A DNA stretch of 64,000 bases from Halostella litorea. Its GTDB lineage: Archaea > Halobacteriota > Halobacteria > Halobacteriales > Natronoarchaeaceae. Shown piece after piece: positions 1 through 64,000 of this stretch (the stretch's first letter is position 1; every line of letters begins with the position of its first letter). A model generated the notes under the pieces. That model was not told the origin of the DNA and searched no databases. It saw only the letters and a program-made list of their open reading frames with translations. Made by a program: the position numbers and the translations under genes. Location: assembly GCF_004785955.1 (NCBI RefSeq), contig NZ_ML214300.1, forward strand, positions 823,789 to 887,788, given 5' to 3'.

Positions 1-109
1 GCCCGACGAGGCCGAGGAACTCCCCGGCCTCCACGCGCAGCGTCACGTCCTCGACGGCCGGCCGTGGGCCGTAGCCGAACGTCACCCCGTCGACGTCGAC
101 GACCGTCAT
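1..109 (-). CDS. znuC: Zn/Mn ABC transporter ATPase, N-terminal fragment
   Basis: Only the first 36 codons lie in the window; the gene continues past position 1. Translated on the minus strand it begins MTVVDVDGVTFGYG and runs to EAGEFLGLVG. This is the usual start of an ABC ATPase, with the aromatic A-loop region (FGYGPRP) and the strand leading into Walker A. Its ATG overlaps the TGA of the upstream znuA gene (ATGA), so the two are probably translationally coupled. Metal specificity is inferred from that neighbour. Partial because of the window edge, not because of damage. Confidence 0.8.
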   Translation of the reverse strand, partial: MTVVDVDGVTFGYGPRPAVEDVTLRVEAGEFLGLVG

Positions 110-1146
110 TCGGCACCCAGCGCCGTCCGCAGCGACGGCAGGTTCACGTGCTCCTGCACCTCCACGTACCCCCACCCCTCGTCCGCCCACGCCTCCGTCC
201 GGCCGGGGATCGGCGTGATCGGCAGGACCTCGCTCGCGTCGGTGTCCTCGACGAGCAGTTCGGCGGCGCGGTCGGCCTCGAACGTCGGCGCGAGCACGTG
301 GTCAATCCCGTGGCGCTCGATGATTTCCTGTGCCGCCCCGATGTCCCGCTGGGAGGGGGAGTCGTCCGGCGAGACGGACGTCAGCGCGTGGACCTCGAAG
401 CCGTACCGGCGGCCCATGTACTGGAAGGAGTTGTGCCCGGCCACGAGCACGGCGTCCCGCGACGCGGACGACAGGGCGGCCTCGAACTCGTCGTCGAGCG
501 CCGCCAGCCGGTCCCGGTACGCCGCGGCGTTGTCCCGGTAGGCGGACTCGTTGTCGGGGTCGACCGCCGCGAACCCGTCGGCGATCGTCCCGACGGCCGT
601 CGCCGCGCGCGTCGGGTCGAGCCAGAAGTGGGGGTCGGCGTCCCCGTGGTCGTGCCCGCCGTCGTCGTGATCCTCGCTCCCGTCCCCGTGGTCGTCGCCG
701 TCGTGGCCGTCGTCGTGGTTCTCCCCGTCGTGCTCGTCGCGGTCGTCGTGTCCGTCGTGGCTCCCGTCCGGCGGCAGGTGGTCGACGTCGCGCCGCGCGG
801 CGACGACTTCGACGTCCTCGTCGTCGCGCTCGACGTTCGCGACGACGTCGTCGGCCCACGGCTGGAACCCCTCGCCCATGTAGACGAAGGCATCGGCGGT
901 CAGCACGTTTCGCTGGAGCTGGCCGGACGGCTCCCAGCCGTGACCGTGCTGGCCGACCGGCACCAGCGTCTCGGCGTCGGCGGCGTCGCCCGCCACTTCC
1001 GCCGCGAAGTCCCCGAGCACGAAAAACGAGGCCTCCGCCGTCGTGCCGCCGTCGTCGCCCGAGACGCCGCCGAGACAGCCGGCGACGGCCGCCGCAAGCG
1101 TTCCAGCGCCGGTCGCGAGCATCCCGCGTCGAGTCAGTCCGTTCAT
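106..1146 (-). CDS. znuA: Zinc/manganese ABC transporter substrate-binding lipoprotein
   Basis: 346 aa, TroA/ZnuA cluster A-1 family. The N-terminus has a twin-arginine motif (TRRGML) followed by a hydrophobic segment and lipobox AGC near residue 24, so it is probably Tat-exported and lipid-anchored outside the membrane. Family features are the GQHGHGWEPS segment, the post-charged-loop DPHFWLDP motif, VLVAGHNSFQYMG, and a C-terminal APTFEAD segment. Between residues ~140 and 175 is an Asp/His-rich stretch, which in ZnuA proteins is a flexible metal-collecting loop. It captures divalent metal for the permease driven by the overlapping ATPase gene. Zinc rather than manganese is favoured by the His-rich loop, but this is inference. 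Confidence 0.88.
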   Translation of the reverse strand: MNGLTRRGMLATGAGTLAAAVAGCLGGVSGDDGGTTAEASFFVLGDFAAEVAGDAADAETLVPVGQHGHGWEPSGQLQRNVLTADAFVYMGEGFQPWADDVVANVERDDEDVEVVAARRDVDHLPPDGSHDGHDDRDEHDGENHDDGHDGDDHGDGSEDHDDGGHDHGDADPHFWLDPTRAATAVGTIADGFAAVDPDNESAYRDNAAAYRDRLAALDDEFEAALSSASRDAVLVAGHNSFQYMGRRYGFEVHALTSVSPDDSPSQRDIGAAQEIIERHGIDHVLAPTFEADRAAELLVEDTDASEVLPITPIPGRTEAWADEGWGYVEVQEHVNLPSLRTALGAE

Positions 1147-1215
1147 CTCGGTATTAACTCTATATCCTATCTTAATAAGAGCTATTATTCAAAGATTCTC
1201 TGTTATTATATCGTT
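1147..1215 (-). promoter_or_regulatory. AT-rich promoter region of znuA
   Basis: A strongly AT-rich stretch directly upstream of znuA, in sharp contrast to the GC-rich surroundings. On the minus strand it contains TTATTAAGATAGGATATAGA, which places a TATA-like element about 25-30 nt before the ATG. The transcript would be leaderless or nearly so. The length of the AT-rich block leaves room for a metal-dependent repressor site (DtxR- or Fur-like), but no clear dyad was identified. Confidence 0.5.
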
Positions 1216-1322
1216 GCCCCACGCACAGCTACCGAGCGCATCGGGACAGAAACGCGGTCCCGCGGCCGAACCGGGCCGGCAGCGGACGGCGACGAAAACG
1301 AGTCCCGTGGCGGACCGCGGCG

Positions 1323-1592
1323 TCAGGACCGGATCGTCTCGACTATCTCTTCGGCCTGCTCCCGGGCCTTCCCTTCGCCGACGCTTTTCTTTATCAGGAC
1401 GCTCTGAACCTCCCAGTCGTCGCTCCCCTCCTCTTTTCCGGTCCGGACCTCGCTCCCCTCCGACACCGAGTCGGACGCTTCGTCCGCCCAGTCGGGCGTG
1501 CGTATCTCGTCGAACTCGTCGGGGTCGCGAAAGCGGACGTGGTAGTAGTCGTCGCCCTCCTCCACCGCCTCGACCGACGGGTCGCTGGCCAT
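1323..1592 (-). CDS. Small acidic haloarchaeal hypothetical protein
   Basis: 89 aa, very acidic, with no transmembrane segment or signal peptide. It starts MASDPSVEAVEEGDDYYHVR and ends in a charged helix (SVGEGKAREQAEEIVETIRS). Codon use matches its neighbours and the reading frame is clean, so it is probably a real gene. I do not recognise a functional family. It lies between znuA and the queuosine-precursor transporter gene, on the same strand, about 75 nt after that gene, so it could be co-transcribed with it. Confidence 0.6.
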   Translation of the reverse strand: MASDPSVEAVEEGDDYYHVRFRDPDEFDEIRTPDWADEASDSVSEGSEVRTGKEEGSDDWEVQSVLIKKSVGEGKAREQAEEIVETIRS

Positions 1593-1667
1593 GTCGGTCG
1601 TCCCACGGGGGCGGTGAAAAGCGTCGCAGTCAGCGGGCCTACCGGTCGCGGCGGCGAGAGGTCCCGG

Positions 1668-2381
1668 TCAGGTCGGGGCGACGGCGCTCCCCTCGCGGTC
1701 GCGGACGGCGGCCACGACGGCGTACACCACCGGCGTGTCGAGCACGGCGATGGCGAGTTTCAGCAGGTACTGACCGACGATGAGGGAGAGTATCGCCGGT
1801 GGCTCCAGCGCGCCGCCGACGCCGAGCAGTCGCGGGGCGACGAAGAAGGCGACCGAGACGAAGATGACGGTGTCGATGGCCTGGCTGCTCGCGGTCGACC
1901 CGACGTTGCGGAGCCACAGCGCGTCGCCGTCGGTGTACTCCCGCAGGCGGTGGAAGGCGACCACGTCCCAGTTCTGCGAGACGACGTAGGCGAGCAGGCT
2001 CCCGAGGACGATGTTCGTGCTCGCGCCCAGCACGGTCTCGAACGTGCCGGCGTCGACGCCCGCCGGCGACGCCGGGGCGAGGATCGTCGACCACACCAGC
2101 GCCAGCACGACGAAGTTCATGACGAACGCGACGTTGACGACCACCTGCGCCGCGCGGCGGCCGTACAGTTCGGCGTAGCAGTCGCTCGCGAGGAACGTGA
2201 CGGCGTAGGCCAGCGCGGCCCCCGGCAGGAGCAGTTGGTCGCCCGCCACGGGGACGGAGACGGGGAGGCCGAACGCCAGTATCTTGGTCGCGGTCAGCTG
2301 TGCGGTCACCAGCGCCGTGACGAACAGGGCCACGAGGGAGACCTGTCCGACGGTCGGGGTGCCCGGATGTGTGTCGCTCAT
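1668..2381 (-). CDS. Queuosine/archaeosine precursor transporter (VUT/YhhQ family)
   Basis: 237 aa integral membrane protein with about six hydrophobic segments. The N-terminal segment VTAQLTATKILAFGLP and the ASDCYAELYGRRAA loop are characteristic of the VUT/YhhQ (DUF165) family, whose bacterial members import 7-deazaguanine precursors such as preQ0 and preQ1. Archaea need preQ0 to make archaeosine in tRNA, so salvage of preQ0 is the likely role. Length is normal for the family. Family membership is seen in the sequence; the substrate is inferred. Confidence 0.82.
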   Translation of the reverse strand: MSDTHPGTPTVGQVSLVALFVTALVTAQLTATKILAFGLPVSVPVAGDQLLLPGAALAYAVTFLASDCYAELYGRRAAQVVVNVAFVMNFVVLALVWSTILAPASPAGVDAGTFETVLGASTNIVLGSLLAYVVSQNWDVVAFHRLREYTDGDALWLRNVGSTASSQAIDTVIFVSVAFFVAPRLLGVGGALEPPAILSLIVGQYLLKLAIAVLDTPVVYAVVAAVRDREGSAVAPT

Positions 2382-2460
2382 ACCCCAGCGAGGCCCGTCG
2401 CCCCCTTCAGCCCTCCGAAACGGCTCGTCGTGGGCCGACGCGTCCGCGCCGTCGGCCGCC

Positions 2461-3435
<975 letters not shown>

Positions 3436-3491
3436 CGCCTCCGTCTAGCGCCGGCCGCTACGTATGCTTTCGGCTCCGGGCCGGTCGCCGG

Positions 3492-5015
3492 CTACGACTG
3501 GACCCGGGACAGCAACAGCACCGTCCCGACGAACGCCGCCGCCGCGCCGACCGCGACCAGCGACCCCTCGGGGACCGGCCGGCGCATGGTCCCCTCCAGC
3601 GCGAGCGCCCCGGCGACGCCGGCGGCCGCGACGGCGACGCTCGCCACCGCGTGGACGAGTTCGCCCTGCCGGCTCCACGCCTTCCGGCCCAGTTCCTCGG
3701 CGACGCCGACGCCGAACTCCCCGGCGTCCCAGGCGACGGTCGCGGCGGCCACGCCGATGTACAGCGCAAGCGGCCCGTCGCCGATGATCCCCGTGATGAG
3801 CGCGCCGACGAACAGCCCGCCGCTGGCGAGCGACACCGGCGCGACGCGGTCCGTCAGGAAGCCGAGGCGGGCGAGCAGGACGACGCCGCCGGCCAGCGCG
3901 GTAAAGAGGATCGCGCTGCCGGCGACCGCGAGCAGGGCCACGGAGCCCCGGCCCGCGACGGCGATCAGTTCCTCCAGCACCGGCGCCATCGCGACCGGCG
4001 TCCGGGCGCGGACCCGCGTTATCACCGGCGCGGTGAACACGGAGACGGCGAGGACGACCGCCACGCCGGCCGCGAAGGGGACGGCGCGGGGCGTGACGTC
4101 GGCCGCCGCGGCGTCCCGGACGCGGAGGACCGCCTCGGCCGCCGCGGCGGCGACGGCCCCGACGGCCGCCACGACGACGAGCAGCCAGCGGAGCGCCCCG
4201 GCGGTCGCTATCCCGTCAAGCGCCCCGAGCACCGCGCCGACGGGGCCGCCGGACGGGACGGTCCCGAGCAGCGTCAGGCCGCCGACCAGGACGCCGAGGG
4301 GCGCGACGACGAGGTACGTCCGCTGGAGGTGGACCCGCGCCCGCCGGACCTGCTCCGCGCGCCGGTCGGTCGCCCGCTCGGGCGCGAGTTCGACGAGCGG
4401 CAGCCGCGCGAGCGCCGCCCGCGCGGCGTAGCTCGCGGCGGCCAGCAACAGGAGGAAGTCGCCGACCCGCAGCGTCCGGCCCGTGGGGGCGACCAGTTCG
4501 CCCCACAGCGCGCCGACGACCGGCCCGCCGACGGCCGCCGTCTCGACCGAGCCGAGCTTCGAGGCCATCGCCATGAGCGCGGCCAGCGACAGCGGGAGGA
4601 GCGCGTAGCCAAAGCGGGAGACGGCGGTCGCGAGCGACCGGTTCCCGACGACGCCGGTCCACAGCGCGGCGAGGCCGGTGACGGCGACCAGCAGCGCGAC
4701 CGCGCGCAGGGCCCGCACCGGCGGGCCGCTCGCCATGGCGACCAGGTCGCCGACCAGCATCGCGCCGGCCGGGACCAGCAGCAACGCGCCGACCGCGAGC
4801 GGTTCGGGGTCGTCCTCGTTCAACAGCGACAGCGCGACCGCGACGACGAGCGCCGCCACCGCGCTGTCCACCACCTGCTCCAGGACCGCCGTCCGGGAGC
4901 CGACGAACAGGACGCCGGCGCCGACGACGGCGGTGACGAGGAGGCGGCTCGTCCGCGGCGGCGTCGCGTCGCCGTTTGCCGCCCGCTCCGGGCCGACGAA
5001 GGGGTTCAGGCTCAT
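3492..5015 (-). CDS. Polytopic membrane protein of MoxR-DUF58 cluster (DUF7519-like)
   Basis: 507 aa with roughly a dozen hydrophobic segments spread over its length and no catalytic motif that I can identify. It starts MSLNPFVGPERAANGDATPP. Its ATG overlaps the stop of the upstream DUF58 gene (ATGA), so it is translationally coupled to it. Members found between DUF58 and moxR genes in haloarchaea are annotated as DUF7519, and this assignment rests on position and topology. It is probably the membrane platform of the complex. The function is unknown. Confidence 0.75.
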   Translation of the reverse strand: MSLNPFVGPERAANGDATPPRTSRLLVTAVVGAGVLFVGSRTAVLEQVVDSAVAALVVAVALSLLNEDDPEPLAVGALLLVPAGAMLVGDLVAMASGPPVRALRAVALLVAVTGLAALWTGVVGNRSLATAVSRFGYALLPLSLAALMAMASKLGSVETAAVGGPVVGALWGELVAPTGRTLRVGDFLLLLAAASYAARAALARLPLVELAPERATDRRAEQVRRARVHLQRTYLVVAPLGVLVGGLTLLGTVPSGGPVGAVLGALDGIATAGALRWLLVVVAAVGAVAAAAAEAVLRVRDAAAADVTPRAVPFAAGVAVVLAVSVFTAPVITRVRARTPVAMAPVLEELIAVAGRGSVALLAVAGSAILFTALAGGVVLLARLGFLTDRVAPVSLASGGLFVGALITGIIGDGPLALYIGVAAATVAWDAGEFGVGVAEELGRKAWSRQGELVHAVASVAVAAAGVAGALALEGTMRRPVPEGSLVAVGAAAAFVGTVLLLSRVQS

Positions 5016-6298
5016 CGCACCGCCTCCAGCGCGTCGGCCAGCGCCAGCGTCAGCGGCTCGTCCGGGTGCCAGTCGACGACCGGTACGCCGGCGTCCCGCA
5101 CCCCGGCCAGCCGGGTCCGGCGTTCGAGCGCGACGATCCGCTTGCCGGTCGACCCGTCGCCGGCCACGTCCGGCGAGACGACGGTCAGTTCGTGGCCATG
5201 GGCCGCGAGCGTCCGCACCGCCTCCGGCGGGTAGGCGTCGAGGAACGGGCTGACGACGATCAGTTGCGTCGACCCGGAGAGGCGGCGGCGGAGGTCGGCG
5301 ACCGCGTCGTTTCCGGCCCCGCTACCGTCCGCGACGCCCCGGTCGCCTGCCGGCGACGCGAGCACCTCCGAGAACAGCCGCTCGGCCCGCGCCCGTAGCT
5401 CCGGCCCGCTCGACGGCTCGACCCAGGCGACCGTCTCGCCGGCCGGCGCGTCCTCGACGGCGGCGACCCCGACCTGGTGGTCGGCGTTCGCCAGCGTGCC
5501 GACCAGCCGCGCGGCGGCGTACACGCCCAGGTCCACGCCGGTGGGATACCCCTCGGCCGGCGCGACGTCGCAGGCGTCGCGGGCGTCGACCAGAACGACG
5601 GTCCGGGCGGCCTGCTGTCGCCGGTAGTCCACGGTCGTCAGCGAGCCGCTCTTGGCCAGTTGCCGCCAGTCGATCCGGCTCGGCGGGTCGCCGGTCCGGT
5701 ACTCCCGCGTGCCGTAGAACTCGACGCCGGAGCCGCCGGTGTCCGTCGGAAGCTGGCCGGTGAACCCCGTCGTCTGCTCGTGGAGCGGCACCTCGTCGAC
5801 GCCGACCTCACAGGAGAGGCGGGCGTCGCCGCCGGCCTCGACCGCGGCGGTGTCGTACCGCGTGGCGCTCGCGTTCCGGAGCCTGACCCGCGGCGGGTCG
5901 AAGGCGTACTCGCCGCGGCGCGCGACCAGCGAGTACGATACGGTCGCCGACTCGCCGGCCCGGAGCGCGACCGCCGCGCGCGGCGACCCCGCGAAGACGG
6001 TGACAGCGTCGGGGACGCCGTCGACGATGCGCACGTCCGGCAGCGCCCGGTCGGTCGCGTTCGTCACGGTCAGCGTCACGGTGACCGTCTCGCCCGGCAT
6101 CGGCGACGCCGGCCGGATCGACCGGTCGACCCGGACGCTCCCCGCCGCGGCGGGCGTCCCCGACAGCGCCCCGACGAGGACGAACGCGAGCGGGACGACG
6201 GCGGCCGCCAGCAGCGGCTGCTGGCCGCTCGCGACGCCGGCCGACGCCAGCGCCGCGCTCCCGGCGACCGCGCCGCCGAACCGCCGCACCGACGCCAT
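5012..6298 (-). CDS. DUF58 domain protein
   Basis: 428 aa. The start is the ATG at 6298 because it overlaps the TGA of the upstream gene (ATGA); a longer reading into that gene would be an artefact. Two N-terminal transmembrane segments (residues ~8-45) are followed by a beta-rich domain with PMPGETVTVTLTVTN. Next comes the DUF58 core with GVEFYGTREYRTGDPPSRIDW, and a vWA-like C-terminal half (TVVLVDARDACD). DUF58 proteins partner with MoxR ATPases. The membrane anchor and exported beta-domain suggest a role in assembling or maturing something at the cell surface. Confidence 0.88.
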   Translation of the reverse strand: MASVRRFGGAVAGSAALASAGVASGQQPLLAAAVVPLAFVLVGALSGTPAAAGSVRVDRSIRPASPMPGETVTVTLTVTNATDRALPDVRIVDGVPDAVTVFAGSPRAAVALRAGESATVSYSLVARRGEYAFDPPRVRLRNASATRYDTAAVEAGGDARLSCEVGVDEVPLHEQTTGFTGQLPTDTGGSGVEFYGTREYRTGDPPSRIDWRQLAKSGSLTTVDYRRQQAARTVVLVDARDACDVAPAEGYPTGVDLGVYAAARLVGTLANADHQVGVAAVEDAPAGETVAWVEPSSGPELRARAERLFSEVLASPAGDRGVADGSGAGNDAVADLRRRLSGSTQLIVVSPFLDAYPPEAVRTLAAHGHELTVVSPDVAGDGSTGKRIVALERRTRLAGVRDAGVPVVDWHPDEPLTLALADALEAVR

Positions 6299-7005
6299 CA
6301 GCGGGACACCCCCTCGCCGCGACGCGGGCCGTCCTCCCGCCGGGGCTGCGGGTCGCCGCCCGCCTGCGGTCGGCCGTCCGCTCCCCCGCCGTGCCAGCGG
6401 CGCTCGTGGCGGTCGAGTTCCCGGCGGAGCGCGTCGACCGTCCGGGCCGCACGCCGGCGGGTCTCCCGCTCGGGGGCGAGCCAGAGGCGGAGGCGCTCGC
6501 CGAACGTCCACGCCGTCGCGCGCTCGTCGCCGAGGAACCCGGCCGCGACGCGGTCGTCCGTCCACGTCCCGGCGGCGACCAGCGCCTCGGCGTCCGCGTC
6601 CGGGCGGCTCCGGTTCAGCACCACGAGCGCCGTCTCGTACAGGGTCGCGGCGGGGTCGGGGCCGCGGCCCCACGCCGACAGCTCCCGCTCGCCGACGCGC
6701 TCGACGGCGGCGTCGAACGCCTCGCCCGCGACGTCGTCGTCCGTCGTCGGGTCCTCGGGGGGCGCGGCGACGATGGGCTCGCTCCGGCCGGGCTCGCCCG
6801 ACGAGCGGACGCTCCACAGCACGGCCAGCAGGCCGAACGCCGCGACGGCAGCTGCGATCCGGGTCGAGCCGGTCGAGGCGGCCGCCTCGCGGGCGGCCGT
6901 CCGGACCCCCGCTGGCAGCAGGTCGGGCGCGTAGGCGAGTGCGACCCCCGCCGCCAGCGTCGTCGCTCCGACGGCGACGACGAGCCGGCGACCCCAGCGG
7001 TTCAT
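6298..7005 (-). CDS. Membrane-anchored acidic protein of the DUF58 cluster (DUF7269-like)
   Basis: 235 aa with an N-terminal transmembrane helix, a second hydrophobic segment near residues 50-65 (AAVAAFGLLAVLWSVRS), then a cytoplasmic charged helical domain. Both ends overlap neighbours by ATGA, upstream with the transglutaminase gene and downstream with the DUF58 gene. It is therefore firmly embedded in the operon. In other haloarchaea the protein at this position is annotated DUF7269. No catalytic motif is visible. It probably serves as a scaffold or adaptor in the MoxR-DUF58 complex. Confidence 0.72.
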   Translation of the reverse strand: MNRWGRRLVVAVGATTLAAGVALAYAPDLLPAGVRTAAREAAASTGSTRIAAAVAAFGLLAVLWSVRSSGEPGRSEPIVAAPPEDPTTDDDVAGEAFDAAVERVGERELSAWGRGPDPAATLYETALVVLNRSRPDADAEALVAAGTWTDDRVAAGFLGDERATAWTFGERLRLWLAPERETRRRAARTVDALRRELDRHERRWHGGGADGRPQAGGDPQPRREDGPRRGEGVSR

Positions 7006-9689
7006 CGGTCCTCGCCCCGGTTCCGGAGCGCGTCGAGCGCGCGGCGGGCAGCCGACAGCCGCTCCTCGTCCGGGCGGTCCTCGCCGTACTCCGCGCGCCG
7101 GAACGCGTTCGTCAGCCGGTACACCGGCTCGTCCGGGAACCCCTTCCGCACCGCCGCCCGGGCCACGTCGCCCGGCGTCCGCGTCCGGTTGTCGCCCGGC
7201 GAGACGAGGCCAACGAACCGACGCCAGAGCGCCCGGAGCGAGCGGCGCTCCTCGCTCACGTCCTCGGGCGCAGTCGCGCGCTCGACGACCTCCGTTCGGT
7301 CGGTCGGCTCGGGCCGCGGGCCGCCGCCGATGCCGACCCGCCCGAGCAGCTGCCGGACGAGGGCCCGCAGCCGGGCGACGACGCCGCCCAGCGTCAGCCC
7401 CGCCAGCGCCGCCCGGAGCCGCCGGAACCCGTCGAACCGCTCCACCGCCCGCTGGACCAGCCGCGCCAGCCCGTCGAGCCCGTCGCCGAGCGCGACGAGG
7501 ACGGCGACGAACCCGCCGGCGACCCAGCGCAGCCGCGCCGCCACGTCGTCGACGGTCACTCCGCGGCGGCGCGCGAGCGCGACGGCCCCCGAAAGCGCCG
7601 CGACGAGGGCGACGCCCGCCGCCGCGACCGGCAACAGGAGGCCGTCGAGCGCGGTTTCGGTCGTCCGCCCGTCGACCGACGCCGTCACCGTCGCCGAGTT
7701 CGCGAGCGGGAGCGGCACCGACAGCTCCCCGTCGCCGTCGGTCCGCCCGACCGTCTCGCCGTTTATCGCCACCGTGGCGTTGGACACGGGGTCGTCGCCG
7801 ACGGTGACGACGACGGTGGCGTTCCGGCCCGCCACCGCCAGCCCGTCGACGCTCGCGTCGAGTTCGCCGAGCGATATCGTCCGCTCGCCGGCCACGTCGC
7901 CCCGCTCGACGGCGACGGTCACCTCGTCGCCGGCCTCGCCGCGGAGCGTGGTCGTGAACGTCCCCGCCTCGTCCGTCCGGCCGACCGTCTCCCCGTCGAT
8001 CCGCACCGTCGCGTTCCGGAACGGCTCCCCGCCGGCCCGGACGAGCAGGTCGACGGTCGCCCCCGGCGTCGGCGTCCCGGCCACACGGACCGAGACGGTC
8101 GTGTCCACGTCGTACGTCCGGGTGCCGTTGCCGTCGGCCGGCGCTTCCTGTGCCGGCGGTGCGCCGAAGGCGAAGCCGCCGGACCGCTCGCCCGCGCCGG
8201 CGAGCGCGGCGCTGTCGGTCACCGTGAGACCGGCCGGCCCGCTCTCCCGCGTCGCCACCTCGACGGGGCGGACGGTGACGTTGAGGCTGTCCGTGTACGG
8301 CACCGTCCCGACCACCTGGCCCGCCGAGTCCGTTCTGCCGACGGGTTCACCGTTGAACGAGACGACCACGCCCTCGACGGGTCGGCCCGCCTTCGTCACC
8401 GACACCGTCACGTCCCGTCCGGGCGCGGGGTCGTCACCGAGGTCGATCGAGTACGGCGGTTCAGCGTTCGTGAGGGTCCCGTTGCTCGGGTCGTACGTCT
8501 CGCCGGGGCTCGTCTGCACCTCGTGGGGGTAGTCCTCGCCGTCGCCGGTCCGGTTCTCGACGGCCTGCTGCTGGACGGTCTGGCGGTCCGCCGCGGGCGT
8601 CGGGTCGAACTTCACCCAGCCGACGTCCTCGAAGTACACCTCGACCCAGGCGTGGGCGTTCATCCCCCGCACCTCGTAGCGGTTCTCGTCGACTGGCTGG
8701 CCCTGGCTGTAGCCGACGACGTAGCGCGCGGGGATGTCCTGTGTCCGCAGCATCGCCGTCATCGCCGTCGCGTAGTACTCGCAGTACCCCTCATCCATCT
8801 CGAAGATGAACTGGTCGGCCACGTCGCCGCTCGTGTCGTGGGACGCGTCGAGCGAGTAGTCCTTGTTCTCCTCCAGCCACCGCTCTATCGTCGCGGCCTT
8901 GTCGTAGGCCGTCGCGTCGTTCGCGGTCAGCTCCGACGTGAACTCCCCCACGCGGTCCGGCGTCGAGTCGGGCATGCGGGTGTACCGTTCGAGCTGCTCG
9001 GAGCCGGTCGGCGTCCCCGTACGCCGGAGCAGTTCGGGGTCGGGGTTCCGCCGGTAGCTCGTCACCGTGTACTCGCTCCCCGCCGCGAGCGGCTCGTCGG
9101 CGGCGATGCCGTACCGCTGGACCGACACCCGCGCGTCCGTGTCGATGTCGATCGGCCGCCACGCCGCCGGCAGCGCGGTGGCCGGCCGTTCGAGTTCGAC
9201 CGTCTGCTCCAGGCGGTAGCCGCCGCGGTTCGACCGCGCCGCGTCGAAGAACTCGCCCTGGCCGACCGCCCAGCCCTCGCCCGTGTACATGTCGTACGCC
9301 CCGGTGCGCCAGTACGCCGGCTGGTCGCTCTCGACGTAGAAGTGCGTCTCGGCGGACTGGTTGCGCAGCGACGCGCCGCCGAGCGAGCCGCCGACGCTCG
9401 TGCTGTCGCCGGGGTTCAGCGCGCCGAGCCCTGCCGACGCCGCGCCGGTGCCCCCGGGCACGCCGCCGGACGGGGTCGACGGCCCGCCGCCGTCGCCGCC
9501 GGACTGGTCGAACAGCGACTCGTTGAAGCTGTCGCCGCTCAGGGGCGCGGCGAGCGCCGGCACGACCGTGCCGGCCGCGACCAGGCCGACGACACAGGCG
9601 ACGGCGAGCGCCGCCGTCAGCGGGTCGCGGCCGTCGTTCGGAGGGCTGTTCGACGCATCCTGTCGGTCGTCGGGGGGTGGTCCGGCCAT
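7002..9689 (-). CDS. Membrane-anchored transglutaminase-like protein with DUF4129-type tail
   Basis: 895 aa counted from the ATG at 9689; a TATA-like AATAA element about 65 nt upstream supports this start over one at 9788. An N-terminal transmembrane helix precedes an extracellular region. The transglutaminase core has its complete triad: Cys in EGYCEYYAT, His in NAHAWVEVYF, Asp in FDPTPA. Three Ig-like repeats follow, each with a GE[TP]VGRTD signature. A second transmembrane helix (LLPVAAAGVALVAALSGAVAL) leads to a cytoplasmic tail ending in the DUF4129-like FRRAEYGEDRPDEERLSAA. First gene of the MoxR operon. A protease or cross-linking role at the surface is inferred. Confidence 0.87.
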   Translation of the reverse strand: MAGPPPDDRQDASNSPPNDGRDPLTAALAVACVVGLVAAGTVVPALAAPLSGDSFNESLFDQSGGDGGGPSTPSGGVPGGTGAASAGLGALNPGDSTSVGGSLGGASLRNQSAETHFYVESDQPAYWRTGAYDMYTGEGWAVGQGEFFDAARSNRGGYRLEQTVELERPATALPAAWRPIDIDTDARVSVQRYGIAADEPLAAGSEYTVTSYRRNPDPELLRRTGTPTGSEQLERYTRMPDSTPDRVGEFTSELTANDATAYDKAATIERWLEENKDYSLDASHDTSGDVADQFIFEMDEGYCEYYATAMTAMLRTQDIPARYVVGYSQGQPVDENRYEVRGMNAHAWVEVYFEDVGWVKFDPTPAADRQTVQQQAVENRTGDGEDYPHEVQTSPGETYDPSNGTLTNAEPPYSIDLGDDPAPGRDVTVSVTKAGRPVEGVVVSFNGEPVGRTDSAGQVVGTVPYTDSLNVTVRPVEVATRESGPAGLTVTDSAALAGAGERSGGFAFGAPPAQEAPADGNGTRTYDVDTTVSVRVAGTPTPGATVDLLVRAGGEPFRNATVRIDGETVGRTDEAGTFTTTLRGEAGDEVTVAVERGDVAGERTISLGELDASVDGLAVAGRNATVVVTVGDDPVSNATVAINGETVGRTDGDGELSVPLPLANSATVTASVDGRTTETALDGLLLPVAAAGVALVAALSGAVALARRRGVTVDDVAARLRWVAGGFVAVLVALGDGLDGLARLVQRAVERFDGFRRLRAALAGLTLGGVVARLRALVRQLLGRVGIGGGPRPEPTDRTEVVERATAPEDVSEERRSLRALWRRFVGLVSPGDNRTRTPGDVARAAVRKGFPDEPVYRLTNAFRRAEYGEDRPDEERLSAARRALDALRNRGEDR

Positions 9690-9744
9690 GACTCGTCTCC
9701 GGGGCCGGGGCGGGGGACCCGGCCGTCGTGTTGTCGGATACAGG

Positions 9745-9770
9745 TGCCGAGAGAGTAATAAGTCTTGGAG
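9745..9770. promoter_or_regulatory. Divergent promoter core between transglutaminase operon and propeller lipoprotein
   Basis: The segment GAGAGAGTAATAAGTCTTGG is the only AT-rich patch between the two divergent genes. It reads as a TATA-like element on both strands (AGTAATAAG / CTTATTACT). From it a minus transcript would start around 9730, giving a short leader before the ATG at 9689. A plus transcript would start around 9785, upstream of the 33-bp palindrome. Confidence 0.45.
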
Positions 9771-9806
9771 TGCTCGACGCGCCGTCACGGCGACGGGTCG
9801 CTCTCG

Positions 9807-9839
9807 CTCACCGCGTGAGCGGTCCGCTCAAGCGGTGAG
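9807..9839. repeat. 33-bp near-perfect palindrome upstream of propeller lipoprotein gene
   Basis: Two 16-nt arms, CTCACCGCGTGAGCGG and CCGCTCAAGCGGTGAG, flank a single T and are complementary except at one position. Each arm is itself partly palindromic (CTCACCGCGTGAG), so several alternative hairpins are possible. It lies between divergent genes and is therefore not an ordinary transcription terminator. It would be an operator or a strong hairpin in the 5' leader of the plus-strand gene, ending 3 nt before one candidate ATG (9843) and 30 nt before another (9870). Confidence 0.7.
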
Positions 9840-9869
9840 AGAATGTACCTGTCGTCGCTGTGTACTGCT

Positions 9870-11192
9870 ATGGAACGCGATACGACGGACGGCCGGACGC
9901 GACGCCGGGTGCTGGAAACGACCGGGGCGCTGGCCCTCGGCGGGGTCGCGGGCTGTCTCGGCGGCGGTGGCGACGGATCGGACGGGGCAAACGGCGGCAG
10001 CGTGGCCGACCTGACGACGGTCGAAACCGTCGGCGGGTCGGGACGGAGCGCCAGCTATGCGGGGTCGTGGGCCGGTTCGTCCGCGCCGTCCGAAGCGTGG
10101 CGGTTCCAGGCCGGCGGGAACCCCGGCTTCACCGCCGGCATGATGGGGCCGGCCGTCGACGACGACCGCGGGCAGGTGTACGTCACCTACCGGGTGCAGG
10201 ATGAGTCGAAAGTGGCGGCGCTGGACGCCGGAACCGGGGAGAAAGCCTGGGAGGCGACCGTCGGACGGGAGTCGAGCACGAGGAGTTACGCCGACCCGGG
10301 CTACGTCACGCTCGCCGGCGACGCGGTGCTCGTCACGTACCAGTCGCAGGTGTCGGCGTTCGAGGCGGCCGGCGGCGAGCACCGCTGGACGACCGACGTG
10401 TGGGACCTCCGTAGCAATTACAGGCTCGGGAAGGCCCTCGCGGTCGGCGGCACCGCCGTCGTCTGGTACCGATCCGCGCTCGTCGGCCTCGACCTCGCCA
10501 GCGGCGACGAGGTCTGGCGCAACGAGGACACGTGGCTCCGACGACACGCGGTCGACGACGAGTACGTGTACACGACGTCCAAATACTCGGAGGAGGGTGC
10601 GTTCTCCCTCCTCGCACACGACCCGGGCGACGGGAACGTCGCACGCGAGATCGGCGTCGAAGCCGACGATAACGTGTTCGAATTCACGCCGGCCGGCGTG
10701 GTCGGCGACACCTGCTTTGTCCACGCGAACGTGACCGGTTCGTCGGACAGCGTACTGTATGCCGTGTCGTTGGCCGACCGGACGGCCACCGGAACGGGGA
10801 CGATAGCGGACATGGCGTACGACGAAACCGCGGTCTTCGCCGACGGCGAGACCGCCTACGCGTACGGAACGAACGACGGCACCGAGATCCGCGCCTACGA
10901 CGGGACGAGCATGGAGCGGACCGGGAGCGTCGGCGTCGGCGGCACGACCGTCCCCCGGCAGTCCGACGGCGCGTCGCGACACGCCGTCACCGACGACGCC
11001 GTGCTGTTCGGCCACGGGAAGACGCTCAAGGCCTGGAGCAGGGACCTCGGGTCCGGGGGCTGGGAACTGACGCCGTCCGACGTCGTCGTCGGGACGGTCG
11101 TCCCCGCCGGCGGGATGCTGTTCGTCGTGACCCGTTCGGCCGACCAGTACGGCGGCTCCGGGAGCCCCGCGTCGCTCGTCGCCTACGAGTGA
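9870..11192 (+). CDS. PQQ-like beta-propeller repeat lipoprotein
   Basis: 440 aa from the ATG at 9870 (an in-frame ATG at 9843 adds nine residues). The N-terminus MERDTTDGRTRRRVLETTGA has a twin-arginine motif and ends in lipobox VAGC, so it is a Tat lipoprotein on the cell surface. The body contains repeats of the type 'V.ALDAGTGEKAWEATVG', 'VSAFEAAGGEHRWTTDV' and 'LVGLDLASGDEVWRNED', which are PQQ/WD-like propeller blades. No PQQ ligand residues can be assigned. Haloarchaeal members are probably ligand-binding or structural surface proteins. It stands alone, behind the 33-bp palindrome. Confidence 0.8.
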   Translation: MERDTTDGRTRRRVLETTGALALGGVAGCLGGGGDGSDGANGGSVADLTTVETVGGSGRSASYAGSWAGSSAPSEAWRFQAGGNPGFTAGMMGPAVDDDRGQVYVTYRVQDESKVAALDAGTGEKAWEATVGRESSTRSYADPGYVTLAGDAVLVTYQSQVSAFEAAGGEHRWTTDVWDLRSNYRLGKALAVGGTAVVWYRSALVGLDLASGDEVWRNEDTWLRRHAVDDEYVYTTSKYSEEGAFSLLAHDPGDGNVAREIGVEADDNVFEFTPAGVVGDTCFVHANVTGSSDSVLYAVSLADRTATGTGTIADMAYDETAVFADGETAYAYGTNDGTEIRAYDGTSMERTGSVGVGGTTVPRQSDGASRHAVTDDAVLFGHGKTLKAWSRDLGSGGWELTPSDVVVGTVVPAGGMLFVVTRSADQYGGSGSPASLVAYE

Positions 11193-11222
11193 CCGCGACG
11201 CCCCGACCGCCGGCTACCGCGG

Positions 11223-12809
11223 TCAGTCCTCCGCCCCGACGCACGACGACGGCGATGCCGCGCGCATCCGGCGGACGTGGGACTCGATGACGTCGAGCGT
11301 CGTCGATTCCGCCGGGGCGTACACCGTCGAGTGCTTGTGGTAGCTCGTGGGGCGCTCCTCGACGGCGACCGTCCAGAAGTTCGTGGCGGCGACGTCGTCC
11401 CTCTCCATGACGCCCTGCAGGCGGGCGACCCACTCCGCGCGTTCCCCGTAAGGGGCCGAGTCCTCGGGCTGGACGCCCCAGTTGTACTCGCCGACGTACA
11501 GCGGCTTTCCTAACTCCTCGCGGACCGTCTCGATCGTCGATTCGAGCGTCGGAACCACCTCCTCTTCCGGGAGGTCTTTGTGGCTCGGGCCGGGGTAGTA
11601 GTGGATCGACACCACGTCGATGGGGTCGGCGCTCGCCTCGTCGACGAACGCGTTCCGGCCCTGGTGGCCGTACGACCCCGTGGTGAGCAGCGTCCGGTCG
11701 TCCAGGTCCTTCACGAACGCGCCCGCCGCCTCGATCCACGGCCGGATCGACTCGCCGACCCGCGGCGGCGACATCTGTATCTCGTTGCCCAGTTCCCACA
11801 TCGCGATGGTGGGGTCGTTCCGGTACTCGACGCCGGTGAGGTGGTTCTCGTGGGTGAGCAGTCGCTCGACCCAGCCCTCGAACATCGCCATGCACTCGTC
11901 GCTGTCGAAGAAGTCGCTGCGCGTCTCCGCGTCGTCGGCCCACCGCACGAACTGCGGGACGTTGACGCTCAGGTTCTCCTCGCCGATGGGCCCGTACGCC
12001 GGGTTGCCGTTGATGAGCGGCACGAACAGCCGGATGTCGCGGCGCTTGGCCGCGGCGACGACGTGGTCGAAGTACTCGAACCACGCGTCGTTGTACGACT
12101 CCGGCCCGTGCATGCTGTCGATCCGCGCCCACGACGGCGCGAACCCGAAGACGCGGACGCTCATGACGCCGCGCTCGGCGATGGTGTCGAACGCCGTCTC
12201 CAGGTCCGTGCCCCGGTCCGGCGAGAACGCGTTCGCCAGCGACGACCCGCCGAAGCGGACCACGCCGTCACCACAGACCAGGTCGGTGCCGTCGACGCCA
12301 ACGTCGTGTTCCGGGTACGGGGCGACTTCGACCGCCGCCGTCGCGCTGTCGAGCGTCTCCCCCTCGTCCCGCAGGGAGGCCGTCACCGGGTTCCCCCCGA
12401 CCCGCCCGCGCTCGAACTCGACGGTCGCCTCCGCGCGTTCGCCGGCCGGCAGGTCGACCGCCGTCGAGTCCACGAACTCGTCCTCGAACTCCACGGCGAC
12501 CAGCCCGTCGAACGGCTCCGCGCCGTCGTTCGCCACCGTCACGGCGACCGTGCCGGTCCGGTACTGCCCGACGGGCGTCGGCGTCACGGACAGGTCCGCG
12601 ATCCCGGCGGACGGCCCCGGTTCGGTCGGTTCGGCCGTGTCGGTCGGCGTCGCCGTTCCCGTGGCCGAGTCCGTCGGTTCGTCGGTGGCCGCCTCCGTCG
12701 ACTCCCCGCCGGTCCGGTTACACCCGGCGACCGCCGGCACGCCCGCCGCGGCCAGCGCCGCGAGGAACCGCCGACGGTCGCCGGGTGCGTCGTCACCGTC
12801 GCGTGTCAT
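11223..12809 (-). CDS. Secreted GH5-like beta-mannanase/cellulase with CARDB domain
   Basis: 528 aa from the ATG at 12809. A Tat signal (DRRRFLAALAAAG) and lipobox AGC precede a Thr/Glu-rich linker. A CARDB-like beta-domain follows (residues ~75-165, VAVTVANDGAEPFDGLVAV). The rest is a TIM-barrel of the GH5 mannanase type, with RFGGSSLANAF, SVRVFGFAPSW, the acid/base motif MWELGNEIQ and the nucleophile motif PLYVGEYNWG. Both catalytic glutamates are present. It would hydrolyse beta-mannan or a related beta-1,4-glycan outside the cell. Substrate is inferred; a transglycosylating or cell-wall role cannot be excluded. Confidence 0.82.
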   Translation of the reverse strand: MTRDGDDAPGDRRRFLAALAAAGVPAVAGCNRTGGESTEAATDEPTDSATGTATPTDTAEPTEPGPSAGIADLSVTPTPVGQYRTGTVAVTVANDGAEPFDGLVAVEFEDEFVDSTAVDLPAGERAEATVEFERGRVGGNPVTASLRDEGETLDSATAAVEVAPYPEHDVGVDGTDLVCGDGVVRFGGSSLANAFSPDRGTDLETAFDTIAERGVMSVRVFGFAPSWARIDSMHGPESYNDAWFEYFDHVVAAAKRRDIRLFVPLINGNPAYGPIGEENLSVNVPQFVRWADDAETRSDFFDSDECMAMFEGWVERLLTHENHLTGVEYRNDPTIAMWELGNEIQMSPPRVGESIRPWIEAAGAFVKDLDDRTLLTTGSYGHQGRNAFVDEASADPIDVVSIHYYPGPSHKDLPEEEVVPTLESTIETVREELGKPLYVGEYNWGVQPEDSAPYGERAEWVARLQGVMERDDVAATNFWTVAVEERPTSYHKHSTVYAPAESTTLDVIESHVRRMRAASPSSCVGAED

Positions 12810-12901
12810 ATCCCGTGAATGGCACGACGGCACCATTACGTCACCGGCCGACGAGGCCGCTCAGGCCGTGAGCGGCGGCGGGCCGGCCGCGCCGTCGGGC
12901 C

Positions 12902-15900
12902 TCAGTCGTCCGCCGCCGCGAGGAGGTCGGCCCGGCGCTCGCGGAACTCCTCGCCGCGGTCGTCGAGGCCCGCGTCCGCGGCGAGGTCGGCCGCGCGCTC
13001 GCAACAGACCGCCGCCGCGTCGCGTCGCCCCTCGTCGACGAGGAGGTCGACGCGCCGCTCCAGCGTCTTGACGGCCATCCCGACGGCGTCGAGGTCGGAG
13101 AGCGTCGCCGCGGCGCGGTCGTAGCGGTCGAGCGCGGTCCCGGCGTCGGCCCGCTCCCGTGCCACGTCGCCGAGTTTGACGACCGCCTGTGCGGCCCCCA
13201 CGTCGTGGTCGTGGTCGCGGTGGATCTCCCGGTTCCGGCGGTAGTGGTCGGCGGCCGCCTCCAGGTCGCCGCGTTCGAGCGCGACCCGGCCGAACCCGGC
13301 GTGGACGTTCCCCCGGAACCGGTCCATCCCGAGTTCGTCGGCGAGCGACAGCGCCCGTTCGAGGCAGTCCTCCGCGCCCGTCACGTCGCCCCGCTTGGCG
13401 AGCAGGTCGCCGAGGTTGTACACGTTCTTGGCGAGCGCCCGGCGGTTGCCCGTCTCGCGGCGGCGTTCGATACACCGCCGGTAGTAGTCCGCCGCCCGGT
13501 CGAACTCGCCCTGGTTCTCGGTGACGATGCCGAGTTCGTTGAGCGTGTGGGCGACGTCTCCGTCGTCGCCGAGTTGCCGGTCCATCGACAGCGTCCGCCG
13601 GAGCCACTCCTCGGCCCGGTCGAGGTCCCCCCGCCTGCGGGCGAGCGAGGCCCGGTAGTTCGTCGTGGTCGCCCGCTCCGGCATCGGCGGCAGGTCCTCG
13701 CCGGTCGACAGCGCGGCGTCGAGGTGTGCCTCGGCGTCGTCGAAGCGGTCGGTCTGGAGCGCGACCCACGCCAGCGAGTTCCGCGCCATGACGCGGAGGC
13801 GGTCGTCGTCGGCCGCCGACGCCCGGTCGAGCGCCCGCTCGAAGCGCTCCCGGGCGGTCGTCATGTCGCCGCGCTGCTCGGCGACCTCGCCGCGGTTGAC
13901 GAGGCTCCGAACGACGAACCGGTCGCGGGTTGCGGCGTCCGCGTCGACATCGCGGGCCCGCTCGGCCAGCGCCTCCGCGACCGACTCGGCGCGGTCCAGG
14001 TCGCCGTGTTCGTACCAGCCGACCATCCGGTCGCGGAGGCAGGCCAGCGTCGTTTCGGGGGTACAGCCCTCCGGGAGCGCGATCCCGGACCGGGTGTGGT
14101 CGCCGAACAGCGGGACGAGCGACGAGTGGTCGGTGGCGAGGTCGAACACCGACCGGACGAGCCCGTCGGGGTCGTCGGCGGTCCGCCGCAGCGTCGTCGC
14201 CTCGCCGCCGAGCCAGCGCTCGACCCGGTCGCGGCGCGCCCGGTCGTCCGCGGCGGCGAACAGCGCCGAGAGGCCGCGCTCGAACGCGGCGACGGCGCGG
14301 CGCTCCTCGCGGTCAAGCAGCGTCTCGAGGAACTGGACGGCCCAGTAGGGGTGCTGGGTCCGGTAGCCGTCGTCGGCCGGAAACAGCAGCCGGCCGGTCA
14401 GCGCGTCGAGGGCGTCGGCGATCCGCCGGTGGGCGTCGACCGGGTCGGCGTCGCCGTCCGCGACCCGCCCCGCCGCGACGGCGTGGATCTGCCCCGCCGT
14501 CACCGCGCGGTCGGCCGCGACCAGCGCCGCGGCGAGCGCGCCGACAGCCAGCGCCGTGCCCCCGTCGCCCGCGTCGCCGAGCGCGTCGTGGGCCTCGCGA
14601 ACGTCGGCATCGAGGCCGGTCGGCGCGTCCTCGCCGCGCCGCCACGGCGCGCCCCCGGAGTGGGCGACGAGGTGGTAGCTCAGGAAGTACATCCCGCCCG
14701 CGTCGCCGCGGTTCACGCGCTCCAGCAGCCGCTCCGGGTCGACGGCGACCCGCCGCCCGGTGGCCGCCTCGAACGCCTCGACGGCCCGCTCGCAGGCGGC
14801 CGCGTCGAGGGCCGGCAGCCGGAACTCGTCGACGCCCGACCGCAGCACCTCGCGCAGGGTCGCGTCGGAGAGCGACTCCGCGAGCCCCCGCCAGTCGCCG
14901 TCGCGGGCCTCCAGCAGGACCGCGGCGTCGCCGTCGAGCAGCCGGCACAGCTCCAGGGCGGCCTCGCCCCGCTTGCCCGTGGCGTTCTCCACGACGACGA
15001 GCGCCCGCCCGTCGCAGTCCGCCGCCGCGGCCACCCGCTCGGGCGCGTCGAACGACTCCCCGGCACGCGCCGGGCGGTAGAACACCGGCCCGCGGTCCCG
15101 CCGGACCCACCGACACGCGACCGAGCGGCAAGTCGTCGACTTCCCGTCCCCGGGCGGCCCGGTGACCACCACGTCGTCGCCGGCACCAAGCCGGTCCGCG
15201 AGCGCCGCCGCGACGGGGCGGCCGTCGCCGTCGTCCGGCCGGGTGCGGCGCTGGAACGCGTAGCCGTAGTACACGTCCGCCAGGCCGTGGCCGGTCTGCC
15301 ACGCCCGCACCGGGTCCGTCGGCGTCCGCCCGGCGAACGCCCGCTCGTCGAACCGCTCGAACCCGTCGGCCCGGAGCGGGTCGCTCGCCTCGGCCAGCGC
15401 CGTCGCCGCGGCGTCGTCGGGGACCGACACGTCGACGGGCGTCGCCGTCGCGCCGACGGCGGCCAGAACCCCCTCGGCCCAGTCAACGACCGCGTCGGCC
15501 GTCGACCGTACGAGCCCGACCGCATCGCCGCCGTCGGCCGTCAGGACGAACACCGTCCGCCGGTCCCCCTCCCTGACCACGAACAGTTCGAACGGCGGCA
15601 CCTCCCCCCGCCGGAGGTCGAACCCCGACCGTGACCCGAGGTCCGCGGCCAGGGCCGGGAACTCCTCGCGGAGGCGGTCGGCGACGTCCGGCGCGGCGAC
15701 GACCCCGCCGGAGAGGTCCCCGTCGAGGAGGCGCGCCCGACACAGCCGCAGCGGCCGCGTGTCGCCCAGCCGCGGCAACAGCGCGTCGACCGCATCCGCC
15801 GTCCGCACGTCCGCGAGCAGCCGCTCGTAGAGGCGGTACGGCTCGTCCGGCGCGGCCGATACCTCCCCCTCCGTCAGCAGTTCGGCCGGGAGGTCGGCCG

Positions 15901-16198
15901 CCGGCGGCAGCGCCGCCAGCGCGCCGTCGGCGGCGAAGATCGCGCGCTGGTCGTCGACGAACGCCCGGTAGCGCTCGACGGCGAGTTCGCCGAGCGTGGT
16001 CGCCACGTACTCGCCGTCGACGCGGTCGACGAGGTCGGCGCGCTCCAGTTCCCTGATCGCACGGTCCACGGTCGACCGCGACGCGTCGAGGTCGTCGACG
16101 AGCGTCGGCTTGTCAGCCGGTCGGTCCAACAGGCGCGTCAGGAACTCGCGGCGGTCGGCGACGAGTTCGATCCGGGCCGTCTCCTCCCCGGTGTCCAT
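12902..16198 (-). CDS. Winged-HTH / STAND-like NTPase / TPR-repeat regulator
   Basis: 1098 aa from the ATG at 16198. Residues ~10-85 form a winged helix (LDASRSTVDRAIRELERADL) with a downstream regulatory region typical of haloarchaeal HTH regulators. A P-loop NTPase follows, with Walker A VTGPPGDGKSTT near residue 350 and a Walker-B-like RALVVVENATG. From ~residue 750 to the end are about ten TPR-type helical pairs (e.g. LGIVTENQGEFDRAADYYRR). The order DNA binding, NTPase, repeat sensor matches MalT-like STAND regulators but is inverted, with the HTH at the N-terminus. Monocistronic. The ligand and targets are unknown. Confidence 0.8.
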   Translation of the reverse strand: MDTGEETARIELVADRREFLTRLLDRPADKPTLVDDLDASRSTVDRAIRELERADLVDRVDGEYVATTLGELAVERYRAFVDDQRAIFAADGALAALPPAADLPAELLTEGEVSAAPDEPYRLYERLLADVRTADAVDALLPRLGDTRPLRLCRARLLDGDLSGGVVAAPDVADRLREEFPALAADLGSRSGFDLRRGEVPPFELFVVREGDRRTVFVLTADGGDAVGLVRSTADAVVDWAEGVLAAVGATATPVDVSVPDDAAATALAEASDPLRADGFERFDERAFAGRTPTDPVRAWQTGHGLADVYYGYAFQRRTRPDDGDGRPVAAALADRLGAGDDVVVTGPPGDGKSTTCRSVACRWVRRDRGPVFYRPARAGESFDAPERVAAAADCDGRALVVVENATGKRGEAALELCRLLDGDAAVLLEARDGDWRGLAESLSDATLREVLRSGVDEFRLPALDAAACERAVEAFEAATGRRVAVDPERLLERVNRGDAGGMYFLSYHLVAHSGGAPWRRGEDAPTGLDADVREAHDALGDAGDGGTALAVGALAAALVAADRAVTAGQIHAVAAGRVADGDADPVDAHRRIADALDALTGRLLFPADDGYRTQHPYWAVQFLETLLDREERRAVAAFERGLSALFAAADDRARRDRVERWLGGEATTLRRTADDPDGLVRSVFDLATDHSSLVPLFGDHTRSGIALPEGCTPETTLACLRDRMVGWYEHGDLDRAESVAEALAERARDVDADAATRDRFVVRSLVNRGEVAEQRGDMTTARERFERALDRASAADDDRLRVMARNSLAWVALQTDRFDDAEAHLDAALSTGEDLPPMPERATTTNYRASLARRRGDLDRAEEWLRRTLSMDRQLGDDGDVAHTLNELGIVTENQGEFDRAADYYRRCIERRRETGNRRALAKNVYNLGDLLAKRGDVTGAEDCLERALSLADELGMDRFRGNVHAGFGRVALERGDLEAAADHYRRNREIHRDHDHDVGAAQAVVKLGDVARERADAGTALDRYDRAAATLSDLDAVGMAVKTLERRVDLLVDEGRRDAAAVCCERAADLAADAGLDDRGEEFRERRADLLAAADD

Positions 16199-16304
16199 AC
16201 CGACACCTATCACTCGGCTGTAAAGTGTTTGACGGCGGATCGCCGCCCCCGACGCCGGGACCCCAGGGGTGGGTCAGCGCCGTCGACTCCCGGGATGGCC
16301 GCGC

Positions 16305-17675
16305 TCAGAGGTAGTCGAACTCGCGGTCGCCGCCGGCGTCGAAGCCAAGCCGCTCGTGGGCCCACTCGAAGACCCCCTCGTCGCGGCGCTCGGCGAGGAA
16401 GTCGACGATCCGCTCGCCGACGTTCTCGCCGTAGAGGTGGTCGCCGGTGGCGATCTCTTCCCGAACCGCGGGCGTCTCGGCGACGTACGCCACCGTGTCG
16501 TGCACCACGTCGCCCGACACCGGCGGCACGAGCAGGTTCGTCCCGGCGTCGAACACCGTCTCGGGGCGGTCGGTGTTGAACCGGGCGGTGAGACAGATCG
16601 CCTCGTCGATGTGGTTCAGTTCCTCCTGCATGCTCCCCGAGTCGGTCAGTTCCGCGAAACACTGGCCCGACCGGAGGAACTCGTAGACGTGGGCGTGTTT
16701 CTTCCACAGGCCCGTAAACAGGAAGTTCTCGCGCTCGTCGGCCAGCCGCTCCAGCTTCTCCCGGTAGCCGTAGTTCTCCAGAGCCGTCCGGGTCGCGTTC
16801 AACTCGACGAAGTTGACGTTGTACCCGTCCTCGACGAGGTCGACGACCCCCTCGACGAGCGCGGTGAACCGGCCGGGGAGCAGGTTCGCCCGGCGGTGGA
16901 TGTCGACGCGGATCCAGTCGTCGCGCTCCTCCAGCGTGGGGTAGACGTCGAAGACGCTCTCCCCGTCGTGGTCGGCCTTCATGTCGATGGCGTCGACGAC
17001 GGAGTTGCCGACGACGGGGACCCGCTCCCGCCCGTTCACCGACGCCGGATACCCCTCGTCGAGGAGGTGTTCCCGGTTCAGCTCGACCGGCGCGAACTGG
17101 TAGATCGAGGCGGCCGACCCGACGAACGTGTCGTACTGCTCCGGGAACGGCTCGGAGCGCTCGATGTGCCACTCGCCCTCCCACTGGTCGGCGACGAGCG
17201 ACTCGGGGTCGCTCACCGTCCCGTAGTCGGGGGCCATCCCCCGTAGCCCCGCCTCGTTGTGGGCGACGAGCTGGTTGGTGGCGAACAGCCACGCCTGCGG
17301 GAAGATCCCCGCCGCGTGCGTGTCGCCGTGGACGACCGGCAGCACCGTCGCGTCGTACTCGTCGAGACGGTCGGCGAGTTCCCGGACCGCCAGCATCGTC
17401 TGGGCCGTCTTCTGGCTGAGGTCGCCCCGGATCCCCAGGTCCGCGGCGACGTGGTCCTCCAGCCCGTACTCCCGGAGGCCGTGGCCGAGCACGTCGTCGT
17501 AGTGTTGCCCGGTGTGGATCACGAACGCCGGGAGGTCGCGCTCGGCCGCCGCGGCGACGACGGGAGCCTGCTTGTAGAAGTCGGGCTTCGTCGCGGTCAC
17601 GACGGCGATGGCGAAGTCCTCGCCCGCCAGCTGGGCGTCGAGGCGGTCCTCGTACACCGTCGGGGTAGCGTCCAT
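16305..17675 (-). CDS. wecB: UDP-N-acetylglucosamine 2-epimerase (non-hydrolysing type)
   Basis: 456 aa from the ATG at 17675 (an in-frame ATG at 17702 would add nine residues). It has the family signatures FVIHTGQHYDD, TVLPVVHGDTHAAG, RVPVVGNSVVDAID and a C-terminal LTDSGSMQEE active-site segment. The enzyme interconverts UDP-GlcNAc and UDP-ManNAc, and in haloarchaea feeds surface glycan or N-glycan synthesis. The insert around residues 200-230 (EGEWHIERSEPFPEQ) makes it longer than the ~375-residue bacterial enzyme. No glycosylation genes are adjacent except the GT2 synthase 500 bp away on the other strand. Confidence 0.82.
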   Translation of the reverse strand: MDATPTVYEDRLDAQLAGEDFAIAVVTATKPDFYKQAPVVAAAAERDLPAFVIHTGQHYDDVLGHGLREYGLEDHVAADLGIRGDLSQKTAQTMLAVRELADRLDEYDATVLPVVHGDTHAAGIFPQAWLFATNQLVAHNEAGLRGMAPDYGTVSDPESLVADQWEGEWHIERSEPFPEQYDTFVGSAASIYQFAPVELNREHLLDEGYPASVNGRERVPVVGNSVVDAIDMKADHDGESVFDVYPTLEERDDWIRVDIHRRANLLPGRFTALVEGVVDLVEDGYNVNFVELNATRTALENYGYREKLERLADERENFLFTGLWKKHAHVYEFLRSGQCFAELTDSGSMQEELNHIDEAICLTARFNTDRPETVFDAGTNLLVPPVSGDVVHDTVAYVAETPAVREEIATGDHLYGENVGERIVDFLAERRDEGVFEWAHERLGFDAGGDREFDYL

Positions 17676-17750
17676 ACGAAACCGGTCGGATCGCTCCGGC
17701 ATGGGCGTTTGGATCTGACGCTCCGCCGTCGGTCCGGAGCAGAAGCGATT

Positions 17751-17770
17751 GGCCCTGGCGGATTCGAACC
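17751..17770 (-). repeat. Truncated copy of tRNA-Ile2 3' end
   Basis: The 20 bases GGCCCTGGCGGATTCGAACC repeat exactly at 17854-17873, inside the tRNA-Ile2 gene. They correspond to its T-loop, T-stem and acceptor 3' strand. The copy lies 103 bp beyond the tRNA's 3' end, in the same orientation. The DNA between contains (minus strand) GGAACGGAGCGAAGCGGAGTGA, which resembles the spacers of the repeats after tRNA-Val and tRNA-Phe. No D-arm or anticodon arm is present, so this is not a second tRNA. Confidence 0.85.
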
Positions 17771-17851
17771 GCGGTCACTCCGCTTCGCTCCGTTCCCTGC
17801 TTCGAATCCGCGGACGATATTCCACACGCGCCGCTCCGCGGCGCGGTTCCA

Positions 17852-17926
17852 TGGGCCCTGGCGGATTCGAACCACCGACCACTCGGTTATGAGCCGAGCG
17901 CTCTAACCGGGCTGAGCTAAGGGCCC
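17852..17926 (-). tRNA. tRNA-Ile2 (CAT anticodon), alternatively elongator tRNA-Met
   Basis: The minus strand folds as a full cloverleaf. The acceptor stem is GGGCCCT/AGGGCCC with discriminator A. The anticodon stem is CTCGG/CCGAG around loop CTCATAA (anticodon CAT), and the T-loop is TTCGAAT. There is no intron. The elongator tRNA-Met of haloarchaea such as Haloferax volcanii carries an intron, and the initiator-type three-GC anticodon stem is absent. An AUA-reading tRNA-Ile2 with agmatidine-modified C34 is therefore the better call. A CAT anticodon alone cannot decide it. Confidence 0.85.
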
Positions 17927-18028
17927 CCGTACGGTCACGTGTTTCCCGGCGGTCCATTTCAGCCTATCGTTTCCACGGACCGCTCCGGATCCGTCCGTAC
18001 CGTCGGGGAGCCGTACGGATACGATGGA

Positions 18029-18040
18029 CCGATATATCGG
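18029..18040. promoter_or_regulatory. Palindromic TATA element upstream of GT2 synthase
   Basis: CCGATATATCGG is a perfect 12-bp palindrome with a TATA core, the only AT-rich block between the tRNA-Ile2 gene and the synthase. A transcript from it would begin near 18062 and carry a leader of about 95 nt before the ATG at 18157. A short out-of-frame reading frame (ATG at 18057, 36 codons, overlapping the synthase start) lies in this leader; I do not call it a gene. Confidence 0.45.
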
Positions 18041-18156
18041 GCTCATAGCAACCTTCATGGAGCTGTTAGGTTCCTCTCCGGGTGTGAAAAACGCAGGCCG
18101 GGGGCGGACCGACTGCGGAGTCGACTTCCGACCGAACCGCGGGGTGACTCGGGCCG

Positions 18157-19506
18157 ATGGACGTTAAAACCGTCGAGGAGACGTCCGTCTCGGTCCGGAC
18201 CGTGACGCTGTACGCCGGGATCACGGCCATCTGTCTCGTCGGGGTCCTGTTCCCCGCGTTCCTGTCGGCGTGGTACGGACGGGCGCTCAACACGGTCTTT
18301 CTCGTCGTGCTGTTCGGCCTCGTCGCGCGGACGGTCGTCTCTGGCGTGCTCGCGTTCGCCAGCGTCGACCCGCCGGCGATCCCCGACGACGCCGACCTGC
18401 CGACGGTGAGCGTCGTCGTCCCCGCGTACAACGAGGAGCCGGTGTTGCAGGGCACGATCGATGCGTGCAAGGCGATCGACTACCCCGCCGAGAAACTGGA
18501 GGTGATCCTCTGCTACGAGGCCGGGTCGTCCGACCGGACCGCCGAGATAGCCGAGGCCGCGGCGGCCGACGACCCGCGGTTCCGGGCGGTCGAGCGCGAC
18601 GAACCCGGCGGCGGGAAGGCCAAAGCGGCGAACTACGCGCTCCAGTACGCGACCGGCGAGGTGATCGCCAGCATCGACGCCGACCACCAGTTCAAGCCCG
18701 ACGCCGTGCGCCGCGCGGTGGGCTGGTTCCTGGCCGACGAGGACGTGTGGTGCGTGAAGGGGCGCTGTTACGGCCGCAACCCGACGGACTCGCTGCTCGC
18801 GCTCCACGCGACCGTCGAGCGCCACATCGCCGAGAAGGCGGACCTGTTCGCCCGCGACGTGGTCGACGGCTTCACCATCTTCGGCGGCGGCCAGGCGTTC
18901 TTCCGGGCCGAGGTGTTCGAGGAACTGGGCGCGTTCGACGAGGAGATACTGGTCGAGGATATCGACATGTCATCGAAGATCCACGACGCCGGCAAGGAAC
19001 TCCGCGTCGACCCGGGCGTGATCACCTACGAGGAGAACCCGGCGACGCTGTCGGCGTGGTGGAGCCAGCGCAAGCGGTGGGCACGCGGGTGGATGCAGGT
19101 CGCGGTTCGGTACCTGCCTACGCTCCCCGGGGCGGCCCACGTCACCCCCCGCAAGCGGGCCGACGCCGCGTACACGTTCGCCTACGCGATCCTCCCGGTG
19201 CTGTTCGCCCTCGCGCTGCCGATGATCCTGCTCGACGGCCTGTCGCTCGTGAACACGCGGCCGTACGTGCCGTACAGCGACGTCGTCTGGGGGGCCATCG
19301 CGGTCGCGCCGCTGACAGTGTCGTACCTCGTCTTCGCGCAGGACTGGCGCGACGGCGAGCGTCACCACCCCCTGGAGTACCTCGCGGCGTTCACCCTGTG
19401 GTTCTACCTCGTGTTCCAGACGGTCGTGTTCGTGGTCGCGTTCATCGAGGAGTTCGTGCTCGGCAAGCCGAGCGTCTACGTGACAACGTCGCGTTCGGAG
19501 GAATGA
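18157..19506 (+). CDS. Processive family-2 glycosyltransferase (cellulose-synthase-like)
   Basis: 449 aa membrane enzyme. Two N-terminal transmembrane helices (residues ~17-65) precede a GT2 domain starting VSVVVPAYNEEPVLQGTID. It carries the DxD motif IASIDADHQF, the catalytic-base segment LVEDIDMSSKIH and the processivity motif QRKRW. About three transmembrane helices close the protein. This is the layout of hyaluronan- and cellulose-synthase-type enzymes, which polymerise and extrude a beta-glycan. The TGA ends 1 nt before the 3' end of the oppositely oriented tRNA-Asn gene, so the two convergent transcripts must overlap. The polymer made is not predictable. Confidence 0.85.
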   Translation: MDVKTVEETSVSVRTVTLYAGITAICLVGVLFPAFLSAWYGRALNTVFLVVLFGLVARTVVSGVLAFASVDPPAIPDDADLPTVSVVVPAYNEEPVLQGTIDACKAIDYPAEKLEVILCYEAGSSDRTAEIAEAAAADDPRFRAVERDEPGGGKAKAANYALQYATGEVIASIDADHQFKPDAVRRAVGWFLADEDVWCVKGRCYGRNPTDSLLALHATVERHIAEKADLFARDVVDGFTIFGGGQAFFRAEVFEELGAFDEEILVEDIDMSSKIHDAGKELRVDPGVITYEENPATLSAWWSQRKRWARGWMQVAVRYLPTLPGAAHVTPRKRADAAYTFAYAILPVLFALALPMILLDGLSLVNTRPYVPYSDVVWGAIAVAPLTVSYLVFAQDWRDGERHHPLEYLAAFTLWFYLVFQTVVFVVAFIEEFVLGKPSVYVTTSRSEE

Positions 19507-19507
19507 G

Positions 19508-19580
19508 CGCCGCCGACAGGGCTCGAACCTGTGACAACCTGGGTAACAACCAGGTGCTCTACCAGCTGAGCTACGGCGGC
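19508..19580 (-). tRNA. tRNA-Asn (GTT)
   Basis: Full cloverleaf on the minus strand: acceptor GCCGCCG/CGGCGGC with discriminator G, D-arm TAGCTCAGCTGGTAGAGCA, anticodon stem CCTGG/CCAGG around TTGTTAC (anticodon GTT), T-loop TTCGAGC. No intron. A box-A-like CCTATCAAAT lies about 33 nt upstream. Unlike the Ile2, Val and Phe genes it is not followed by a copy of its own 3' end; the synthase gene begins 1 nt beyond it. Confidence 0.95.
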
Positions 19581-19689
19581 TCCGTCGTCACTCACAGGTA
19601 GCGCCGCGGCATTTGATAGGGCTTTCGTTTTCGCCGCAGGGCGTAGGGCACCGACACGCTTTCGGCGCGACGGCGAGTAGCCGCGCCCG

Positions 19690-21048
19690 ATGACCGACGA
19701 CGACGCGTTCCGGGCGGCGACGCGGGCGGTGCGGGAGGAGATAGACCCCGCGCCCGAGGAGCGCGAGCGCCTGTCCGCGGCCGCCGCGGAGCTCGTCGAC
19801 CGCTGCGAGGCGGCGGTCGCCGACATCGGCGTCGACGCCGACGCCCTGCTCGTCGGCAGCACGGCGCGGGGCACCTGGATCAGCGGCGACCGCGACATCG
19901 ACGTGTTCGTCCGGTTCCCCCCCGACCTGGATCGCGAGCGGCTGGAGGCGTACGGCCTCCGGGTCGGCGACGAGGTCCTGCCCGAGGGCGGCGAGGAGTA
20001 CGCCGAACACCCCTACGTCACCGGCGAGTTCCGCGGGTTCGACGTCGACCTCGTGCCCTGCTACGACGTGGCGTCGGCGACCGAGATCCAGTCGGCGGTC
20101 GACCGCACGCCGTTTCACACGGAATACCTGCGCGAGCGGCTGGACGAGGCGAGCGCCGCCGACGTTCGCCTCGCCAAGCAGTTCCTGAAGGGGGTCGGCG
20201 CGTACGGGAGCGACCTCCGGACGCAGGGGTTCAGCGGCTACCTCGTCGAACTGCTCGTCCTGGCGTACGGCGGCTTCCGCCCGTTCGTCGAGGCCGCGGC
20301 CGACTGGCACCCGCCGGTCCGGCTCGACCCCGAGGACCACGGGACCGCGACGTTCGACGACCCGCTCGTCGTGATCGACCCGACCGACCCCGGGCGCAAC
20401 GTCGCGGCGGTGCTCTCCCGGGCCAACGTCGCCCGCGTCCAGCACTACGCGCGGGAGTTGCTCGACGACCCGCGGGCCGACCTGTTCTTCCCGGACCCGC
20501 CGGAGCCGCTTTCGGCCGACGCGGTCCGCGGCCACGTCGAGCGCCGCGGGACGACGCCCGTCGCCGTGCGGTTCGACGCGCCCGACGTGGTCGAGGACCA
20601 GCTGTACCCCCAGCTCCGCAAGTCGCTGTCGGGCGTGACCGACGAACTCGACCGCCGCGGCTTCGACGTGCTCCGGGCGACGGCGTTCGCGGACGACGAC
20701 GCCGTCCTGCTCGCCGAACTCGCCGTCGCCGAACTGCCGGCCGTCGAGCGCCACGAGGGGCCGCCGGTCCACGTCCGCGAGCACGCGGCCGGCTTCTACG
20801 GGAAGTACGACGGCGGCGACGCGTACGGGCCGTTCGTCGACGGCGACCGCTACGTCGTCGAGCGCGAGCGCGACCACCGGTCCGCGGCCGGCTTCCTCCG
20901 GAGCGACGCGCTGTTCGACGTGGCGCTCGGCGCGACCGTCGAGGAGGCGCTGCGGGCAGAGTACGACGTGCTCGTCGGCGGCGACGTGGCGGAACTCGCG
21001 GAGGCGTTCGGAAGAGAACTCGCCCGTTACTTCTCGCCGAGGCCGTGA
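19690..21048 (+). CDS. cca: CCA-adding tRNA nucleotidyltransferase (archaeal class I)
   Basis: 452 aa. The polymerase-beta-type active site is LLVGSTARGTWISGDRDIDV, with metal-binding Asp69 and Asp71. The rest matches the archaeal class I enzyme: KQFLKGVGAYGSDLRTQGFSGYL and a C-terminal RNA-binding half. It adds or repairs the CCA terminus of tRNAs. It fits the context, since the tRNA genes of this window do not encode CCA. Its 3' end overlaps the converging deacetylase gene by 22 bp. Length is normal for the family. Confidence 0.93.
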   Translation: MTDDDAFRAATRAVREEIDPAPEERERLSAAAAELVDRCEAAVADIGVDADALLVGSTARGTWISGDRDIDVFVRFPPDLDRERLEAYGLRVGDEVLPEGGEEYAEHPYVTGEFRGFDVDLVPCYDVASATEIQSAVDRTPFHTEYLRERLDEASAADVRLAKQFLKGVGAYGSDLRTQGFSGYLVELLVLAYGGFRPFVEAAADWHPPVRLDPEDHGTATFDDPLVVIDPTDPGRNVAAVLSRANVARVQHYARELLDDPRADLFFPDPPEPLSADAVRGHVERRGTTPVAVRFDAPDVVEDQLYPQLRKSLSGVTDELDRRGFDVLRATAFADDDAVLLAELAVAELPAVERHEGPPVHVREHAAGFYGKYDGGDAYGPFVDGDRYVVERERDHRSAAGFLRSDALFDVALGATVEEALRAEYDVLVGGDVAELAEAFGRELARYFSPRP

Positions 21049-22037
21049 GCGCGCCGGACGTCGTCGACGAGCCGTTCGACGTCGTCGTCGACCCCGTCGT
21101 CCGGTTCGACCGGCTTGCGGCCGTCGAACACCTCGTGGACCATCCTGACGCCCTCGGCCAGCACGTCCAGGCCGTAGCCGCCCTCCAGCACGAAGCCGAG
21201 CGCGGCGTCGGCGTCGGCGGCGATCCCCCGCACGCGGTCGGTGAGCACGCCGTACCCCTCGGTCGAGACGCGCATCCGCGAGATGGGGTCGTGGCGGTGG
21301 GCGTCGAACCCGGCGCTCACCAGCAGCAGGTCGGGGTCGAAGTCTGCGACCGCCGGCGCGACGGCGTCCTCGACGACGGCCTCGTACTCGGCGTCGCCGG
21401 CGCCGGCGGGCAGCGGCACGTTCAGCGTGTATCCGTCGCCGTCGCCCGTCCCGGTCTCGTCGACCTCGCCCGTGCCGGGGTAGATGCCGTCCTCGTGGAG
21501 CGAGGCGAAGAAGACGTCGTCGCGGTCGTAGAATATCTCCTGGGTGCCGTTGCCGTGGTGGACGTCCCAGTCGATGACGGCGACCCGCTCGGCCCGCTCG
21601 GAGAGCGCCGCCTGCGCGGCGACCGCGACGTTGTTGACGAAGCAAAAGCCCATCGCGTCGTCGGTCTCGGCGTGGTGGCCCGGCGGCCGGCCGATCGCGA
21701 ACGGCGTCGACCGCCCGTTCGTCCCGTCGAGCGCTGTTTCGGCGGCCCAGCGAGCGAGGCCGGCGCTCTGGAGGGCGGCGTCCCACGTCCGCTCGACGGC
21801 GACGGTGTCGGGGTCCCAGTTGCCGCCGCCGTCGTCGCAGAACTCGTGGAACTCCGCGACGTACGCCGGGTCGTGGACCGCCTCGACGGCGGCCCGGTCG
21901 ACGGGCGCGGCGTCGACGTACTCCACGCCGTGCTCCCGCTTTAGCCCTTCGCGGATCGCCCGGAGGCGGTCCGGCGTCTCGGGGTGGCGCGCGCCCGTGT
22001 CGTGGTCGAGGCAGACCTCGCTGTAGCCGAACTTCAT
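21027..22037 (-). CDS. hdaI: Class II-like histone deacetylase family protein
   Basis: 336 aa zinc hydrolase of the arginase/deacetylase fold. Active-site motifs are RPPGHHAETDDAMGFCFVNN, VIDWDVHHGNGTQEIFY and LLVSAGFDAHRHDP, which supply the paired histidines and the zinc-binding Asp/His/Asp set. Its ATG follows directly on the TAG of the histone gene, so translation is probably coupled. The same neighbourhood (rpa2, hstA, hdaI) is known from Haloferax volcanii. The substrate could be acetyl-lysine on protein or a small acetylated amine; the sequence cannot decide. Confidence 0.88.
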   Translation of the reverse strand: MKFGYSEVCLDHDTGARHPETPDRLRAIREGLKREHGVEYVDAAPVDRAAVEAVHDPAYVAEFHEFCDDGGGNWDPDTVAVERTWDAALQSAGLARWAAETALDGTNGRSTPFAIGRPPGHHAETDDAMGFCFVNNVAVAAQAALSERAERVAVIDWDVHHGNGTQEIFYDRDDVFFASLHEDGIYPGTGEVDETGTGDGDGYTLNVPLPAGAGDAEYEAVVEDAVAPAVADFDPDLLLVSAGFDAHRHDPISRMRVSTEGYGVLTDRVRGIAADADAALGFVLEGGYGLDVLAEGVRMVHEVFDGRKPVEPDDGVDDDVERLVDDVRRAHGLGEK

Positions 22038-22469
22038 CTAATCGAAGAGCTTGAAGTACGTCTCGATGTCCTCGGCCTTAACGGTTCGCCGGTCGGCGTG
22101 CCGCGCGAGCGTCGCCGCCGCCGCGGCCACGTTGTCGGCGTAGTCCTCGAGGATGTCCGCGAGCGCGACCCGCGCGTCCATCGACACGCGGTAGCTGTCG
22201 TCGATGTCCTGCCGCGCGATCCGATCGACGGGAGCGACCGGCAGCGTCAGGCTCTCCTTGTCGACGACCTGCCCGACGCCGAAGTCGGCGGCCATCAGCG
22301 TCTTCCGGCCGTCCTCGGTCGCCTGTTCGGCGGCGTCGACCGCCAGCGACGCACCGTGGGCCTGGATCCGGCGGGCCAACTCCTCGGCGGCGTCCGCGCT
22401 CACCCGCAGGTCGCCCGCGTTGCGGCGGATGACCGTATCGACCGGGGCGAACGGTAACTCAACGCTCAT
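22038..22469 (-). CDS. hstA: Archaeal histone, fused double histone fold
   Basis: 143 aa made of two consecutive histone folds (residues ~1-68 and ~74-143). Each begins LPFAPVDTVIRR or LPVAPVDRIARQ and contains the long central helix, as in the haloarchaeal fused histone that forms an intramolecular dimer. It lacks lysine-rich tails and is acidic. It binds DNA or acts more as a transcription factor than a bulk packager, as reported for haloarchaeal histones. It sits between rpa2 and the deacetylase gene. A TATA-like element about 28 nt before the ATG implies a leaderless mRNA. Confidence 0.93.
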   Translation of the reverse strand: MSVELPFAPVDTVIRRNAGDLRVSADAAEELARRIQAHGASLAVDAAEQATEDGRKTLMAADFGVGQVVDKESLTLPVAPVDRIARQDIDDSYRVSMDARVALADILEDYADNVAAAAATLARHADRRTVKAEDIETYFKLFD

Positions 22470-22490
22470 ACCAAAACCCGGGCGGGTCGC

Positions 22491-22505
22491 ACCCTTAACC
22501 TTTTT
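22491..22505 (-). promoter_or_regulatory. Promoter of histone-deacetylase operon
   Basis: On the minus strand this reads GAAAAAGGTTAAGGGT, a purine-rich BRE followed by a TATA-like TTAA core centred about 28 nt upstream of the histone ATG. It separates the histone-deacetylase pair from rpa2, whose gene ends 166 nt upstream on the same strand, so the histone can be transcribed independently. Confidence 0.5.
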
Positions 22506-22635
22506 CGTAGCGGCGTTGCGTCCGTCTGCGTTCGTTTCGACCGATGGGCCGGGCTATACGGACTGTTGCAGTTCCGTCCCGGGAGTCGCCGACCGCCCCG
22601 GACGCCACCGGGAACCCAGTACGACGGGGGGCGTC

Positions 22636-24096
22636 TCAGAACACGTCGTCGGCGTCGATCCGGCCGTCCGACAGTTCGCCGCGGACGGTGACCTCCTGAC
22701 CCAGTCGGACGTCGGCGTCGGTGTCGACGCTCACCGTCTCCTCGCCGTCGTCCAGCACGACGGGGTCGCCCGCCTGCACGACCGTGCCGGTGAACTCCGC
22801 GTCCTCGCCGTCGGCGACGACCGCCGCGGCCGCGCCGCCGTCCGATGATGCCGTCGCGTTGTCGCTGCCCGACGACGGTTCGCCGCCAGCGTTGGCGTCC
22901 CCGCTCGTTCCGCCGTCGCCGCCGAACGAGCCGAGGCCGGCGTTCTCGTCGTCGCCGCCGGCGTCGTTCCCCGCGCTCGGGGCGCCGTCGCCCTCGTCCA
23001 ACACCGTCACGGTCGCCTGCCACCCGGCCGAGGCCTCGATGTCGTCCTGCCAGCCGTCCTGGATCTCCACGTCGGCGAGCGCGACCTCGTCGCCGGGGGC
23101 GATCTCCTTGTCGGCCTTCGGCCCCCACAGCGCCACGCGCACGTCGCCGGTGTCGTCCTGCACGCGGACGTTGCGGACCTGGCCCTCGCTGCCGTCGTCG
23201 CGGTCGAACGTCCGCTTGGGGTCGGCCGAGCGCACGACGCCGCTGATGTCGACGGTCTGGCCGATCTCCAGCGTCTCGATGGGCGTGCTCTCGGGGACGT
23301 ACTCGACCTCCTCGTCTATCTCCTCGACCGCGCCGCGCTCGCCGACGTGCAGTTCGAGCGAGCCGTCGCGCTCGCGGACGTAGCCGTCGACGATTTCGAC
23401 GGAGAGGCCGTCGGAGAGTTCCTCGGCGCGGTCGGCCATCCCGTCCCACATCGTCACGCGGACCTTCCCCGTCGGGTCGCCGACGACGAGGTTCGACACC
23501 TTCCCCTCGCTGCCGTCGTCGCGGTCGAACGTGCGCACCTCGTCGGTGTCGAGCACCTTCCCCGCGAGGTTTACGTTCGAGAGCCCGAGCGAGAGGTCCT
23601 CGACGCGGTAGGTGTCCTGGACCTGCACGTCGACCTCCGCGTCGACCTCGGGGTCGACGTCGCTGACGTTCACCTCGACGCCGTTGTACCCCTCCTTCGG
23701 GCGGCCCTTCACCGCGATCACGTCGCCGACCGACAGCTCCTCGGTCGCGCCCTCGGCCATCTCGTCCCAGAACGTGACGCGGACGGAGCCCGTCTCGTCG
23801 GCCAGGTCGACGTTGGCGACGCGGCCCTCCGGTTCGTCCTCGCCATCGCGCTCGAACGTCCGCAGTTCCCCCACGGCGGTCACCTTCGCGGTGAACTCCA
23901 CGTCCTCCATCCCCGGCTCGACGTCGGCGACCCCGTTGACCTCGTTCTCGCCGAGTTCGTGGGCGATGAGCATCGCCGCGGTCTCCTCGTCGGCGAGCCC
24001 CCCCATCTGCTCGACCTTCTCCTCGACGGCCTCGCGGAACTCCTCGATGGAGACGTCGGCGTCGAGGTCCGCGTAGACGTCCTCTATCTCGCCCAT
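22636..24096 (-). CDS. rpa2: RPA-type single-stranded-DNA-binding protein
   Basis: 486 aa. Three OB folds are recognisable at residues ~65-165, ~175-270 and ~285-385, each with a RTFDRD/RTFERD segment and a VRVTFWDEMA-like or VRVALWGPKA-like strand. A Ser/Gly-rich linker (~390-430) leads to a short fourth OB-like domain. This is the haloarchaeal Rpa2 type, which in Haloferax volcanii is essential and lies next to the histone gene. It protects ssDNA in replication and repair. A palindromic CGCTTAAGCG about 33 nt upstream of the ATG is the likely TATA region. No zinc-finger motif is present. Confidence 0.9.
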   Translation of the reverse strand: MGEIEDVYADLDADVSIEEFREAVEEKVEQMGGLADEETAAMLIAHELGENEVNGVADVEPGMEDVEFTAKVTAVGELRTFERDGEDEPEGRVANVDLADETGSVRVTFWDEMAEGATEELSVGDVIAVKGRPKEGYNGVEVNVSDVDPEVDAEVDVQVQDTYRVEDLSLGLSNVNLAGKVLDTDEVRTFDRDDGSEGKVSNLVVGDPTGKVRVTMWDGMADRAEELSDGLSVEIVDGYVRERDGSLELHVGERGAVEEIDEEVEYVPESTPIETLEIGQTVDISGVVRSADPKRTFDRDDGSEGQVRNVRVQDDTGDVRVALWGPKADKEIAPGDEVALADVEIQDGWQDDIEASAGWQATVTVLDEGDGAPSAGNDAGGDDENAGLGSFGGDGGTSGDANAGGEPSSGSDNATASSDGGAAAAVVADGEDAEFTGTVVQAGDPVVLDDGEETVSVDTDADVRLGQEVTVRGELSDGRIDADDVF

Positions 24097-24234
24097 GAAT
24101 ATACCGAGGGGCAGGGTTGGCCCGCGCTTAAGCGTTGTCCTTGCCGATCCCGCCCGCCGCCGTCGTCCGATCTCCCGCGATCGCGTGCCACCGTCACGCC
24201 GCCGGGTTGCCCCCCGATCGGATATAAATTCCCG

Positions 24235-24792
24235 CTACGCCGAGGCGGTTTCGACGGTCCGGGTGCGCCCCTGGCTGCGGTGTTTCACGGTCACCGTCGC
24301 CGGCGGGTCGTCGACCGCTATCGACGCCGCGTAGTCGACGACGCCCTCGCACTGCATGCACGCGTTGCCGTCGTCCGCCGGCTCGACGACCACGACGAGT
24401 TCGTCGTCCCGTCGCTCGACCGCCCCGAACGCGGCCGCGTGACACGGGTCGGCGACGATGACCGATCCCGTGATCCCGACCTCGCCCTCGCCGAAGCTGA
24501 CGCTCGCCGCGTCCGCGTCGTCCCCGGACCGGCAGTCGGTCCGGGTCGTCTCGATCGACTCGCCGCTGCCGTCCGACTCTTCCCGCTTCGTCCCCTGCCG
24601 GGTCGTCGGGTCCTCGGTCCCGGCGGCGGTGTCGTTCCCGGCCCCGACCGCGGCGTCGGTTCCGGCCGTCGTCTCGGTCGCGTCCGTCTCGTTCCCGCCG
24701 TCCCCCTCGCCGCCGTCGCTCGACAGACAGCCGGCGGTCGCGCCGACGGCGAGCGCCCCGCACGTTCGGCGGAGCACGTCGCGTCGTTTCAT
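24235..24792 (-). CDS. Tat lipoprotein of unknown function
   Basis: 185 aa from the ATG at 24792, chosen because GATTTTTACGC, a TATA-like box, lies 25 nt upstream. The N-terminus MKRRDVLRRTCGALAVGATAGC is a twin-arginine signal with lipobox. A long Thr/Gly/Asp-rich linker (residues ~25-75) leads to a compact C-terminal beta-domain with cysteines at TDC, DPCHAAAF and NACMQCEG. The CxxC and the DPCH motif could bind a metal or form disulfides, but I do not recognise the family. Confidence 0.7.
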   Translation of the reverse strand: MKRRDVLRRTCGALAVGATAGCLSSDGGEGDGGNETDATETTAGTDAAVGAGNDTAAGTEDPTTRQGTKREESDGSGESIETTRTDCRSGDDADAASVSFGEGEVGITGSVIVADPCHAAAFGAVERRDDELVVVVEPADDGNACMQCEGVVDYAASIAVDDPPATVTVKHRSQGRTRTVETASA

Positions 24793-24950
24793 ATCTATCG
24801 GGAGAAGCCGTGCGTAAAAATCCCTTGTGGACGGACAAACGAGCGTTTGAGCCTCCCAGCCCCCGCGGCCGACCGCGACCTGTGGCAGCCACCACCAAGT
24901 CGCCCCCACATCGTAACCGCTTTACGTACTTCCCGAATACGTAGAGATGA

Positions 24951-25023
24951 GTCCGGATAGGGTAGTGGACTATCCTCTTGGCTTGCGGAGCCAGGGACCG
25001 GCGTTCAAATCGCCGTCCGGACG
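24951..25023 (+). tRNA. tRNA-Arg (GCG)
   Basis: Full cloverleaf: acceptor GTCCGGA/TCCGGAC with discriminator G, anticodon stem TTGGC/GCCAG around TTGCGGA (anticodon GCG), T-loop TTCAAAT. No intron. CTTTACGTAC centred about 27 nt upstream is a plausible TATA box. A short T-run follows the 3' end. There is no copy of the 3' end downstream. Confidence 0.93.
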
Positions 25024-25169
25024 TTTTCCGAAGCGCAACGACGACGAGCGACGGCGAGCGGTCCGCTCGGTCGGCGACGGTATCTACGAATCCCACATAC
25101 GTCCAGCGTCGGTGCGGTCGACTTCGCCCGAGCGAAACCGGTTTCCTCCGCCGGGGCGAATCCGTTGGC

Positions 25170-25790
25170 ATGCGCGACCACCTCCGGGCAGGGATCGCGG
25201 TGTACAACGCCGGCGGCTACCACGCCGCCCACGACGCCTGGGAGGACCGCTGGCTCGACCTGGAGCGTGGTACCGACGACGAGCGGTTCCTCCACGGCCT
25301 GATCCAGTTCACCGCCGCGGTCCACCACGCCCGCGAGCGCAACTGGGACGGCGTCGCCGGACTGGTCGAGAGCGCCGACGAGTACCTCGCGGGATTGCCC
25401 GACGAGTACCGCGGCGTCGACGTGGCCGCGGTCCGCCGGCACCTCGCGGCGCTGGGCGCGGACCCGGAGCGCGTCGAGCGCGAGCGACCGCCGCGGCTCG
25501 CCCACGAGGGGACCGCCGTCACGCTCGGCGACCTGGAGTTCGACGCCGGCGCGGTCGCGGCGGCGGTCCTCGCCGCGGAGTCCGAGCGCTTCGACGAGTC
25601 CGTCATCGACCGGGCGGCGCGCTACGGGCGCGAGGACATCGAGGCTGGGCGGTCGACGAGCGAGTTCGTCACGTTCGTGCTGGACTTCGCCCGCGACGCC
25701 GAGCACCGCGACATCGTCTACCAGCGTCTCGCGGACCACGTCGAGCGGCGGCGACACCGCGAGTCCGACGTCGCCGGGCTGTTCGACTAG
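25170..25790 (+). CDS. DUF309 domain protein
   Basis: 206 aa from the ATG at 25170. It begins MRDHLRAGIAVYNAGGYHAA and has the DUF309 signature YNAGGYHAAHDAWEDRWL near residues 11-28, with HGLIQFTAAVHHA about 20 residues later. The family is helical, with conserved His/Glu pairs that may bind metal; its function is unknown. The reading frame extends further upstream into the tRNA-Arg region, but that part is not protein-like. Its stop overlaps the convergent sensor kinase gene by 4 bp. Confidence 0.82.
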   Translation: MRDHLRAGIAVYNAGGYHAAHDAWEDRWLDLERGTDDERFLHGLIQFTAAVHHARERNWDGVAGLVESADEYLAGLPDEYRGVDVAAVRRHLAALGADPERVERERPPRLAHEGTAVTLGDLEFDAGAVAAAVLAAESERFDESVIDRAARYGREDIEAGRSTSEFVTFVLDFARDAEHRDIVYQRLADHVERRRHRESDVAGLFD

Positions 25791-27181
25791 TCCGACGCCG
25801 CGTCGGGCGGCGGGGACGCCGCCGGCAGGCGGACCGTGACGACGCTCCCCCGCGGGTCGTTGTCGGCGAAGGTCACCTCGCCGCCGCTCGACGTGACGGC
25901 CCAGTTAACCAGCCACAGCCCCAGCCCGCTCCCGTGTTCCAGTTGGGTGATCTCGTGTTCGCCGGTGAGCACCACGCGCTCGGCCGCCGGGATGCCCGGC
26001 CCGTCGTCGCTGACCGCGATGTGGATCCACGACCCGTCGCGCCGCGCGTCGACCCGGACCGACGGGACGTCGGTGTCGTTGTGCGCGACGGCGTTGTCGA
26101 CGAGGTTCTCGACGGCCAGTTCGAGCCCGTCGCCCGCCGCGACGACGAGCCCGTCGGGCACCGCGGTCGTCACGTCGGCGGCGCTCCGGTACGGCTCGAC
26201 CGCCCGGTCGACGAGGGGGCGGAGTTCGACGGGCCGGCGGCCGCCCCCGTCGACCGCCCGCTCGATGTCGCGTATCTTGGCCGTCAGCGACGCCACGTCG
26301 TCGGCGGTCCGCCGTATCGTCCGCGCGGCCCGTTCGACGAGTTGCGGCTCCGCGTCCGCGCCGAGCAGTTCCGCGTAGCCGTTGATCACGTTCACGTTGT
26401 TCCGCATGTTGTGCCTGAGCACCCGGTTCAGCACTTCGAGGCGGCGCTCGCGGGTCTTCCGCTCGGTGATGTCGGTGTATATCGCGAACCCCTCGTAGTT
26501 GCCCGTCGGGTCGTCCGGGGCGATCGGCACGGCGCGAAAGAGGAAATAGCGGATCCCGTCGGCGGTCTGTCGCCGCACCTCGCCCTGGATGCGCTCGTTC
26601 GATACGGCGCGGTCGTCGAGGCGCTTCGCGCTCTCGCGTTCGTCCGGGGGGACGATGAAGTCGTTGAGCGGCTCCCCCAGGAGCCGGTCGGCCTCGTAGC
26701 CGAACACCCGCTCGAACGCCTCGTTGACGTTCCGAACGACCGGCTCGCCGTCGACGAACTCGGTCCGGACGACGGGGTCGCCGACGTTCTCGAACAGCGC
26801 GGCGAGGCGGTCGCCGTCGCGTTCGTCGCTCGCCTGGGGCGGCCCGCCGGCCCGCCCGCCGGCGACGGCCCTGACCCGCTCCGCGAGCCGGTCCGCGGCC
26901 GTCGAGCGGTCGGCGCGTGTCGCGTCGGTCGCGGGTTCGCCGGCCCCGGTCGACGCGACCCGGATCACGGGGACGTCGGGGTAGGCGGCCCGGAGCGCCC
27001 CGTCCAGGTTCCGGTCGTCACCGTCGATGGTCGCCGGCTCGTAGACGATGCAGTCGTAGGACCCGGCGCGCTCGACCGCGTCCGGCGTGGCCGTGTCGAC
27101 GTCGATCCCGTCGCGGTCGAGCGCGGCGGCGCGGTCGCTGTCCCCCTCGACGACGTACAGGACCGCGACCGGCTTCGTCAT
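25787..27181 (-). CDS. PAS-domain sensor histidine kinase with receiver-like N-terminus
   Basis: 464 aa from the ATG at 27181. Residues 1-~110 resemble a degenerate receiver (VAVLYVVEGDSDRAAALDRD) with no confident phospho-acceptor Asp. A PAS/PAC domain follows (~130-255, FENVGDPVVRTEFVDGEPV). The dimerisation helix has the phospho-His in RVLRHNMRNNVNVINGYAEL, and the HATPase domain has NLVDNAVAHND and VSDDGPGIP. No transmembrane segment, so it is a cytoplasmic sensor. No dedicated response-regulator gene is adjacent, as is common for haloarchaeal kinases. The signal is unknown. Confidence 0.88.
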   Translation of the reverse strand: MTKPVAVLYVVEGDSDRAAALDRDGIDVDTATPDAVERAGSYDCIVYEPATIDGDDRNLDGALRAAYPDVPVIRVASTGAGEPATDATRADRSTAADRLAERVRAVAGGRAGGPPQASDERDGDRLAALFENVGDPVVRTEFVDGEPVVRNVNEAFERVFGYEADRLLGEPLNDFIVPPDERESAKRLDDRAVSNERIQGEVRRQTADGIRYFLFRAVPIAPDDPTGNYEGFAIYTDITERKTRERRLEVLNRVLRHNMRNNVNVINGYAELLGADAEPQLVERAARTIRRTADDVASLTAKIRDIERAVDGGGRRPVELRPLVDRAVEPYRSAADVTTAVPDGLVVAAGDGLELAVENLVDNAVAHNDTDVPSVRVDARRDGSWIHIAVSDDGPGIPAAERVVLTGEHEITQLEHGSGLGLWLVNWAVTSSGGEVTFADNDPRGSVVTVRLPAASPPPDAASD

Positions 27182-27252
27182 CGTACGACTGCCGCAACGC
27201 ACCTCCGGTACATAAACGGGTCGGCGAGTCGCAAAACTGGCTGCGGGCCGCG

Positions 27253-27996
27253 TCAGTCGAACTCGGCGGAGTTGTCCCGGGGCTCGTACCCCAGCACGTC
27301 CCGGGCGTGCTCGATGGAGTAGTACTTGCGGTCGTTGTCGGAGATGCCGTACACGATCTCGTAGCCGTAGTCGGCCCGGATGGCGCGGTCGAACAGGTGG
27401 GCGCAGTCGCGGTAGGAGAGCCACATCGCCTGGCCGCGCTCGTAGTCGATTGGGGGGTGGTCCTCGGTCAGGTTGCCGATGCGGACACAGCAGACCGAGA
27501 GGTCGTGGTGGTCGTGGTAGTACCGGCCGAGCGTCTCGCCGGCCGCCTTCGAGACGCCGTAGAGGTTGCTCGGGCGGGGGAGTTCGGTCCCATCGAGCAA
27601 CACGTCGCCCTGGGGCCGGTACATCTCGGGCGTGCGGTCGTCGGTCTCGTAGGCCCCGACGGCGTGGTTCGAGGAGGCGAAGACGACGCGGTCGACGCCG
27701 GCGTCGACGGCCGCCTCGTACACGATCTTGGTCCCGTCGATGTTGTTCGTCAGCACGCTGTCCCAGGGGGCCTCCGGCCGGGGGTCGCCCGCGAGGTGGA
27801 TGACCACGCTGACGCCCTCCATCGCCTCCCGGACCGCCTCCTCGTCGGTCACGTCGGCGACGACGAACTCGCCGGGCGGGTCGCCGGTCGGCGGGTCCCG
27901 GTCGAGGAGCCGCCACTCGTACTCGTCGGCCAGTCCCCCCAAGATCGCCTGCCCGACACGGCCCGCCGCGCCCGTGAGCAAGACAGGGTCGTCCAT
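27253..27996 (-). CDS. azf: NAD-dependent extended SDR, probable archaeal glucose-6-phosphate dehydrogenase
   Basis: 247 aa Rossmann-fold enzyme with nucleotide motif LLTGAAGRVGQAI, adenine-ring Asp in VVADVTD, and catalytic YGVSKAAGE (Tyr-x3-Lys). Haloferax volcanii Azf, the NAD-dependent glucose-6-phosphate dehydrogenase of the oxidative pentose phosphate pathway, is of this extended-SDR type and similar length. It lies within about ten genes of rpa2, histone and hdaI, as here. A uronate or UDP-sugar epimerase/dehydrogenase is the alternative. The TATA-like AATAAGTAAC 25-34 nt upstream implies a leaderless mRNA. Assignment rests on similarity recalled from memory and on synteny. Confidence 0.68.
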   Translation of the reverse strand: MDDPVLLTGAAGRVGQAILGGLADEYEWRLLDRDPPTGDPPGEFVVADVTDEEAVREAMEGVSVVIHLAGDPRPEAPWDSVLTNNIDGTKIVYEAAVDAGVDRVVFASSNHAVGAYETDDRTPEMYRPQGDVLLDGTELPRPSNLYGVSKAAGETLGRYYHDHHDLSVCCVRIGNLTEDHPPIDYERGQAMWLSYRDCAHLFDRAIRADYGYEIVYGISDNDRKYYSIEHARDVLGYEPRDNSAEFD

Positions 27997-28118
27997 TCGT
28001 CTGTTGCCAGAGCGTACCGGAATAAGTAACGTGCGATCCCGTCCGTGCGCCCGGGCGCTCCGCCGCCCGCCGGACCGCGACCCGAACGCACTTGCCCGCC
28101 GCCCCCCTCTCGCCGCCC

Positions 28119-28466
28119 ATGGACCCCACGGACCGCGAGGCGGCCTGCTTCGAGGCCGGGATCAAGTTCGGGACGCTGTACCACCAGTTCGCCGGCACGC
28201 CCGTCAGCCCCGACAGCGCCGCCAGCCTGGAGCGCGCGATGGCGGAGGCGATCGAGAACCAGCCGTTCTGCGAGTCCGTCACGGTCGACGTGCTGGAGGA
28301 CGTCCTCGCGGACGAACTCGCCGAGCAGTCGGCCGACTACGCCGAACTCACGGGCCGGTTCGTGGAGGTCGAGATGCGGATCGAGTACGAGGGGACGACC
28401 GTCCGGACGCGCATGGCGATGGACGGCGACTACCCGCTGATGGAAGTCGTCGACGTGGCGGACTGA
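28119..28466 (+). CDS. mptD: Archaeal dihydroneopterin aldolase
   Basis: 115 aa from the ATG at 28119. The signature CFEAGIKFGTLYHQFAGTPVS (residues ~9-29) and the C-terminal GDYPLMEVV are characteristic of the DUF372/MptD family. Methanocaldococcus MptD converts dihydroneopterin to 6-hydroxymethyl-dihydropterin in tetrahydromethanopterin synthesis. Haloarchaea use it for a folate-type pterin. It is divergent from azf. The next plus-strand gene starts 93 nt downstream with its own promoter, so it is probably monocistronic. Confidence 0.87.
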   Translation: MDPTDREAACFEAGIKFGTLYHQFAGTPVSPDSAASLERAMAEAIENQPFCESVTVDVLEDVLADELAEQSADYAELTGRFVEVEMRIEYEGTTVRTRMAMDGDYPLMEVVDVAD

Positions 28467-28526
28467 CCCGGCTCGACGGCCGTCACGGACGCTCCCTCGC
28501 CGAGTTTCACTTCCGCTTTCGGGCAA

Positions 28527-28536
28527 CCTTTTAAAG
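28527..28536 (+). promoter_or_regulatory. TATA box of DUF5790-like gene
   Basis: CCTTTTAAAG, centred about 28 nt before the ATG at 28560, is a clear archaeal TATA box in GC-rich DNA. The spacing implies a leaderless transcript and fixes the start at 28560 rather than the in-frame ATG at 28545. Confidence 0.65.
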
Positions 28537-28559
28537 CCGCCCGCGTGAAACGTCACCAC

Positions 28560-28979
28560 ATGAGTCAGTCCACCCTGGACGACGACGAGCTGTTCGGCGA
28601 GGCGGCCTCGGAGATGCGGTCGGACGTGGAGGAGTCGCTCGCCGCCGCGCGGGCGGAACTCCCCGAGAGCGACGCCGTCTGGGAGACCGACGCCGACAAC
28701 GTGCTCGGCGTGCTCAACGGCCTGCGGTCCGCGCTCGACGTCGGCGAGGCCGAGGACCACCTCCGCGACGCCAAGAAGTGGTTCACGATGGGCCAGCGCG
28801 CCGACGCGTTCGACGACGCCGACGACCTGGAGGCGGCCATCGCGGACCTGGAGGAACTGATCGCCGACGTCGAGGACGCCGCCGAGCAGGTGGGCGACCT
28901 CACCGCGACGGTGCCCGAGATCCGGAGCGCGCTCGACGACGCCGCGGCCGACGAGGGAGACGAGGAGGACGAGGAGTAA
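28560..28979 (+). CDS. Acidic helical protein (DUF5790-like)
   Basis: 139 aa, strongly acidic, predicted almost entirely helical, ending in an Asp/Glu run. It begins MSQSTLDDDELFGEAASEMR and has a conserved-looking central segment HLRDAKKWFTMGQRADAFDD. I recall haloarchaeal proteins of this kind as DUF5790; the function is unknown. It has its own promoter. Its TAA abuts the TAG of the convergent arfB-like gene with no spacer. Confidence 0.78.
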   Translation: MSQSTLDDDELFGEAASEMRSDVEESLAAARAELPESDAVWETDADNVLGVLNGLRSALDVGEAEDHLRDAKKWFTMGQRADAFDDADDLEAAIADLEELIADVEDAAEQVGDLTATVPEIRSALDDAAADEGDEEDEE

Positions 28980-29717
28980 CTAGCGGTCCGGCGGCCGGTT
29001 CACGTCCCGCGCCTCGACCGCCGAGAGCAGGTCGGCCAGCGATTCGGCCGCCAGTTCCAGCAGTTCCTCGCCGCGCTCGGCGTCGCCCTCAGCGGGGTCG
29101 CCGACGACGCCGTTCTCGGTGAACTCCGCGGAGTCGTGGGCGAGGTTGGTCCCGCTCACCCACTCCCCCCAGCCGTCGCTGGCCCCCTCGCGCGCCTCGT
29201 CGATGCGGTCCTCGCGGACCAGTTCCGGGCGGAGGTGCCGGACGAGCGCCGTCTCCAGCGGCCCGCCGTGGCCCATGTCGGCCCCGTGGTCGCCGACCGC
29301 GTCGAACCAGGTGAAGGGGACGGCGTAGGCGTCGTCCTCGCGCGTGATCCGGCCGGCGACCTCCCGGAGCGCGCCGACGTTGCCGCCGTGGCCGTTGACC
29401 AGCACGACCCGGTCCCAGCCGTGGTGGGTGAGGCTGGCGACGGTCTCCCGGACGTAGTCGCGGAACGTGTCCTCGCTCACCCACAGCGTGCCCGGGAACT
29501 GGCGGTGCTCCGCGGCGACGCCGACGGAAACCGGCGGCGCGACGACCACCTCGCCGTCGTAGGCGTCGACGCCGGCCGCCGCGACCGCCTCGGCGGTTAT
29601 CGCGTCGGTCCCCAGCGGCGCGTGCGGGCCGTGTTGCTCGGTGCTGCCGACGGGCACCACGGCGAGGTCCGTCCCGGCGGCCGCGGCGTCCGTCCACGTC
29701 GCGTCGGTCAGGTGCAC
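28980..29717 (-). CDS. arfB: Creatininase-family amidohydrolase, probable ArfB formamide hydrolase
   Basis: 245 aa from a GTG start at 29717. This start is chosen because CCTATAAGC lies 28 nt upstream. Metal-binding motifs of the creatininase family are VPVGSTEQHGPHAPLGTD, VLVNGHGGNVGAL and a Glu in HGGPLETALVRH. The archaeal branch includes ArfB, which removes formate from the GTP-cyclohydrolase III product on the route to F420 and riboflavin. A general creatininase-type amidase cannot be excluded. The nearby mptD also handles a GTP-derived pterin, though by a separate pathway. Confidence 0.78.
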   Translation of the reverse strand: MHLTDATWTDAAAAGTDLAVVPVGSTEQHGPHAPLGTDAITAEAVAAAGVDAYDGEVVVAPPVSVGVAAEHRQFPGTLWVSEDTFRDYVRETVASLTHHGWDRVVLVNGHGGNVGALREVAGRITREDDAYAVPFTWFDAVGDHGADMGHGGPLETALVRHLRPELVREDRIDEAREGASDGWGEWVSGTNLAHDSAEFTENGVVGDPAEGDAERGEELLELAAESLADLLSAVEARDVNRPPDR

Positions 29718-29740
29718 GCCCGGAGACTGCACCTCGGCGG

Positions 29741-29749
29741 GCTTATAGG
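29741..29749 (-). promoter_or_regulatory. TATA box deciding the GTG start of the arfB-like gene
   Basis: On the minus strand CCTATAAGC is centred 28 nt before the GTG at 29717. This is standard spacing for a leaderless haloarchaeal mRNA and makes the longer upstream reading frame unlikely. Confidence 0.6.
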
Positions 29750-29804
29750 TGGGGCAAACGGTTTTCCCGCCGCTCGATGTCCCTTCGTCTGGGGGGACTA
29801 CAGC

Positions 29805-30149
29805 ATGACAGACGACGACAGAGAGATGGGCGTCGACTTCGGCGACCTGGAGGAGAAACTGGGGAACCACGACTACCCCGCGGACACCGAGGAACTGCTC
29901 GACGCGTACGGCGACGAGACGCTCACCTTCTCGGAGGGCGAGGCGACGTTCCGCGAACTGGTCGAGCCGATGGGCGACCAGGAGTTCGAGAGCGAGGACG
30001 ACGTCCGGCAGGCGGTTTTCACGATGGTCGGGGACGAGGCCATCGGGCGCAAGAACTACAGCGACCGGACCCCGCCCGCGCCGGGCGAGGACCGGCAGGA
30101 GGAGGGCGCGCCCGGCGAGGACATCTCGGAGGACCAGGAGTCCTTTTGA
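29805..30149 (+). CDS. Small acidic protein (DUF5789-like)
   Basis: 114 aa from the ATG at 29805. It begins MTDDDREMGVDFGDLEEKLG and contains DYPADTEELLDAYGDETL and DDVRQAVFTMVGDEAIGRKN. This pattern I recall as the haloarchaeal DUF5789 family, with homology to DUF2795-type small domains. The C-terminus is a disordered acidic tail. Soluble; function unknown. It is divergent from the arfB-like gene, with 87 nt between the starts. Confidence 0.8.
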   Translation: MTDDDREMGVDFGDLEEKLGNHDYPADTEELLDAYGDETLTFSEGEATFRELVEPMGDQEFESEDDVRQAVFTMVGDEAIGRKNYSDRTPPAPGEDRQEEGAPGEDISEDQESF

Positions 30150-30169
30150 CCGCGGGCCGGGCCGCGCCG

Positions 30170-30227
30170 TAACCGACGGTTACCGCCGTCGTAAGCCGTC
30201 GTTACCGCGGGTAGCGGGTGGTTTATG
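30170..30227 (+). promoter_or_regulatory. Operator-like repeats and TATA element before otsA
   Basis: The region holds a perfect 13-bp palindrome, TAACCGACGGTTA (30170-30182). It also holds two direct copies of GTTACCGC (30179-30186 and 30201-30208) spaced 22 bp, or two helical turns. They are followed by a TATA-like GGTTTATGAA near 30218. The whole 270-bp gap between the DUF5789-like gene and otsA contains no convincing gene. A second TATA-like GGCTTATCC lies near 30263. The layout suggests a regulated promoter with a long leader (about 170 nt) for the trehalose genes. Confidence 0.45.
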
Positions 30228-30419
30228 AAGCATCACGTCCTGAATAGAACTGAACAGTGACGGTGGCTTATCCGGTCGCTGCGGGAAGCCAGGGGCACAC
30301 GCACATGGCACGCGAGAGTCCAAGACGGCTCCCGGACTGTACCGACCGGCAGACCGACCGCGACGCCGGACCCGGCGACTGCCCCGTCGGGTCCACCGGC
30401 CGCCGCGCCGCCCCCGGAG

Positions 30420-31967
30420 GTGGTCGCCGTGGCCGACGGTAGCGCCGCGGAGGACGGGAACGTCGCCGACGCCGTACGGGCAGTCGAGTCGCTCGACGGC
30501 GCGCCGATCGTCGTCTCGAACCGCGAGCCCTACAGCCACGGCTACGACGACGACGACGGCGGGATAACCGTCGACCGCCCCGCCGGCGGCCTGACCGCCG
30601 CTCTGGACCCCGTGATGCAGACGGTCGAGGGGTCGTGGGTGGCGTGGGGCGACGGCGAGGCCGACCGCGAGGCGAGCGACGACGGCGTCGTCAGCGTGCC
30701 GCCCGACGACCCGTCGTACGACCTCCACCGGGTGTGGCTGACCGACGAGCAACTCGACGGCTACTACCGCGGGATCAGCAACCGGACGCTGTGGCCGCTC
30801 TGTCACTCCGACACCGCCCGCGTTCACTTCTCGACCGACGACTGGGAGCGGTACCGGACGGTCAACTGCGAGTTCGCGTCGGCGGTGACGGCCGCCGCCG
30901 ACGGCACCGCCCCGGTGGTCTGGTTCCAGGACTACCACCTCGCGCTCGCCCCGCGGGTCCTCCGGGAGCGCCTGCTCCCGGACGCGTTCGCGATGCACTT
31001 CTGGCACCTGCCGTGGCCCTCGTGGGACGTGTTCCGCGTCTGCCCACGGGCGGTGGCGGTGCTGGACGGCCTGCTCGCCAACGACCTGCTTGGGTTCCAC
31101 ACGCCCGACTACTGCCGCCAGTTCCTCGACTGCGCGGAGCGGGCGCTGGACGCGGCGGTCGACCGGGAGAACGGCATCGTCCGCTACCGCGGCGGGTCGA
31201 CGACGGTCCGGCCGTTCCGGCTGGGGATCGACGCCGACGCGATACGGGACCGCGCCGAAACGCCGGCGGCCGCCGACTTCTGGGACGAGTTCCGGGCCGA
31301 CCACGGCATCGGGGAGCACACGCAGGTCGCGCTCGGCGTCGACCGGCTGGACTACACCAAGGGGATCGAACGCCGGTTCGACGCCTTAGAGCGGCTCTGG
31401 GAGCGCTCGCCGGAGTGGCGCGGCCGCCTGACGTTCGTCCAGAAGGGGGCGAAAAGCCGGAGCTCGATCCCGGCGTACAGCCGGCTGCAGGGCCGCATCA
31501 CGGAGCGTATCGAGGCGATCAACGAGCGCTTCGGCACCGAGGACTGGCAGCCGGTCGTCTTCACGACCGCGATGCTCTCCGAGGACGACCTCGCGGGGCT
31601 GTACCGCGGCGCGGACCTGATGCTCATCACGCCGGTGCGGGACGGGATGAACCTCGTCGCCAAGGAGTACGTCGCGTCGCAGGTCGACGACCCCGGCGTG
31701 CTCGTCCTGAGCGAGTTCGCCGGCGCGGCCGAGGAGCTGGACGAGGGCGCGATGATCGTCAACCCCTACGACGTCGACGCGGTCGCCGACGCCGTCGCCC
31801 GCGGCCTCCGGCTGCCGGACGCGGAGCGGGCACACCGCGCGGCGACGCTCGACGAGCGCGTCCACGAGAACGACGTGTTCGCCTGGATCACGCGCCAGTT
31901 CCGGACGGCCCGCGCCGTACAGCAGGGCAAACGGTACACGGCCACCCGCGGCCGCCAGTCGCAGTGA
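30420..31967 (+). CDS. otsA: Trehalose-6-phosphate synthase (GT20)
   Basis: 515 aa from a GTG at 30420. GT20 motifs: IVVSNREPYSHGY near the N-terminus, VWFQDYHLALAPRVLRERL, FHTPDYCRQFLDC, DRLDYTKGIERR and the nucleotide-sugar-binding DGMNLVAKEYVASQ. It joins a nucleotide-activated glucose to glucose-6-phosphate to give trehalose-6-phosphate, which the next gene product would dephosphorylate. Trehalose is a compatible solute, and some haloarchaea sulfate it. The start is uncertain because the leader is long; a second GTG lies at 30429. Confidence 0.9.
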   Translation: MVAVADGSAAEDGNVADAVRAVESLDGAPIVVSNREPYSHGYDDDDGGITVDRPAGGLTAALDPVMQTVEGSWVAWGDGEADREASDDGVVSVPPDDPSYDLHRVWLTDEQLDGYYRGISNRTLWPLCHSDTARVHFSTDDWERYRTVNCEFASAVTAAADGTAPVVWFQDYHLALAPRVLRERLLPDAFAMHFWHLPWPSWDVFRVCPRAVAVLDGLLANDLLGFHTPDYCRQFLDCAERALDAAVDRENGIVRYRGGSTTVRPFRLGIDADAIRDRAETPAAADFWDEFRADHGIGEHTQVALGVDRLDYTKGIERRFDALERLWERSPEWRGRLTFVQKGAKSRSSIPAYSRLQGRITERIEAINERFGTEDWQPVVFTTAMLSEDDLAGLYRGADLMLITPVRDGMNLVAKEYVASQVDDPGVLVLSEFAGAAEELDEGAMIVNPYDVDAVADAVARGLRLPDAERAHRAATLDERVHENDVFAWITRQFRTARAVQQGKRYTATRGRQSQ

Positions 31968-32812
31968 CGGGGAGCGATCACGCCGACGACGACCGCGAGG
32001 ACGCGGCGGGGGAGCCGCCGCGGAGCGACCCCGCCGACGTGGCCGCCGAGATAGCCGACCGCGCTGCCGAGCGCGGCGGCCTCGCGCTGTTCTCGGACTT
32101 CGACGGCACCCTCGCGCCCATCGTCGAGCGGCCCGACGAGGCCGCGATGGCCGACGGGATGGCCGACCTGCTCCAGACGTTCCGGGACGCGCCCGCGGTC
32201 ACGACCGCCGTCGTCAGCGGCCGGGCGCTGGCCGACCTGCGCGAGCGCGTCGGCGTCGACGGCCTCGCGTACGCCGGCAACCACGGCCTCGAACTGGACG
32301 CCGACGGCGAGACGACCGTCCACCCCGCCGCGGCGGACGCCCGCGACGCGCTGAGCGAGGTGTGCCGGCGGCTCCGCCGGGAAATCGACGCGCAGGGCGT
32401 CGTCGTCGAGGACAAGGGGGCGACGGCGACGGTCCACTACCGGATGGCCGACGAGGGCGCGGTGCCGCGGGTCCGCGAGCGCGTGCGGGCCGCGGCCGAG
32501 GACGCGTCGCTGGAGCTCACGAGCGGGAAGGCGGTGCTGGAGCTCCGCCCGCGGACGGACTGGGACAAGGGCCGGGCCGTCGAGTGGCTGCTCGACCGCC
32601 GCGTGCCCGACGGCGAGCGGCCGACCGCCGTCTACGTCGGCGACGACACGACCGACGAGGCCGCGTTCCGGGCGCTCCCGGAGGGCGGCGTCGGCGTGAA
32701 GGTCGGCGACGGCGAGACTGCCGCCGACTACCGGGTCGCGGACGTGCCGGCAGTCCGGACGCTGCTGGCGGACGTCGCGGCGTCGGTAGGTGGAGACGGC
32801 GCGCCGGAGTAG
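31964..32812 (+). CDS. otsB: Trehalose-6-phosphate phosphatase
   Basis: 282 aa from a GTG at 31964 that overlaps the otsA TGA (GTGA), so the pair is translationally coupled. HAD-type active site LFSDFDGTLAPI with the nucleophile and acid/base aspartates; TTAVVSGRALADL, GNHGLELD and the metal-binding GDDTTDEAAFRAL follow. It releases phosphate from trehalose-6-phosphate. The first 35 residues are a disordered acidic extension. Nothing suggests inactivation. Confidence 0.9.
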   Translation: MTGSDHADDDREDAAGEPPRSDPADVAAEIADRAAERGGLALFSDFDGTLAPIVERPDEAAMADGMADLLQTFRDAPAVTTAVVSGRALADLRERVGVDGLAYAGNHGLELDADGETTVHPAAADARDALSEVCRRLRREIDAQGVVVEDKGATATVHYRMADEGAVPRVRERVRAAAEDASLELTSGKAVLELRPRTDWDKGRAVEWLLDRRVPDGERPTAVYVGDDTTDEAAFRALPEGGVGVKVGDGETAADYRVADVPAVRTLLADVAASVGGDGAPE

Positions 32813-32853
32813 CGGGTCCCGCCGACGCCGGGGGCGGACGGCCGCGTCGCGGC

Positions 32854-34794
32854 TCAGTCGTCGACGTCGATCGCGTCGGTCCGGGCCTGCCGCTCGGCGG
32901 CGCGCTCGATGAACTCCTCGGGCAGTTCGTCTATCTCGCCGGCCTGCACGCCCCAGAGGTGGGCGTACAGCCCGTCGTTGTCGAGCAGGTCCCCGTGGCT
33001 CCCGCGCTCGACTATCTCCCCGTCCTCCAGCACGACGATCTTGTCGGCGTCCTTGATAGTCGAGAGCCGGTGGGCGATCGCGAACGTCGTGCGGTCGGCG
33101 GTGAGTTCGTCCAGGCTCCGCTGGATCAGCATCTCCGTCTCCGTGTCCACGTCGCTGGTCGCCTCGTCGAGGATGAGGATCTCTGGGTCCTTGAGGATCG
33201 CCCGCGCGATGGAGATGCGCTGGCGCTGGCCGCCCGACAGCTTCACGCCGCGCTCGCCGATCTCCGTGTCGTAGCCGTCCGGCAGGTTCTCGATGAAGTC
33301 GTGGGCCTCGGCCATCTTCGCGGCCTCGACTATCTCCTCCTCGGTGGCGTCGAACGTGCCGTACGTGATGTTCTCCTCGACGGTGCCGTAGAACAGGAAC
33401 GTCTCCTGGCTGACGTAGCCGATCGACTTCCGGAGGCTGGGGATCGTCACGTCCCGCAGGTCCGTCCCGTCGATCCGGATCGCGCCGTCGTCGACGTCGT
33501 ACATCCGCAGGAGCAGCTTCAGGACCGTCGACTTGCCGGCCCCGGTCGGGCCGACCAGCGCGAGCGTGTCGCCGCCCTCCACCTCGAAGGAGACGTCCTC
33601 GACGATGGTCTCGCCCTCGTCGTAGCCGAAGGTCACGTCGTCGTACACCACCTCGCCCTCGTCGACGACGAGCGCCTCGGCGGCGGGGTCCTCCTCGATC
33701 CGGCTCGGCTCGTCCATCAGGCCGAAGATGCGCTCGCTGGAGGCGCGGGCGCGCTGGTACATGTTGATGATCTGCCCGAACTGCGCCATCGGCCAGATGA
33801 ACCGCTGGGTGAGCAGGATGAACGTGACGAACTCGCCCGCGCTGAGCGTCCCGGTGAGCGGCCCCGGGCCGCCGGCGTCGGCGGGCATCAGCACCCACAG
33901 TCCGCCGGCGAGGAACGTGGCGACGAAGGAGAAGCCGGCCAGCAGGCGCAGGCCGGGGAAGAACTTGATCCGCGTCGAGATGGCGTCCCAGTTGGCGTCG
34001 AAGTAGTCCTGCGAGACGTCCTCGACGCGGTCGGACTCGTACCCCTCGGTGTTGCTCGTCTTGATCACCTGGATGCCGCCGAGGTTGTTCTCCAGCCGGG
34101 AGTTGACCGTGCCGACGCTCGAACGCACGTCGGCGTACTTCGGCTGGATGGTCTGGATGAACTTCCAGGTGAACAGCGCGATGGCGGGCACCGCGACCAG
34201 CGCGACGAAGGCGAGCTGCCAGTTGTAGTAAAACAGGATGGCGGCGATGCCGAGCACCATCACCGACAGCCGGAACATGGAGTTCATCCCGTCGTTTAAG
34301 AACCGCTCCAGGCGGTTCACGTCGTTCGAGAGGATCGACATCATCTCGCCGGTCTGCTTGTCGGCGAAGAAGTCCATGTTCAGCCGCTGCATCTTGTCGT
34401 ACGTGTCGGTCCGCACGGAGTGCTGGATGTTCTGTGCGAAGGAGTTCCAGCCCCAGTTGCGGATCCAGTGGAATCCCGCGCCGAACGTGAACGCCGCGCC
34501 GATCAGCCCGACCGTGACCCAGAGCTGTCCCTGGGGGTCGGCCGGGAGCCACGCGTCCGGCACCAGCCACAGCGCCGTGAACGGCTTGTCGTCGCGGAAG
34601 ATCGCGTCGAGCGCGAACCCGAGCAACACCGGCGGCAGGAGGTCGAGCAGCCGCGCGAACACGCTGGCGAGGAGCCCGACGAGAAACTGGAAGGCGTTCT
34701 CGCGCCCGTACTCCCCGAACAGCCGCCGCATCGGGTTCTCAGCGCTCTCGCGCTGTTCCTCGAAGGGGTCGTCGTCCTCGGCGTGAATACCCAT
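32854..34794 (-). CDS. ABC-type exporter half-transporter (permease-ATPase fusion)
   Basis: 646 aa. The N-terminal ABC transmembrane domain (about six helices, residues ~30-345) is fused to an ATPase with Walker A LVGPTGAGKSTVL, signature LSGGQRQRISIA and Walker B EILILDEATSDVD. This is the MsbA/lipid/multidrug exporter architecture, which works as a dimer. A long hydrophilic insert with DAIFRDDKPFTALWLVPD lies between the first two helices. The substrate is unknown. It converges with otsB, and a TTTTTTA box about 30 nt upstream is the likely promoter. Confidence 0.9.
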   Translation of the reverse strand: MGIHAEDDDPFEEQRESAENPMRRLFGEYGRENAFQFLVGLLASVFARLLDLLPPVLLGFALDAIFRDDKPFTALWLVPDAWLPADPQGQLWVTVGLIGAAFTFGAGFHWIRNWGWNSFAQNIQHSVRTDTYDKMQRLNMDFFADKQTGEMMSILSNDVNRLERFLNDGMNSMFRLSVMVLGIAAILFYYNWQLAFVALVAVPAIALFTWKFIQTIQPKYADVRSSVGTVNSRLENNLGGIQVIKTSNTEGYESDRVEDVSQDYFDANWDAISTRIKFFPGLRLLAGFSFVATFLAGGLWVLMPADAGGPGPLTGTLSAGEFVTFILLTQRFIWPMAQFGQIINMYQRARASSERIFGLMDEPSRIEEDPAAEALVVDEGEVVYDDVTFGYDEGETIVEDVSFEVEGGDTLALVGPTGAGKSTVLKLLLRMYDVDDGAIRIDGTDLRDVTIPSLRKSIGYVSQETFLFYGTVEENITYGTFDATEEEIVEAAKMAEAHDFIENLPDGYDTEIGERGVKLSGGQRQRISIARAILKDPEILILDEATSDVDTETEMLIQRSLDELTADRTTFAIAHRLSTIKDADKIVVLEDGEIVERGSHGDLLDNDGLYAHLWGVQAGEIDELPEEFIERAAERQARTDAIDVDD

Positions 34795-34846
34795 CGCCCG
34801 TTATCGGGGCCACCGCGGTAAAAAATCGTTGTTTCGGTTCGAAACA

Positions 34847-35116
34847 CTACAGCGTCCGGCCCTCGGCCTCGGGGTCGATACCGGCCGCGTCGAGGTCTTG
34901 CCGGATGCGCTCCCGCAGGGGGCCGGGAACGGTCTCGCGGCCGACCGGCACCGCGGTCTCGCCGTCGCCTTTCACCTTCCAGTAGAGGACGCAGTCGGTC
35001 GGGGCGTAGTACTCCACGCTGTAGCGGTCGCCGGCCCCCTCGTAGTGGACCCGCGCCGCGAAGTCCTCGTCGCGCCAGCCGTCGCGCTCGGCCAGCGCAC
35101 GCACCTGTTCGCTCAT
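34847..35116 (-). CDS. Small haloarchaeal hypothetical protein
   Basis: 89 aa from the ATG at 35116. It begins MSEQVRALAERDGWRDEDFA and contains VEYYAPTDCVLYWKVKGDGE, then a C-terminal helix. Codon use and acidity match neighbours. No motif or membrane segment is visible and I do not recognise the family. It lies 32 nt downstream of the DUF192 gene on the same strand, so co-transcription is likely. Confidence 0.65.
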   Translation of the reverse strand: MSEQVRALAERDGWRDEDFAARVHYEGAGDRYSVEYYAPTDCVLYWKVKGDGETAVPVGRETVPGPLRERIRQDLDAAGIDPEAEGRTL

Positions 35117-35148
35117 GGCCGCCACTCCGGCCCCCACGCCGGTAGCCG

Positions 35149-35715
35149 TTACGGGTGCAAGGCGGCCGTCGCGTTCTCGACGGTCACCGTCGCGTTCTCG
35201 CTGGCCGACGCCGTCCCGTTCCCGTACTCGATCGCGATGGTGTCCCCGGCCTCGATGCCCTGTGCGTCGGTGTACCCCTTCGGCACCTCCAGCACCCACT
35301 TCGCGCGGCCGCTGTACCGCTGGCTCTCGCCGTCCTCGTTCGGCCCCGGCGCGGGGGCCTCGTGGATCGTCGTGATCGTCCGGTTCTCCGCGACGAACAC
35401 GATGTCGATGCCGAAGTCCATGTCGCGCATCACGTACGTCCGGTCGTCCTCCCCGCCGTGGACGAACAGCATCCCCGACCCGTTCGCCAGCGACTCGTGG
35501 TTGCTCAGTCCGGTGTACCGCTCGTCGCCGGTGTCGGCGACCTCGGCGTCGACGACGGCCAACTCGTCGCCGTCCCCGTCGGTGACCGTCACCGTCGCCC
35601 GGTCGCGGTCCTCGGCGAAGGGGTTCGCCAGCAGCCCGGTCTGGACCGCGGCCCCGCCGAGCAGGGCGACGACGAGCACGACGCCGGCGACGTTCAGCAC
35701 CTTCCAGCGCTCCAT
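35149..35715 (-). CDS. Membrane-anchored DUF192 protein
   Basis: 188 aa with one N-terminal transmembrane helix (residues ~6-25), so the domain is outside the cell. The DUF192 domain (~45-180) has the family signatures ERYTGLSNHESLANGSGMLF, YVMRDMDFGIDIVFV and VLEVPKGYTDAQGIEAGD. The fold is a small beta-barrel of unknown function, widespread in bacteria and archaea. Length is normal for a membrane-anchored member. Confidence 0.87.
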   Translation of the reverse strand: MERWKVLNVAGVVLVVALLGGAAVQTGLLANPFAEDRDRATVTVTDGDGDELAVVDAEVADTGDERYTGLSNHESLANGSGMLFVHGGEDDRTYVMRDMDFGIDIVFVAENRTITTIHEAPAPGPNEDGESQRYSGRAKWVLEVPKGYTDAQGIEAGDTIAIEYGNGTASASENATVTVENATAALHP

Positions 35716-35798
35716 ACCCGCTACTCAATCTCGTCGGCAAAATGGGTTCCGCCGCGGAGAGAAAGCGTTATTCCTCGGGAGGGACTTGCCGCAAGTGC

Positions 35799-35872
35799 GG
35801 GTTCGTGGTCTAGCTGGTCATGACGCGGCCTTTACAAGGCCGAGATCGGCGGTTCGAAACCGCCCGAACCCA
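35799..35872 (+). tRNA. tRNA-Val (TAC)
   Basis: Full cloverleaf: acceptor GGGTTCG/CGAACCC with discriminator A, anticodon stem CGGCC/GGCCG around TTTACAA (anticodon TAC), T-loop TTCGAAA. No intron. GCGTTATTCC centred about 30 nt upstream is a TATA-like promoter. The last 23 nt are repeated exactly 117 bp downstream. Confidence 0.95.
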
Positions 35873-35915
35873 TTCTGCGAGGAACGGACGTGACGAGCGG
35901 ATGGACCGCGGTTTC

Positions 35916-35989
35916 GAACCCTGCGAGTCGCGCGGAGCGAACGGAGTGAGTGAGCACGTCTCGCTCCGGTTCGAAACCGCCCGAACCCA
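35916..35989 (+). repeat. Spacer element plus truncated copy of tRNA-Val 3' end
   Basis: Positions 35967-35989 repeat exactly the last 23 nt of tRNA-Val (35850-35872), covering T-arm, acceptor 3' strand and discriminator. The 46 bp before it (35916-35961) contain GAACCCTGCGAGTCGCGCGG, GAGCGAACGGAGTGAGTGAG and GAGCACGTCT. These match closely the segment at 36923-36968 after tRNA-Phe. No complete tRNA fold is present. The region around it, up to the zinc-ribbon gene at 36028, shows nothing else. Confidence 0.85.
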
Positions 35990-36027
35990 CTTCTGCAGCC
36001 AACGTTTGGAACCGGTGAATTCGTGAA

Positions 36028-36135
36028 TCAGTCCTCCGGCAACTCGGCCCCGCAGTCCTGACACTCGCCGTCGAGGATGGTCACCTGCGCGTCGCACTCG
36101 GGACAGAAGTCGCGGTAGCAGGCGGGGTCGCCCAT
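36028..36135 (-). CDS. Zinc-ribbon microprotein
   Basis: 35 aa from the ATG at 36135. Two cysteine pairs, CPEC and CQDC, separated by TILDGE, form a one-knuckle-pair zinc ribbon, preceded by MGDPACYRDF. Haloarchaeal genomes encode many such small CPxCG-type zinc-finger proteins, and several are expressed and influence growth or biofilm. A longer in-frame start at 36216 gives an unlikely Arg/Ala-rich extension overlapping the acetyltransferase start. It is divergent from the acetyltransferase gene, with 79 bp between the starts. Confidence 0.72.
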   Translation of the reverse strand: MGDPACYRDFCPECDAQVTILDGECQDCGAELPED

Positions 36136-36214
36136 GGGTTCGTCTCGCACGGCCACCGCCAAAACGCCTGCGCCGACCCCCGCTGTTTTGCGCCGGGCCG
36201 TCGAACCCCGCCCC

Positions 36215-36712
36215 ATGAGCGTCGAGGTTCGGCCGGCAACGCCGGCGGACGTACCAGGGATCCGCCGCGTGGCACACGCGGGCTGGGAGGCGGCGTACGA
36301 GGGCGTGCTGTCCGCGTCGACCCGCGAGCGGTGCCTCGCGGAGTGGTACGCCCCCTCGGTCGTGGAGCGGGCGGTGACCGACCCCGGCGTGAGCTACTTC
36401 GTCGCCGACGACGACGACGGCGTGGTGGGGTACGCCAGCGGCGACGCCGACGGCGGCGAGAACCTGGGTCGCCTGTCGAGTATCTACGTCCTCCCCGACC
36501 GCTGGGGCGAGGGCGTGGGGACCCGGCTGCTCGACGCCGTCGAGACGGCGCTGGCCGAGCGCGGGGTCGACGCGGTGCGCGTGCTCGTCCTCGCCGAGAA
36601 CGACGTGGGGATCCGGTTCTACCGGGCGCGGGGCTACGACTGCGTCGACTCCAGAACCGCCGAACTCGGCGGCGAGACGTGCACCGAGCGGGTGTTCCGC
36701 GGCTCCGTCTGA
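36215..36712 (+). CDS. GNAT-family N-acetyltransferase
   Basis: 165 aa from the ATG at 36215. GNAT motifs: start VEVRPATPADVPGIRRVA, then SSIYVLPDRWGEGVGTRLLD, the acetyl-CoA-binding loop (Arg/Gln-x-x-Gly-x-Gly/Ala pattern degraded to RWGEGVGT), and VLAENDVGIRFYRARGYDC. This is the RimI/YdaF-like group acting on amines or protein N-termini. Substrate cannot be predicted. Length is normal for a single GNAT domain. Confidence 0.85.
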   Translation: MSVEVRPATPADVPGIRRVAHAGWEAAYEGVLSASTRERCLAEWYAPSVVERAVTDPGVSYFVADDDDGVVGYASGDADGGENLGRLSSIYVLPDRWGEGVGTRLLDAVETALAERGVDAVRVLVLAENDVGIRFYRARGYDCVDSRTAELGGETCTERVFRGSV

Positions 36713-36779
36713 ACGGCGGCCGTCCGCCCGCCGTGTTTCGAAATCCTTTTTGCCTGCATCGACCGAGGATGGAGTGCGC

Positions 36780-36853
36780 GCCGCCTTAGCTCAGACTGGG
36801 AGAGCACTCGACTGAAGATCGAGCTGTCCCCGGTTCAAATCCGGGAGGCGGCA
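36780..36853 (+). tRNA. tRNA-Phe (GAA)
   Basis: Full cloverleaf: acceptor GCCGCCT/AGGCGGC with discriminator A, anticodon stem CTCGA/TCGAG around CTGAAGA (anticodon GAA), T-loop TTCAAAT. No intron. AAATCCTTTTT about 30 nt upstream is a TATA-like element. Copies of its 3' end occur twice downstream. Confidence 0.95.
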
Positions 36854-36922
36854 CTTCTGTGATTCTAACCGGCGAGCGTAGCGAGCCGCGTTCGAATCCA
36901 GAATGCGATCCGAGCGGATTCT

Positions 36923-36993
36923 GAACCCTGGAAGTCGCGCGCAACGAGCGAAGCGAGTGAGCACGTCTTCCTCCGGTTCAAATCCGGGAGGCG
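36923..36993 (+). repeat. Spacer element plus truncated copy of tRNA-Phe 3' end
   Basis: Positions 36973-36993 repeat exactly 21 nt of tRNA-Phe (36830-36850), from the T-stem into the acceptor; the copy then departs (CCA instead of GCA). It is preceded by a 46-bp spacer (36923-36968) with GAACCCTGGAAGTCGCGCGC, GAGCGAAGCGAGTGAGCACG and TCT. This is nearly the same as the spacer after tRNA-Val. Between the tRNA and the spacer a further T-arm-like fragment, GCGTTCGAATCC, occurs near 36888-36899. The whole 333-bp gap from 36854 to 37186 has no gene. Confidence 0.85.
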
Positions 36994-37091
36994 CCATTTT
37001 CCTGCGACTGAAGGGAGCAGTGGAAATGCTCCCGACCGTGATTTGACCGTTGGGGGCCGCAGCCGAGCGAAGCGAGGACCGTCTCCCAGAA

Positions 37092-37110
37092 GTTCATCCG
37101 GGAGGCGGCA
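37092..37110 (+). repeat. Second, degenerate copy of tRNA-Phe 3' end
   Basis: GTTCATCCGGGAGGCGGCA matches the tRNA-Phe 3' end GTTCAAATCCGGGAGGCGGCA with two bases deleted. It restores the GGCGGCA terminus that the first copy has lost. It is preceded by AGCCGAGCGAAGCGAGGACC (37060-37079), a relative of the spacer motif. This makes two successive truncated copies after one tRNA gene. Confidence 0.65.
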
Positions 37111-37186
37111 TCCGCTTTCTACGCGATCTCTGTTTGGGAGCAGTACGTCCCCGACTGAAAGCGAGTCCGTTTCGCCCAGCCGGCAC

Positions 37187-39370
37187 TCACGCCATCTCGA
37201 CGTCGGTCACTTCGAACCGGGCGCCCCCGTCGTCGCCCTCGGTCGCGGTGATCTCCCAGCCGTGTGCGACGGCGATCTGGCGGGCGCTCGCCAGGCCGAA
37301 GCCGGTTCCGTCGTCGCTTAGCTTCGTCGAGTATCCCAGTTCGAATATCTCCTCGCGGATGTCCTCGGGGACGCCGGGGCCGTCGTCTTCGAGGTAGAAG
37401 CCGTCGGACAGCACGCCGACCGTCACCGTGCCCTCGCCGTGGTCCAGCGCGTTCTTGAGCAGGTTCTCCAGCAGTCGGGCGAACGCGTTTTCGTCGGCTC
37501 GGATCCGCGCCGTCTCGCGCACCCGGAGGCTCACCCCGTCGGTCGGGAGCGCCTCCCAGACGTCCCGGACGGACGCCTCGACGTCGAGCGCCGTCACGTC
37601 GTCGACGAGTTCGCCCTCGCGCATCACGGTCGATAGGTCGTCGATGAGCATCTCCAACCGCCCCAGCGCCGCCTCGGCCTTGTCGAGGTGCTCCGTCTCG
37701 CCGGTCTCCCTCGCCAGATCTATTCGCCCCGTGACCGTCTGGAGCGGCGTTCGCAGGTCGTGTGAGAGGATGCTTCCGAACCGTTCGAACTGGTCCAGCT
37801 GGCGCTGGAGCTGGCGTTCCCGACGCTTGCGCTTCGTGATGTCGCGTCCGATGCCGACCGCGCCGACGACGTCCCCGTCCTCGTCGGTGATCCGGCGCTT
37901 GCGAAACTCGTAGGGGATCGTCCGGCCGTCCTTCGTCAGGACGTCCACTTCCAGCTCGGCGCTGCCGGTCGCGATGGCGTCCTCGATGTCCGACTGGACC
38001 CGCGCCCGCTGGTCCTCGGGGAAGAGTTCCACCAGGTCCATCGAGCGTAGCTCCGCCTCCGTGTAGCCGGTCACCTCTATGGCGCGCTGCGTGACGCGGG
38101 AGATGCTCCCGTCCGGGTCGAGCACGTAGAACACGTCGTCGAGCACGTCGAGCGCCTGGTCGATGAACTGACGGTCCCCGTCCGGTTCGTCCCGGGTGTC
38201 GAGCCGGTCGGTGACGTCCTGCGTGACCTTCACGTATCCCCGGTGCCGGCCGTTCCCGTCGAAGACGGCGGTGATGGTCACGTCGGCCCAGAACCGCGAG
38301 CCGCCCTCGCGGACGCGCCAGCCCTCGTCCGTGACCCACCCGTCTTCGAGTGCCTGCTCCAGCAACTCGTCGGGGGACCCCGCGTCGGCCTGCTTCTCGG
38401 TGTGGAACGTCGAGACGTGTTCGCCGAGGATTTCCTCGGGCGCGTAGCCCTTGATCCGCTCGGCACCCCGGTTCCAGCTCGTCACGTAGCCGTCCGCATC
38501 GAGCGCGAAGATGGCGTACTCCTCGACGGCGTCGACGAACAACTCGAAGCGCCTGCGTTCCTCCTCGAGAATGCGCTGGGTCTCCTTCTCGTCGGTGACG
38601 TCCCGCACCAGACAGATGATCGAACCGCTCTCGGCGTAGGCGAGCGCGTGGTCGACGACGAGGCGCTCCCCGTCTTTCGTGCGGTGGGTGTGTTCCCCCT
38701 CCCACTGCCCCTCCTCGGAGACGGCGGGGAGGATCTCCTCGTAGACCTGCGTCACGTGGTCCTCGGGATAGATCGTCTCCCAGTGCTCGCCGATCAACTC
38801 GCTCCGGTCGTAGCCGTAGGTGTCGGCGTACGCCTGGTTGACGTAGAGGAACGTTCCCTCCTCGTCGAGCAGACTGATGCCCTCGCGGGCGGTTTCCAGC
38901 GCCTGAAACCCGCGGTCTATCTCCCGTTCGGCCTGGTACTGTCGGACGGCGTTGGAGATCCGGTTTTCGAGGACCGTGTACTGGTCGGTTCCGCCCCCCT
39001 TCTGGAGGTAGTCGGTGACGCCCGCGGAGATGGCGTCGCTCGCGATCTCCTCGCTCCCCTTTCCCGTAAAGAGGATGAACGGGACCTGCGGATACTCCTC
39101 GCGTACGGCGCTCAGGAACTCGAGCCCGTCCGTCCGCGGCATGTCGTAATCGCTGACGATGCAGTCGATATCGACGTCGGCGAGACGGTCCAGTCCGGCG
39201 TCGGCGCTCGTCTCGGTGATGACCTCCAGTGAGCTGTTTTCGCGTTCGAGGTACACCGAAACCAGGTCGGCGAAGTCCGGGTCGTCGTCGACGTGTAAGA
39301 CCGTGATCGGGTCCGTCCCGTTGAGATGGAGAAGGGCCTCGTTTACGGGCGATGGGTCTTGGGTGCTCAC
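37187..39370 (-). CDS. Hybrid sensor histidine kinase: receiver, multiple PAS, HisKA, HATPase
   Basis: 727 aa, soluble. An N-terminal receiver (residues ~18-135) has the phospho-acceptor Asp in DCIVSDYDMPRTDGLEF and Lys in FILFTGKGSEE. Three PAS/PAC domains follow (~150-270, ~280-395, ~405-510). The phospho-His lies in ILSHDLRTPLQTVTGR and the ATPase has NLLKNALDHGEG and GTGFGLASAR. An N-terminal receiver suggests it is downstream of another kinase or part of a phosphorelay. It is divergent from the PAS-GAF-HTH regulator at 39542; the starts are 171 bp apart, so they may act together. Confidence 0.9.
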   Translation of the reverse strand: MSTQDPSPVNEALLHLNGTDPITVLHVDDDPDFADLVSVYLERENSSLEVITETSADAGLDRLADVDIDCIVSDYDMPRTDGLEFLSAVREEYPQVPFILFTGKGSEEIASDAISAGVTDYLQKGGGTDQYTVLENRISNAVRQYQAEREIDRGFQALETAREGISLLDEEGTFLYVNQAYADTYGYDRSELIGEHWETIYPEDHVTQVYEEILPAVSEEGQWEGEHTHRTKDGERLVVDHALAYAESGSIICLVRDVTDEKETQRILEEERRRFELFVDAVEEYAIFALDADGYVTSWNRGAERIKGYAPEEILGEHVSTFHTEKQADAGSPDELLEQALEDGWVTDEGWRVREGGSRFWADVTITAVFDGNGRHRGYVKVTQDVTDRLDTRDEPDGDRQFIDQALDVLDDVFYVLDPDGSISRVTQRAIEVTGYTEAELRSMDLVELFPEDQRARVQSDIEDAIATGSAELEVDVLTKDGRTIPYEFRKRRITDEDGDVVGAVGIGRDITKRKRRERQLQRQLDQFERFGSILSHDLRTPLQTVTGRIDLARETGETEHLDKAEAALGRLEMLIDDLSTVMREGELVDDVTALDVEASVRDVWEALPTDGVSLRVRETARIRADENAFARLLENLLKNALDHGEGTVTVGVLSDGFYLEDDGPGVPEDIREEIFELGYSTKLSDDGTGFGLASARQIAVAHGWEITATEGDDGGARFEVTDVEMA

Positions 39371-39541
39371 GGACTAGCGTTACGATTCAACTATCAAGAT
39401 AGTGGTGCCGGCAGTCACAGCAGGCGGGAATCACCATCGCGTGTCGACCGGTGCATCGCTGTCCGGCCAGCGTTGCGTTGGCGGTGCGTGCAACCGGGGG
39501 ATTAACACGCACTCCGCCAAACAACGGACATATCACGAGTA

Positions 39542-41821
39542 ATGGGTAGTAAAAATAATATTTCTGAGGTGTGGGCGGACGTCGTCGACGCGCTCCCGGG
39601 AGCCGTCGGGATCCAGGCCGACGGCAGGTTCGTTTCGGTCTCCGCGGAACTGGCCTCGCTGCTCGGCAGCGAGGCCGACACGCTGGTCGGGGAGCCGTGG
39701 CGGGCCGCGTTCGACGACGAGGGGGGCGAACGCCTGGCGGCGGCGGTCGAACAGGCCCACGCGGCGGGACGGTGGGAGGGCCGGGTTCGGGCCGGCGGCG
39801 GCGCTCGACTCGAACTCACGTTGACGGTGACCGACGGCGGCACGCTCGTCTGGAGCGCGACCGAAGCGGAGGACGACCCGCCGGGGGGAGCCGCCTCCGA
39901 GACAGGGTTCGCGACGGACCCCCACCTCGCCGGGGAACTCCTCGACGGGATGCACGCCGTGGCGTTCACGCTCGACGGGCAGGGGCGACTGGACCGATGG
40001 AACGGGGCACTACCGGACCGAACCGGCTACGACCACGCGGATCTCGACGGGATGGCTGTCGAGCGGCTGGTGGCGAGCGACCACCACGCCCGGCTCGGGC
40101 GGCTACACGCCGAGGGCCGGGGAGTCGAACTCGACCTGCGTACCGCGGACGGAAAGCGACTCGCACACGAGGTCCGGGAAACGACGGTCAGCCCGGAGGA
40201 CGGCGGGGCCGTTCGCTGCCTCGTCTGCTACGACATCGCCGACCGTAGCGAGGACATCAAGCGGTACGAGACGATCTTAGAGACGGTCGTCGACGGCGTG
40301 TACACGCTCGACGAGAACCTCGAGTTCACCTACGTCAACGAGGAGATGTCGAACATCTTCGAACGGCCGGCGTCGGAGTTACTCGGGACCGACCCGCGGA
40401 CGCTGTTCGCCGACGAGAGCCAGATGGCGATGGCCGCGGACATGCGCGAGCGGGTCGTCGAGGGGGACCTGACGACGGGGACCGTCGAGGCACGCACCGA
40501 GACGGCAAGCGGCGAGACGGTCGAACTCGAATCGAACTACCGGTTGCGACACGACCCCGAGGACGGCGAGTTTCCCGGGAGCGTGGGGATCATCAGGGAC
40601 GTCACGGAGCGCAACCAACGCGAGCGAACGCTCGAACGGCAGCGCAACGAACTCGAAACGCTGGACCGTATCACGCACCTCCTGCTGGAAACCACGCGGG
40701 AGTCGCTCAAAACCGCCAGCCGGGACAGCGTCGAGCGGGCGGTCTGTGAACGGCTCGTCGCATCCGACCTCTATCAATTCGCCTGGATCGGCGACCGCGA
40801 GTTCGACGGCGACCGCATCGTGCCCCGGGCGAGCGCCGGCGACGACAGGGGCTACCTCGACGCGATAGCCGACGCCGACGGGGTCGACCAGTGGCCGGAG
40901 AACCGGGCACTCCGGAGCCGGTCGATCGCGGTCGCCACCTCCGCCGACGGGTCCGACGGGGGCTGGCCCGAGGCGGCGAGTGACCGGGGGTTCGAGGCGA
41001 CCATCGCGGTCCCGCTTCGGGACGGGGACGCGGTGTACGGAGTGCTCGTGGTCTACGCCACGCACGAGGGGGCGTTCGGTGACCGCGCCCGGGCCGGGTT
41101 CGACGTCCTCGGGCGTGCCGTCGGGTCGGTGATCTACGCCGCGAACAACCGCGAGTTACTGTTCGCCGACGCCGTGGTCGAACTCGGGTTTCGGGTCCCC
41201 GTCGCGGACTCCATGTTGGCCCGGATAGCGACCGAGTTCGACTGTTCGATCGCGCTCGACGGGTACGTCTCGGCCGGGCCCCAGTGGGTCCTGTATCTCT
41301 CCGTCGACGGGGCAGAAGTCGACGGCGTCGTGGACGAACTGAACGGGGAGACGGGGGTCGAACGCGCTCGGGTCGTCCCGGTGGACGGGGAGGGCGGCCG
41401 GGTCGAACTCGTCATGTCGACGTCGCCGCTTCTCGACACGATCACCAGCGTCGGGGCGACCGTCCGCGATGCGTCCGGGGACGCCACCGGCGTCCGCCTG
41501 ACGGTCGAGGCCCCCGCCGACAGCGACGTCCGTGACATCGTCGACCACGTCCGGGCGGAGTACGACGGGGCCGACCTCGTTTCGACCCGCGAGTACGACC
41601 GGGACGTGACGACGGTCGGCCGCCCGGACGGGGTTCTCGACGAACTGACCGAGAGACAGCGCGAAGCCGTGCAGGCGGCCTATCGGGCGGGTTACTTCGA
41701 CTGGCCGCGTGCGAGCACGGCCGAGGCGGTCGCCGCGTCGCTGAACATCGCCCCGCCGACGCTCCACGGCCACCTGCGGAAGGCCCAGCGAGCCATCCTC
41801 TCGACGCTCATCGAGCAGTGA
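39542..41821 (+). CDS. PAS-GAF regulator with bacterioopsin-activator-type HTH
   Basis: 759 aa. PAS domains lie at residues ~5-110, ~130-225 and ~235-355. A GAF-like domain (~390-540) precedes a bacterioopsin-activator-type region and a C-terminal HTH_10 (LTERQREAVQAAYRAGYFDW to SLNIAPPTLHGHLRKAQRAI). Bat-type proteins sense light, redox or oxygen and activate transcription. The first codons are unusually AT-rich (ATGGGTAGTAAAAATAATAT), which may ease initiation. GGATTAACAC about 38 nt upstream is a possible TATA box. No kinase domain is present, so output is directly to DNA. Confidence 0.87.
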   Translation: MGSKNNISEVWADVVDALPGAVGIQADGRFVSVSAELASLLGSEADTLVGEPWRAAFDDEGGERLAAAVEQAHAAGRWEGRVRAGGGARLELTLTVTDGGTLVWSATEAEDDPPGGAASETGFATDPHLAGELLDGMHAVAFTLDGQGRLDRWNGALPDRTGYDHADLDGMAVERLVASDHHARLGRLHAEGRGVELDLRTADGKRLAHEVRETTVSPEDGGAVRCLVCYDIADRSEDIKRYETILETVVDGVYTLDENLEFTYVNEEMSNIFERPASELLGTDPRTLFADESQMAMAADMRERVVEGDLTTGTVEARTETASGETVELESNYRLRHDPEDGEFPGSVGIIRDVTERNQRERTLERQRNELETLDRITHLLLETTRESLKTASRDSVERAVCERLVASDLYQFAWIGDREFDGDRIVPRASAGDDRGYLDAIADADGVDQWPENRALRSRSIAVATSADGSDGGWPEAASDRGFEATIAVPLRDGDAVYGVLVVYATHEGAFGDRARAGFDVLGRAVGSVIYAANNRELLFADAVVELGFRVPVADSMLARIATEFDCSIALDGYVSAGPQWVLYLSVDGAEVDGVVDELNGETGVERARVVPVDGEGGRVELVMSTSPLLDTITSVGATVRDASGDATGVRLTVEAPADSDVRDIVDHVRAEYDGADLVSTREYDRDVTTVGRPDGVLDELTERQREAVQAAYRAGYFDWPRASTAEAVAASLNIAPPTLHGHLRKAQRAILSTLIEQ

Positions 41822-41952
41822 CGCTATACAGATAGTGTCCGGAGCTTTGTATCACCGTTTCCACACGTCGGTGTGGACTACCACAGCATTGCCGGGACAC
41901 CCCGAACAGGAGCGTCTCGAACACGGCCGGGTGCCGCGACGTGGAGCGACTC

Positions 41953-42750
41953 ATGAGCCGGCATGCCCGCCGGCGACGGTTCCTCCGGGGACTGGGAGCG
42001 GTCGCGGTCTCACTCGGCGTCGCCGGCTGTAGCGGCGGCGGTGACGGCGGCGACGCCGATTCGGATACCGACGCGAGCGAGGGCGACGGGACGACCGGCT
42101 CGACGGCGACGGAAGGGGCGGCGTCTACCACCGCGTCGGAGCCGGAGGGGACGGGGACGGAAACGGAGGGTCCCGACCGGACGGGGACGGAAGCCGAGAA
42201 CTCGGAGGGGACGCCGGACGACGTCCGACTCCCGGCGTACACGTTCTCCGAGGGCGAGTCGTACACGTACGACACGACCTTCGGCGACGCGGAGAGCGAG
42301 GAGACGTGGGTCGTCGCTTCGGTCGCCGGCGACGACGTCACGGTCGACCGGACGACCGTCGCCAACGGGGAGACACACACCCAGTCGATTTCGGGCACGC
42401 AGAGCGGCATCGTCGACGAAGTCGAGCGCGCACGCGACGTCAGTTACTTCCCGCTGCTCCGGTCGGCGCTCGTCTACGGGCAGCAAGGCGAGTTGCGCGC
42501 CGGGAACGCGTTTACCGTCCGGAGCACCGGCGAAAACGAGGACTGGGAAACCGCGACCGTCGACGTCGCCGGCGAGACCACGGTAAGCGGCGTCACGTGC
42601 ACCGAGTTCACAGTGACCCCCGACTCGGTCGACCAGGTGCAGACCGTCCGTCTCGCCGATGGCTACCCGTTCGCGGTGTCGCTGCTGTTCGAACAGGGCG
42701 GCGAGGCGCTCCTCGAGATGACGCTCACCGACCACGAGCGGCCACGATGA
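41953..42750 (+). CDS. Tat lipoprotein of unknown function
   Basis: 265 aa from the ATG at 41953 (a GTG at 41941 would add four residues). MSRHARRRRFLRGLGAVAVS and lipobox VAGC give a Tat-exported lipid-anchored protein. A long Thr/Glu/Gly-rich linker (~25-85) leads to a beta-rich C-terminal domain with YTFSEGESYTYDTTFGDAES and a TVSGVTCTEFTVTPDS segment. I do not recognise the domain. Its TGA overlaps the ATG of the following small membrane protein gene, so the two form an operon. Confidence 0.75.
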   Translation: MSRHARRRRFLRGLGAVAVSLGVAGCSGGGDGGDADSDTDASEGDGTTGSTATEGAASTTASEPEGTGTETEGPDRTGTEAENSEGTPDDVRLPAYTFSEGESYTYDTTFGDAESEETWVVASVAGDDVTVDRTTVANGETHTQSISGTQSGIVDEVERARDVSYFPLLRSALVYGQQGELRAGNAFTVRSTGENEDWETATVDVAGETTVSGVTCTEFTVTPDSVDQVQTVRLADGYPFAVSLLFEQGGEALLEMTLTDHERPR

Positions 42751-43010
42751 CGGGCGATGGTATCTCGTTTACCCTTCGGGGGACGAAGGCGAGGGTGCTG
42801 AAACTGGTCGTCGGGACCCCGTTCCTGCTCGTCGGCGCGGCGCTCGTCGCTGCCGGCCTGACCGCCGCGGGGGTCGGCCGGGTCGTCCTGCTCGCGGTCG
42901 GCGGCATCCTCGGGTTCGTCGGCTGTGCGTCCTGCTACGGGGCGGTTCGGAGCGACGAACTCACGGTGACGCTCGGCGGCGGATCCGGACACCAGGACGG
43001 GAGCAGGTAG
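42747..43010 (+). CDS. Small two-helix membrane protein
   Basis: 87 aa from an ATG overlapping the TGA of the lipoprotein gene (ATGA). Two transmembrane helices, LKLVVGTPFLLVGAALVAAG and VVLLAVGGILGFVGCASCYG, are joined by a short turn. N- and C-termini are hydrophilic. Coupling suggests it works with the upstream lipoprotein; the function is unknown. Confidence 0.68.
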   Translation: MTGDGISFTLRGTKARVLKLVVGTPFLLVGAALVAAGLTAAGVGRVVLLAVGGILGFVGCASCYGAVRSDELTVTLGGGSGHQDGSR

Positions 43011-43116
43011 GGTCCGGTGGCCGCGGGACCGCTCGGACGCCGCGTCCGCCGGGATGCGTACCTCCCATCCGGCAGTCGGGGCGGCTCCGACCCCAGGTGT
43101 CGCCGGTGTGCCCGCC

Positions 43117-44301
43117 TCAAAACTCGACGTCGTGGGCGAAGACGGTCGTGTGACAGGAGTAGACCCCCTGGCCGTTGGCCGCGACGGACAGCGGTTCCGC
43201 CTGCGACGTCCCGCCCTGTGCGAGCACCTCGCCCGAGTCGGGGGCGAGCCCGCGGAAGTGGTCCGCGTGCCGGAGGACGACCGCGTCGCCGGTCGACACC
43301 AGGCTGGTGACGCCGTCGAGGTTCTCCTCGGTCGTCCACGCCACCTCCCCGGCGGCGGGGTCGACAGCGTGGATAACCTCGTTGCCGGTCATGTGAAACG
43401 CCAGTCCGCCGGCGGAGACGATCCCATGGGAACTCAGTTCCGTCTCGACCGGGACGTCGGTTCGGTCGCCGGTCTCGACGTCGAGCAGGGTGTAGGCGTC
43501 CCCGTTGGGGGCGACCAGCGTCCCGTCGACGACGGTCGTGTCGAACAGTTCCAGGTCGGGGATCGTCCAGCGCCGTTCGCTGCCGACGTCGACGCTCAGG
43601 TCGTGGCCGACCACCCCGGCGTTGTCGCTGGCCTCCCAGCGGCCGACGACGACGCGGTCGCCCTCCCCGTCAACCCACTTGACCCCCGGCACCTCGGTGA
43701 GGCTCCCGTAGAGCCCCCCGTCGGGCGTCATGACGTACAGGCCGTCGTTGAAGTTCTGATACTCGTGGGGCACGACGACGTACTCCGTCAGCGCAAGCAT
43801 CGGGAGCCGGTCCGACGCCCCCTGCCGCTGGCCGGCCTTCTCGCCGTTCGCCTGGTCGACGGCGTACACCGTTCCCGGCCCCTGCCGCGCCGTGTGGTGG
43901 AGGAAGACGTGGGTGTCGCTGACCGCCAGCGCGTCGATGTCACCGCCGTCGGAGAACTCCCAGTTGAGCGTTCCGTCGGCCGTGTCGATCCCGTACAGGA
44001 CGTTTTCGACGGCGACGGCCAGAAAGTCGTCCCCCGTCGCTGTGATGTACTGGGCCGCGCTCGCGTCCTCCTCGGGCAACTTCCTCTCCCAGAGCGACTC
44101 GAACCCCGGCGGTGGCGAGTTCCCGTCCGTCCCGTCGCCGGTCGAACTCCCGGTGCCGTCGACGGTCGCTGCGTCGGTGCTGTCGTCGGGCCTGTCGTCC
44201 GAATCGGCCGCGTCGCCGCCGCCCGAACAGCCGGCGAGGGCCGCGGCCCCCGTCGTCGCAACGAGTTGCAGCGCCCGCCGCCGGTCCATCGGTTTTGGCA
44301 T
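43117..44301 (-). CDS. PQQ-like beta-propeller repeat lipoprotein
   Basis: 394 aa from the ATG at 44301, supported by TGTTAAAACG centred 28 nt upstream. A Tat signal (MDRRRALQLVATTGAAALAGC) with lipobox leads through a Ser/Asp-rich linker into propeller repeats such as VLYGIDTADGTLNWEFSDGG, TVYAVDQANGEKAGQ and VIHAVDPAAGEVAWTTEEN. It belongs to the same broad class as the protein at 9870-11192 but is not a close duplicate of it. Probably a surface ligand-binding or scaffold protein. Confidence 0.8.
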   Translation of the reverse strand: MPKPMDRRRALQLVATTGAAALAGCSGGGDAADSDDRPDDSTDAATVDGTGSSTGDGTDGNSPPPGFESLWERKLPEEDASAAQYITATGDDFLAVAVENVLYGIDTADGTLNWEFSDGGDIDALAVSDTHVFLHHTARQGPGTVYAVDQANGEKAGQRQGASDRLPMLALTEYVVVPHEYQNFNDGLYVMTPDGGLYGSLTEVPGVKWVDGEGDRVVVGRWEASDNAGVVGHDLSVDVGSERRWTIPDLELFDTTVVDGTLVAPNGDAYTLLDVETGDRTDVPVETELSSHGIVSAGGLAFHMTGNEVIHAVDPAAGEVAWTTEENLDGVTSLVSTGDAVVLRHADHFRGLAPDSGEVLAQGGTSQAEPLSVAANGQGVYSCHTTVFAHDVEF

Positions 44302-44323
44302 GGAGGGAACTCGAAGAAGCCGC

Positions 44324-44333
44324 TGTTAAAACG
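44324..44333 (-). promoter_or_regulatory. TATA box of propeller lipoprotein gene
   Basis: On the minus strand CGTTTTAACA is centred 28 nt before the ATG at 44301, which fixes that start (rather than the ATG at 44289) and implies a leaderless mRNA. The rest of the gap to 44512 holds no recognisable feature. Confidence 0.6.
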
Positions 44334-44512
44334 CGAGACTACGTGATTAGCGTCGCCGGCGCGGTGGTGGTTGCCGCGAGGCCAGCGTCGCGGGTGGACG
44401 GAAAGCGCGCCCCGTGACGGGACGTCGACAAAACCGCTGATTACTGCGGCCGTACGTCGGAGTTCCGGCTAGAAGAAATCCGCGAGAGGGGCGAAGTCGG
44501 CCCCCGCTGCCC

Positions 44513-46063
44513 TCACGCCGCGTCGGACGGAGCCGCCTCCTCGCCGTCGGCGACGGACACGGACTCCAGCGTTTCGCTGAGTTCGTCGGCCTGGTCGGCG
44601 AGCCGGTCGATGCTCTCGTTCACGCGGGAGAGCGCCGCGGACTGGGACTCGGCGGAGGTCGCCGCGCGCTCGGCCTCGTCGGCCGTCTCGAGGGAGACCT
44701 CGGTCGCGCCCTCGACGGTGTCCAGCACCTCGCCGACGGAGTCGGTCTGTTGCTCGGTGGTCTCGTTGATCGCCTGGACCCCGGCGTTGGTCTGGGCCGC
44801 TGCCTGTGCGACCTTCTCCAGCGAGTCGACCGCGTCCTCGACGGAGGCGGTCTGCTGGGCGATCCGCTCGCTCGTCTGCTCGGCCTCGTCGACGGTCCGT
44901 TCGGTCTGGGCGCGGATGTTGTCGAGGCGCTCCTCGACCTCGTCGGCCGCCTCCTTGGAGTGTTCGGCCAGCTCCTTGATCTGGGTCGCGACGACCGCAA
45001 AGCCCTCCTCCTGGCCGGTCCGGGAGGCCTCGATGTTGGCGTTCAGCGCGAGCATGTTCGTCTCCTCGGCGATCTCCCGGATCGCGTCGACCAGTTCGTC
45101 GATCTGGGTGACCTCGGCTTCGAGCTGTTCGAGCGCGTCGACGGTCTCGGCGGACTGGGTCTGGATCTCGTTCATGCCGTCGATCGCGTCGTTGGCGGCG
45201 TCACGGCCGGAGCGGCCGACCTCGGCGGTCCGCTCGGCGATGTCGGCGACCTCGGCCGTCGAGACCGACATTTCCTTGACGGTCGCCGAGAGGTCGCCGA
45301 CCTCCTCGGTGGCGCGTTCGAGCTCCTCGGCCTGGGCGTTCGACTCCTCGGATATCTCGTTCAGCATCACGTGGACGCGGTCGGCGCCCTCGCTGACCTC
45401 CTGGGTCGAGAGGGTCACCTCGTGGCTGTAGGCGGCGACCTCGTCGGCGAACCCGCGGATGTCGGCCAGCGTGGTCGCCACCTCGTCGAGGAGCGCGTTC
45501 ACCGCCGCGGCCGTCGTGCGGGCCGTCTCGTCCGACCGCTCCTCGTCGACGCGGGCGGTGAAGTCGTCCTCGTTCGCCGCGCGCTCGACGCACTTCTCGA
45601 CGTCGGCCGCGACGGCGTCGTACTCCCGGACGCGACGGCGCAGCGTCGCGAGGTCGGCTTCGAGGCCGTCGACCTGCTCCCGCAGCGCCGCCGCCTCGCC
45701 GACGCGGTCGTTCAGTTCGCTCGCCGCGAGTTGGAACACGGGGCGGCTCCAGTCCCCGTCGATCCGTGCCCCCGACTCCCGGGTTTCGAGCGCCGTCCGG
45801 AACGCCTCGCGTTCGCCGGAGTCGGTGCTGGCGCGCCGCGCGGACAGCGCCGTCCCGACGACGACGCTCGCGAGCACGCCGGCCCCGCCGGCCGCTGCGA
45901 CGGTGGGGTCGGTGTTGCCCGTCCCGACGAGCGCGCCGCCGAGGACGAGGCCGCCGGCGAGCAGCGTCGCGATCCCGAAGCCGAGCGTCCCGAGGCCGGA
46001 CCCGCCGTCGTCGGGTGCGGCGTCGTCAGGTGCGGCGTCATCGGGTGTGGCGTCGGACGCCAT
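44513..46063 (-). CDS. Methyl-accepting chemoreceptor paired with H-NOX sensor
   Basis: 516 aa from the ATG at 46063, 1 nt after the H-NOX stop (TGA-G-ATG); a GTG at 46072 is the alternative. An acidic N-terminus is followed by two transmembrane helices (residues ~28-50 and ~57-78) with almost no loop between them, so there is no extracellular ligand domain. A long coiled coil then runs to the hairpin tip EIAEETNMLALNANIEASRT and back. Output would be to CheA/CheW and the archaellum. With no sensor of its own, it most likely receives its signal from the H-NOX protein encoded immediately upstream. Confidence 0.9.
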   Translation of the reverse strand: MASDATPDDAAPDDAAPDDGGSGLGTLGFGIATLLAGGLVLGGALVGTGNTDPTVAAAGGAGVLASVVVGTALSARRASTDSGEREAFRTALETRESGARIDGDWSRPVFQLAASELNDRVGEAAALREQVDGLEADLATLRRRVREYDAVAADVEKCVERAANEDDFTARVDEERSDETARTTAAAVNALLDEVATTLADIRGFADEVAAYSHEVTLSTQEVSEGADRVHVMLNEISEESNAQAEELERATEEVGDLSATVKEMSVSTAEVADIAERTAEVGRSGRDAANDAIDGMNEIQTQSAETVDALEQLEAEVTQIDELVDAIREIAEETNMLALNANIEASRTGQEEGFAVVATQIKELAEHSKEAADEVEERLDNIRAQTERTVDEAEQTSERIAQQTASVEDAVDSLEKVAQAAAQTNAGVQAINETTEQQTDSVGEVLDTVEGATEVSLETADEAERAATSAESQSAALSRVNESIDRLADQADELSETLESVSVADGEEAAPSDAA

Positions 46064-46064
46064 C

Positions 46065-46640
46065 TCAGTCACCCGCCCCTCCGGCGGCCGGCGTGGGGGA
46101 GACCCGCTTTACGCTGAACGTGCAGCGGTCGTCGCCCTCGAGCATGCACGTGTGTTCCTTGTAGCGGAACTCCTCGTCGTAGTAGTCGCCGACGCCCTCG
46201 ATGAGGCCGGGGATCCACTGGCACCACTGTCGCTGCGAGCCGTAGACGATCTTCAGCGTCTCCTCCTCGATCTTCTCGATCCGCAACACGGGCGGCGTCA
46301 TCTCGCCCATCCGGCGCTGCCGCAACTGGGTGTGGATCGCCTCGATCTGGGTCAGCAGGTCGAGCCCGTCCCAGTGGGGTTCGACGTACGCGCTCCCGTA
46401 GATCTCGATGATGGGCTCGATGATCCACTTCCCCCAGTCGTACATGAACGTCTTCATCGAGGTGTCGGTGACGTCCAGCGCCGCGTCCAGCAGGTCGACG
46501 GTGACTTCCTCGTCGTACGTCGTGACCGCGACGTACATCTCGCCTTCACGCCCCGCCCGCGCCTGTACGTCCTCCCACGTCTCCGCGTCGTACTGCTCGA
46601 CGACGTAGTCCTTCAGCGTCTTCAGAATGATCCCGTGCAT
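46065..46640 (-). CDS. H-NOX (heme-nitric oxide/oxygen-binding) sensor protein
   Basis: 191 aa. It begins MHGIILKTLKDYVVEQYDAE, the H-NOX start. Aligned by eye to the Thermoanaerobacter H-NOX, it keeps the proximal heme ligand His103 (QIEAIHTQL), the TPP turn, and the heme-propionate motif Tyr133-Gly-Ser135-Gln-Arg137. LIEGVGDYY follows at the expected distance. The residue matching the distal Tyr that stabilises bound O2 (Tyr140 there) is Trp142 here, which predicts NO-selective binding. A Cys-rich C-terminal segment (CMLEGDDRC) is extra. It is stand-alone and soluble, and heads an operon with a chemoreceptor. Confidence 0.88.
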   Translation of the reverse strand: MHGIILKTLKDYVVEQYDAETWEDVQARAGREGEMYVAVTTYDEEVTVDLLDAALDVTDTSMKTFMYDWGKWIIEPIIEIYGSAYVEPHWDGLDLLTQIEAIHTQLRQRRMGEMTPPVLRIEKIEEETLKIVYGSQRQWCQWIPGLIEGVGDYYDEEFRYKEHTCMLEGDDRCTFSVKRVSPTPAAGGAGD

Positions 46641-46740
46641 CAGCGACGATCCCCACGACCGGAAGAGCGGTCGCTACGGCCCAACGACGGCTGCACATTC
46701 CCTTTCAGTGCCAGTATCAGTTCGAGAACCATACTGCATA

Positions 46741-46827
46741 ATGGTCAAGAAGGGAAAGTATATAAAACCACAGTTGTCCAGTACGGGGATGCTAGGAAAA
46801 ACCAAACACCGCATTGACATCTATTAA
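46741..46827 (+). CDS. Possible 28-residue basic peptide with YxxPxL-like motif
   Basis: ATG at 46741 to TAA gives MVKKGKYIKPQLSSTGMLGK plus TKHRIDIY. It is AT-rich and basic, unlike all its neighbours. The series Tyr-x2-Pro-x-Leu-x3-Gly-x4-Thr resembles the leader recognition motif of lasso-type peptides, but no maturation genes are near and the tail is too short for a core. The 296-bp gap it sits in (46641-46936) also contains a strong TATA-like AAGTATATAAAACC (46757-46770), which overlaps these codons. The segment may therefore simply be promoter DNA for the peptidase gene. Confidence 0.25.
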   Translation: MVKKGKYIKPQLSSTGMLGKTKHRIDIY

Positions 46828-46936
46828 CGGGGGCAGGAAGTTCCAAACACCACGAACGGTCGGAACCGCCGCGTGGCCACCCCACGTACCGGGCGACAGC
46901 GCCGACCGGGGATAACCAATTAGTCCTTCGCACCGT

Positions 46937-48106
46937 ATGGCGGGCGTGACACGGGGGGACGGGGAAGCCGACGCGGAAGCGACCGGAACCGACGACGCGG
47001 GACCCGCGATGCGACGCCGCCGGCTGCTTCGGACGGGCGTCAACCTCGGCGCGAGCGCCGCGCTCGTCGCCGGGTTCGGGGCGGACTACGTCTCGTCGCG
47101 GGACCTCGACACGATCACCTACGCGATGGTGCGGCCCGACCCGGGGTCGCCGGAACTCGAACCGCGAACCAAGGAGGTGCCCGCGGCGTGGCACGAGAGC
47201 CTCCGGATCGCGTTCGAGGCCAAGGAGCGACTCATACAGGCGGGCGCGGAGTCGCTGGTGGGGGCGTTCGTCGTCCCGGGGAGCCACGACGGGCCGGCGG
47301 CGAGCCTCTCGGTCGACGCGACGGAGGAGAACGTCTCGGACGCGCTGGCCGACCCGTCCGACGGGGTGGACCTGTCGGTGAACCTCCTGGAGGGGGTCCC
47401 GCCCCAGCCGGACGCGGACTCCGACCGGGCGGACGCCTATCAGCTCCCGTCGCTGTCGTCGGGTCGGGTCCCCGGCGGCGTCGTCTGCGAGACGGACGCC
47501 GGCCACGGGACGCTCACGCCGGCGCTGTACGGCGAGAGCGGGTCGCCCTTTTTCGGGACATCGAACCACGTGTTCGGCGAGGGCGGGACGATGACGACCG
47601 AGCACCGTGGCGAGCCGCTCGCGGTGCTCGTCGACGGCGACCCGCACGTCGTCGGCACCGTCGCGCGGGGGTATCCGACGGCGGACCTGGTGCGGGTCGC
47701 GCCGACCGACGGGTTCGAGCCGCGGTCGGCGATCCAGCGGGCCTCGCCGCGGCGGGTCGTCGGGCAGTACACGAGGCTGGGGCTGGCCGACCTGATGGCC
47801 CGGGGCGAGAAACTGACGAAGGTCGGGTCGTACTCCGACCGCACGACGGGGAGCATCGAGGGCATCGACGGCGTCACCTGCTACACGGGGCGGAGCTGCA
47901 AGACGGGCCAGCTCAAGTGGGGCGGCCAGGGCGACGTCGTCGACGGCGACAGCGGGTCCGTGAACTACCACGTCGACCCGGAGAACCCGGACGGCGGCGT
48001 GCTCGTCGGCGGCCTCAACAACGCCCGCACCTGGTGGCCCGGGGCGGACTTCTCGTGGGGGACCGCCGCCCACCACCTGCTCGACGAGCACGGCCTCCAC
48101 TTCTGA
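46937..48106 (+). CDS. Tat-exported trypsin-fold serine peptidase-like protein
   Basis: 389 aa. AMRRRRLLRTGVNLGASAAL near residues 24-45 is a twin-arginine signal without a lipobox. The C-terminal half has GTSNHVFGEGG with a candidate catalytic His, Asp-containing strands (YPTADLVRVAPTD) and VVDGDSGSVNYH, the GDSG serine motif of chymotrypsin-type enzymes. Cys pairs (VTCYTGRSCKTG) recall streptogrisin-like proteases. The N-terminal ~150 residues may be a propeptide. Activity is plausible but the catalytic Asp is not assigned with certainty. Confidence 0.7.
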   Translation: MAGVTRGDGEADAEATGTDDAGPAMRRRRLLRTGVNLGASAALVAGFGADYVSSRDLDTITYAMVRPDPGSPELEPRTKEVPAAWHESLRIAFEAKERLIQAGAESLVGAFVVPGSHDGPAASLSVDATEENVSDALADPSDGVDLSVNLLEGVPPQPDADSDRADAYQLPSLSSGRVPGGVVCETDAGHGTLTPALYGESGSPFFGTSNHVFGEGGTMTTEHRGEPLAVLVDGDPHVVGTVARGYPTADLVRVAPTDGFEPRSAIQRASPRRVVGQYTRLGLADLMARGEKLTKVGSYSDRTTGSIEGIDGVTCYTGRSCKTGQLKWGGQGDVVDGDSGSVNYHVDPENPDGGVLVGGLNNARTWWPGADFSWGTAAHHLLDEHGLHF

Positions 48107-48145
48107 CGGGCGACCTTTACGCCGGTCCGCGTCGACAGGGCGGCC

Positions 48146-48379
48146 GTGACCTCGACGGACCCCTCTCGGCTCCCGGCCCCGGTCAGCGGGGCGCTCGGCG
48201 TGCTCCCGTGGCGCTCGCTCCTGGTCGACCTCGTCCTCGTCGTCGCCTGGGTCGTGGTCGTGTCGGTCGCGTTCCGGGTGGCCGGGTGGCCGCTCCTGGC
48301 CTACTACGCGGTCGTGTTCGGCGGCGTGCTGGGCTACTCGCTCCGGGGACGGGCGCTGGCGAGCCGACTGCGCGGCTGA
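48146..48379 (+). CDS. Small membrane protein
   Basis: 77 aa from a GTG at 48146. Two hydrophobic segments (LLVDLVLVVAWVVVVSVAFR and LLAYYAVVFGGVLGYSL) are followed by a short basic tail. It lies 39 nt after the peptidase gene on the same strand and could be co-transcribed. No family recognised. Confidence 0.6.
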   Translation: MTSTDPSRLPAPVSGALGVLPWRSLLVDLVLVVAWVVVVSVAFRVAGWPLLAYYAVVFGGVLGYSLRGRALASRLRG

Positions 48380-48394
48380 CGGGGCGCGGGGCGG

Positions 48395-49939
48395 TCAGCC
48401 CCGGCGGCCGTTCCCACGCCCGTTCGACCCGCCGTTCCCGCGGCCCCGGCCGCGCTCATCACCACGCCCGTTCCCGTCGCCACCACGCCCGTTCCCGCCG
48501 CTACCGCGTCCACCACCACCGCGTCCGCCGTCCCCGCCGCCGTCGGATCCGTTTCGGTCGTTGCCGCGTCCGCGGCCACGGCCGTTACCGCGCCCGGGGT
48601 TGCCACCGCCCTCGTCGCCGCGCCCTTCCGGCGGCGAATCGCCGTCGTCCTCGCCTCCGCTCGAAGCGTCACCGTCGCCGCCCGGAGCGTCGCCCGGCCC
48701 ATCGTCCCCGGAGTCGCCGCCCCGGTCGTCGCCGTCCGCCCCGCGGTTCCGGTCGTCGGCACCGCCGTCGCGGCGTCCGGCGTCGCCGGAGTCGTCCCCC
48801 TCGCTGCCGACGATCCGCACGTCCGCGGTCCCGACGACCGAAACCCCGTCCGCCTTCCCGACGAGTTTCGCGGCGTCGTCGCCCGCGGAGAACCCCGCCT
48901 CGGCCGCCCGGAAGTGGAGGACGAGCGCCCCGTCGGCCGGGTGGCCGCCGTGAACGGGGCCGGCCCCGCCGCCGTCGTCGACGACGGCCGGCGGGCCGAA
49001 CCGCACCGTCCCGGCGTCGACCGCCGCGGGGTCGACCGCGTCGCTCCGGACCGCGACCGGGATCACGCCTCGGCTCCGGGGGTTGACCGTTGCGGCGTCG
49101 CCGCTGCCGGGCTTCACGTCGACGTCGACTTCCACTTCGTCGGGGGCCTTGTCGCCGCCCTCGTCCCCCCCGCCGGGGTCGCCACCGCCGCCGCAACCGC
49201 CCGCGCGAACGACCAGTTCGCGGTCCAGCGCGAGCGGGACCCGTTCGGGCGACGCCCGGCCGTCCGGGAACGAGAGGAACTGCCAGTCGGTGACCTCGCC
49301 GTCGTACGGCCCGTCGGCGAGCGCGGCCGCCCCGTTGAACGCCGGGTCGACCGCGAGCGCGAACTCGTCGCCGAGGCCGCGGAGCGCGCCGCCGTCGGTC
49401 CCGCTGTCGCCCCACGTCCAGTCGATCCGGTGGGTGGTCCCGTCGACGGCCCAGCGGTCGTAGTTCCTCTCCGCCGGCTCCCCGGTGTCGGGGTCGAGGT
49501 ACAGGTCGTCCTTCACGGCCCACGACGCCCCCTGCGGGACGCCCTCGACCCGCCACGAGGCCGCCCCGCCGCCGTCGAACGCCCCGTGGACGACGACGAG
49601 GCTCAGCCCGTTCGGCCCGTCGTAGAGGAAGCTGACGGACGTGTTCGACCGCTGGAGGTCCCGGGTCCCGACCGAGCCGTAGTACGGGCCCGATCCGGGG
49701 TCGGTCGCCCCGTTTTCCCCGCCGAAGCGGTCCGGGATGCGGAGGTCGTACAGCCGTTCGACCGGCCGGTCGCCCGACAGGGGAACGACGGGCGTACAGG
49801 TCCCGCCCTGCGCGACCGCGTGCGTCGCCTCGGCCCGGGTCGCGCCGGTCGCGGCCGACGGGACCGCCGTCAGCGCGGCCGCGCCGCCGACCGACCGAAG
49901 CAGTGTGCGCCTGTCGAGCGTCGACTCCGAGTTCGACAT
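48395..49939 (-). CDS. Tat-exported protein with Gly/Arg-rich C-terminal tail
   Basis: 514 aa from the ATG at 49939. The Tat signal is LDRRTLLRSVGGAAALTAVP. Residues ~35-255 form an unrecognised beta-rich domain (WRVEGVPQGASWAVKDDLYL). Residues ~275-385 match a domain common in secreted proteins, with VDVKPGSGDAATVNPRSRGV, GTVRFGPPA, PVHGGHPADGALVLHF. The last ~125 residues are low-complexity, first Asp/Gly-rich, then packed with GRG, RGN and GNG triplets. It is probably a surface or secreted protein. The tail is intrinsically disordered, basic and unlike the acidic proteome. Confidence 0.78.
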   Translation of the reverse strand: MSNSESTLDRRTLLRSVGGAAALTAVPSAATGATRAEATHAVAQGGTCTPVVPLSGDRPVERLYDLRIPDRFGGENGATDPGSGPYYGSVGTRDLQRSNTSVSFLYDGPNGLSLVVVHGAFDGGGAASWRVEGVPQGASWAVKDDLYLDPDTGEPAERNYDRWAVDGTTHRIDWTWGDSGTDGGALRGLGDEFALAVDPAFNGAAALADGPYDGEVTDWQFLSFPDGRASPERVPLALDRELVVRAGGCGGGGDPGGGDEGGDKAPDEVEVDVDVKPGSGDAATVNPRSRGVIPVAVRSDAVDPAAVDAGTVRFGPPAVVDDGGGAGPVHGGHPADGALVLHFRAAEAGFSAGDDAAKLVGKADGVSVVGTADVRIVGSEGDDSGDAGRRDGGADDRNRGADGDDRGGDSGDDGPGDAPGGDGDASSGGEDDGDSPPEGRGDEGGGNPGRGNGRGRGRGNDRNGSDGGGDGGRGGGGRGSGGNGRGGDGNGRGDERGRGRGNGGSNGRGNGRRG

Positions 49940-50112
49940 GAGGGGCGGTCGCGCCCGTATCCGCATTGTAATGCCGTTCCGAACGGTCGCTAGCCACCGG
50001 TTACGGCCGGCGGTGCGGCGGACCTCCCCAGGCTGGTGCGGCCCGGCGAACGCCGGGCGGCGCTGCCGCCGACCCCGGCGCGCGGGCCGTCACACCCCGC
50101 GTGGGTCCGCGG

Positions 50113-51168
50113 TCAGGCCGCGGGCAGTTCCGCGACGAACACGGTCCCGGAGGGCTCGTTGTCCTCGACCCACAGGCGGCCGCCGTAACGGTCGACGAGC
50201 GTGTCGACCATGTGGAGGCCGCCGCCGTGTTCGCTGCCGGCGCTCGGCTCGAACACCGATCGCTTCTCGTCGTCCGGGATGCCCGAGCCGTCGTCCGCAA
50301 CCCGGAGCGTCACGGCGTCGTCCCCGTTCTCGACGGCGACGCGGATCCGCAGGTCGTCGGTGTCGTTGTGCTCGGCGGCGTTCTCGACGAGGTTCCGCAC
50401 GACGGAGCGCAGCGCCGCGTTGCCGACGACGGGGGCGCGCTCCGGGAGGTCCGTCTCGACGCCGACCCGGAAGGCGTCGCCGACCCGGTCGGACGTCTCC
50501 GCGGCGATGGGCACCAGGTCGACCGCCTCGAAGTCGGGGTCGTCGCCGAGCGCCTCGGCGATAGCGCCGACGTTCTCGATCACCGCCCGCGTCTCCTCGG
50601 CCTGGTCCCGGATCGCCGTCGCCATGCCGTCCCCGTCCGTCTCGTTTTCGAGTTCCAGGGCGAGCCCGTCGACGACCGCCAGCCCGTTGCGAACGTCGTG
50701 GCGGAGCAGCTCGTTGACGAACGACAGCGTGGCGGTCGCGCGGTTCGCCCGCTCGGCGTCCTCGCGGGCGCTGGCGCTGTAGTAGCCCGCGACGGCCCCG
50801 CCGATCGCGCCGGTGTCGGCGGCCAGCAGGAGGGTGAAGGCCGGCTCGGCGACGGCCCGCCCCTCGAACTCGCGGATGAGGACGCTCACGCCCATCACCG
50901 ACAGCGCCGCGGCCGCGCCGACGACGCACCACACGACGACGGTCAGCCGTCGCTCGGGCGAGAGGTCCGTCCGGGCGAGACGTCGCCCGCCGTACACGAG
51001 GACGAGCGCGGGCGTGCCGTCGAGCGCGAGCGCGAGCAGCGGGCCGCGGAGCGACCCGATCGCGACCGGCTCCAAAAGGAGGTGCTGGACGACGGCGGCC
51101 GAAAACAGAACCGCACCGACCGCGGACAACAGCCACGATGCGTACGCCGCGGCCGCATCGCTGTTCAT
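50113..51168 (-). CDS. Membrane sensor histidine kinase
   Basis: 351 aa from the ATG at 51168, chosen over the ATG at 51177 because CCTATTACGG is centred 26 nt upstream. About four transmembrane helices fill residues 1-135. The phospho-His lies in NELLRHDVRNGLAVVDGLAL, and the ATPase domain has NLVENAAEHND, VADDGSGIPDDEK and GGGLHMVDTLVDRYGG. No periplasmic domain or PAS is present, so the membrane part itself may be the sensor. No response-regulator gene is adjacent. Confidence 0.87.
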   Translation of the reverse strand: MNSDAAAAYASWLLSAVGAVLFSAAVVQHLLLEPVAIGSLRGPLLALALDGTPALVLVYGGRRLARTDLSPERRLTVVVWCVVGAAAALSVMGVSVLIREFEGRAVAEPAFTLLLAADTGAIGGAVAGYYSASAREDAERANRATATLSFVNELLRHDVRNGLAVVDGLALELENETDGDGMATAIRDQAEETRAVIENVGAIAEALGDDPDFEAVDLVPIAAETSDRVGDAFRVGVETDLPERAPVVGNAALRSVVRNLVENAAEHNDTDDLRIRVAVENGDDAVTLRVADDGSGIPDDEKRSVFEPSAGSEHGGGLHMVDTLVDRYGGRLWVEDNEPSGTVFVAELPAA

Positions 51169-51258
51169 ATCCTGCATGTCGGCGACACCGTAATAGGCGT
51201 TCTGGGAGAAATCCGCTAACTCGACGGAGGTTGGGACCGTTCCCCGGCCAGGACGGCC

Positions 51259-51858
51259 TCACCCGTCCGCCGCCGCCAGCGCGTCCCGGGCGTACCGCTC
51301 GTGGTCGGTGTACCAGTCGTCGACCGCGTCGACCTCCTGCCATCGCAGGTCCAGCCCCTCGTGTGACAGTTCGAGGTCGCCGCCGACCCGCTCGCAGCGG
51401 TAGAGGAGCGTCACCGCGCCGTGGGGGTCGTAGCCGGACCCGGGCGGCAGTTCGTAGGCGTCGACGAGTTCGACCGGGCGGACGTCGAGTCCGGTCTCCT
51501 CCCGGACCTCCCGGACGACCGTCTCCTCCGGAGCCTCGCCCGGGTCGGCGTGCCCGCCCGGCAGGCACCACTCGCCGACGGGGCGTTGCATCGTGAGCAG
51601 TCGCCCCTCATCGTCGATCACCGCGCCCGTCGCCCCGAGCTTCGGCGTGACGTGGCCCAGTTCGCCGGCCAGGCGCTCCCGGACCTCCGGGGCGGGCAGG
51701 TCGAGCGTCCGGCCGTAGTACTCGTCGACGAGTTCGTCGAGACGCTCGTAGCGCTCCCGGTCGTACGGGTCGTCGGCGTACTCCAGCCCGTTCCCGGCGA
51801 TGACGCGGAGTTCGTCGAGGAGGGCGAGGAGGTCGACGGCGTCGTCGGACGGGGGCAT
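51259..51858 (-). CDS. Nudix hydrolase
   Basis: 199 aa from the ATG at 51858. The Nudix box is present (GGHADPGEAPEETVVREVRE ending ETGLDV), with the expected Gly-x5-Glu-x7-Arg-Glu spacing. An N-terminal helical region of ~55 residues (LDELRVIAGNGLEYADDPYD) matches the family with an N-terminal Nudix_N2-type extension. The enzyme would hydrolyse a nucleoside diphosphate linked to another moiety; the substrate is not predictable. It is divergent from msrB. Confidence 0.88.
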   Translation of the reverse strand: MPPSDDAVDLLALLDELRVIAGNGLEYADDPYDRERYERLDELVDEYYGRTLDLPAPEVRERLAGELGHVTPKLGATGAVIDDEGRLLTMQRPVGEWCLPGGHADPGEAPEETVVREVREETGLDVRPVELVDAYELPPGSGYDPHGAVTLLYRCERVGGDLELSHEGLDLRWQEVDAVDDWYTDHERYARDALAAADG

Positions 51859-51992
51859 ACCGTCGGATCCACCCGACCGCGGCAAAAGGGTTTCGCGGCC
51901 GACCAACGGCTCGCGTCCCCAGAACCGTGGCGTTCGTCGGCCCCGCCGCGAGGGGCGGAACGCCCATCCCCCTCGCGCCCGTACGCACCGCC

Positions 51993-52403
51993 ATGTCACA
52001 GGACACCGCCGACGACCTGCCCGAGACCGAGGCCGAGTGGCGCGAGCGGCTGAGCGAGCGGGAGTACCGGATGCTCCGCGAGGGCGACACGGAGCCCCGC
52101 GGGAGCGGCGAGTACCTGAACCGGAAGGACGACGGCACGTACGCCTGCGCCGGCTGCGGGGCCGCGCTGTTCGACTCCGAGACGAAGTACGAGTCGGGGT
52201 CCGGCTGGCCCAGTTTCTGGGACGCCGTCGACGACGACCGGATCGAGACCCGGCGGGACACGAGCCTCGGGATGACGCGCACGGAGATACTGTGTGCCCG
52301 CTGCGGCGGCCACCTCGGCCACGTGTTCGACGACGGCCCGGAGCCGACCGGCAAGCGCTACTGCGTCAACTCCGCGTCGCTGGAGTTCGAACCCGAGGAG
52401 TGA
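51993..52403 (+). CDS. msrB: Peptide-methionine (R)-S-oxide reductase
   Basis: 136 aa from the ATG at 51993. Zinc-binding pairs CAGC and CARC, the segment ESGSGWPSFWDAV, HLGHVFDDGPEPTGKRYCVN with the catalytic Cys, and the closing SLEFEP are complete. It reduces methionine-R-sulfoxide in oxidised proteins. Length is typical for MsrB. Single gene, no MsrA beside it. Confidence 0.95.
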   Translation: MSQDTADDLPETEAEWRERLSEREYRMLREGDTEPRGSGEYLNRKDDGTYACAGCGAALFDSETKYESGSGWPSFWDAVDDDRIETRRDTSLGMTRTEILCARCGGHLGHVFDDGPEPTGKRYCVNSASLEFEPEE

Positions 52404-52502
52404 CCACCCCGACGGCGCTCCCCCGTGACCGGCCGCACCCCCGACACGTCCGGCGATCGAGGGGTGCGAACGCCTAAGGAATCGCGTCGGGGAGGATCCG
52501 AC

Positions 52503-52763
52503 ATGGACCTCCCGAACCCGACCACCTCCGGGGGCGTGTTCCGCTACCTGATGGCGTTCCTCCTGCTGGTGCTCGCCGTCCTCGTGCTGTACGCCGCCGG
52601 CGTCGTCGCGGGGCTGGTCCCGCCGCCGACCTGGTTCCCCGAACCAGGAACCGACGCGGCAGCGTCAACGCTCGGGGCATCGACGCCCGTCCTCGCGGCC
52701 CCCGGCGGCCTCACCCGCCCATCTCGAAGTACCGGTCGTAGTGGTCCGCACAGCCGGGGTTGA
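52503..52763 (+). CDS. Small single-span membrane protein
   Basis: 86 aa from the ATG at 52503. One strong transmembrane helix (FRYLMAFLLLVLAVLVLYAA) is followed by VVAGLVPPPTWFPEPGTD and a Ser/Thr/Ala-rich tail. The last 53 bp overlap the convergent CHY zinc-finger gene, so the C-terminal residues are doubtful. The 99-nt gap after msrB contains no clear promoter. Confidence 0.5.
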   Translation: MDLPNPTTSGGVFRYLMAFLLLVLAVLVLYAAGVVAGLVPPPTWFPEPGTDAAASTLGASTPVLAAPGGLTRPSRSTGRSGPHSRG

Positions 52764-53106
52764 ACGCCGCGCCGCAGTCCGGGCAGGCGTGGTCGCCCTC
52801 GACGAACGCCCGGACCGAGAGCGTCGCGCCGCAGACGCCACAGAGGACCCCGGCGGCGTCGAACGCCGCCCGGGGCACCCGCTCGGCGTCGTGGTCGGCG
52901 ACGGCGGCGTGGCAGCGGAAACAGGGGTAGTAGGCGTCGCAGCAGGCAAAGCGGATCGCCACCACGTCCCGCGGGCCGCCGTAGTGGGCACAGCGGGTCT
53001 CCGACCCGACGCCGACGCCCCGGACCGCGCGGCCGGCCACGTCGACCGTGACGCCAGCGGGGTCAGCGGCGTCGCCGTCGTCCCCGTCGTCCCCGTCGTC
53101 CGTCAT
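52711..53106 (-). CDS. CHY zinc-finger protein
   Basis: 131 aa from an ATG at 53106 that overlaps the TGA of the DUF6663-like gene (ATGA). After an acidic leader, Cys/His motifs follow in order: RCAHYGG, ACCDAYYPCFRCHAAVADHD, GVLCGVCGATLS, HACPDCGAAFNPGCADHYD. This is the CHY-type zinc finger, which binds three zinc ions and in other organisms occurs in ubiquitin-related proteins. In haloarchaea the single-domain form is of unknown function, with protein-protein interaction the usual guess. Confidence 0.87.
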   Translation of the reverse strand: MTDDGDDGDDGDAADPAGVTVDVAGRAVRGVGVGSETRCAHYGGPRDVVAIRFACCDAYYPCFRCHAAVADHDAERVPRAAFDAAGVLCGVCGATLSVRAFVEGDHACPDCGAAFNPGCADHYDRYFEMGG

Positions 53107-53693
53107 GACTCCCGCGGGCAGTCGTACGTGTCGCGGACGGTGTCGGCCAGCAGGCCGCCCTTCTCGACGACGAGGTAGACGATCACGAACGGCTCGGCGA
53201 CCGGCCGGATGACGAACGCCTCGAACGGCGGGTCCTCGCCCTCCGCGAGGCGGCCGAGCAGCGGCTCCAGCGGCCTGACGCCGTCGCGGAACTCCGCGAA
53301 CAGGTCGCGCTCGCCCGCCTGCTCGGCGAACGTGTAGACGACGCCGTTGGCCTCGCCGTCCGTCCCGTACGTCACGTCGGCGTTCATCCCCGCGCCGTCC
53401 GCCCGCGCGTCCCGCCACGTCTCCTCGGCGGCCTCGAAGACGGTGTCCGCGCCGTCGACGAACTCGAACAGCGTCCGGTCCCGGACCTCGACGTCGGTCA
53501 CGCGCGGGTCGCCGCCGTCCCACGCCACCGTGGCGTCGACGCGGTACCCCGGGCGCAGGTCGTCGTCCCCGGCATCGACAGCGTCCCTCGGGACGTACGT
53601 GGGGTCCGCCGTCTCCACGTCGAGGAACAGCCACTCCTCGGCGTCGCGGGTCCCCGCTAGGACGCGGAACGTCCCGCTCGTCGTCGGTTGCAT
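53103..53693 (-). CDS. Haloarchaeal conserved protein (DUF6663-like)
   Basis: 196 aa, acidic, soluble. It begins MQPTTSGTFRVLAGTRDAEE and contains FEFVDGADTVFEAAEETWRD and FEAFVIRPVAEPFVIVYLVV. I recall such proteins as DUF6663. The N-terminal half looks like a small beta-barrel, the C-terminal half alpha/beta. It forms an operon with the CHY zinc-finger gene by ATGA overlap. Function unknown. Confidence 0.75.
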   Translation of the reverse strand: MQPTTSGTFRVLAGTRDAEEWLFLDVETADPTYVPRDAVDAGDDDLRPGYRVDATVAWDGGDPRVTDVEVRDRTLFEFVDGADTVFEAAEETWRDARADGAGMNADVTYGTDGEANGVVYTFAEQAGERDLFAEFRDGVRPLEPLLGRLAEGEDPPFEAFVIRPVAEPFVIVYLVVEKGGLLADTVRDTYDCPRES

Positions 53694-53756
53694 GCCCCGT
53701 CGTTCTCCCCCGCCGCCTAAAGGGGCGTCGCGTCGCGCCGCGGAAACGCCCGGAAA

Positions 53757-53880
53757 CTCGTATCATATTTATGGTATTCCCTTGGTGAGTAGGCGTGTGT
53801 GGGGGCCACATTCAGGACATATAATGACATTGGGTCAATCTTGGGTGTATTATTTCTATGCAGCATAGCTTCTTATACGA
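53757..53880 (+). promoter_or_regulatory. AT-rich control region of the small HTH gene
   Basis: About 120 bp of distinctly AT-rich DNA between the divergent DUF6663-like and HTH genes. It contains two TTGGGT hexamers starting 11 bp apart (53830 and 53841), one helical turn, and a related CTTGGTGAG at 53783-53791. CTTATACG (53872-53879), centred about 32 nt before the HTH ATG, is the likely TATA box. An ATATAAT lies at 53819-53825. A direct-repeat operator next to a small HTH gene suggests autoregulation, which is inference. Confidence 0.45.
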
Positions 53881-53907
53881 GAACGTCGAATCCGTAGTTG
53901 AGTCAAC

Positions 53908-54138
53908 ATGAGCACGCAACAGGCCATCCAGCAGTCGACCGACGCCGCCCTCCCGACCGAACTCGAATCGCCGCGCGCGAAGCTCGTCTACCTCTACCTC
54001 TCGGACGCCGGGGAGACCACCGTCGACGACGTCCAGTCGTCGCTGGGCCTCCGGAAGATGACGCTGTTCGGCGTCCTCGACACCCTGTCGACGCAGGGCT
54101 ACGTCGAGCGTCGCGGCGACACCGTCGCCGCGGCCTGA
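53908..54138 (+). CDS. Small winged-helix transcription regulator
   Basis: 76 aa, a bare winged helix-turn-helix: AKLVYLYLSDAGETTVDDVQ, then SSLGLRKMTLFGVLDTLSTQ as recognition region and GYVERRGDTVAAA as the wing. Size and form resemble the small TrmB/MarR-like regulators abundant in haloarchaea. There is no ligand domain, so it may act as a dimeric autoregulator or be controlled by partners. The long AT-rich upstream region suggests it is strongly regulated. Confidence 0.8.
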   Translation: MSTQQAIQQSTDAALPTELESPRAKLVYLYLSDAGETTVDDVQSSLGLRKMTLFGVLDTLSTQGYVERRGDTVAAA

Positions 54139-54269
54139 ACGCGACGAGCGCCGGTTCGGAGACGACGACCTGTTGCTGCCGACGCCCCGCCGCTTTTTCG
54201 ATTGTTTTCGAGCCCCCAGCCGCGAGCGTCGCCAGCGCGAATGGGTGACGTGGCGTCCGGGCTTCGAAG

Positions 54270-54278
54270 GGTTTATTC
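54270..54278 (+). promoter_or_regulatory. TATA box of the L10e gene
   Basis: GGTTTATTC is centred about 36 nt before the ATG at 54310, giving a transcript start a few nucleotides upstream of the coding region. Confidence 0.5.
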
Positions 54279-54309
54279 GCGCGCTCGGCCTCAGTCCCCT
54301 GTAATAACC

Positions 54310-54840
54310 ATGTCAGACAAGCCCGCCTCGATGTACCGGGAGATCAGCAAGCCGCCGTACACGCGACGCGAGTACATCACCGGCATTCCCGGCTCGAAGA
54401 TCGCACAGCACAAGATGGGCAACGTCGACACCGACCCCGACGACTACCCCATCCAGATCAGCCTCGAACTCGAGGAGGAGTGCCAGCTCCGCCACGGCGC
54501 GCTGGAGGCCTCCCGGCTGTCGGCCAACCGCCACATGCTCAAGGAGGTCGGCCAGGAGAACTACAAGATGATCCTGCGCAAGTTCCCCCACCACGTCATC
54601 CGGGAGAACAAGCAGGCGACCGGCGCGGGTGCGGACCGCGTCTCCGACGGGATGCGCCAGGCGTTCGGCAAGGTCGTCGGCACGGCCGCCCGCATCCAGG
54701 CCAACGAGCGCCTGTTCACCGTCTGGTGTTCCGTCGAGGACGCCGACGAGGCCAAGGAGGCGTTCCGCCGCGCCTACAACAAGATCTCGCCGCCGTGTCG
54801 CGTCGTCGTCGAGCGCGGCGAGGAACTGCTCGTCTCGTAA
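54310..54840 (+). CDS. rpl10e: Large-subunit ribosomal protein L10e (uL16)
   Basis: 176 aa from the ATG at 54310. It begins [20 protein letters not shown] and contains [39 protein letters not shown] and [20 protein letters not shown], all diagnostic of archaeal uL16/L10e. The protein sits near the peptidyl-transferase centre and the central protuberance. It is a single gene outside the main ribosomal operons, as usual in archaea. The longer in-frame reading from 54202 is not protein-like. Confidence 0.97.
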
Positions 54841-54937
54841 GCCGACCGCCGACGCTTCTCCGCTTCGCTCCCCCCGGAGCGAAGCCGACGGATCACCCGC
54901 TACAAGACTTATCTCCGTCCCGCCTCTCGGTGGGAGT

Positions 54938-55471
54938 ATGTCCCCCGCCTCGTCCCGCCGCCGGGTCCTCTCCCTCGCTGCCGGCGTCCTGACCGCCGGC
55001 TGTACGACCGGTCCGGGGTTCGGCTCGGCGACCGACGCGACGACCACGCCCTCGACCGCCACCGACGCCGGGTCCCCGGCCACCGACACCACGACGGCCG
55101 AACCCCCGACATCGACGTTCGACTCGACCAGACACGCCGGGGAGACGCCCGACCCCGACCACGAGATATCGGTCCGGAACGAGCAGTCCCGGGAGCGCTC
55201 GGTTCGCGTCACGGTCGTCCGCGAGGCGACCGGCGGGACCGTCTTCGAGCGGACCGTCGACGTCGCCGCCGGGGCCACGAGGTCGGTGTACAACCTGAAG
55301 CGGGCCGACCCCGACGGCGTCGAGCGGTTCGAGGTCTGCGGGTCGCTCGTCGGCGGGTCCGGCGACTCCGGGTCCGACTGCGTGACCATAGCGACGAGCG
55401 AGTGCTACGCCGACGCCGAAATCACCGTCCGGGAGAGCGGCGAGGTCCGGGTTATCTATGCGGTCTGCTGA
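54938..55471 (+). CDS. Lipoprotein of unknown function
   Basis: 177 aa from the ATG at 54938; ACTTATCT centred 27 nt upstream supports this start. SSRRRVLSLAAGVLTAGC is a Tat-type signal with lipobox. A Thr/Ser/Pro linker (~25-70) leads to a small beta-sandwich-like domain with VRNEQSRERSVRVTVVREAT and three cysteines (VCGS, SDCVT, SECY) plus a C-terminal Cys. The cysteines may form disulfides. Family not recognised. Confidence 0.72.
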   Translation: MSPASSRRRVLSLAAGVLTAGCTTGPGFGSATDATTTPSTATDAGSPATDTTTAEPPTSTFDSTRHAGETPDPDHEISVRNEQSRERSVRVTVVREATGGTVFERTVDVAAGATRSVYNLKRADPDGVERFEVCGSLVGGSGDSGSDCVTIATSECYADAEITVRESGEVRVIYAVC

Positions 55472-55563
55472 CGCTTCGTCGACGATCCGTGTTGGGGGTC
55501 CAGGGACGAGCACGCCCTCGCCGTAGCCGGCGGTTTTTTGCGCCGGCGGTCGCTGGTAGCGGT

Positions 55564-56421
55564 ATGCTCAGACTGGCGGTGGCCAACCGCGAGGAGACGT
55601 TCGAGCGGATGGCCGACCCGCTCGCGGAGCGGGGGATCGAGGCCGTCCACGTCCCCGCCCGCGAGCGGACGATCGACCTGACCGACGACGACCTGCCGGC
55701 GGTCGACGCCGGCTTCGTGTTCCCCGGCCGGGAGATGGAGGGCGCGGCGGTCGACGCCCTGCTCGGCGTGCCGTGGCTCAACGGCCGCGACGCGGTCCTG
55801 ACCTCGCGGAACAAGGGCGGCGTGACCGCGGCGCTCGACCGGGCGGGGCTGCCGGTGCCCGACACCGTGATGGTGTCGAACCCCTGCGACGAGGCCGAAC
55901 TGGTCGACGCGTTCGAGCGGTTCGACCCGCCGGTCGTCGTGAAACCCAACTCGGCGACCCGGGGCGTCGGCGTCGCGAAGGTGAGCGACCTGGACTCCTT
56001 CCTCGGCGTCGTCGACTACCTCGACCTGGTCCACGACTACCGGGCGACCGGCGACAAATCCTTCCTCGTCCAGGAGTACCTCCCCGGCGCGACGGACTAC
56101 CGGGCGATGGTCGTCGACGGCGAGTACGTCGGCGCGGTCGAGCGCCGGCTTCCCGAGGAGAAACTGGCAGCCGGCGGCTGGAAACACAACGTGCACCGCG
56201 GCGCGGTCGCGGAGGGCGTCGAACTGCCGCCGGAGCTCCGGGAACTGGCGGAGGAGACCGCGGAGACGCTCGGGATCACGTTACTCGGGGTCGACCTGCT
56301 TGTCTCGGACGAGCGGACGGTCGTCAACGAGACGAACGCGCGGCCGACGATAGACGCCGCGACGAAGTACCGCCCCGGCTTCTACGACCGGCTGGCGGCC
56401 GCGATAACGGAGCTCAGCTGA
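55564..56421 (+). CDS. RimK-type ATP-grasp ligase
   Basis: 285 aa from the ATG at 55564. ATP-grasp motifs: VLTSRNKGGVTAALDRAGLP, VVVKPNSATRGVGVAKV with the ATP-binding Lys, SFLVQEYLPGATDYRAMVVD, and the metal-binding LLVSDERTVVNETNARPTID. The family adds amino acids (often glutamate or lysine) to a carboxylate, as RimK, LysX, MptN and CofF do. None of these pathways is marked by neighbours, so the substrate stays open. Its stop overlaps the convergent Hsp20 gene by 8 bp. Confidence 0.85.
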   Translation: MLRLAVANREETFERMADPLAERGIEAVHVPARERTIDLTDDDLPAVDAGFVFPGREMEGAAVDALLGVPWLNGRDAVLTSRNKGGVTAALDRAGLPVPDTVMVSNPCDEAELVDAFERFDPPVVVKPNSATRGVGVAKVSDLDSFLGVVDYLDLVHDYRATGDKSFLVQEYLPGATDYRAMVVDGEYVGAVERRLPEEKLAAGGWKHNVHRGAVAEGVELPPELRELAEETAETLGITLLGVDLLVSDERTVVNETNARPTIDAATKYRPGFYDRLAAAITELS

Positions 56422-56806
56422 CGTCGATGTCGGCGGACCCGCCGTCCGCGCGCTCGAAGATCACTTCGAGGACGCCGTTGTTGTAGGTGGCCGACGCGGA
56501 GTGCTCGTCGACGCGGACGGGCAGCGAGACGCGCTCGTCGTACTCGCGGCGGTCGCTTGCGGCGCTGACCGTGAGCACCTGCCCGTCGCACTGGAGTTCG
56601 ATGTCGGCCTTCTCGACGCCCGGCAGGTCCGCGACGACGCGGACCTCCTCGTCGGTCTCGTGGATGTCGACGTGGGTGTCGGCCCCGAACCCGGCCGAGC
56701 CCTCGAAGCGCATGTCCGTCCCGTCCGCGCCCATCATCTCGTTCATCATCCGCTCTATCTCCCGGAATATGTCGTCGAAGGGTTCGTCGCGGTCGTCGCG
56801 TCGCAT
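56414..56806 (-). CDS. hsp20: Small heat-shock protein, Hsp20/alpha-crystallin family
   Basis: 130 aa from the ATG at 56806. After a short N-terminal arm with Met-rich FREIERMMNEMMGADG, the alpha-crystallin domain runs from ~40 to the end: VDIHETDEEVRVVADLPGVE, DIELQCDGQVLTVSAASD, RVSLPVRVDEHSASATYNNG and VLEVIFER. It holds unfolded proteins as an ATP-independent chaperone. The C-terminal IxI motif is weak (ADIDVS). A longer reading from 56911 is not protein-like. Confidence 0.9.
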   Translation of the reverse strand: MRRDDRDEPFDDIFREIERMMNEMMGADGTDMRFEGSAGFGADTHVDIHETDEEVRVVADLPGVEKADIELQCDGQVLTVSAASDRREYDERVSLPVRVDEHSASATYNNGVLEVIFERADGGSADIDVS

Positions 56807-56949
56807 GCACTCAGGTAGGGTCAGCGCGGGCAAAAACCTTCTGTCGGCGGCACGCCGGACGGCGGTCGGTCCCGGCGGACGTCGATCTGGCGGCTGTACG
56901 ACCGTCGCCACGGGCGGCGGCGCCCCGTAGGAAGGGTCGTGCGGGGGTC

Positions 56950-57963
56950 TCAGATCCCGACGCCGAGCGTCTCGTTCGTCCTCGCCATGCTCTCCTCGGC
57001 GTCGGCCAGTTCCGCGACCGCGCGGAGCGCGTCGACGTTCTCGGGGACGACGTCGCTCTCCTGGTGGATCGCCTGGAACAGCGACAGTTCGCCGTCCTCG
57101 ACGTGGAGCGACTCCTCCCAGACGCAGTTCTCCCAGAGGTCCCCCCGCGGGCGGCCGGCGTCCCGGGCGAACTCCTTCAGCGCCCCCGGGCCGTCGAGGT
57201 CCAGCCCCGGCGGGACGAGGAAGATGCGGTCCTCGTCGGCGAACAGGTCCCGCACCTCATCAACGGTCGGGTCGGCCTCCAGGGAGATGGTCAGGCTGTG
57301 GACGTGCATCAGCGTCGCCGGCACCTTCAGGCCGGCCGTGTGGATCGACAGGTCGGGGAAGACGGTCCGTACGTCGGGGCCGTGGTGCGAGGGCAGCGAC
57401 ACCGGGTCGGGCAGGATGTCGTTTATCGGGCCGCGGCAGGACTGGTCGGGGTCGCCGCCGCGGCGGACCAGCGTGGCGTGTGCGCTCTCGACGCCGTAGG
57501 CCTCGTACAGCGGCGCGAGCAGGCGCGAGAGCCCGGTCGTGTTGCACGAGACCACGCGGACGTAGTCCTCGCCGAGCGCCTCGGCGTAGTTGGCCCGCGC
57601 GTTGAAACTGGTCTCGGCGACGCCGGCGTCCTCGGCCCCCTGAAACAGCGCCGGCGTGTCGTGGTCCTCGTACAGCGGGCGGTTCCGTTCCCCCACGCCG
57701 CCGGGCGTCGCGTCGACGACGACGTCGCTTTCGGCGACCATGTCGTCGACGGTTCCGTCGACCGCGACCCCCGCGGCCTCGAACTCCCCCACCCCGTTGC
57801 CGCCGGCGACGTACAGCGGGTAGCCGGCGGCGACGGCACTCTCGGCGACGTGGTCCGGCGACGTCTTGGCGACGCCGTGGACCGTCATGTCGGGCTGCTC
57901 GCGGACCGCGTCCGCGACGCGTTTGCCGATAGTGCCGTAGCCGTTGATGCCCACGTGGAGCAT
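56950..57963 (-). CDS. gapB: Type II (archaeal) phosphorylating glyceraldehyde-3-phosphate dehydrogenase
   Basis: 337 aa from the ATG at 57963, with a TATA-like GATAACC about 29 nt upstream. Rossmann start [20 protein letters not shown], catalytic Cys in [11 protein letters not shown], followed by [20 protein letters not shown] and [12 protein letters not shown]. These mark the archaeal type II enzyme, distinct from the classical SCTTN type encoded divergently at 58251. In Haloferax volcanii the two types at the equivalent locus serve gluconeogenesis and glycolysis respectively, so this one is probably gluconeogenic. Confidence 0.93.
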
Positions 57964-58019
57964 ATCTCCCCCTCCCACGTTGAACGGGATAACCTTTTCG
58001 CGTTTAGCTGATAGATTTT

Positions 58020-58035
58020 AACTCATAATCGAGTA
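58020..58035. promoter_or_regulatory. TrmB-like operator upstream of gapB
   Basis: AACTC-ATAATC-GAGTA is an inverted repeat that matches the Halobacterium TrmB consensus TACT-N7-8-GAGTA at all but the first base. It lies 57-72 bp upstream of the gapB start and just upstream of the gapB TATA region. In Halobacterium, TrmB at such a position activates gluconeogenic genes. It is about 180-195 bp from the gapA TATA. The consensus match is by eye; binding is inferred. Confidence 0.5.
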
Positions 58036-58117
58036 GTCCGAACCCATACCGACGGACGTAGCGGCGATATTTGATAGGAACTGTGGGTGAACACCATGAC
58101 TGATTTCTTATACGTGT

Positions 58118-58140
58118 GCCGGGATAACGTGCGTCCCGGC
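58118..58140. repeat. 7-bp inverted repeat in the gapB-gapA intergenic region
   Basis: GCCGGGA and TCCCGGC flank the 9-bp loop TAACGTGCG. It follows a TATA-like CTTATACG (58108-58115). It could be an operator or the hairpin of a short intergenic RNA. The full gap, 57964-58250, has no gene. Confidence 0.5.
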
Positions 58141-58212
58141 TGGCTGACGAACGTCGAACGAAGGGCATCATCTTTCGACAAATTAAATAGTTCTCAACAT
58201 GAGCGACGCGTT

Positions 58213-58229
58213 GGATAAATACTTTATCC
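58213..58229 (+). promoter_or_regulatory. Palindromic TATA region of gapA
   Basis: GGATAAA-TAC-TTTATCC is a perfect 17-bp palindrome whose AT-rich core is centred 30 nt before the gapA ATG at 58251. It must overlap the TATA box. A repressor bound here would block TBP/TFB, and the symmetry suggests a dimeric one. The spacing implies a leaderless gapA-pgk mRNA. Confidence 0.55.
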
Positions 58230-58250
58230 GCGGGGCGGGATCATTCATAC

Positions 58251-59339
58251 ATGAGTAAAGATTCAGGTGCGGCGAGCGGCGTCGCGGACGGGTCCGACCC
58301 GATCCGGGTCGGGCTGAACGGCTTCGGTCGCATCGGGCGGAACGTCCTTCGCGCCACGCTGGACACGGCCGGCGTCGAGGTCGTCGGGATCAACGACGTG
58401 ATGGACGCCGAGGACATGGCGTACCTGTTCGAGTACGACAGCGTCCACGGCAGCGTCGACGGCGTCTCGCTCGACGACGACGGCGACCTCGTCGTCGGCG
58501 AGCGCACGTTCCCGATCTTCTCGGAGAAGGACCCGGCGAAGCTCCCGTGGGGCGAGTACGACGTCGACGTCGCCTTCGAGTGTACCGGCCTGTTCCGCAA
58601 CTACGACGACGCCCACAAGCACGTCGAGGCCGGCGCGGACAAGGCGGTCATCTCCGCGCCGCCGAAAGGCGAGAAGGAGGTCAAGACGATCGTCTACGGC
58701 GTCAACCACGACGAGTACGACGGCGAGGACGTCGTCTCGAACGCCTCCTGTACGACGAACTCCGTCTCGCCGGTCGCGAAGGTGTTAGACGAGGAGTTCG
58801 GCATCGAGTCGGGCATGCTGACGACCGTCCACGCCTACACCGGCTCCCAGAACCTCATCGACGGCCCGAAGGCCAAGACCCGCCGCGGCCGCGCGGCCGC
58901 CGAGAACATCGTGCCGACCTCGACCGGCGCGGCGCAGGCGACGACCGAGGTCCTGCCGGAACTGGAGGGCAAGTTGGACGGCATGGCGATGCGCGTCCCC
59001 GTCCCCGACGGCTCGATCACCGACCTCACGGTCGACCTGGAGGAGGACGTCTCCGCCGAGGAGGTCAACGAGGCGTTCAAGGCCGCCGCCGACGGCGAAC
59101 TGGAGGGCGTGCTCGGCTACACCGAGGACGAGGTCGTCTCCCGGGACATCGTCGGCGTCCCCTTCTCCTCGATGGTGGACCTGGAGTCCACGATGGAGGT
59201 CGAACGTGAGGGCGGCCTGATCAAGGTGCTCGCGTGGTACGACAACGAGTACGGCTTCGCCAACCGCATGCTCGACGTCGCCGGCCTCGTCGCCGAGACC
59301 GAAACCGAGGAGTCCACCGAGGTCGAACCCTCGGCCTGA
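58251..59339 (+). CDS. gapA: Type I NAD(P)-dependent glyceraldehyde-3-phosphate dehydrogenase
   Basis: 362 aa. An acidic N-terminal extension (MSKDSGAASGVADGSD) precedes the Rossmann start IRVGLNGFGRIGRNVLRATL. The catalytic Cys lies in VVSNASCTTNSVSPVAKVL, substrate residues in VPTSTGAAQAT, and the end has AWYDNEYGFANRMLDV. This is the classical bacterial-type enzyme, found in haloarchaea as the glycolytic GAPDH. pgk begins 8 nt after its stop, so both are in one operon. The C-terminus has an acidic tail. Confidence 0.96.
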   Translation: MSKDSGAASGVADGSDPIRVGLNGFGRIGRNVLRATLDTAGVEVVGINDVMDAEDMAYLFEYDSVHGSVDGVSLDDDGDLVVGERTFPIFSEKDPAKLPWGEYDVDVAFECTGLFRNYDDAHKHVEAGADKAVISAPPKGEKEVKTIVYGVNHDEYDGEDVVSNASCTTNSVSPVAKVLDEEFGIESGMLTTVHAYTGSQNLIDGPKAKTRRGRAAAENIVPTSTGAAQATTEVLPELEGKLDGMAMRVPVPDGSITDLTVDLEEDVSAEEVNEAFKAAADGELEGVLGYTEDEVVSRDIVGVPFSSMVDLESTMEVEREGGLIKVLAWYDNEYGFANRMLDVAGLVAETETEESTEVEPSA

Positions 59340-59347
59340 ACCAGCCC

Positions 59348-60559
59348 ATGTTTCAGACCCTCGACGACCTCGCCCCCGAGCAGCGACTGCTGGTCCGCCT
59401 CGACCTGAACGCGCCGGTCGAGGACGGCCGCGCACAGGACAACCGCCGGTTCGAGCGCCACGCCGAGACCGTCCAGGAACTGCTCGACGCGGGCCACGCC
59501 GTCGTCATGATGGCCCACCAGGGCCGGCCCGGCCGCGACTCGTTCGTCTCGCTTTCGAGCCACGCCGAGGTGCTCGCCTCCCACCTCGACCGCGACGTCG
59601 CGTTCGTCGACGACGTGTACGGCGACGACGCGCTGGCCGCCATCGAGGACACCGCGGGCGGCGAGGCACTCCTGCTGGAGAACGTCCGCTTCCTGGAGGA
59701 CGAGGAACTGGGCGACCGTTCGCCCGCCGAGCACGCCGAGAGCGACTTCGTACGGACGCTCGCGCCGGCGTTCGATGCCTACGTCAACGACGCCTACTCC
59801 GCGGCCCACCGCGCCCACGCCTCCATCGTCGGCTTCCCCGAGGTCATGGACGCCTACGCCGGGCGCGTGATGGTCGACGAGTACGAGTACAACACCAGCG
59901 TCGAGCGCCGCGAGTTCGACGGCAAGGTGACGATGGCGCTCGGCGGCACGAAGGCCGAGGACGTGATCGCCGCGATGGAGCACTTAGACGAGAAGGTCGA
60001 CCAGTTCCTGCTCGGCGGCGTCGTGGGCGAACTGTTCCTCCGCGCGGCGGGCTACCCCGTCGGCCACGACCTGCCCGAGGGACCCGACCTCTACGACGAG
60101 AACTACGAGAAAAACGCCGAGACCATCGAGCGCGTCCTGGAGGAGTACGGCGACCGCATCGCGCTGGCCGAGGACATGGCCTACGAGGCCGACGACGGCG
60201 AGCGCGCCGAACACGACGTCGACGCCATCGACGAGAAGTCGGTGTCGTACATGGACGTCGGCCACGACACCGTCGAGAAGTACGTCCCGCACGTCGAGGA
60301 GAGCGAGGCCGTCCTCGTGAAGGGCGCGCTCGGCGTCTTCGAGGACGAGCGCTTCAGCTACGGCACCGTCGAGGTGCTCCGCGCGGTCGCCGAGTCCGAC
60401 TGCTTCTCGGTGGTCGGCGGCGGCGACACCTCCCGCACCGTCGAGATGTACGACCTGGGCCGCGGGAACTTCGACCACCTCTCCATCGCCGGCGGCGCGT
60501 ACCTGCGCGCGCTCACCGGCGAGCCGCTGGCCGCCGTCGAGGCGCTACGGCAGGACTGA
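59348..60559 (+). CDS. pgk: Phosphoglycerate kinase
   Basis: 403 aa from the ATG at 59348. N-terminal substrate-binding motif LLVRLDLNAPVEDGRAQDNR, then MMAHQGRPGRDSFVSL, LLENVRFLEDEELGD, the hinge VNDAYSAAHRAHASIVGFPE, ALGGTKAEDV and the nucleotide-binding VVGGGDTSRTVE. Complete, with length normal for archaeal PGK. It converts 1,3-bisphosphoglycerate and ADP to 3-phosphoglycerate and ATP, the step after GAPDH, and is encoded directly behind gapA. Confidence 0.96.
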   Translation: MFQTLDDLAPEQRLLVRLDLNAPVEDGRAQDNRRFERHAETVQELLDAGHAVVMMAHQGRPGRDSFVSLSSHAEVLASHLDRDVAFVDDVYGDDALAAIEDTAGGEALLLENVRFLEDEELGDRSPAEHAESDFVRTLAPAFDAYVNDAYSAAHRAHASIVGFPEVMDAYAGRVMVDEYEYNTSVERREFDGKVTMALGGTKAEDVIAAMEHLDEKVDQFLLGGVVGELFLRAAGYPVGHDLPEGPDLYDENYEKNAETIERVLEEYGDRIALAEDMAYEADDGERAEHDVDAIDEKSVSYMDVGHDTVEKYVPHVEESEAVLVKGALGVFEDERFSYGTVEVLRAVAESDCFSVVGGGDTSRTVEMYDLGRGNFDHLSIAGGAYLRALTGEPLAAVEALRQD

Positions 60560-60643
60560 CAACGGCCGTATCCAGGCCCAGCACGGTTCTCCTTCGCCCG
60601 CTACGGCGCGTACGCCTTTGTCCGTGGCCGGGGAACGTCGTGC

Positions 60644-61354
60644 ATGTCCGACGACCGCGACCGGTCGGGCGACCGCCTTGATGCGGAGGACCAGGAGGTC
60701 GCCGCCGAGATAGCCGACGAGACGGACCCCCTGCTCGAACTGCTGTCGAACTACTACCGGACCGGCGTGAGCCAGGCCAACAGCAGTCAGACCCGGATCG
60801 ACGGGACGACGAACTGGGCGATCACGGTGCTCGCGGCGCTGCTGTCGGTCGTGTTCTCCAGGCCGGAGATGCCCGCGTACCTCCTGCTGGTGGGTATCGT
60901 CATCCTCGCGGCGTTCCTCTCCTTCGAGGTCCGGCGCTACCGCTTCTACGACCTGTACCGGTCGCGGGTCCGGTTCATCGAGGAGAACGTGTTCGCGAAC
61001 GCGCTGGACCCGGTCGGCCCGGAGCACGCCGACTGGCGCGCGGAGCTGAGCGACGACCTCCGCAACCCCACGTTCAAGGTGACGACGCGGGAGGCGCTCT
61101 CCCGGCGCGTCCGCCGCGTCTACGGGCTGCTGTTCACGATGCTCGGCGTCGCGTGGGCGGCGAAGGTCACGCTGTTCACACCGGAGTCACAGTGGGCGGA
61201 GGCGGCCGCGCTCCCGGGCGTTCCCGGAGTCGCCGTCGCCACCGCCCTCGGGGTGTTCTACCTCGCGGTCGTCGCCGTCGCGAAGTGGCCCGGCGACCGC
61301 GAGGCGAAAGGCGAGATCCACGACGAGGAGCCCGGGAAGTGGAAGGGGAGGTAG
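60644..61354 (+). CDS. DUF2270 membrane protein
   Basis: 236 aa. A hydrophilic N-terminus contains LLELLSNYYRTGVSQANSSQ and RIDGTTNWAITVLAALLSVV. About four transmembrane helices lie in two pairs (residues ~66-105 and ~160-225) separated by a cytoplasmic segment with SFEVRRYRFYDLYRSRVRFI. These match the DUF2270 family of predicted integral membrane proteins. The function is unknown. The gene stands alone, 84 nt after pgk. Confidence 0.85.
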   Translation: MSDDRDRSGDRLDAEDQEVAAEIADETDPLLELLSNYYRTGVSQANSSQTRIDGTTNWAITVLAALLSVVFSRPEMPAYLLLVGIVILAAFLSFEVRRYRFYDLYRSRVRFIEENVFANALDPVGPEHADWRAELSDDLRNPTFKVTTREALSRRVRRVYGLLFTMLGVAWAAKVTLFTPESQWAEAAALPGVPGVAVATALGVFYLAVVAVAKWPGDREAKGEIHDEEPGKWKGR

Positions 61355-61403
61355 CCCGCGGCGACCGCCCACGCTTATCCCGGCCGTCGCCGTAGCGCCG
61401 GCC

Positions 61404-61898
61404 ATGCGAGTCGGCATCGTCTCGGACACCCACGACAACGTGGACGTCGTCGAGCGGGCGGTCGAACACTTCGAGGGCGAGGGCGTCGACGCCGTCGTCC
61501 ACTGCGGCGACTTCGTCGCGCCGTTCTCCGCGACGCCGTTCGACGCGGACTGGGAGTTTCACGCCGTCCGGGGCAACAACGACGGCGAGTGGAACCTCCA
61601 GTCGACGGTGGAGGAGTTCGGCACGTACCACGGGGAACTCGCGGAGCTAACGCTCGACGGCGCCGACGTCGCGGTGTACCACGGCACGAGCATCCCTATC
61701 GTCGAGGCGCTCGTCGACTGCGGGGAATACGACTACGTCTGCCACGGCCACACCCACCAGCGCCGCCACGACGCGGGCGGGACCGTCCGGATCAACCCCG
61801 GCGGGATCGCCATCCCGCCCGCGCCGGAATCGCTCCACGTCGCGGTGCTCGACACGGGGACCGGCGAGGTGGCGTTCGAGCGGATCGGGGACGCGTAA
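61404..61898 (+). CDS. YfcE/MJ0936-family metallophosphoesterase
   Basis: 164 aa. Metal-binding motifs of the calcineurin-like fold: IVSDTHDN, VVHCGDFV, VRGNNDGEWN, VYHGTS, CHGHTHQRRHD. This set and the short length define the YfcE/MJ0936 phosphodiesterase group, which uses two Mn or Ni ions and acts on phosphodiesters in vitro. The natural substrate is unknown. Confidence 0.92.
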   Translation: MRVGIVSDTHDNVDVVERAVEHFEGEGVDAVVHCGDFVAPFSATPFDADWEFHAVRGNNDGEWNLQSTVEEFGTYHGELAELTLDGADVAVYHGTSIPIVEALVDCGEYDYVCHGHTHQRRHDAGGTVRINPGGIAIPPAPESLHVAVLDTGTGEVAFERIGDA

Positions 61899-61981
61899 GT
61901 AGCGGGCGCGGCGCGCACAGCCACCTCGGATCGCGGCGCGGGACCGTCAGTATCATTCCCTCCCCCGACCCAGATGCCCCC

Positions 61982-62935
61982 ATGAACGAGGAGTTCCGCG
62001 GACCGGCCGAGACCGCCGTCGACCAGTGTCTCGACCTCGGACCGGACGAGTCGGTCGCCGTCGTCACCGACGACAAGCGCCTGCCGATCGGCGAGTCGCT
62101 GTACGAGGTCGCGAGCGAGGTCACCGACGACGCCGTGTTGCTCCGGTACCCGCCGGGCGACCAGCACGGCGAGGAGCCGCCCGCGCCGGTCGCCGCGGCG
62201 ATGCGCGACGCCGACGCGTTCCTCGCGCCGACGACCAAGAGCATCAGCCACACCCGCGCCCGCGGCGACGCCTGCGAGGCCGGCGCGCGCGGCGCGACCC
62301 TGCCGGGGATCACCGAGGAGGTGTTCCTGACCGGCCTCGACGCGGACTACGAGCGGATCCGCGCCGAGTGCGAGGCGATGCTGGGGAAGGTCGCCGACGC
62401 CGACGAGGTGCGGGTCACCACGGAACTGGGCACCGACTTCACGGTCTACCCGGGCGAGCGCGAGTGGCGCGACGACCACGGACTGATCCGGGAGCCGGGG
62501 TCGTTCTCGAACCTGCCCGCCGGCGAGGTGTTCGTCAGCCCCGAGACGGCCGAGGGGAGGTACGTCGTCGACGGGACGATGATGCCCCACGGCCTGCTCG
62601 ACGACGGCGAGACGCTGACGTTCGACGTCGAGGACGGGCAGGTCACGTCGATCAGCGACGACGAGATCCGCGAGCAGGTCGAGACGGCCGCCGGGGAAGT
62701 CGGCGACGCGGCGTACAACCTCGCGGAACTGGGCATCGGGACGAACGTCGCCGTCACCGAACTCGTCGGCTCCGTCCTGCTGGACGAGAAGGCGGCCGGC
62801 ACCGTCCACGTCGCGCTCGGCGACGACGCCGGCATCGGCGGCGACACGGACGCGCCGATCCACCTGGACGGGATCATCCGCGACCCGACGGTGTACGTCG
62901 ACGGCGAGCGGATCGAACTCCCCGACGGCGTCTGA
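61982..62935 (+). CDS. M29-like aminopeptidase
   Basis: 317 aa from the ATG at 61982. It has features of the thermophilic aminopeptidase M29 family: AFLAPTTKSISHTRARGDAC, GTDFTVYPGERE, SNLPAGEVFVSPETAEGRYV with metal-binding Glu, ELGIGTN and VHVALGDDAGIGGDTDAPIH with DGII. It is shorter than typical M29 enzymes (about 400 residues), mostly in the N-terminal domain, as in the archaeal subgroup. It would release N-terminal residues from peptides in the cytoplasm. Confidence 0.82.
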   Translation: MNEEFRGPAETAVDQCLDLGPDESVAVVTDDKRLPIGESLYEVASEVTDDAVLLRYPPGDQHGEEPPAPVAAAMRDADAFLAPTTKSISHTRARGDACEAGARGATLPGITEEVFLTGLDADYERIRAECEAMLGKVADADEVRVTTELGTDFTVYPGEREWRDDHGLIREPGSFSNLPAGEVFVSPETAEGRYVVDGTMMPHGLLDDGETLTFDVEDGQVTSISDDEIREQVETAAGEVGDAAYNLAELGIGTNVAVTELVGSVLLDEKAAGTVHVALGDDAGIGGDTDAPIHLDGIIRDPTVYVDGERIELPDGV

Positions 62936-62971
62936 CCGCGGCCTTTTCCTCGCCCGGCCCGTAGCGGGGGC

Positions 62972-64000
62972 ATGACCGACCGACGCACAGCCGCGCTCCC
63001 GCTCGCCGCGACCGCGGTCCTCCTGCTCGCCACCGGCCGGGCGCGTGCGCACGTCCGCTACGTCACCGAGGGGTCTGGCGACCCGGTCGACGCCGTCCGG
63101 TTCGTCGTACAGGTGCTCTCGACGCCGCTACACGCGGGGCTGTTTCTCGGCGGCGGCGCACTCGTCGCCGCGGCGGCGGCCGGCTACCTCCGCGTCCGCC
63201 CGGCGGCGTACGACCTGGCGGTCCTCCGCCGGACGCTCCACGAATACGTCGACCTCGTGCCGTGGATGCTCCGCCTGAGCGTCGGCCTCCCGCTGGTCGG
63301 CGCGGGCTTCGCGGGGTACTTCTTCAGCCCGGCGGTGCCCGCGACGACGCGGCTGTTCCAGGTGGTCGTCGGGTTCCTCCTGCTGTTCGGCCTCGCGACG
63401 CGGTTCGTCGCCGCGGTGGCGCTGGCGGCGTACCTCGCCCGCCTCGCCGTCGAGCCCCAGCTGTTGCTCGCGACCGAGTACGTCGGCGCGCTGCTCGGTA
63501 TCGTCCTCGTCGGGAGCGGCCGGCCCAGCGCGGACCAGATGTTCAAGGAGGTGGCCGAGGACGGCCGGACGATCTACTCCACGGTCGACCCGTTCCGCGG
63601 CCTCTCGAAGCGGGTCGACGCCGCCGTCTCGCCGTACGAGGACTACGCGGCGACGGCGGTCCGGGTGGCGCTGGGCGTCAACTTCGTCTACCTCGGCTTC
63701 GTCGAGAAGCTGCTGAACCCCGGCCGCGCCCTGCAGGTGGTCGCGAAGTACGACCTGACCGCGGTCGTCCCCGTCGAGCCCGGCCTCTGGGTCGTCGGGG
63801 CCGGCCTCGCGGAGATGACCCTCGGCGTCTTCCTGATTGCGGGGCTCTTTACCCGCGCCGGCGCGGCGGTCGCGTTCGTCCTGTTCACGACGACGCTGTT
63901 CGGCCTGCCGGACGACCCCGTGATCGCCCACATCTCGCTGTTCGGCCTCGCCTCGATGCTGTTCATCACGGGCAGCGGGCCGCTGGCGCTGGACAACTGG
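62972..64000 (+). CDS. DoxX-family membrane protein, 3'-truncated by window
   Basis: 343 codons are open from the ATG at 62972 to the window end with no stop. It begins MTDRRTAALPLAATAVLLLA, a signal-like helix, and continues with about eight more hydrophobic segments. The C-terminal part (VALGVNFVYLGFVEKLLNPG, then GLAEMTLGVFLIAGLFTRAG) is DoxX-like, with a similar unit in the N-terminal half, so it is a tandem DoxX/DoxD-type protein. Family members act as quinone-linked oxidoreductase subunits or in membrane redox control. The exact role is unknown. Confidence 0.75.
   Translation, partial: MTDRRTAALPLAATAVLLLATGRARAHVRYVTEGSGDPVDAVRFVVQVLSTPLHAGLFLGGGALVAAAAAGYLRVRPAAYDLAVLRRTLHEYVDLVPWMLRLSVGLPLVGAGFAGYFFSPAVPATTRLFQVVVGFLLLFGLATRFVAAVALAAYLARLAVEPQLLLATEYVGALLGIVLVGSGRPSADQMFKEVAEDGRTIYSTVDPFRGLSKRVDAAVSPYEDYAATAVRVALGVNFVYLGFVEKLLNPGRALQVVAKYDLTAVVPVEPGLWVVGAGLAEMTLGVFLIAGLFTRAGAAVAFVLFTTTLFGLPDDPVIAHISLFGLASMLFITGSGPLALDNW

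Follow-up and report, generated by a model that had tools for sequence, protein, structure and literature searches.

The H-NOX and chemoreceptor genes

The window, by which we mean the whole analysed stretch of 64,000 nucleotides of the Halostella litorea genome, contains two adjacent genes on the minus strand. The upstream gene encodes a stand-alone H-NOX (HNOB) protein of 191 amino acids (46065..46640), and the downstream gene encodes a chemoreceptor, MCP (44513..46072). The H-NOX protein scores 111.9 bits (E 4e-32) with the PF07700 (HNOB) profile, whose curated cut-off is 25.5, and a phmmer search of the PDB retrieves H-NOX of Nostoc, Shewanella, Caldanaerobacter and soluble guanylate cyclase (E 1e-11). 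The AF2 model, for which the input alignment consisted of the window protein and relatives taken from haloarchaeal loci, has pLDDT 86.8. Its top Foldseek match is the Shewanella H-NOX 4u99 (TM 0.82), and VIA-align superimposes it on Nostoc and Shewanella H-NOX with Z 21 over 180-185 residues. Thus the product of 46640-46065(-) is confirmed as a bona fide H-NOX, as claimed in a preliminary description of this region, and the structure modelling suggested there recovers the fold.

The predicted haem ligand, the proximal His103 (codon 46332..46334, minus strand), aligns with H102 of Tt H-NOX and H105 of Ns H-NOX. It is retained in every directly MCP-paired homologue. The haem propionate-binding motif YxSxR (Y133, S135, R137; 46230..46244, minus strand) aligns with Y131, S133 and R135 of Tt H-NOX, so both haem signatures named in the preliminary description stand. 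All 44 haloarchaeal homologues with a proximal His, below called His-type, have His103, YxSxR, Pro117 and the three cysteines discussed below. From these residues we infer haem occupancy and the kind of ligand: most likely, a b-type haem is bound through His103 and would respond to NO or another diatomic.

Position 142 is aligned with Met144 of the Ns and Cys141 of the So protein, and with Tyr140 of Tt H-NOX, the distal residue that stabilises O2. In H. litorea it is Trp (46215..46217, minus strand), which occurs in 3 of the 115 haloarchaeal HNOB proteins, namely the window protein and its two closest relatives. The 44 His-type proteins have Val (26), Leu (10), Phe (3), Trp (3) or Ile (2) at this position. 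According to the published rule, absence of the distal Tyr favours NO over O2 as the H-NOX ligand (PMC8738867, PMC12329717). Since none of the 115 homologues has this Tyr, NO is favoured over O2 and is a plausible ligand of the H. litorea protein. What stands of the earlier claim of NO and not O2 sensing is the Tyr-free distal pocket. Trp142 itself, on which that claim was based, is weak ground for NO specificity, since its indole NH could donate a hydrogen bond and since the 41 His-type proteins outside this small group carry Val, Leu, Ile or Phe.

Three cysteines were missing from the preliminary description. These are Cys140 (46221..46223), Cys165 (46146..46148) and Cys173 (46122..46124), all on the minus strand, which align with the zinc-site residues Cys139, Cys164 and Cys172 of Shewanella H-NOX; the Shewanella sequence aligned was that of the H103G variant in PDB entry 2kil, in which residue 103 alone is affected. 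All three are found in each of the 44 His-type proteins and, together, in 62 of the 71 haloarchaeal homologues lacking the proximal His. The fourth zinc ligand of Shewanella-type proteins is His or Gln (His161 in So; PMC7108781). The alignment places Glu162 of H. litorea at this position, with His163 beside it. In Vibrio cholerae, cysteine oxidation activates H-NOX without haem (PMC7108781), and the Caulobacter protein is activated by cysteine oxidation and not by NO binding (PMC12329717). A redox input through a zinc-cysteine site would fit the H. litorea sequence equally well.

The MCP contains the signalling domain PF00015 (residues 288-456, 104 bits; 44696..45202, minus strand) with the hairpin-tip motif NMLALNANIEA. 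Two hydrophobic segments of about 25 residues each, with few residues between them, are predicted from hydropathy and a low-confidence model to form a two-helix membrane hairpin (residues 25-76 of the 516-aa form; 45836..45991, minus strand), the external loop of which is minimal. The profile search yielded no ligand-binding or HAMP domain above threshold. Both features, the two membrane helices and the missing ligand-binding domain, agree with the preliminary description. HAMP and ligand-binding domains are common in MCPs, but not required, and many MCPs have no ligand-binding domain. The possibility that the stalk is a hidden sensor domain was considered and rejected, as it has no Pfam match and the low-confidence model of the MCP (pLDDT 58.7) is all-helical. 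By hydropathy, the partner MCPs of other genomes share the two-helix hairpin without an ectodomain. At two loci (L068, L070) the H-NOX-paired MCPs have no membrane segment at all, which fits a cytoplasmic input, since H-NOX is an intracellular protein.

There are two candidate start codons of the MCP gene. ATG 46063, 1 nt past the H-NOX stop codon, yields a 516-aa protein, whereas GTG 46072 yields 519 aa and an 8-nt overlap with the H-NOX gene. At 16 related loci the MCP starts with the ATG in ATGACTGA, again with an 8-nt overlap, and this ATG is aligned to GTG 46072 of the window. As the same position is used as ATG in these relatives, GTG 46072 is probably the conserved start. Thus the 1-nt spacing given previously corresponds to an existing ATG, but the conserved start is likelier to lie upstream of it. 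The variant GTGACTGAGATG was found at five loci including the window, and an ATGA overlap of 4 nt at two loci. Altogether, overlaps of 8 or 4 nt are present at 23 of 30 loci, which supports the translational coupling proposed earlier. At the seven other loci, from other families, the MCP gene lies about 120-620 nt after the H-NOX gene, in three cases with a second H-NOX gene between them. None of the 115 HNOB proteins has an MCP motif in the H-NOX reading frame; H-NOX and MCP are separate genes.

A TATA-like element, TTTTATATAC, read from the sequence 5' of the H-NOX gene (46758..46767, minus strand), is a possible promoter of the pair. The window also encodes a PAS-GAF-BAT-HTH10 regulator of the bacterio-opsin-activator type and an archaeal 4TM histidine kinase (39542-41821, 50113-51177). 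These flanking genes show no sign of belonging to the H-NOX–MCP pair.

Distribution in haloarchaea

HNOB matches were found in 85 of 391 haloarchaeal genomes, representing 27 of 86 genera. The 115 HNOB proteins recovered from these loci comprise the 44 His-type proteins and 71 proteins without the proximal His. An MCP gene lies downstream on the same strand of 33 of the 44 His-type genes (30 loci, five families). None of the 71 His-less paralogues adjoins an MCP gene, and one has an MCP gene about 1.5 kb away. Thus a chance neighbourhood is excluded. The association of the proximal His with the MCP is strong (Fisher p 3e-18), although in the tree it is essentially one deep split and thus a single historical association, not many independent events. 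The archaeal search for H-NOX beside mcp that the preliminary description had proposed thus reveals co-occurrence in five haloarchaeal families. Among the species that carry the pair are Natronorubrum bangense, N. thiooxidans, Natrinema versiforme, N. ejinorense, Natrialba swarupiae, Natrarchaeobius chitinivorans and Halocatena marina.

The 11 His-type genes without an MCP include two at contig ends and eight with unrelated neighbours. At the remaining locus (L072) the His-type H-NOX gene is followed by a gene whose coiled-coil product resembles an MCP but lacks the signalling tip. A gene for an FAD amine-oxidase-like protein takes the place of the MCP gene at three loci (L035, L047, L073). 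Tandem arrangements hnox-hnox-mcp, with two divergent His-type H-NOX genes and one MCP gene, were observed at L032, L034 and L060; the tandem products may possibly form a heterodimeric sensor.

The 71 His-less proteins form one clade in the tree, so that the clade without the MCP is the one that has lost the haem His. The residue at this site is Tyr in 40 of them, Ala in 10, Thr in 8, Val in 8, and others in the rest. Most of these genes lie downstream of the ribose-phosphate diphosphokinase gene prs. H. litorea itself has a second H-NOX gene of this kind, missed by the preliminary description (G000:C2:1294289-1294750; L082:4998-5528), with Tyr for the proximal His. Its product is probably not a His-ligated haem protein, judging from this substitution.

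A scan of GTDB contigs with the window H-NOX as the sole query found no close relatives, and the same scan with an alignment query found 12 loci. Plasmid-borne bacterial relatives also exist. The contig scan yielded one bacterial candidate for a split H-NOX/MCP precedent, from a Myxococcaceae MAG (L154); no same-strand MCP gene lies beside its H-NOX gene, and this candidate was rejected, although precedents may exist in other bacteria.

The link to denitrification suggested earlier proves weak. The H. litorea genome contains a nirK gene. The association over genomes is weak, as nirK is present in 25 of the 37 genomes with a His-type gene and in 208 of 391 overall (p=0.08, without phylogenetic correction). 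A truncated globin gene (PF01152, 86 bits) stands divergently beside the H-NOX gene at four loci of one family (L051, L057, L059, L061). Members of this globin family often handle NO or O2.

Chemotaxis genes and motility

The che cluster of H. litorea (L161, G000:C1:522000-541900) is complete and encodes CheW, CheY, CheB, CheA, two CheC, CheD, CheR and an MCP. CheA has the Hpt, P2, dimerisation, ATPase and CheW domains. There are four MCPs in the genome, one of them a HemAT-type protoglobin-MCP, by which O2 sensing is already covered. The paired MCPs were considered as a distinct orthologous lineage, and this was rejected, since the MCP of the che cluster scores as high as most partners. The window MCP is thus of a generic kind, its similarity to the che-cluster MCP being about equal to that with most H-NOX partners elsewhere.

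No archaellin (PF01917), ArlD/E (PF04659) or CheF (PF04283) was found in the H. litorea genome, nor in the four other genomes of the genus. The absence of the archaellum hangs on profile sensitivity; three families concur, the genome is 99.6% complete, and the control, Haloferax volcanii, is positive for all three profiles. The nitric-oxide taxis predicted in the preliminary description is thus contradicted for H. litorea, unless it has an undetected motility organelle. In this organism, the sensor would probably act through a chemotaxis-like pathway on a process other than swimming.

The situation differs among the 37 genomes with a His-type gene. Archaellins are present in 21 and ArlD/E in 23, while 14 have neither and yet retain CheA. 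CheA is found in 36 of the 37, the exception (G182) being from a genus with a marginal CheA match. CheF is lacking in 27. As CheF is the known connection of CheY to the archaellum (PMC9126983), swimming taxis cannot be assumed. Eleven genomes have both archaellin and ArlD/E and no CheF match (G178, G265, G326, G028, G142, G307, G163, G192, G116, G328, G233). Such archaellated genomes may use another CheY adaptor, or their CheF may be too divergent for PF04283.

Possible mode of action

The explanation that we favour, with moderate confidence, is that a haem (NO-type) and/or zinc-thiol H-NOX acts in trans on the hairpin MCP and through it on CheA, with a non-archaellar output. The two genes would form a single sensory unit divided over two proteins, with the soluble H-NOX as the input. 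The signal would be NO or another diatomic at the His103 haem, and/or oxidation of the zinc site formed by Cys140, Cys165 and Cys173. It would change the conformation of H-NOX, and the activated protein would dock on the cytoplasmic stalk of the partner MCP. The MCP, a membrane hairpin with no ligand-binding domain of its own, would then alter CheA activity via the CheW/CheA array. As both the archaellum and the adaptor CheF are missing in H. litorea, the output via CheY would not be archaellar swimming and may be adhesion, pili, biofilm or some other process. In archaellated relatives the same unit could serve taxis.

A serious rival is a redox sensor, given that Caulobacter H-NOX responds to cysteine oxidation and not to NO. 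The protein would sense oxidants at the zinc-thiol site, independently of haem or modulated by it, as in V. cholerae and Caulobacter, and NO would not be the physiological signal. The exact alignment of the three cysteines with those of Shewanella H-NOX is consistent with this, as is their retention in His-type and His-less proteins alike, which exceeds that of the haem ligand. However, the MCP-paired clade always keeps His103, YxSxR and Pro117, residues that would be dispensable for sensing by thiols alone; the fourth zinc ligand is replaced by Glu162; and the cysteines may be structural. We regard this reading as possible, though unlikely on balance. Sensing of O2 is improbable. The characterised H-NOX-MCP unit (Tt/Ct H-NOX) does bind O2 (PMC9814294, PMC12329717), and Trp142, at the position of Tt Tyr140, might act as the hydrogen-bond donor in aerosensing of the kind known for the MCP-fused Caldanaerobacter H-NOX. 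However, nearly all homologues have Val, Leu, Ile or Phe at this position and none has Tyr, Trp9 and Asn74 of Tt H-NOX are aligned with Leu9 and Ile of H. litorea, and the genome already has the HemAT-type MCP.

The combination of H-NOX with an MCP, and the archaellum and CheA genes of many His-type genomes, would suit a pair that steers swimming in response to NO. We give this little credence, since archaellin, ArlD/E and CheF are absent from the whole genus sampled and, as noted above, CheF or the entire archaellum is absent from many other carriers. It is very improbable that the genes are neighbours by chance or merely share regulation, H-NOX signalling elsewhere. Eight His-type genes do lie beside unrelated genes, in three cases one and the same FAD amine-oxidase-like gene, but the 8-nt overlap is conserved and the adjacency extends over five families, and this in genomes that may have, like H. 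litorea, only four MCPs.

More generally, it is quite possible, if short of probable, that in archaea without archaella H-NOX acts in trans on the CheA array and that NO or redox state thereby controls a non-motility output. H-NOX proteins are common in haloarchaea, where they form two clades with unlike fates of the haem His, one of them tied to the MCP. The 14 genomes with a His-type gene and CheA and no archaellum make the role of a chemotaxis pathway without a swimming organelle testable.

Comparison with known systems

In the literature searched, which left most subscription papers outside, H-NOX and haloarchaea were not found together, the H-NOX papers being bacterial or animal. A survey of archaeal chemoreceptors does not mention HNOB (PMC9680633), and a 2016 census of archaeal pili reported no evidence of chemotaxis systems regulating other type IV pili (PMC4858521). 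The parts of the system are known; an unfused NO-type H-NOX with an MCP in archaea, partly archaellum-free, was not found in this literature.

V4R and MetOD1 domains have a related fold and a three-cysteine cluster like that of the H. litorea H-NOX (PMC5847659), and the latter matches V4R with 29.6 bits, slightly below the cut-off. Unlike these domains, it has the haem His and YxSxR, and its HNOB score is far above that of V4R. The haloarchaeal HemAT also combines a haem sensor with an MCP; however, it is a fused O2 sensor with a different haem fold, protoglobin. The H-NOX-MCP of the Tar4H type, from Caldanaerobacter (Thermoanaerobacter) tengcongensis and other strict anaerobes, likewise has an H-NOX input, an MCP output and a membrane region. 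However, it is one fused polypeptide, has the distal Tyr140 and binds O2 stably (PMC9814294, PMC8738867), whereas the H. litorea pair is archaeal and consists of two proteins, with no distal Tyr and with the zinc-site cysteines.

The zinc-thiol H-NOX of V. cholerae and Caulobacter have cysteines at the same positions, but differ from the H. litorea protein, with its Glu, in the fourth ligand and have another partner. The stand-alone NO-sensing H-NOX of the facultative anaerobes Shewanella and Vibrio share with it the separate gene beside that of the partner, the proximal His, the three cysteines and the absence of the distal Tyr. Their partner, on which they act in trans, is the histidine kinase HnoK or a c-di-GMP enzyme, whereas the partner in H. 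litorea is an MCP predicted to feed CheA. If the proposed mechanism is true, the H. litorea pair would be an archaeal counterpart of bacterial biofilm control by H-NOX, made of chemotaxis parts.
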